NCBI GenBank assembly: GCA_002699325.1
Contig: PABS01000063.1
Location: 68,652 to 80,906 of the forward strand
Direction: 5' to 3'
From: Ponticaulis sp.
Lineage (GTDB): Bacteria; Pseudomonadota; Alphaproteobacteria; Caulobacterales; Hyphomonadaceae
Length of the DNA: 12,255 nucleotides
Shown: positions 1 to 12,255 of the stretch, one piece after another
Numbering within the stretch: the first letter of the stretch is position 1
Layout: each line of letters starts with the position of its first letter
Program-made: the position numbers and the translations under genes
The notes under the pieces: model-generated
The model's input: the letters and a program-made list of their open reading frames with translations, nothing else
Databases searched by the model: none
Told to the model about the DNA's origin: nothing

Positions 1-1761
1 ATGGGCTTTTCCGATGCTCGCCTCGCCCGCCTGACCAATTCGACCGAAAGCGAAATCCGCCGTAAGCGACGTGACGCTGGCGTCTTCCCTGTCTTCAAAC
101 GGATCGACACCTGCGCTGCAGAGTTCGCTGCGCAGACACCTTATCTCTACTCGACATATGAGCAGCCGCTCTTCGGCCAGAGCGAACCAGATTGCGAAGC
201 TGACGTCTCTGACCGCAAAAAAGTGATCATTCTCGGCGGCGGTCCAAACCGGATCGGTCAGGGCATTGAGTTTGATTATTGCTGCTGTCACGCGGCCTTT
301 GCCATGGCTGATCTCGGCATCGAGTCGATCATGGTGAATTGTAACCCTGAGACCGTATCCACTGACTATGACACCTCAGACCGGCTCTATTTCGAACCGC
401 TCACAGCCGAAACCGTGCTCGAAATTATCCGCAAGGAAATGTCGAAAGGTGAACTCCTCGGCGTCATCGTTCAGTTCGGTGGTCAGACCCCTCTGAAGCT
501 CGCCCGTCTGCTGGCCGAAGAAGGCGTCCCAATTCTGGGTACAAGCCCGGACAGCATCGATCTGGCCGAAGACCGTGAGCGTTTCACACAAATTCTTGAC
601 GAGATTGGCCTCAAACAGGCCCCATCCGCCATTGCCCGTTCCGAAGAAGAAGTGCTCGCAGCCGCCGAGAAGATCGGTTATCCGCTCATGCTTCGCCCGT
701 CTTACGTTCTCGGTGGCCGCGCCATGGAAGTCGTCCGCGATCCTGAAGATCTGAAGCGCTATGTGCGTGACGCTGTGGACGTCTCCGGCGATCAACCGCT
801 GCTCTGTGACCGATATCTGGCCGACGCCATTGAAGTCGATGTCGACGCGCTCTGTGATGGCAAAAGCGTGCACATTGCTGGCGTGATGGAGCATATCGAG
901 GAAGCCGGCGTCCACTCAGGGGACTCTGCTTGTTCGCTTCCGGCCTATTCTCTGCCAGTCAGCATCATTTCGCAGCTTGAACGTCAGACGGCAGAACTTG
1001 CTATGGCGCTCGACGTCCGCGGCCTGATCAACATTCAGTTTGCCGTAAAAGGCGAGGATATCTTCGTCCTCGAAGCCAACCCGCGCGCGTCGCGCACCGT
1101 GCCATTCGTCGCCAAGGCGGTGAATGCGCCAATCGCCGCTATTGCGGCCAAGGTGATGGCGGGCGAACCGCTCGACAGCTTCAACCTCTCACTCAATGCC
1201 GCCCCGCGCCGCATTGCGGTGAAAGAAGCCGTCTTCCCGTTTGCACGCTTCCAGGGCGTTGACCCTGTACTTGGCCCGGAAATGCGGTCCACCGGCGAAG
1301 TCATGGGCTGGGACGACGATTTCGGCGCAGCTTTCCTGAAGACCCAGATTGCAGCTGGGGTCGACCTGCCAAAATCCGGATGCGTGTTCATTTCTGTGAG
1401 AAACGCTGACAAATCCGGCGTCGAAGCGCCAGCGCGTCGCCTCTCCGAACTCGGCTTTGAGATTGTGGCAACCAGCGGAACCGCCAGCCATCTGGCCAGC
1501 ATTGGCGTGCCTGTCAGACAGGTCAACAAGGTTGCGGAAGGCTCCCGTCATATCGTCGATATGATCACCGATGGCGAGATCAACCTGGTCTTCAACACCA
1601 CCGAAGGTGCCCAATCTCTGAAGGATTCAAGCTCCATTCGCGAAACAGTGCTGAAGCAGCGCGTGCCGTATTTCACGACGCTCGCGGCTTCAAAAGCCGC
1701 TGTAAAGGCAATTGAAACGCTGACCGCGCGAACGCTTGAAGTCCGGGCACTCCAATCCTAA
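1..1761 (+). CDS. carB: Carbamoyl-phosphate synthase large subunit, C-terminal part (5' end outside window)
   Basis: CarB makes carbamoyl phosphate from bicarbonate, glutamine-derived ammonia and two ATP, feeding pyrimidine and arginine synthesis; it works in the cytoplasm with CarA. Only 586 codons are visible, while the family usually has about 1,070-1,100 residues, so the first half lies left of the window and the ATG at position 1 is an internal methionine. Visible residues 1-60 are the end of the oligomerisation region. The second ATP-grasp (carbamoyl phosphate) half starts at [15 protein letters not shown] (79-93), continues with [20 protein letters not shown] (113-132), the [14 protein letters not shown] stretch (231-244) and the metal-binding segment [15 protein letters not shown] (355-369). 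The MGS-like allosteric domain fills roughly 455-580 and includes [10 protein letters not shown] (486-495). The stop is TAA at 1759-1761. No strong terminator follows; a weak GC-rich palindrome (1772-1787) has no T-run. carB next to greA is a common alphaproteobacterial order. Confidence 0.97.
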
Positions 1762-1878
1762 GTGGGATCGAGCCGGAGGCCTCTGGCAAAATTAACCCCT
1801 ATGGAGAAGCACTTTCGCGTGACCGGGCAGGATATTGCCAGAAAAGAAGATTTTTCGGCATACACTTGACTGTCACTC

Positions 1879-1897
1879 AAAAGCGATGAACGCTTTT
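1879..1897 (+). other. Perfect short hairpin upstream of greA
   Basis: AAAAGCG (1879-1885) and CGCTTTT (1891-1897) form a perfect 7-bp inverted repeat with a 5-nt loop, ending 26 nt before the greA start. It could be a hairpin in the greA leader or an operator. A TTGACT hexamer at 1866-1871 lies just before it, but no convincing -10 is placed correctly, so I do not call a promoter. The right arm ends in TTTT, so a weak carB terminator is also possible. Confidence 0.35.
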
Positions 1898-1923
1898 CGT
1901 CATCGAAGTGATGGATTTCCTGA

Positions 1924-2397
1924 ATGCAAAGAATACCAATGACCGCTGAGGGCCACGCGGCTCTCGACGCAGAACTCAAGAATCTCAAGACTGTAGAGCG
2001 CCCGAATATTATTGCGGCGATCGCAGAAGCCCGTGAGCACGGCGATCTTTCAGAGAACGCCGAATATCACGCGGCCAAAGAGAAGCAGAGTTTCATCGAA
2101 GGCCGCGTGACAGAGCTGGAAGACAAGCTCGCACGTGCAGACGTGATCGATACATCGCGTCTGAGCGGCGATACTGTGAAATTTGGTGCCACCGTCACCA
2201 TGATGGACGAAGAAACCGAAGAAGAATCTCGCTACAAAATCGTTGGCGAAGATGAGGCTGATGTCGCAAAAGGCAAGATTTCGATCACGTCTCCGATTGC
2301 GCGCGCGCTCATTGGCAAGGAAGTAGACGATGTTGTGGAAGTTAGTGCTCCAGGCGGCGCCAAATCCTACGAGATTCTGAAGGTGGAGTTCATTTAG
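1924..2397 (+). CDS. greA: Transcription elongation factor GreA
   Basis: GreA rescues backtracked RNA polymerase by stimulating cleavage of the 3' end of the nascent RNA; its coiled coil enters the secondary channel. The 157-residue product has the usual GreA length (about 158). Residues 1-75 are the N-terminal antiparallel coiled coil, with the conserved IPMTAEG start and the acidic tip GDLSENAEY (40-48), where D41 and E44 are the expected catalytic residues. Residues 82-157 are the C-terminal FKBP-like domain, with the family-typical [18 protein letters not shown] (123-140). I kept the ATG at 1924 because alphaproteobacterial GreA proteins start with a similar M-x-x-IPMT, although the ribosome site there is weak (GGA at 1913-1915). 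It lies 162 nt after carB, and the next gene starts 2 nt after its stop, so those two are probably co-transcribed. Confidence 0.97.
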
Positions 2398-2399
2398 GT

Positions 2400-3482
2400 A
2401 TGAAGACGTCCGACGCACTCGGGCCTTCTGTCTGGGTTGCATCGGATGGTCGGGCCGGACACGCTGCGCAAACCCTGGCGATCGCTCGGGCGCTCGGTGA
2501 AATGTCCCGCTGGGTCAATATCGCGCACGTCAACGGCAAGGGACACCGCGCCAGCGCGATCGAGTTGACTCCGCGCGGTCTTCAGCCGCTGCTTCCCTCC
2601 CGGTTCTGGTGGTCGCCGCTTTCTGCCCTGCCCGCAGATCAGCGCGCCATCTTTACCCCGCCCTGGCCGACCCTCTGGATTGGCGCAGGGCGACGGGTTG
2701 CACCCTATTCCAGCCATGTGCGCAAGGCATCGGGCGGTGACACACTGTCCGTTCATGTCATGAATCCGCAAATGCCGCTGAGCGACTTCGATCTCGTGGT
2801 GATCCCGGAACATGATGGCATAACCGGCGACAACGTGATCCAGACTCTCGGCGCGCCGTCTTATTTTGCGCCCGAAACCATCGAAGATACAGAACTCGCT
2901 TTCGGTGATCTCACGGAAGACCGTGGCTTCAAGGTTGCTGTCATTCTGGGCGGAGATTCCAAATCCCACAGCATGACGGAAGAAGCCTGCGCACGACTTG
3001 AAACTCAGCTGACGAGCGTGACCTCAAATGGCAATACACGTCTGCGTATCGTCTGTTCACGTCGGACACCCACTCATGCCCGGGTGCGCTTCCGCGCCTT
3101 TGCTGAGCGGGCCGGCGCACGCTTCTGGGAAAGCCCTGCCGACGGGCCGAACCCTTATCTGGCCTATCTTCTTCTGTCCGACGCCGCGATCGTTACAGAA
3201 GACTCGACAAACATGCTGTCAGAGGCGGCATATTTCGGCCTGCCCATCCACATTGCGCGTCTTGAAGGCACCAGCGACAAGTTCAGTAAGTTTCATCAGG
3301 CGCTGATCAATCGCGGCATTGCGCGCTGGTTCGATGGTACGGTGGACCATTGGAGCTACACGCCATTACGAGAAGTGGATCGCGTCGCGGACGCCATTAT
3401 GAAGAAGCTTATTGAGCGCTTTCCGCAACCAAGCTTTGAGCGGCCACGAGAAGCGCGCCAGGGCGATCAGGACAGGCGATAG
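2400..3482 (+). CDS. ELM1/DUF1022 family protein (mitochondrial-fission ELM1-like)
   Basis: A 360-residue protein of the Mito_fiss_Elm1 (DUF1022) family. In plants ELM1 recruits a dynamin to mitochondria; the bacterial role is unknown, and the fold is thought to resemble GT-B glycosyltransferases, so a nucleotide-sugar-related activity is only a possibility. Family signatures visible: WVASDGRAGHAAQTLAIARAL (12-32), VVIPEHDG (133-140), VILGGDSKSH (181-190), IVCSRRTPTHAR (217-228), WESPADGPNPYLAYLLLSDA (243-262), and TEDSTNMLSEAAYFGLPIHI (266-285), ending with a K-x-x-K-F-H-x-x-L segment (294-302). No signal peptide or membrane span is evident. The ATG is 2 nt after the greA stop, with a GGTGGAG site at 2382-2388 inside the end of greA, so translational coupling is likely. 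The last 20 residues are highly charged (ERPREARQGDQDRR) and look disordered. Confidence 0.88.
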   Translation: MKTSDALGPSVWVASDGRAGHAAQTLAIARALGEMSRWVNIAHVNGKGHRASAIELTPRGLQPLLPSRFWWSPLSALPADQRAIFTPPWPTLWIGAGRRVAPYSSHVRKASGGDTLSVHVMNPQMPLSDFDLVVIPEHDGITGDNVIQTLGAPSYFAPETIEDTELAFGDLTEDRGFKVAVILGGDSKSHSMTEEACARLETQLTSVTSNGNTRLRIVCSRRTPTHARVRFRAFAERAGARFWESPADGPNPYLAYLLLSDAAIVTEDSTNMLSEAAYFGLPIHIARLEGTSDKFSKFHQALINRGIARWFDGTVDHWSYTPLREVDRVADAIMKKLIERFPQPSFERPREARQGDQDRR

Positions 3483-3534
3483 CAGCGCGATTGACGCTGG
3501 TATCTGACCAAGTCTCTGAATACAAAGCAAATTC

Positions 3535-3549
3535 ATAAAGACACTTTAT
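3535..3549. promoter_or_regulatory. Short AT-rich dyad upstream of the efflux gene
   Basis: ATAAAG (3535-3540) and CTTTAT (3544-3549) form a perfect 6-bp inverted repeat with a 3-bp spacer, in the AT-rich 132-bp gap between the ELM1-family gene and the cation-efflux gene. A -10-like TATAAC (3547-3552) overlaps its right arm, but I find no good -35 element. It could be an operator for a metal-responsive repressor; in AT-rich DNA it could also be chance. Confidence 0.25.
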
Positions 3550-3614
3550 AACATACTGAAAACTCTGGTTTATTCGCTTTGCGATTGCGGCGTCTCTGCG
3601 CTAGGTATTCTGGC

Positions 3615-4619
3615 ATGACCGAGCCTCATTCTCATGACTCACACGGCGATGACCACGCCCACCTGCATGACCATCATGGCCATTCCCATGAGCATACGGG
3701 CGGGCACGAGTCTCAGAACAAGGTTGGCATTGCGGCCATCGTTACCTTCGCCTTCATGTTTGCGGAGGCCGCAGGCGGGCTGATCTCTGGCTCTCTGGCC
3801 CTTTTGGCAGATGCTGCGCACATGCTTACGGATGCGGGTAGTCTTGCGCTCGCCTGGGTGGGCTATGCGCTGGCGCGACGTCCCGCCGATGATACGCGCA
3901 CTTTTGGCTTCTCTCGCTTCAAAGTCTTAGCCGCCTTTATCAATGGCTTGTTATTGCTGGGCCTGGGCGCCTGGATCGTCTTTGAAGCCGTCCATCGCAT
4001 GCTGGCCCCGGAACCGGTCCTCTCTGGCATCATGTTCTGGGTGGCTGTGATTGGTCTTCTGATCAACATTGCGCTTCTGAAGCTGCTGCATGGCGGCCAT
4101 GATCATGGCGATCTCAACATGAAGGGCGCACTCCTTCATGTGATCGGAGATCTGCTGGGCTCTGTCGCAGCGATCCTCGCGGCGATTATTATCTGGACAA
4201 CAGGCTGGACGATTGCCGATCCGATCCTCTCAATCTTTGTCGCCGGACTTTTACTGGCTGGCGCGGTGCCCATCATTCGCCGTAGCGCGCATATTCTGCT
4301 GCAGGGCGCGCCAGCTGGCACAGACCTTCAGGAAATCGCAGATGCCATCGTTGCGGATATTCCAACAGTCGCAGCTGTACACCACATGCATGTCTGGACA
4401 CTGACGGGCCAGGACAGACTGATTACTCTGCATGTCGTGCCCAAAGACACGGAAACGGCGATAAAGGTCATTCCGAGCGTCCGCAAAATGCTGTCTGAAC
4501 GTTTCAATATTGATCACGCGACGATCGAACTCGACCTCGAGCCCCTTGGCTGTGAGATGGATCTGTCGCCTCGAACCATGGCGCAGTCGGAACAATTCAC
4601 ATCTGAAGACGGCGCTTAG
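3615..4619 (+). CDS. Cation diffusion facilitator (CzcD/ZitB-type zinc/cobalt efflux transporter)
   Basis: An inner-membrane divalent-metal/proton antiporter of the CDF family, most like CzcD/ZitB/ZnT, expected to export Zn2+ and perhaps Co2+ or Cd2+. The 334-residue product begins with a His-rich tail (12 His in the first 31 residues), a probable metal-binding region. Six hydrophobic segments follow (about 38-58, 61-84, 105-126, 138-157, 175-196, 199-221). The two CDF metal-site motifs are present: H69-MLT-D73 in TM2 and H175-VIG-D179 in TM5. A second His-rich loop, HGGHDHGD, is at 159-166. Residues 235-315 are the cytoplasmic dimerisation domain (VHHMHVWTLTG, 255-265). I chose ATG 3615, with AGG at 3603-3605, over the in-frame TTG at 3579, which would add 12 basic residues before the His tail. 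It has its own upstream gap and is probably a separate transcription unit. Confidence 0.93.
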   Translation: MTEPHSHDSHGDDHAHLHDHHGHSHEHTGGHESQNKVGIAAIVTFAFMFAEAAGGLISGSLALLADAAHMLTDAGSLALAWVGYALARRPADDTRTFGFSRFKVLAAFINGLLLLGLGAWIVFEAVHRMLAPEPVLSGIMFWVAVIGLLINIALLKLLHGGHDHGDLNMKGALLHVIGDLLGSVAAILAAIIIWTTGWTIADPILSIFVAGLLLAGAVPIIRRSAHILLQGAPAGTDLQEIADAIVADIPTVAAVHHMHVWTLTGQDRLITLHVVPKDTETAIKVIPSVRKMLSERFNIDHATIELDLEPLGCEMDLSPRTMAQSEQFTSEDGA

Positions 4620-4710
4620 CGTCACTTCAGCGAGAGATTAGCCAATCAAGGGTTCAAACCCGCGCTGGAATCCCCATAACAAGCTTTGCAAAAGAACAAG
4701 GAACGCGAAC

Positions 4711-5676
4711 ATGAGCGACGTTCAGCACGAAAGCATTATCATCATCGGCTCAGGTCCCGCTGGTTACACCGCAGGCGTCTATGCCGCGCGCGCCATGCGT
4801 AAGCCCCTGATCCTCGCAGGCTATCAGCCAGGCGGCCAGCTGACGATCACCACCGAAGTTGAAAACTGGCCGGGCGATACCGAAGTCCAGGGGCCGGACC
4901 TTATGGTCCGCATGCGCGAGCATGCCGAAGCCATGGGCGCCCGGGTGGAAGAAGACCATGTCAGCAAGGTCGACTTTCAGGTCCGTCCGTTCCGCATCGA
5001 GACCGAGAGCGGCAAGTCCTACACCGCCGATTCCGTTATCATCTCCACCGGCGCGCAAGCCAAATGGCTTGGTCTGCCATCGGAAGAAAAATTCAAGGGC
5101 TTTGGCGTTTCTGCCTGTGCAACCTGCGATGGCTTCTTCTACCGCGAGAAAGAGGTGATCGTTATCGGTGGCGGCAATACCGCCGTTGAAGAGGCACTTT
5201 ACCTCACAAATTTCGCTTCCAAGGTCACGCTGGTCCACCGCCGCGACAGCCTGCGCGCTGAAAAGATCCTTCAGGACCGCTTCATGAAGCATCCAAAAAC
5301 AGAAGTGATCTGGGACTCGGTTCTGGATGAGGTGATCGGCACCGACACGCCGCTCGGCGTTACAGGCGCGCGTCTGAAGAATGTAAACACCGGTGAAACA
5401 CGCGAAATGAACGCGCATGGCGTCTTTATCGCCATCGGCCACGCGCCATCGACTGAGCTGTTTGTCGGCCAGGTGGATATGCGCCCATCTGGTTATATCC
5501 AGACAAAACCCGGGACCGTGTCGACAAACATCGAAGGTGTCTATGCTGCCGGCGATGTGACCGACGAAACCTACCGCCAGGCTGTCACTGCGGCTGGTAT
5601 GGGATGCATGGCGGCACTCGAAGCAGAGCGATATCTTGCCGCTAGGGAAGACGAGGTCGTCGCGGCTGCCGAGTAA
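4711..5676 (+). CDS. trxB: Thioredoxin-disulfide reductase
   Basis: TrxB passes electrons from NADPH through FAD and a redox-active cysteine pair to thioredoxin in the cytoplasm. The 321-residue product has the low-Mr bacterial length. The FAD-binding dinucleotide motif GSGPAG is at 13-18, with GGQLTITTEVENWPG (41-55). The active-site CATC is C136-A-T-C139. The NADPH motif GGGNTAVEEA is at 153-162, followed by HRRDSLRAEK (176-185), where the two arginines should bind the NADPH phosphate. The C-terminal FAD segment AAGDVTDETYRQAVTAAGMG is at 279-298. The ATG at 4711 has an AAGGA site (4698-4702) 8 nt upstream. As I recall, in many alphaproteobacteria trxB directly precedes an lsrB-type regulator; here a TonB receptor gene lies between them. 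An elaborate hairpin follows the stop. Confidence 0.98.
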   Translation: MSDVQHESIIIIGSGPAGYTAGVYAARAMRKPLILAGYQPGGQLTITTEVENWPGDTEVQGPDLMVRMREHAEAMGARVEEDHVSKVDFQVRPFRIETESGKSYTADSVIISTGAQAKWLGLPSEEKFKGFGVSACATCDGFFYREKEVIVIGGGNTAVEEALYLTNFASKVTLVHRRDSLRAEKILQDRFMKHPKTEVIWDSVLDEVIGTDTPLGVTGARLKNVNTGETREMNAHGVFIAIGHAPSTELFVGQVDMRPSGYIQTKPGTVSTNIEGVYAAGDVTDETYRQAVTAAGMGCMAALEAERYLAAREDEVVAAAE

Positions 5677-5697
5677 GCCTTCAAGCCTTAACGCTGT

Positions 5698-5734
5698 ATA
5701 GTCTGAGCGGCCCTTTCAGGGCTGATCGGACTAT
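5698..5734 (+). terminator. Long imperfect hairpin after trxB (possible terminator without T-run)
   Basis: Positions 5698-5714 pair with 5718-5734 over 16 of 17 positions, including two G-U pairs, with one G·A mismatch and a 3-nt loop. It begins 21 nt after the trxB stop. No T-run follows, so it is not a classical intrinsic terminator; it may still mark the 3' end of trxB mRNA or block exonucleases. Its last five bases (ACTAT, 5730-5734) are also the first bases of the next inverted repeat. Confidence 0.5.
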
Positions 5735-5770
5735 TGCGCGTTGAATCTTGTCCTTGCCAAGCGCAATAGT
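5730..5770. promoter_or_regulatory. Perfect 10-bp inverted repeat upstream of the TonB receptor gene
   Basis: ACTATTGCGC (5730-5739) and GCGCAATAGT (5761-5770) are exact reverse complements separated by 21 bp, with arm centres 31 bp apart (about three helical turns). It could be a paired operator, or an RNA hairpin that competes with the trxB hairpin for 5730-5734. It surrounds the -35-like TTGCCA at 5754-5759. Confidence 0.5.
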
Positions 5771-5781
5771 GAGCTTATTCT
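5754..5781 (+). promoter_or_regulatory. Possible promoter of the TonB receptor gene
   Basis: TTGCCA (5754-5759; 5 of 6 to the sigma70 -35) and TATTCT (5776-5781; 4 of 6 to the -10) are separated by 16 bp, giving a start near 5788 and a leader of about 48 nt. The leader would carry a small perfect hairpin (GTGAGT 5799-5804 / ACTCAC 5811-5816) just before the ribosome site GGGGAAG (5825-5831). Predicted by eye only. Confidence 0.35.
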
Positions 5782-5835
5782 GCCCCTATCAATAAAAAGT
5801 GAGTCAACGAACTCACCGTTACATGGGGAAGAAAC

Positions 5836-8391
5836 ATGCGCCATTCCGGCAAAACCATAGCATTCGGTGCCAGCATGCTTGTGCTCGGTGCCTTGAGCCT
5901 GACAGCCACATCTCACGCACAGGAAGATGATACATCGGCGAATGAAAGCCGACGTATGCAAACTGTCACCGTCACATCCACCAAACGCGAACAGACCCTT
6001 CAGGATGTCCCTGTAGCAGTCAGCGTGGTCGATGAAGAAACAATCGAGAAAGCCGAAATTCAGGATCTTTCCGACCTTCAGACGCTCGTTCCGTCGCTTC
6101 GCGTCAATACGTTTCAATCTGCTGCACAGACGTCTTTCAACATTCGCGGCTTCGGCAATGGCGACAACAATGCGGGCGTCGAGCCTTCCGTCGGTGTCTT
6201 CGTCGACGGCGTGTATCGCTCGCGCTCTGCAGCGCAGATTGCTGACCTCCCCAATCTGGAACGTGTCGAAGTTCTGCGCGGTCCACAATCCACCCTGTTC
6301 GGCAAGAACGCCTCTGCCGGTGTCATTTCCATTATCACCCAGGCACCTCAGTTCACGCCCTCTGGCAGCGTCTCTGCAACGCTCGGCAATTATAATCTCA
6401 AGAAACTCAGCGGCGATGTCACAGGCCCGATCACAGACAGCCTCGCCTTCAGCCTCGCTGGCGGCTTCAATGTTCGTGACGGCTATGCCGAGGATCTCAT
6501 CTCCGGCGAGGACCTGAACGATCGGGACCGCTGGAATGTGCGCGGCCAGCTTCTCTTCGCTCCAAACGATGACCTCTCCGTTCGCATCATTGGCGACTAT
6601 AGCGAGATTGATGAAATCTGCTGCATTGGCGCCAACGTGACGACCGGCCCGACCGGCCCCGCCATTTTTGCGCTTGGCGGTCAGATCGATGTTGAAAACC
6701 CGTTCTCTTATAAGACCTACATCAACTATCTGCCCTCAAACGAGATCGAAAATTACGGCGTCTCGGGGGAAATCAATTACGAGTTCGACAACAATATCAC
6801 CCTGACATCCATCACAGCCCTTCGAAATACGGGCTATATTCAGGATGCGGATGGTGACTTCACCAGCGCAGATACGCTGGGCCAGAACTATTCTGACACG
6901 CAGATCGAAACCTTCACACAGGAGCTGCGCCTCACCAGCAATGAGGGTGAGCGGTTTGACTGGATGCTCGGCGCCTTCTATTTCGACGAAACAGTCGAAA
7001 TCAACAATGAGCTCTCCTACGGAGCGGACTTCCGCGGCTATGCGGACATCCTGTCCGGCGGCGCACTCGCGCAGGTCGAGACGCTTCTGGGTCTGCCAGT
7101 TGGCGCGACCTTTGGTCAGGATGGTCAGGGCTACAGTGAGCAGTTTGGTCAGGATAACCAGGCCTGGTCGATCTTCGGCACCGTCGACGCTTACATCACC
7201 GACAAACTCACCGCCACGGTTGGCATCAACTATACCCATGACGAAAAAGACGCTTTCGGCGATGTGATCGCCACGGACGTCTTCTCCGCACTCGATTTCG
7301 TCGGCATTGGCAATAACGTCATCTATCAGACAGCCTTTGCACAAACGCTTGCGGGCTTTGGCATCAACCCAATGGACCCGGCACAGGTTCAGGCTTTTGC
7401 GAACTCAAACCCTGCTGCTTTTGCCCAGATCCAGGCCGGCGCTCAGGCATTTGCAGATGCCAATGACGAGAACCCGGCCGTGAACTCCCTCCTTGGCCTG
7501 CAGCCACTTCAGTTCCTGCCGCCATTCGTGAATTTCCCGAATGCTGTCGAAAGCGGACAGAGCGAGGACGAGGCCGTCACCTACACGCTTCGCCTCTCTT
7601 ATGACCTCACAGACGACATCAATATCTACGGGTCCTATGCCACTGGCTTTAAAGCCACCTCATGGAACCTCTCACGCGACTCCCGTCCTTTCGCAGCCGA
7701 TATTCCGGCCCTGAGAAATGCCGGACTTGGTGTTCCAAACCTGAATGCCGGTACGCGATATGCGGGCCCCGAAGACTCCAAAGTCTATGAGATTGGCCTG
7801 AAAGCCCAGTTCGACACGGTCTCACTCAATCTTGCCCTGTTCGATCAGCAGATTGAGGACTTCCAGTCCAACGTCTTCACAGGCACAGGCTTTGCGCTCA
7901 CCAATGCGGGGGCTCAGTCATCAACCGGCGTTGAAGTTGATCTGGTCTGGAGCCCGATCGAAGGGCTGAACCTGTCCTATGGCGCGCTCTTCATGGATCC
8001 AGTGTTCGACGACTATCCGAACTCGCCATCGGGCGATCTGACAGGCGCCCGACCAGAAGGCGTTTCCGATAGCTACATGTCGATCGGCGCCAGCTATGAC
8101 TTCACCCTGCCCAATGAGTGGGACGCCTATGTGCGCGCAGACTACCAGCATGAATCGGAAGCTGATCTGTCTTACGACAATGATCCACGTCAGACGCGCG
8201 AGATCGACACCGTCAATGCCTCGCTTGGTGTAGAGACACAGAACGGGCTTCGCGTCAGTGTCTGGGGACGGAACATCTTCAATGATGAATATCTGATCCA
8301 GAGCTTCCCATCCACGGCTCAACAGGGCTCAATCACAGGCTATCCGAGCCAGCCGGCAACATACGGCATCACGCTCACAAAGGATTTCTAG
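5836..8391 (+). CDS. TonB-dependent outer-membrane receptor
   Basis: An 851-residue receptor for TonB-energised uptake across the outer membrane; the ligand cannot be told from sequence (siderophore, other metal chelate, vitamin or plant/algal compound). Residues 1-28 are a signal peptide (basic start, hydrophobic core, SHA cleavage site before QED). A TonB-box-like stretch TVTVTSTKR is at 43-51, then the plug domain (about 55-170) with QDVPVAVSVV (56-65), RGFG (104-107) and VEVLRGPQSTLFGKNASAG (144-162). The barrel follows to a C-terminal phenylalanine (F851), as usual for outer-membrane insertion, with the late receptor motif GRNIFNDEYL (811-820). Odd features are a Cys-Cys pair (262-263) and a long Ala/Gln-rich presumed loop at about 478-578. 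The start has GGGGAAG 4 nt upstream. A strong terminator follows the stop by 26 nt, so this gene is probably transcribed alone or with trxB. Confidence 0.95.
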   Translation: MRHSGKTIAFGASMLVLGALSLTATSHAQEDDTSANESRRMQTVTVTSTKREQTLQDVPVAVSVVDEETIEKAEIQDLSDLQTLVPSLRVNTFQSAAQTSFNIRGFGNGDNNAGVEPSVGVFVDGVYRSRSAAQIADLPNLERVEVLRGPQSTLFGKNASAGVISIITQAPQFTPSGSVSATLGNYNLKKLSGDVTGPITDSLAFSLAGGFNVRDGYAEDLISGEDLNDRDRWNVRGQLLFAPNDDLSVRIIGDYSEIDEICCIGANVTTGPTGPAIFALGGQIDVENPFSYKTYINYLPSNEIENYGVSGEINYEFDNNITLTSITALRNTGYIQDADGDFTSADTLGQNYSDTQIETFTQELRLTSNEGERFDWMLGAFYFDETVEINNELSYGADFRGYADILSGGALAQVETLLGLPVGATFGQDGQGYSEQFGQDNQAWSIFGTVDAYITDKLTATVGINYTHDEKDAFGDVIATDVFSALDFVGIGNNVIYQTAFAQTLAGFGINPMDPAQVQAFANSNPAAFAQIQAGAQAFADANDENPAVNSLLGLQPLQFLPPFVNFPNAVESGQSEDEAVTYTLRLSYDLTDDINIYGSYATGFKATSWNLSRDSRPFAADIPALRNAGLGVPNLNAGTRYAGPEDSKVYEIGLKAQFDTVSLNLALFDQQIEDFQSNVFTGTGFALTNAGAQSSTGVEVDLVWSPIEGLNLSYGALFMDPVFDDYPNSPSGDLTGARPEGVSDSYMSIGASYDFTLPNEWDAYVRADYQHESEADLSYDNDPRQTREIDTVNASLGVETQNGLRVSVWGRNIFNDEYLIQSFPSTAQQGSITGYPSQPATYGITLTKDF

Positions 8392-8417
8392 GCTGAGCTG
8401 AACAACTGACATCTCGG

Positions 8418-8448
8418 GAAGAGCGCTGTTCGCAGCGCTCTTCTTTTT
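8418..8448 (+). terminator. Intrinsic terminator after the TonB receptor gene
   Basis: A perfect 11-bp stem (8418-8428 with 8433-8443) closed by a TTCG tetraloop and followed by five T (8444-8448). This is a textbook rho-independent terminator. It separates the receptor gene from the LysR regulator and also argues against a regulator start at 8447. Confidence 0.93.
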
Positions 8449-8485
8449 GATTGCATATTTGAACAACTACGGACATCATTTTTGC

Positions 8486-9391
8486 ATGGATTGGGATAAA
8501 CTCAGATCGTTTCACGCCGCCGCCGAAACCGGTAGCCTCACGGCTGCAGGAGAGCGTCTGCGTATCAGTCAGTCTGCGGTCTCCCGTCAGATTGCCGCGC
8601 TTGAAAACAATGTCGGCGTGCCCCTGTTTCAGCGGCATGCGCGCGGTCTTGTGCTCACAGATGCAGGCATCAAACTCCATCATGCCACCTCCGCCATGTC
8701 GCGCGCGGCGTCCATGGCCAGCACCATCATCAAGGACGCCAAGGACACGCCTCAGGGCGACCTCGTCGTCACAGCACCCATTGCCTTCGGTTCGACCTGG
8801 CTGATTGAGCGACTCGACAAGTTTACCGATCTTCATCCGGGCATTCACCTGCACCTGTATCTGGATGACCGCGAATACGACCTTCTAAAGCTTGAAGCCG
8901 AATGCGCCATCCGACTCTGGGCTGCAGACAAGGCAGACCTCATTCAGCGCAAGTTGATGTCGGTCAAAACCAGCCTCTATGCGTCTCCAGGCTATCTGGA
9001 GAAGAATGGAACGCCTCAGCAGCCGAAAGACCTCGACGACCACCGTATCATCGTCTACGGCCAGCAGATCTCACCCATGCACGTGATCAACTGGGCCCAG
9101 CGAGTGGGTCGGGATGACCTCACCCCTCGTGAGGCCAGCCTCACCGTCAACAATGTGGTCGGTATGGTGCGTGCAGCGGAGGCAGGTCTCGGGGTTGCCG
9201 ACCTGCCTGATTACATGATCCCGGACGATTCAAACCTTGTCAAAGTCCTGCCCGAGATCACCGGCCCGCACTTTGACCTCTATTTCATCTATCCCAGTGA
9301 CCTGCGCCGTTCGAACCGTATTGCAGCCTTTCGTGACTTCCTGACCAGTGAAATTGCCCAGTTTCAGGCCTCCGGCGGTAAAGGAAACTAG
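8486..9391 (+). CDS. LysR-type transcriptional regulator, LsrB/VtlR-like
   Basis: A 301-residue LysR regulator. Residues 1-60 hold the winged helix-turn-helix: DKLRSFHAAAETGSLTAAGE (4-23), then ISQSAVSRQIAALE (27-40) as the recognition part and LFQRHARGLVLTDAG (47-61). Residues 91-295 are the effector-binding domain. The whole protein resembles rhizobial LsrB and Brucella VtlR as I remember them: MDWDKLR start, AECAIRL (138-144), DLIQRKL (151-157), YASPGYL (165-171), DDHRII (184-189), LPDYMI (240-245) and LVKVLPEI (251-258). Those regulators control oxidative-stress, envelope and sRNA genes; the effector here is unknown. C140 is the only cysteine. I chose ATG 8486 because the alternative TTG at 8447 lies inside the terminator T-run. 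No good Shine-Dalgarno is visible (GGA at 8471-8473 only), so the leader may be short or initiation weak. Confidence 0.93.
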   Translation: MDWDKLRSFHAAAETGSLTAAGERLRISQSAVSRQIAALENNVGVPLFQRHARGLVLTDAGIKLHHATSAMSRAASMASTIIKDAKDTPQGDLVVTAPIAFGSTWLIERLDKFTDLHPGIHLHLYLDDREYDLLKLEAECAIRLWAADKADLIQRKLMSVKTSLYASPGYLEKNGTPQQPKDLDDHRIIVYGQQISPMHVINWAQRVGRDDLTPREASLTVNNVVGMVRAAEAGLGVADLPDYMIPDDSNLVKVLPEITGPHFDLYFIYPSDLRRSNRIAAFRDFLTSEIAQFQASGGKGN

Positions 9392-9394
9392 TGC

Positions 9395-9410
9395 TATGCA
9401 CTCATGCATA
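9395..9410. promoter_or_regulatory. Perfect dyad TATGCA-N4-TGCATA, candidate LysR-type binding site
   Basis: TATGCA (9395-9400), CTCA spacer, TGCATA (9405-9410): a perfect 6-bp inverted repeat starting 4 bases after the LysR stop. Nested inside is T-N10-A (9397-9408), close to the usual LysR T-N11-A pattern. Its centre is about 64 bp upstream of the predicted small-RNA start, the normal position of a LysR activation site. A TGCATA half-site also occurs at 8452-8457, before the regulator gene. That it binds this regulator is inference. Confidence 0.4.
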
Positions 9411-9431
9411 CCACCAACCCACACTTGCGTG

Positions 9432-9459
9432 TTGTGCACTGCAGCGATCCGGCTATTTT
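9432..9459 (+). promoter_or_regulatory. Possible promoter of the small RNA
   Basis: TTGTGC (9432-9437) and TATTTT (9454-9459) are spaced by 16 bp and predict a start near 9466. The -35 is poor, as expected for an activator-dependent promoter. The AT-rich TATTTTAAT stands out in this GC-rich stretch. Confidence 0.3.
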
Positions 9460-9465
9460 AATGTC

Positions 9466-9571
9466 TGTGCATGACGTCTCATCATGCAGCCTGATCTCCT
9501 GATTGGGCGTTTCCTCCCCGAGACACACCTTTAATGCCGGGCGCTTTTTATAGCTGCCCGGCTTTTCTTTT
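9466..9571 (+). ncRNA. Candidate small regulatory RNA (AbcR/alpha-r15-like by position)
   Basis: No credible protein gene lies between the LysR gene and dps. The + strand has the layout of a trans-acting sRNA of about 105 nt. A 5' hairpin has a perfect 7-bp stem (TGCATGA 9468-9474 / TCATGCA 9482-9488) and a 7-nt loop. Next is a mostly unpaired region with two CU-rich anti-Shine-Dalgarno stretches, TCTCCT (9495-9500) and TCCTCCCC (9512-9519). An intrinsic terminator follows at 9536-9571. The loop segment GTCTC (9476-9480) can pair with GAGAC (9520-9524), giving a possible pseudoknot. As I recall, in Sinorhizobium and Agrobacterium the AbcR (alpha-r15) sRNAs are neighbours of lsrB, and Brucella VtlR activates an AbcR sRNA; position, size and CU-rich motifs agree. 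I cannot confirm sequence homology. The alternative is a long 3' UTR of the LysR gene. Confidence 0.45.
9536..9571 (+). terminator. Intrinsic terminator (end of the candidate sRNA and/or LysR transcript)
   Basis: GCCGGGC (9536-9542) pairs perfectly with GCCCGGC (9556-9562); a further 3 bp (GCT/AGC) can form inside past a bulge. The T-rich tail TTTTCTTTT (9563-9571) follows. It lies 145 nt after the LysR stop, far for that gene alone, which supports a separate short transcript ending here. Confidence 0.88.
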
Positions 9572-9587
9572 CTCAAATACCGACCAG

Positions 9588-9624
9588 AAAAAGAAAAAGG
9601 TCGCTACCTTGATGATAGCGACCT
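9588..9624 (-). terminator. Intrinsic terminator of dps
   Basis: AGGTCGCTA (9598-9606) and TAGCGACCT (9616-9624) form a perfect 9-bp stem with a 9-nt loop. On the - strand it is followed by a T-rich tract (complement of the A-rich 9588-9597). It begins 27 nt after the dps stop and lies back to back with the + strand terminator at 9536-9571. Confidence 0.9.
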
Positions 9625-9650
9625 CTTATTTTGTTGCATGTGCGCTGTAG

Positions 9651-10115
9651 TCAGATGCTTGAGCGGAGCATCCATGCCGTCTTCTGGCTGACAGCCATGC
9701 GCTGAGTAAACAGGTCGACTGTCACATCGTCGCCCGCCTCGTCGGCGGCATCCAGTGCCTTTTTCAGAGTGGCAGACAGTGTGTCGTGTCCGCGCGCCAG
9801 ATTTTCGACCATGGATTCTGCGTCAGGCTGGGAATTGTCTGGCTTGATGGTCGCATGCTCGAGAATGGCTTCAGTCGAACCCGGCGCGAATTCACCGATC
9901 GAACGCAGGCGTTCTGCGATTTCGTCGAGCGCTTCCCAAAGCTCACGATACTGCTCTTCGAACAGCTCGTGCAGGGCTTTAAAGCGTGGGCCCGTGACAT
10001 TCCAGTGATATCCATGCGTCTTCACGTAAAGCGCATAAGTGTCGGCCATGACGGCGCGAATGCCCTGGGCAATTTTGGATCTGTCGGCTGCTGATAGCGA
10101 TGTAGCGTTTTCCAT
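9651..10115 (-). CDS. dps: Dps-family DNA-binding ferritin-like protein
   Basis: Dps assembles into a 12-subunit shell that oxidises and stores iron using H2O2 and shields DNA during stress and stationary phase. The 154-residue product has the family length. The inter-subunit ferroxidase residues are visible: H37 in HGYHWNVTG (34-42), H49 and E53 in LHELFEEQ (48-55), and D64 and E68 in ALDEIAER (62-69). E53 stands where E. coli Dps has Asp. The N-terminus is short and not lysine-rich, so DNA binding is uncertain. I chose the ATG at 10115 because AAGGGA lies just upstream on the - strand; the longer frame to 10166 adds 17 residues unlike the family. The gene has its own AT-rich upstream region and a strong terminator, so it is probably monocistronic. 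It points toward the LysR/sRNA unit. Confidence 0.95.
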   Translation of the reverse strand: MENATSLSAADRSKIAQGIRAVMADTYALYVKTHGYHWNVTGPRFKALHELFEEQYRELWEALDEIAERLRSIGEFAPGSTEAILEHATIKPDNSQPDAESMVENLARGHDTLSATLKKALDAADEAGDDVTVDLFTQRMAVSQKTAWMLRSSI

Positions 10116-10143
10116 ATCGTGTCCCTTCTTAATTCCAACCCAG

Positions 10144-10173
10144 TAGATATGGGGAGCCATCGCCAAATGTGAA
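10144..10173 (-). promoter_or_regulatory. Possible dps promoter
   Basis: On the - strand, TTCACA (complement of 10168-10173; 5 of 6 to the -35) and TATCTA (complement of 10144-10149) are 18 bp apart, predicting a start near 10137 and a leader of about 22 nt containing AAGGGA. Just upstream is the AT-rich palindrome GAAAAATTTTC (10183-10193), placed like an activator or iron-regulator site. Predicted by eye. Confidence 0.28.
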
Positions 10174-10220
10174 ATTGATGTTGAAAAATTTTCTATTGAT
10201 TATTTTTATACTTAAGCCAG

Positions 10221-10251
10221 AAAAAAAACCCGACCAGAACAGCCGGGTTTT
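10221..10251 (-). terminator. Intrinsic terminator of the aspartate aminotransferase gene
   Basis: AAAACCCG (10225-10232) and CGGGTTTT (10244-10251) form a perfect 8-bp stem with an 11-nt loop. Read on the - strand the hairpin ends in a run of eight T (complement of 10221-10228). It starts 5 nt after the aminotransferase stop. Confidence 0.9.
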
Positions 10252-10256
10252 CGAAA

Positions 10257-11480
<1,224 letters not shown>

Positions 11481-11483
11481 TTA

Positions 11484-11528
11484 GCTTTTTCAGGAAAAGT
11501 GGAAACCGGTTTTCCGTCCGAAAAAAGC
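11484..11528. repeat. Alphaproteobacterial-type intergenic palindromic element
   Basis: A nested imperfect palindrome: outer arms GCTTTTT (11484-11490) and AAAAAGC (11522-11528), inner arms GGAAAA (11493-11498) and TTTTCC (11510-11515), and a core GGAAACCGGTTTTCC (11501-11515). The string GAAAAGTGGAAACCGG closely matches, from memory, a small palindromic element seen many times in Rhizobiales and related genomes (GAAAAGTGGGAACCGGTTTTC type). It lies between the predicted aminotransferase promoter and the start codon, so it would be transcribed as a hairpin in the leader. Confidence 0.55.
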
Positions 11529-11551
11529 GCGATAAAACTACGTCGCGCGCA

Positions 11552-11579
11552 TATATACGCATGTGCAGCATTTCGCCAA
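11552..11579 (-). promoter_or_regulatory. Possible aspartate aminotransferase promoter
   Basis: On the - strand, TTGGCG (complement of 11574-11579) and TATATA (complement of 11552-11557) are 16 bp apart, predicting a start near 11545 and a leader of about 80 nt that contains the palindromic element. An alternative -10, TTTTAT (complement of 11532-11537), is nearby. Predicted by eye. Confidence 0.35.
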
Positions 11580-11637
11580 TGCCAAAGGGCAAATTCTTTC
11601 CGATTACGGAGGCTTCCCCTCTTAAACGCGTTACCAG

Positions 11638-12255
11638 TCAGGCAAAACGCGCCGCCACACGATCAATTTGTTCGATTCGGCTGCCCATACGCTCTGACGT
11701 AACAGCCTTGACCTTCGCCACTATCTCAGGTCGGGCCGTCTCTGGCACACCGCCGGGCTGCGCCTCCGGATTATATTCAATCCCAAGCCTCACCGCGTCT
11801 TCAAAGTCTGGCCCATGCCGCTCGCGAATGACGCGAAACCCGAAATCAATACCGGCAGTCACACCGCCTGCCGTGATCCGGTTACGGTCAATCACCACCC
11901 GCTCATGGGTGAACTCAGCACCGAACTTCGAAAGATGCGCGCCCCAGGCCCAGTGGCATCCGGCTTTGTAGCCTTTCAGGAGCCCAGCTGCGGCCAGGAC
12001 AAGCGACCCGGTGCACACACTCGTCACATACCGCGCGGCATCCGCCTGATCTCTAAGCCAGCTCAGCACGGCCTCGTCTTCCATCAGCTCTGAGCAGGAA
12101 AACCCGCCCGGAACACAGATCATGTCGTATTGTGCCGGATCATTCAGCGTCACGTGCGGCAGGAATGAAATTCCGCATGCGCCGGAGAACTTCAGCAGGC
12201 CCCGTAAAATCCAGCTGCGTCATGCCGGGATAGATCAGAAAAGCGATTTTGAATT
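11638..12255 (-). pseudogene. DJ-1/PfpI-family (isonitrile-hydratase/GlxA-like) gene, frameshifted and partly deleted; 5' end outside window
   Basis: The C-terminal 171 codons (GTG 12153 to the stop at 11638) encode most of a DJ-1/PfpI domain: YDMICVPGG (9-17), the nucleophile elbow TSVCTGS (44-50) with C47, CHWAWG (66-71) and ITAGGVTAGIDFGFRVI (93-109). The family N-terminus is present but in another frame: from 12253, KIAFLIYPGM then QLDFTGPAEVLRR, with the conserved Glu of GPAE, runs to about 12179 and ends at a stop at 12142-12140. The downstream frame shows family-like sequence (ACGISFLPHVTLND) only from 12180 on, and is closed by stops farther upstream (12222-12220). About 15-20 residues normally between these parts are missing. 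This suggests a deletion not divisible by three near 12178-12187. An assembly error or a short re-initiated protein from GTG 12153 are alternatives. Transcribed toward the aminotransferase gene; no clear terminator lies between them. Confidence 0.75.

Follow-up and report, generated by a model that had tools for sequence, protein, structure and literature searches.

The window, the whole stretch of 12,255 bases analysed here (G000:C45:68652-80906), has Ponticaulis and other Hyphomonadaceae as its nearest named relatives in a scan of named genomes, including P. koreensis DSM 19734. It carries a LysR-type regulator gene which is followed, on the same strand, by a very probable small RNA gene. 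The genes and features of the locus are as follows.

4711-5676, plus strand: trxB, thioredoxin reductase gene (TIGR01292 over cutoff)
5836-8391: TonB-dependent receptor gene, between trxB and the LysR gene
8486-9391, plus strand: LysR-type regulator gene, LsrB/VtlR-like (Pfam HTH_1 and LysR_substrate)
9396-9409: dyad ATGC-N6-GCAT resembling an operator and proposed as the LsrB site; its centre is at about -64 relative to the predicted start
9454-9459, plus strand: -10-like TATTTT, seen by eye; predicted transcript start about 9466
9466-9571, plus strand: small RNA gene of about 105 nt (fold z -6.1), conserved behind the LysR gene among family members
9468-9488, plus strand: 5' hairpin P1, in which 9468-9474 pairs with 9482-9488; changes on both sides in 4/4 inner pairs
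9476-9480, plus strand: candidate pseudoknot strand PKa, GUCUC, in the P1 loop; can pair with 9520-9524
9489-9508, plus strand: second hairpin P2 from folding, 9489-9496 with 9501-9508, loop UCCU; few changes in relatives
9509-9519, plus strand: putative anti-Shine-Dalgarno seed GUUUCCUCCCC, alpha-r8 core; invariant in a 16-sequence family alignment
9510-9519, plus strand: second CU-rich stretch, UUUCCUCCCC; either unpaired or within the loop closed by a weak GUUUC/GAGAC hairpin
9520-9524, plus strand: candidate pseudoknot strand PKb, GAGAC, directly 3' of the seed; pairs with PKa
9536-9571, plus strand: intrinsic terminator from folding, stem 9536-9562 and U-rich tail 9563-9571; stem and tail also in relatives
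9651 to about 10118, opposite strand to the RNA and convergent with it: Dps-like gene

A preliminary description of this DNA called the LysR gene LsrB/VtlR-like, and on sequence comparison it is: its protein shares 41-45% identity over about 290 aa with those of three Rhizobium-type loci in which the LysR gene adjoins an ar15 RNA. An LsrB profile matches 256 of 387 genomes of the class at E<=1e-50; the weaker of these matches are possibly paralogues. For comparison, 83 class loci were used, made up of the 30 best-scoring and 53 picked at about one per family among the matches listed (three are of the window's family). An N-terminal signature like MDWDKLRxFHA is present in the window protein, and nearly all 83 loci have the same start. 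Many families of the class, the window's Hyphomonadaceae included, have LsrB-like genes, whereas a 2025 paper calls LsrB unique to Rhizobiales (PMC11975290). The three genomes sampled from family f2, which belongs to the window's own order, give no LsrB match at E<=1e-50.

The window protein has one cysteine, Cys140, the equivalent of C144. C273, the other member of the C144-C273 redox pair of A. tumefaciens LsrB, is absent; PMC11975290 describes it as the functionally important cysteine there. C273 is missing as well from the LysR protein of L037, a neighbour of an ar15 RNA; the pair is thus perhaps no defining trait of the family. Since the window protein has Cys140 as its single cysteine and no C273, the signal that it senses could differ.

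In A. tumefaciens the genes are arranged as trxB-vtlR-abcR1-abcR2 and LsrB/VtlR activates AbcR1, as reported in PMC7486931; LsrB is also reported to drive AbcR1 in S. meliloti (PMC8844928). In the window, trxB lies 2.8 kb upstream of lsrB with the TonB-receptor gene intervening. Of the 83 class loci, 72 have trxB upstream of lsrB in the same orientation and no more than about 1.5 kb away; none of the three loci from the window's family belongs to these 72. Six named genomes of the same genus (L219-L224) have a TonB-dependent receptor gene directly upstream of lsrB, as in the window.

Direct reading and folding find the dyad, promoter, hairpins and terminator in the order previously proposed, over 9396-9571, and the length of about 105 nt suggested for the transcript fits the predicted 9466-9571. 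The minimum free energy (MFE) of 9466-9571 is -42.4 kcal/mol, compared with -23.8 +/- 3.1 for shuffles (z -6.1; 0/200 as low). The opposite strand folds well too (z -5.0); therefore, fold energy alone cannot tell the strand. The terminator stem at 9536-9562 is unlisted in a simple terminator scan, probably owing to its bulge. On the minus strand, a strong terminator-like site at 9595-9627, near the RNA's own terminator, ends the Dps-like gene.

Two details of the earlier picture hold in part. The promoter, previously called weak, is fair at best: TATTTT can be seen by eye as a -10-like box, but a consensus scan finds no plus-strand sigma-70 site in the gap and one on the minus strand (9482-9455). 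Across the whole window, six sigma-70 consensus sites are found where 5.2 are expected, which is chance level. Boxes like TATCTA or TATATA lie at the matching place in many relatives, as judged by eye rather than by a statistical test. The two CU-rich stretches, previously described as unpaired, are only roughly so: most of the first is inside the 4-nt loop of P2, and the second, if not free, forms the loop of the weak GUUUC/GAGAC hairpin. P2 is altered in some relatives and is conserved with few changes overall.

A DNA search with 9380-9600 gives matches at E<=0.01 in 23 of 61 genomes (the window's own and 60 relatives), several of the weakest being chance or ordinary alpha-r8 RNAs. All six other genomes of the same genus match at 81-90% identity, the matches covering part of the stretch or the greater part of it. 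The core pattern, allowing at most one mismatch, occurs in 69 of 105 family genomes, which represent 7 of 10 genera, and in a few of these genomes it has no LysR link. Removal of eight of 68 family rows leaves 60 distinct copies of the RNA. The rows dropped are L023, L029, L030 and L183 (alpha-r8-like without LysR), L129, L130 and L184 (chance) and L186 (truncated). L024 and L026, like L129, L130 and L184, look like chance matches and have no LysR match in the stretch.

The LysR gene lies upstream on the same strand in 57 of the 60 copies; for the other three, this place is outside the fetched stretch or contig. At E<=1e-40, the LysR gene is present in 37 of 57 family genomes tested, with one match in each. 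The 20 genomes without it include all 15 g4 genomes, and 19 of the 20 also lack the core pattern; the single core-pattern match among them (G015) is an alpha-r8-like copy without LysR. The RNA is also carried, with a changed P2 3' strand which the pattern misses, by 15 further g3 loci and one g6 locus. In each of two g6 genomes there are two RNA copies, with spacings of about 0.2 and 1.4 kb. No recognisable RNA is found in 330 nt read after the LysR gene of G574 (L217) or in 440 nt read at a g2 LysR fragment in G022; in G588, the locus ends at a contig edge.

Comparison of the gap across relatives finds the RNA conserved and its helices changing in a compensatory way, and in the family alignment the seed and the P2 3' strand are the most conserved part. 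The small RNA gene previously proposed is very probably present, being conserved downstream of the LysR gene with a fold z of -6.1. A terminator is expected after lysR, and the gap might hold only this and a protein-binding dyad, with no functional RNA. Such a reading is hardly credible: it is the seed and P2 strand, not the terminator, that vary least, and the helices show compensatory change.

It is unlikely, though more plausible, that the RNA is a 3'UTR product of lysR. SorX, described in PMC6238624 as a 3'UTR product, is a precedent; the RNA comes after lysR in the same orientation, and the simple terminator scan lists no site on that strand between the two. However, the dyad and the -10-like box lie between lysR and the RNA and keep a near-fixed distance to the RNA, whereas the distance from lysR to the RNA varies.

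The dyad at 9396-9409 is the sole exact ATGC-N6/7-GCAT in the 12,255-base window. Exact ATGC-N6-GCAT is found in 50 of the 58 family copies with enough upstream sequence, and seven more have one mismatch; 47 of the 50 exact dyads sit 113-119 nt before the seed. Class-wide, exact ATGC-N7-GCAT occurs within 250 nt after lsrB in 34 of 83 loci (shuffle mean 0.35, maximum 1). Other spacers after lsrB in these loci give 0-2 (3-5 and 8-11) or 3 (N6, all in the window's family). The half-sites of the family N6 dyad and the class-wide N7 dyad are identical; the spacing differs. The dyad fits the VtlR box GCAT-N3-TG-N3-T given in PMC7486931, and ATGCATGTCTGGCAT in L035 holds both forms. Conservation of this operator suggests that LsrB would bind at the dyad. 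LysR control of the RNA, which had been put forward earlier, is plausible: the operator-like dyad, some 64 nt ahead of the predicted start, and the RNA are conserved together.

GUCUC in the P1 loop (9476-9480) can pair with GAGAC (9520-9524), just past the CCUCCC seed. In the first 20 of 20 copies examined, a complementary pair is present at the matching place, although in some it is not the best-scoring pair. The best pairs of the 60 copies fall into 18 distinct strand combinations, for example GUCUC/GAGAC, GGUUCCG/CGGAACC, UGCCUC/GAGGCA, GGGUCCUG/CAGGACCC and GGGCCUCG/CGGGGCCC. The best pair of L015 differs; GUCUC/GAGAC is present there too. Since the search will report a best pair for any sequence, a swapped-partner control was used: own partners score 20.3 on average versus 14.6 when swapped, and the own score is reached by 16% of swaps. 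The P1 strands also change in step (UGCAUGA/UCAUGCA, AUGCC/GGCAU, AUGCG/CGCAU, GUGUU/GACAC, AGCAAG/CUUGCU).

The joint geometry of P1 and the pseudoknot (PK) is present in 54 of 57 distinct copies, compared with 19.5% of dinucleotide shuffles; three copies lack it. Its score is above all 100 own shuffles in 43 of the 57 and at 5% or below in 50. The geometry is also found in 16 of 16 further loci when P1 is allowed at 3 bp. Pair counts used 19 of 23 condensed types, leaving out three g6 types and L143; L027 has no P1 of 4 bp and gave no string for the count. Changes on both sides are seen in 4/4 P1 and 4/5 PK pairs, 99.6% of cells are paired, and covariation is 0.606 versus 0.220 in shuffled data; the strands counted had been selected for pairing. 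One of five measures, further pair types, is not unusual (100/500 shuffles).

The window's own 5-bp pseudoknot is not significant alone, as 7/100 shuffles reach its score; the pseudoknot is nonetheless probable on the compensatory changes across the family. In the window, the MFE structure favours the competing GUUUC/GAGAC hairpin, which is seen in the window's genus; in L031, the MFE structure forms the long-range helix without P1. P1 and the long-range helix may therefore be mutually exclusive, and a two-state switch is as open as a stable knot. The stretch from L211 folds with no unusual stability (z -0.66). Six copies of the core have no LysR; such an arrangement is absent from three of them and only scattered in the others. 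L029, an alpha-r8 copy without LysR, scores 24 versus 22 for the window; its relatives L023 and L030 have none.

The best Rfam match of the window RNA is suhB (RF00519), at 27.5 bits versus a gathering score of 41, and so below cutoff. Six of 14 related loci give seven suhB matches (26.5-36.2 bits, none above 41), and the other eight give none at E<=0.5. The window core GGGCGUUUCCUCCC is identical to that of alpha-r8 (MmgR of S. meliloti, SisA-D of Caulobacter), and the sub-threshold match would point the same way. The window RNA has in common with alpha-r8 a weak hairpin, the GUUUCCUCCC seed and a terminator. The alpha-r8 10-mer UUUCCUCCCU is described in PMC12559287 as a proven base-pairing seed in Caulobacter SisA, where it pairs with ribosome-binding sites. 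The window has UUUCCUCCCC, and several relatives have UUUCCUCCCU itself, after the weak hairpin and before the terminator. Unlike alpha-r8, the window RNA has an extra 5' hairpin with a pseudoknot strand, and is linked to lsrB instead of a gene for N-formylglutamate amidohydrolase. An alpha-r8 copy in the window's own genome (L001:1501-1580, 54.1 bits, over the Rfam cutoff) adjoins a gene that, by eye, looks like N-formylglutamate amidohydrolase, as reported for Caulobacter sisA (PMC12559287).

The core, the best Rfam match and the two over-cutoff suhB matches elsewhere in the own genome might all mean that this is an ordinary MmgR/SisA paralogue whose neighbourhood is incidental. This is improbable. 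Not only is the match below the gathering score and absent at E<=0.5 from 8 of 14 related loci; it is also unspecific, because eight of 12 other LsrB loci also give suhB matches below cutoff, at 24-36 bits, and as a family assignment it was downgraded. Furthermore, the linkage, the operator and both helices are conserved across genera, an arrangement which the six core copies without LysR show scattered (three) or not at all (three).

The RNA had previously been taken for a possible AbcR (alpha-r15) homologue, and this assignment is rejected: Rfam ar15 (RF02345) finds nothing at E<=10, whether the whole window or just 9430-9585 is searched, and nothing at E<=0.01 in the own genome. A true homologue diverged in place is a doubtful prospect, if a slightly better one than an incidental paralogue. 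As with AbcR1 and AbcR2, the RNA gene lies downstream of lsrB/vtlR on the same strand, with anti-Shine-Dalgarno seeds of the UUUCCUCCC type (AbcR's in a hairpin loop) and an upstream operator; the same operator type is found upstream of the first ar15 RNA in L049. In AbcR, however, the seed in the first hairpin loop comes first and GUUCCCCUCU follows, whereas the order in the window is P1/PK, P2 and seed, with a core identical to alpha-r8. SorX (RF02784) also gives no match in the window at E<=10; CcsR is treated in PMC10253847.

Other RNAs are found after lsrB elsewhere in the class. GUGAA(G/U)CCUCCCUGU follows lsrB in 37 of 83 loci (38 with a looser version of the pattern), 28 of them with exact CGUCUCCCAGACGUGAAGCCUCCCUGU, versus 0/83 antisense. 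The R1 module, GUGAAGCCUCCCUGU, often after CGUCUCCCAGAC, with a terminator, lies downstream of lsrB in loci within L046-L128 (e.g. L115:551-652(-), L121:2468-2569(+)), and reaches no Rfam cutoff in 12 loci scanned. CTCC is in a predicted hairpin loop in 24 of 83 LsrB loci on the sense strand and in 1 of 83 antisense; the mean number of such loops is 0.43 per locus versus 0.19 in sense-strand shuffles. L080:2471-3101(+) has three R1-type RNAs in a row behind a single lsrB.

At E<=0.001, an R1 model built from 28 sequences has matches in 132 of 241 class genomes; the weakest of these matches may be other CCUCC RNAs. Distances were taken for the 76 genomes with an lsrB place and an R1 match both among the matches listed, with other R1-positive genomes left out. 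In 61 of these, the best R1 match lies downstream of lsrB in the same orientation and no more than 600 nt away; the total rises to 70 when 6 kb are allowed, and in the remaining six the match is elsewhere. R1 may be a distant relative of SorX, since eight of 12 loci of this kind give SorX matches below cutoff, the best with E 3.5e-7. R1 and the window RNA have in common the place after lsrB, CCUCCC seeds, a terminator and the operator half-sites; the GUGAAGCCUCCCUGU module is absent from the window, and the R1 model leaves the window RNA unmatched at E<=1. R1 matches weakly to the family relative L027 (12.3 bits) and to the own-genome alpha-r8 copy L001 (21.3 bits).

The arrangement of LsrB, operator and anti-Shine-Dalgarno RNA looks class-wide, with differing RNAs, because ATGC-N7-GCAT is found in 34/83 and GUGAA(G/U)CCUCCCUGU in 37/83 LsrB loci. 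A regulator-RNA pair beyond Rhizobiales, which the preliminary description had supposed, is supported, and more widely than guessed; the survey suggests that the pairing known from rhizobia is far more widespread. Among the open-licence papers searched, none was seen to describe an lsrB-linked RNA outside Rhizobiales, although the alpha-r8 distribution study cited in PMC12559287 may list such loci. There is about an even chance that the circuit is ancestral to Alphaproteobacteria. The regulator and palindrome would then have stayed while one RNA gave way to another or was reshaped: Rhizobium-type genomes would have AbcR, many other families R1, and Hyphomonadaceae an alpha-r8-type RNA whose pseudoknot would present or gate the seed. 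The window RNA may descend from a common ancestor with AbcR and R1, or from an alpha-r8 copy which took the place.

Sites for the seed give thin support for particular targets. The seed complement GGGGAGGAAA has seven sites in the own genome; one is before a start codon (PQQ-domain protein) and another is the RNA gene itself. It also occurs in a DctP-type transporter gene and in a gene without a Pfam match, each in 3 of 4 same-genus genomes searched and not in the own genome. In the DctP-type transporter gene (L255:1501-1514, L263, L250), GGGGAGGAAA is fully seed-complementary and lies directly before the start codon. From its seed, the RNA would be expected to act as an anti-Shine-Dalgarno repressor.

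The anatomy of the RNA, its conservation, its linkage to the LysR gene, the position of the operator and the compensatory changes are seen by comparing sequences. The reading preferred here, with a probability of roughly 0.7, is that the window holds a conserved trans-acting small RNA gene that is alpha-r8-like, forms a pseudoknot and is controlled by the adjoining LsrB/VtlR-type regulator. The regulator would bind ATGC-N6-GCAT at 9396-9409 and activate transcription from the weak promoter, so that an RNA of about 105 nt is made. The P1 loop would then pair with the five to eight bases directly 3' of the seed to form an H-type pseudoknot; if both helices form at once, the long loop so closed would contain P2 and the alpha-r8-type seed UUUCCUCCCC and could gate it. 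Alternatively, the hairpin and the long-range helix would be two exchanging states. Through its seed, and probably with the help of Hfq, the RNA would pair with ribosome-binding sites rich in purines on its target mRNAs and lower their translation.

VtlR/LsrB with AbcR has so far been studied in rhizobia and Brucella, and the survey indicates that the regulator, the palindrome and a neighbouring anti-Shine-Dalgarno RNA occur in many families of the class, which offers a simple genomic handle on the role of this circuit in free-living marine bacteria. The long-range helix covarying around a known seed can be tested by mutation. The arrangement would also be a case in which one regulator keeps its site while its RNA output changes family.
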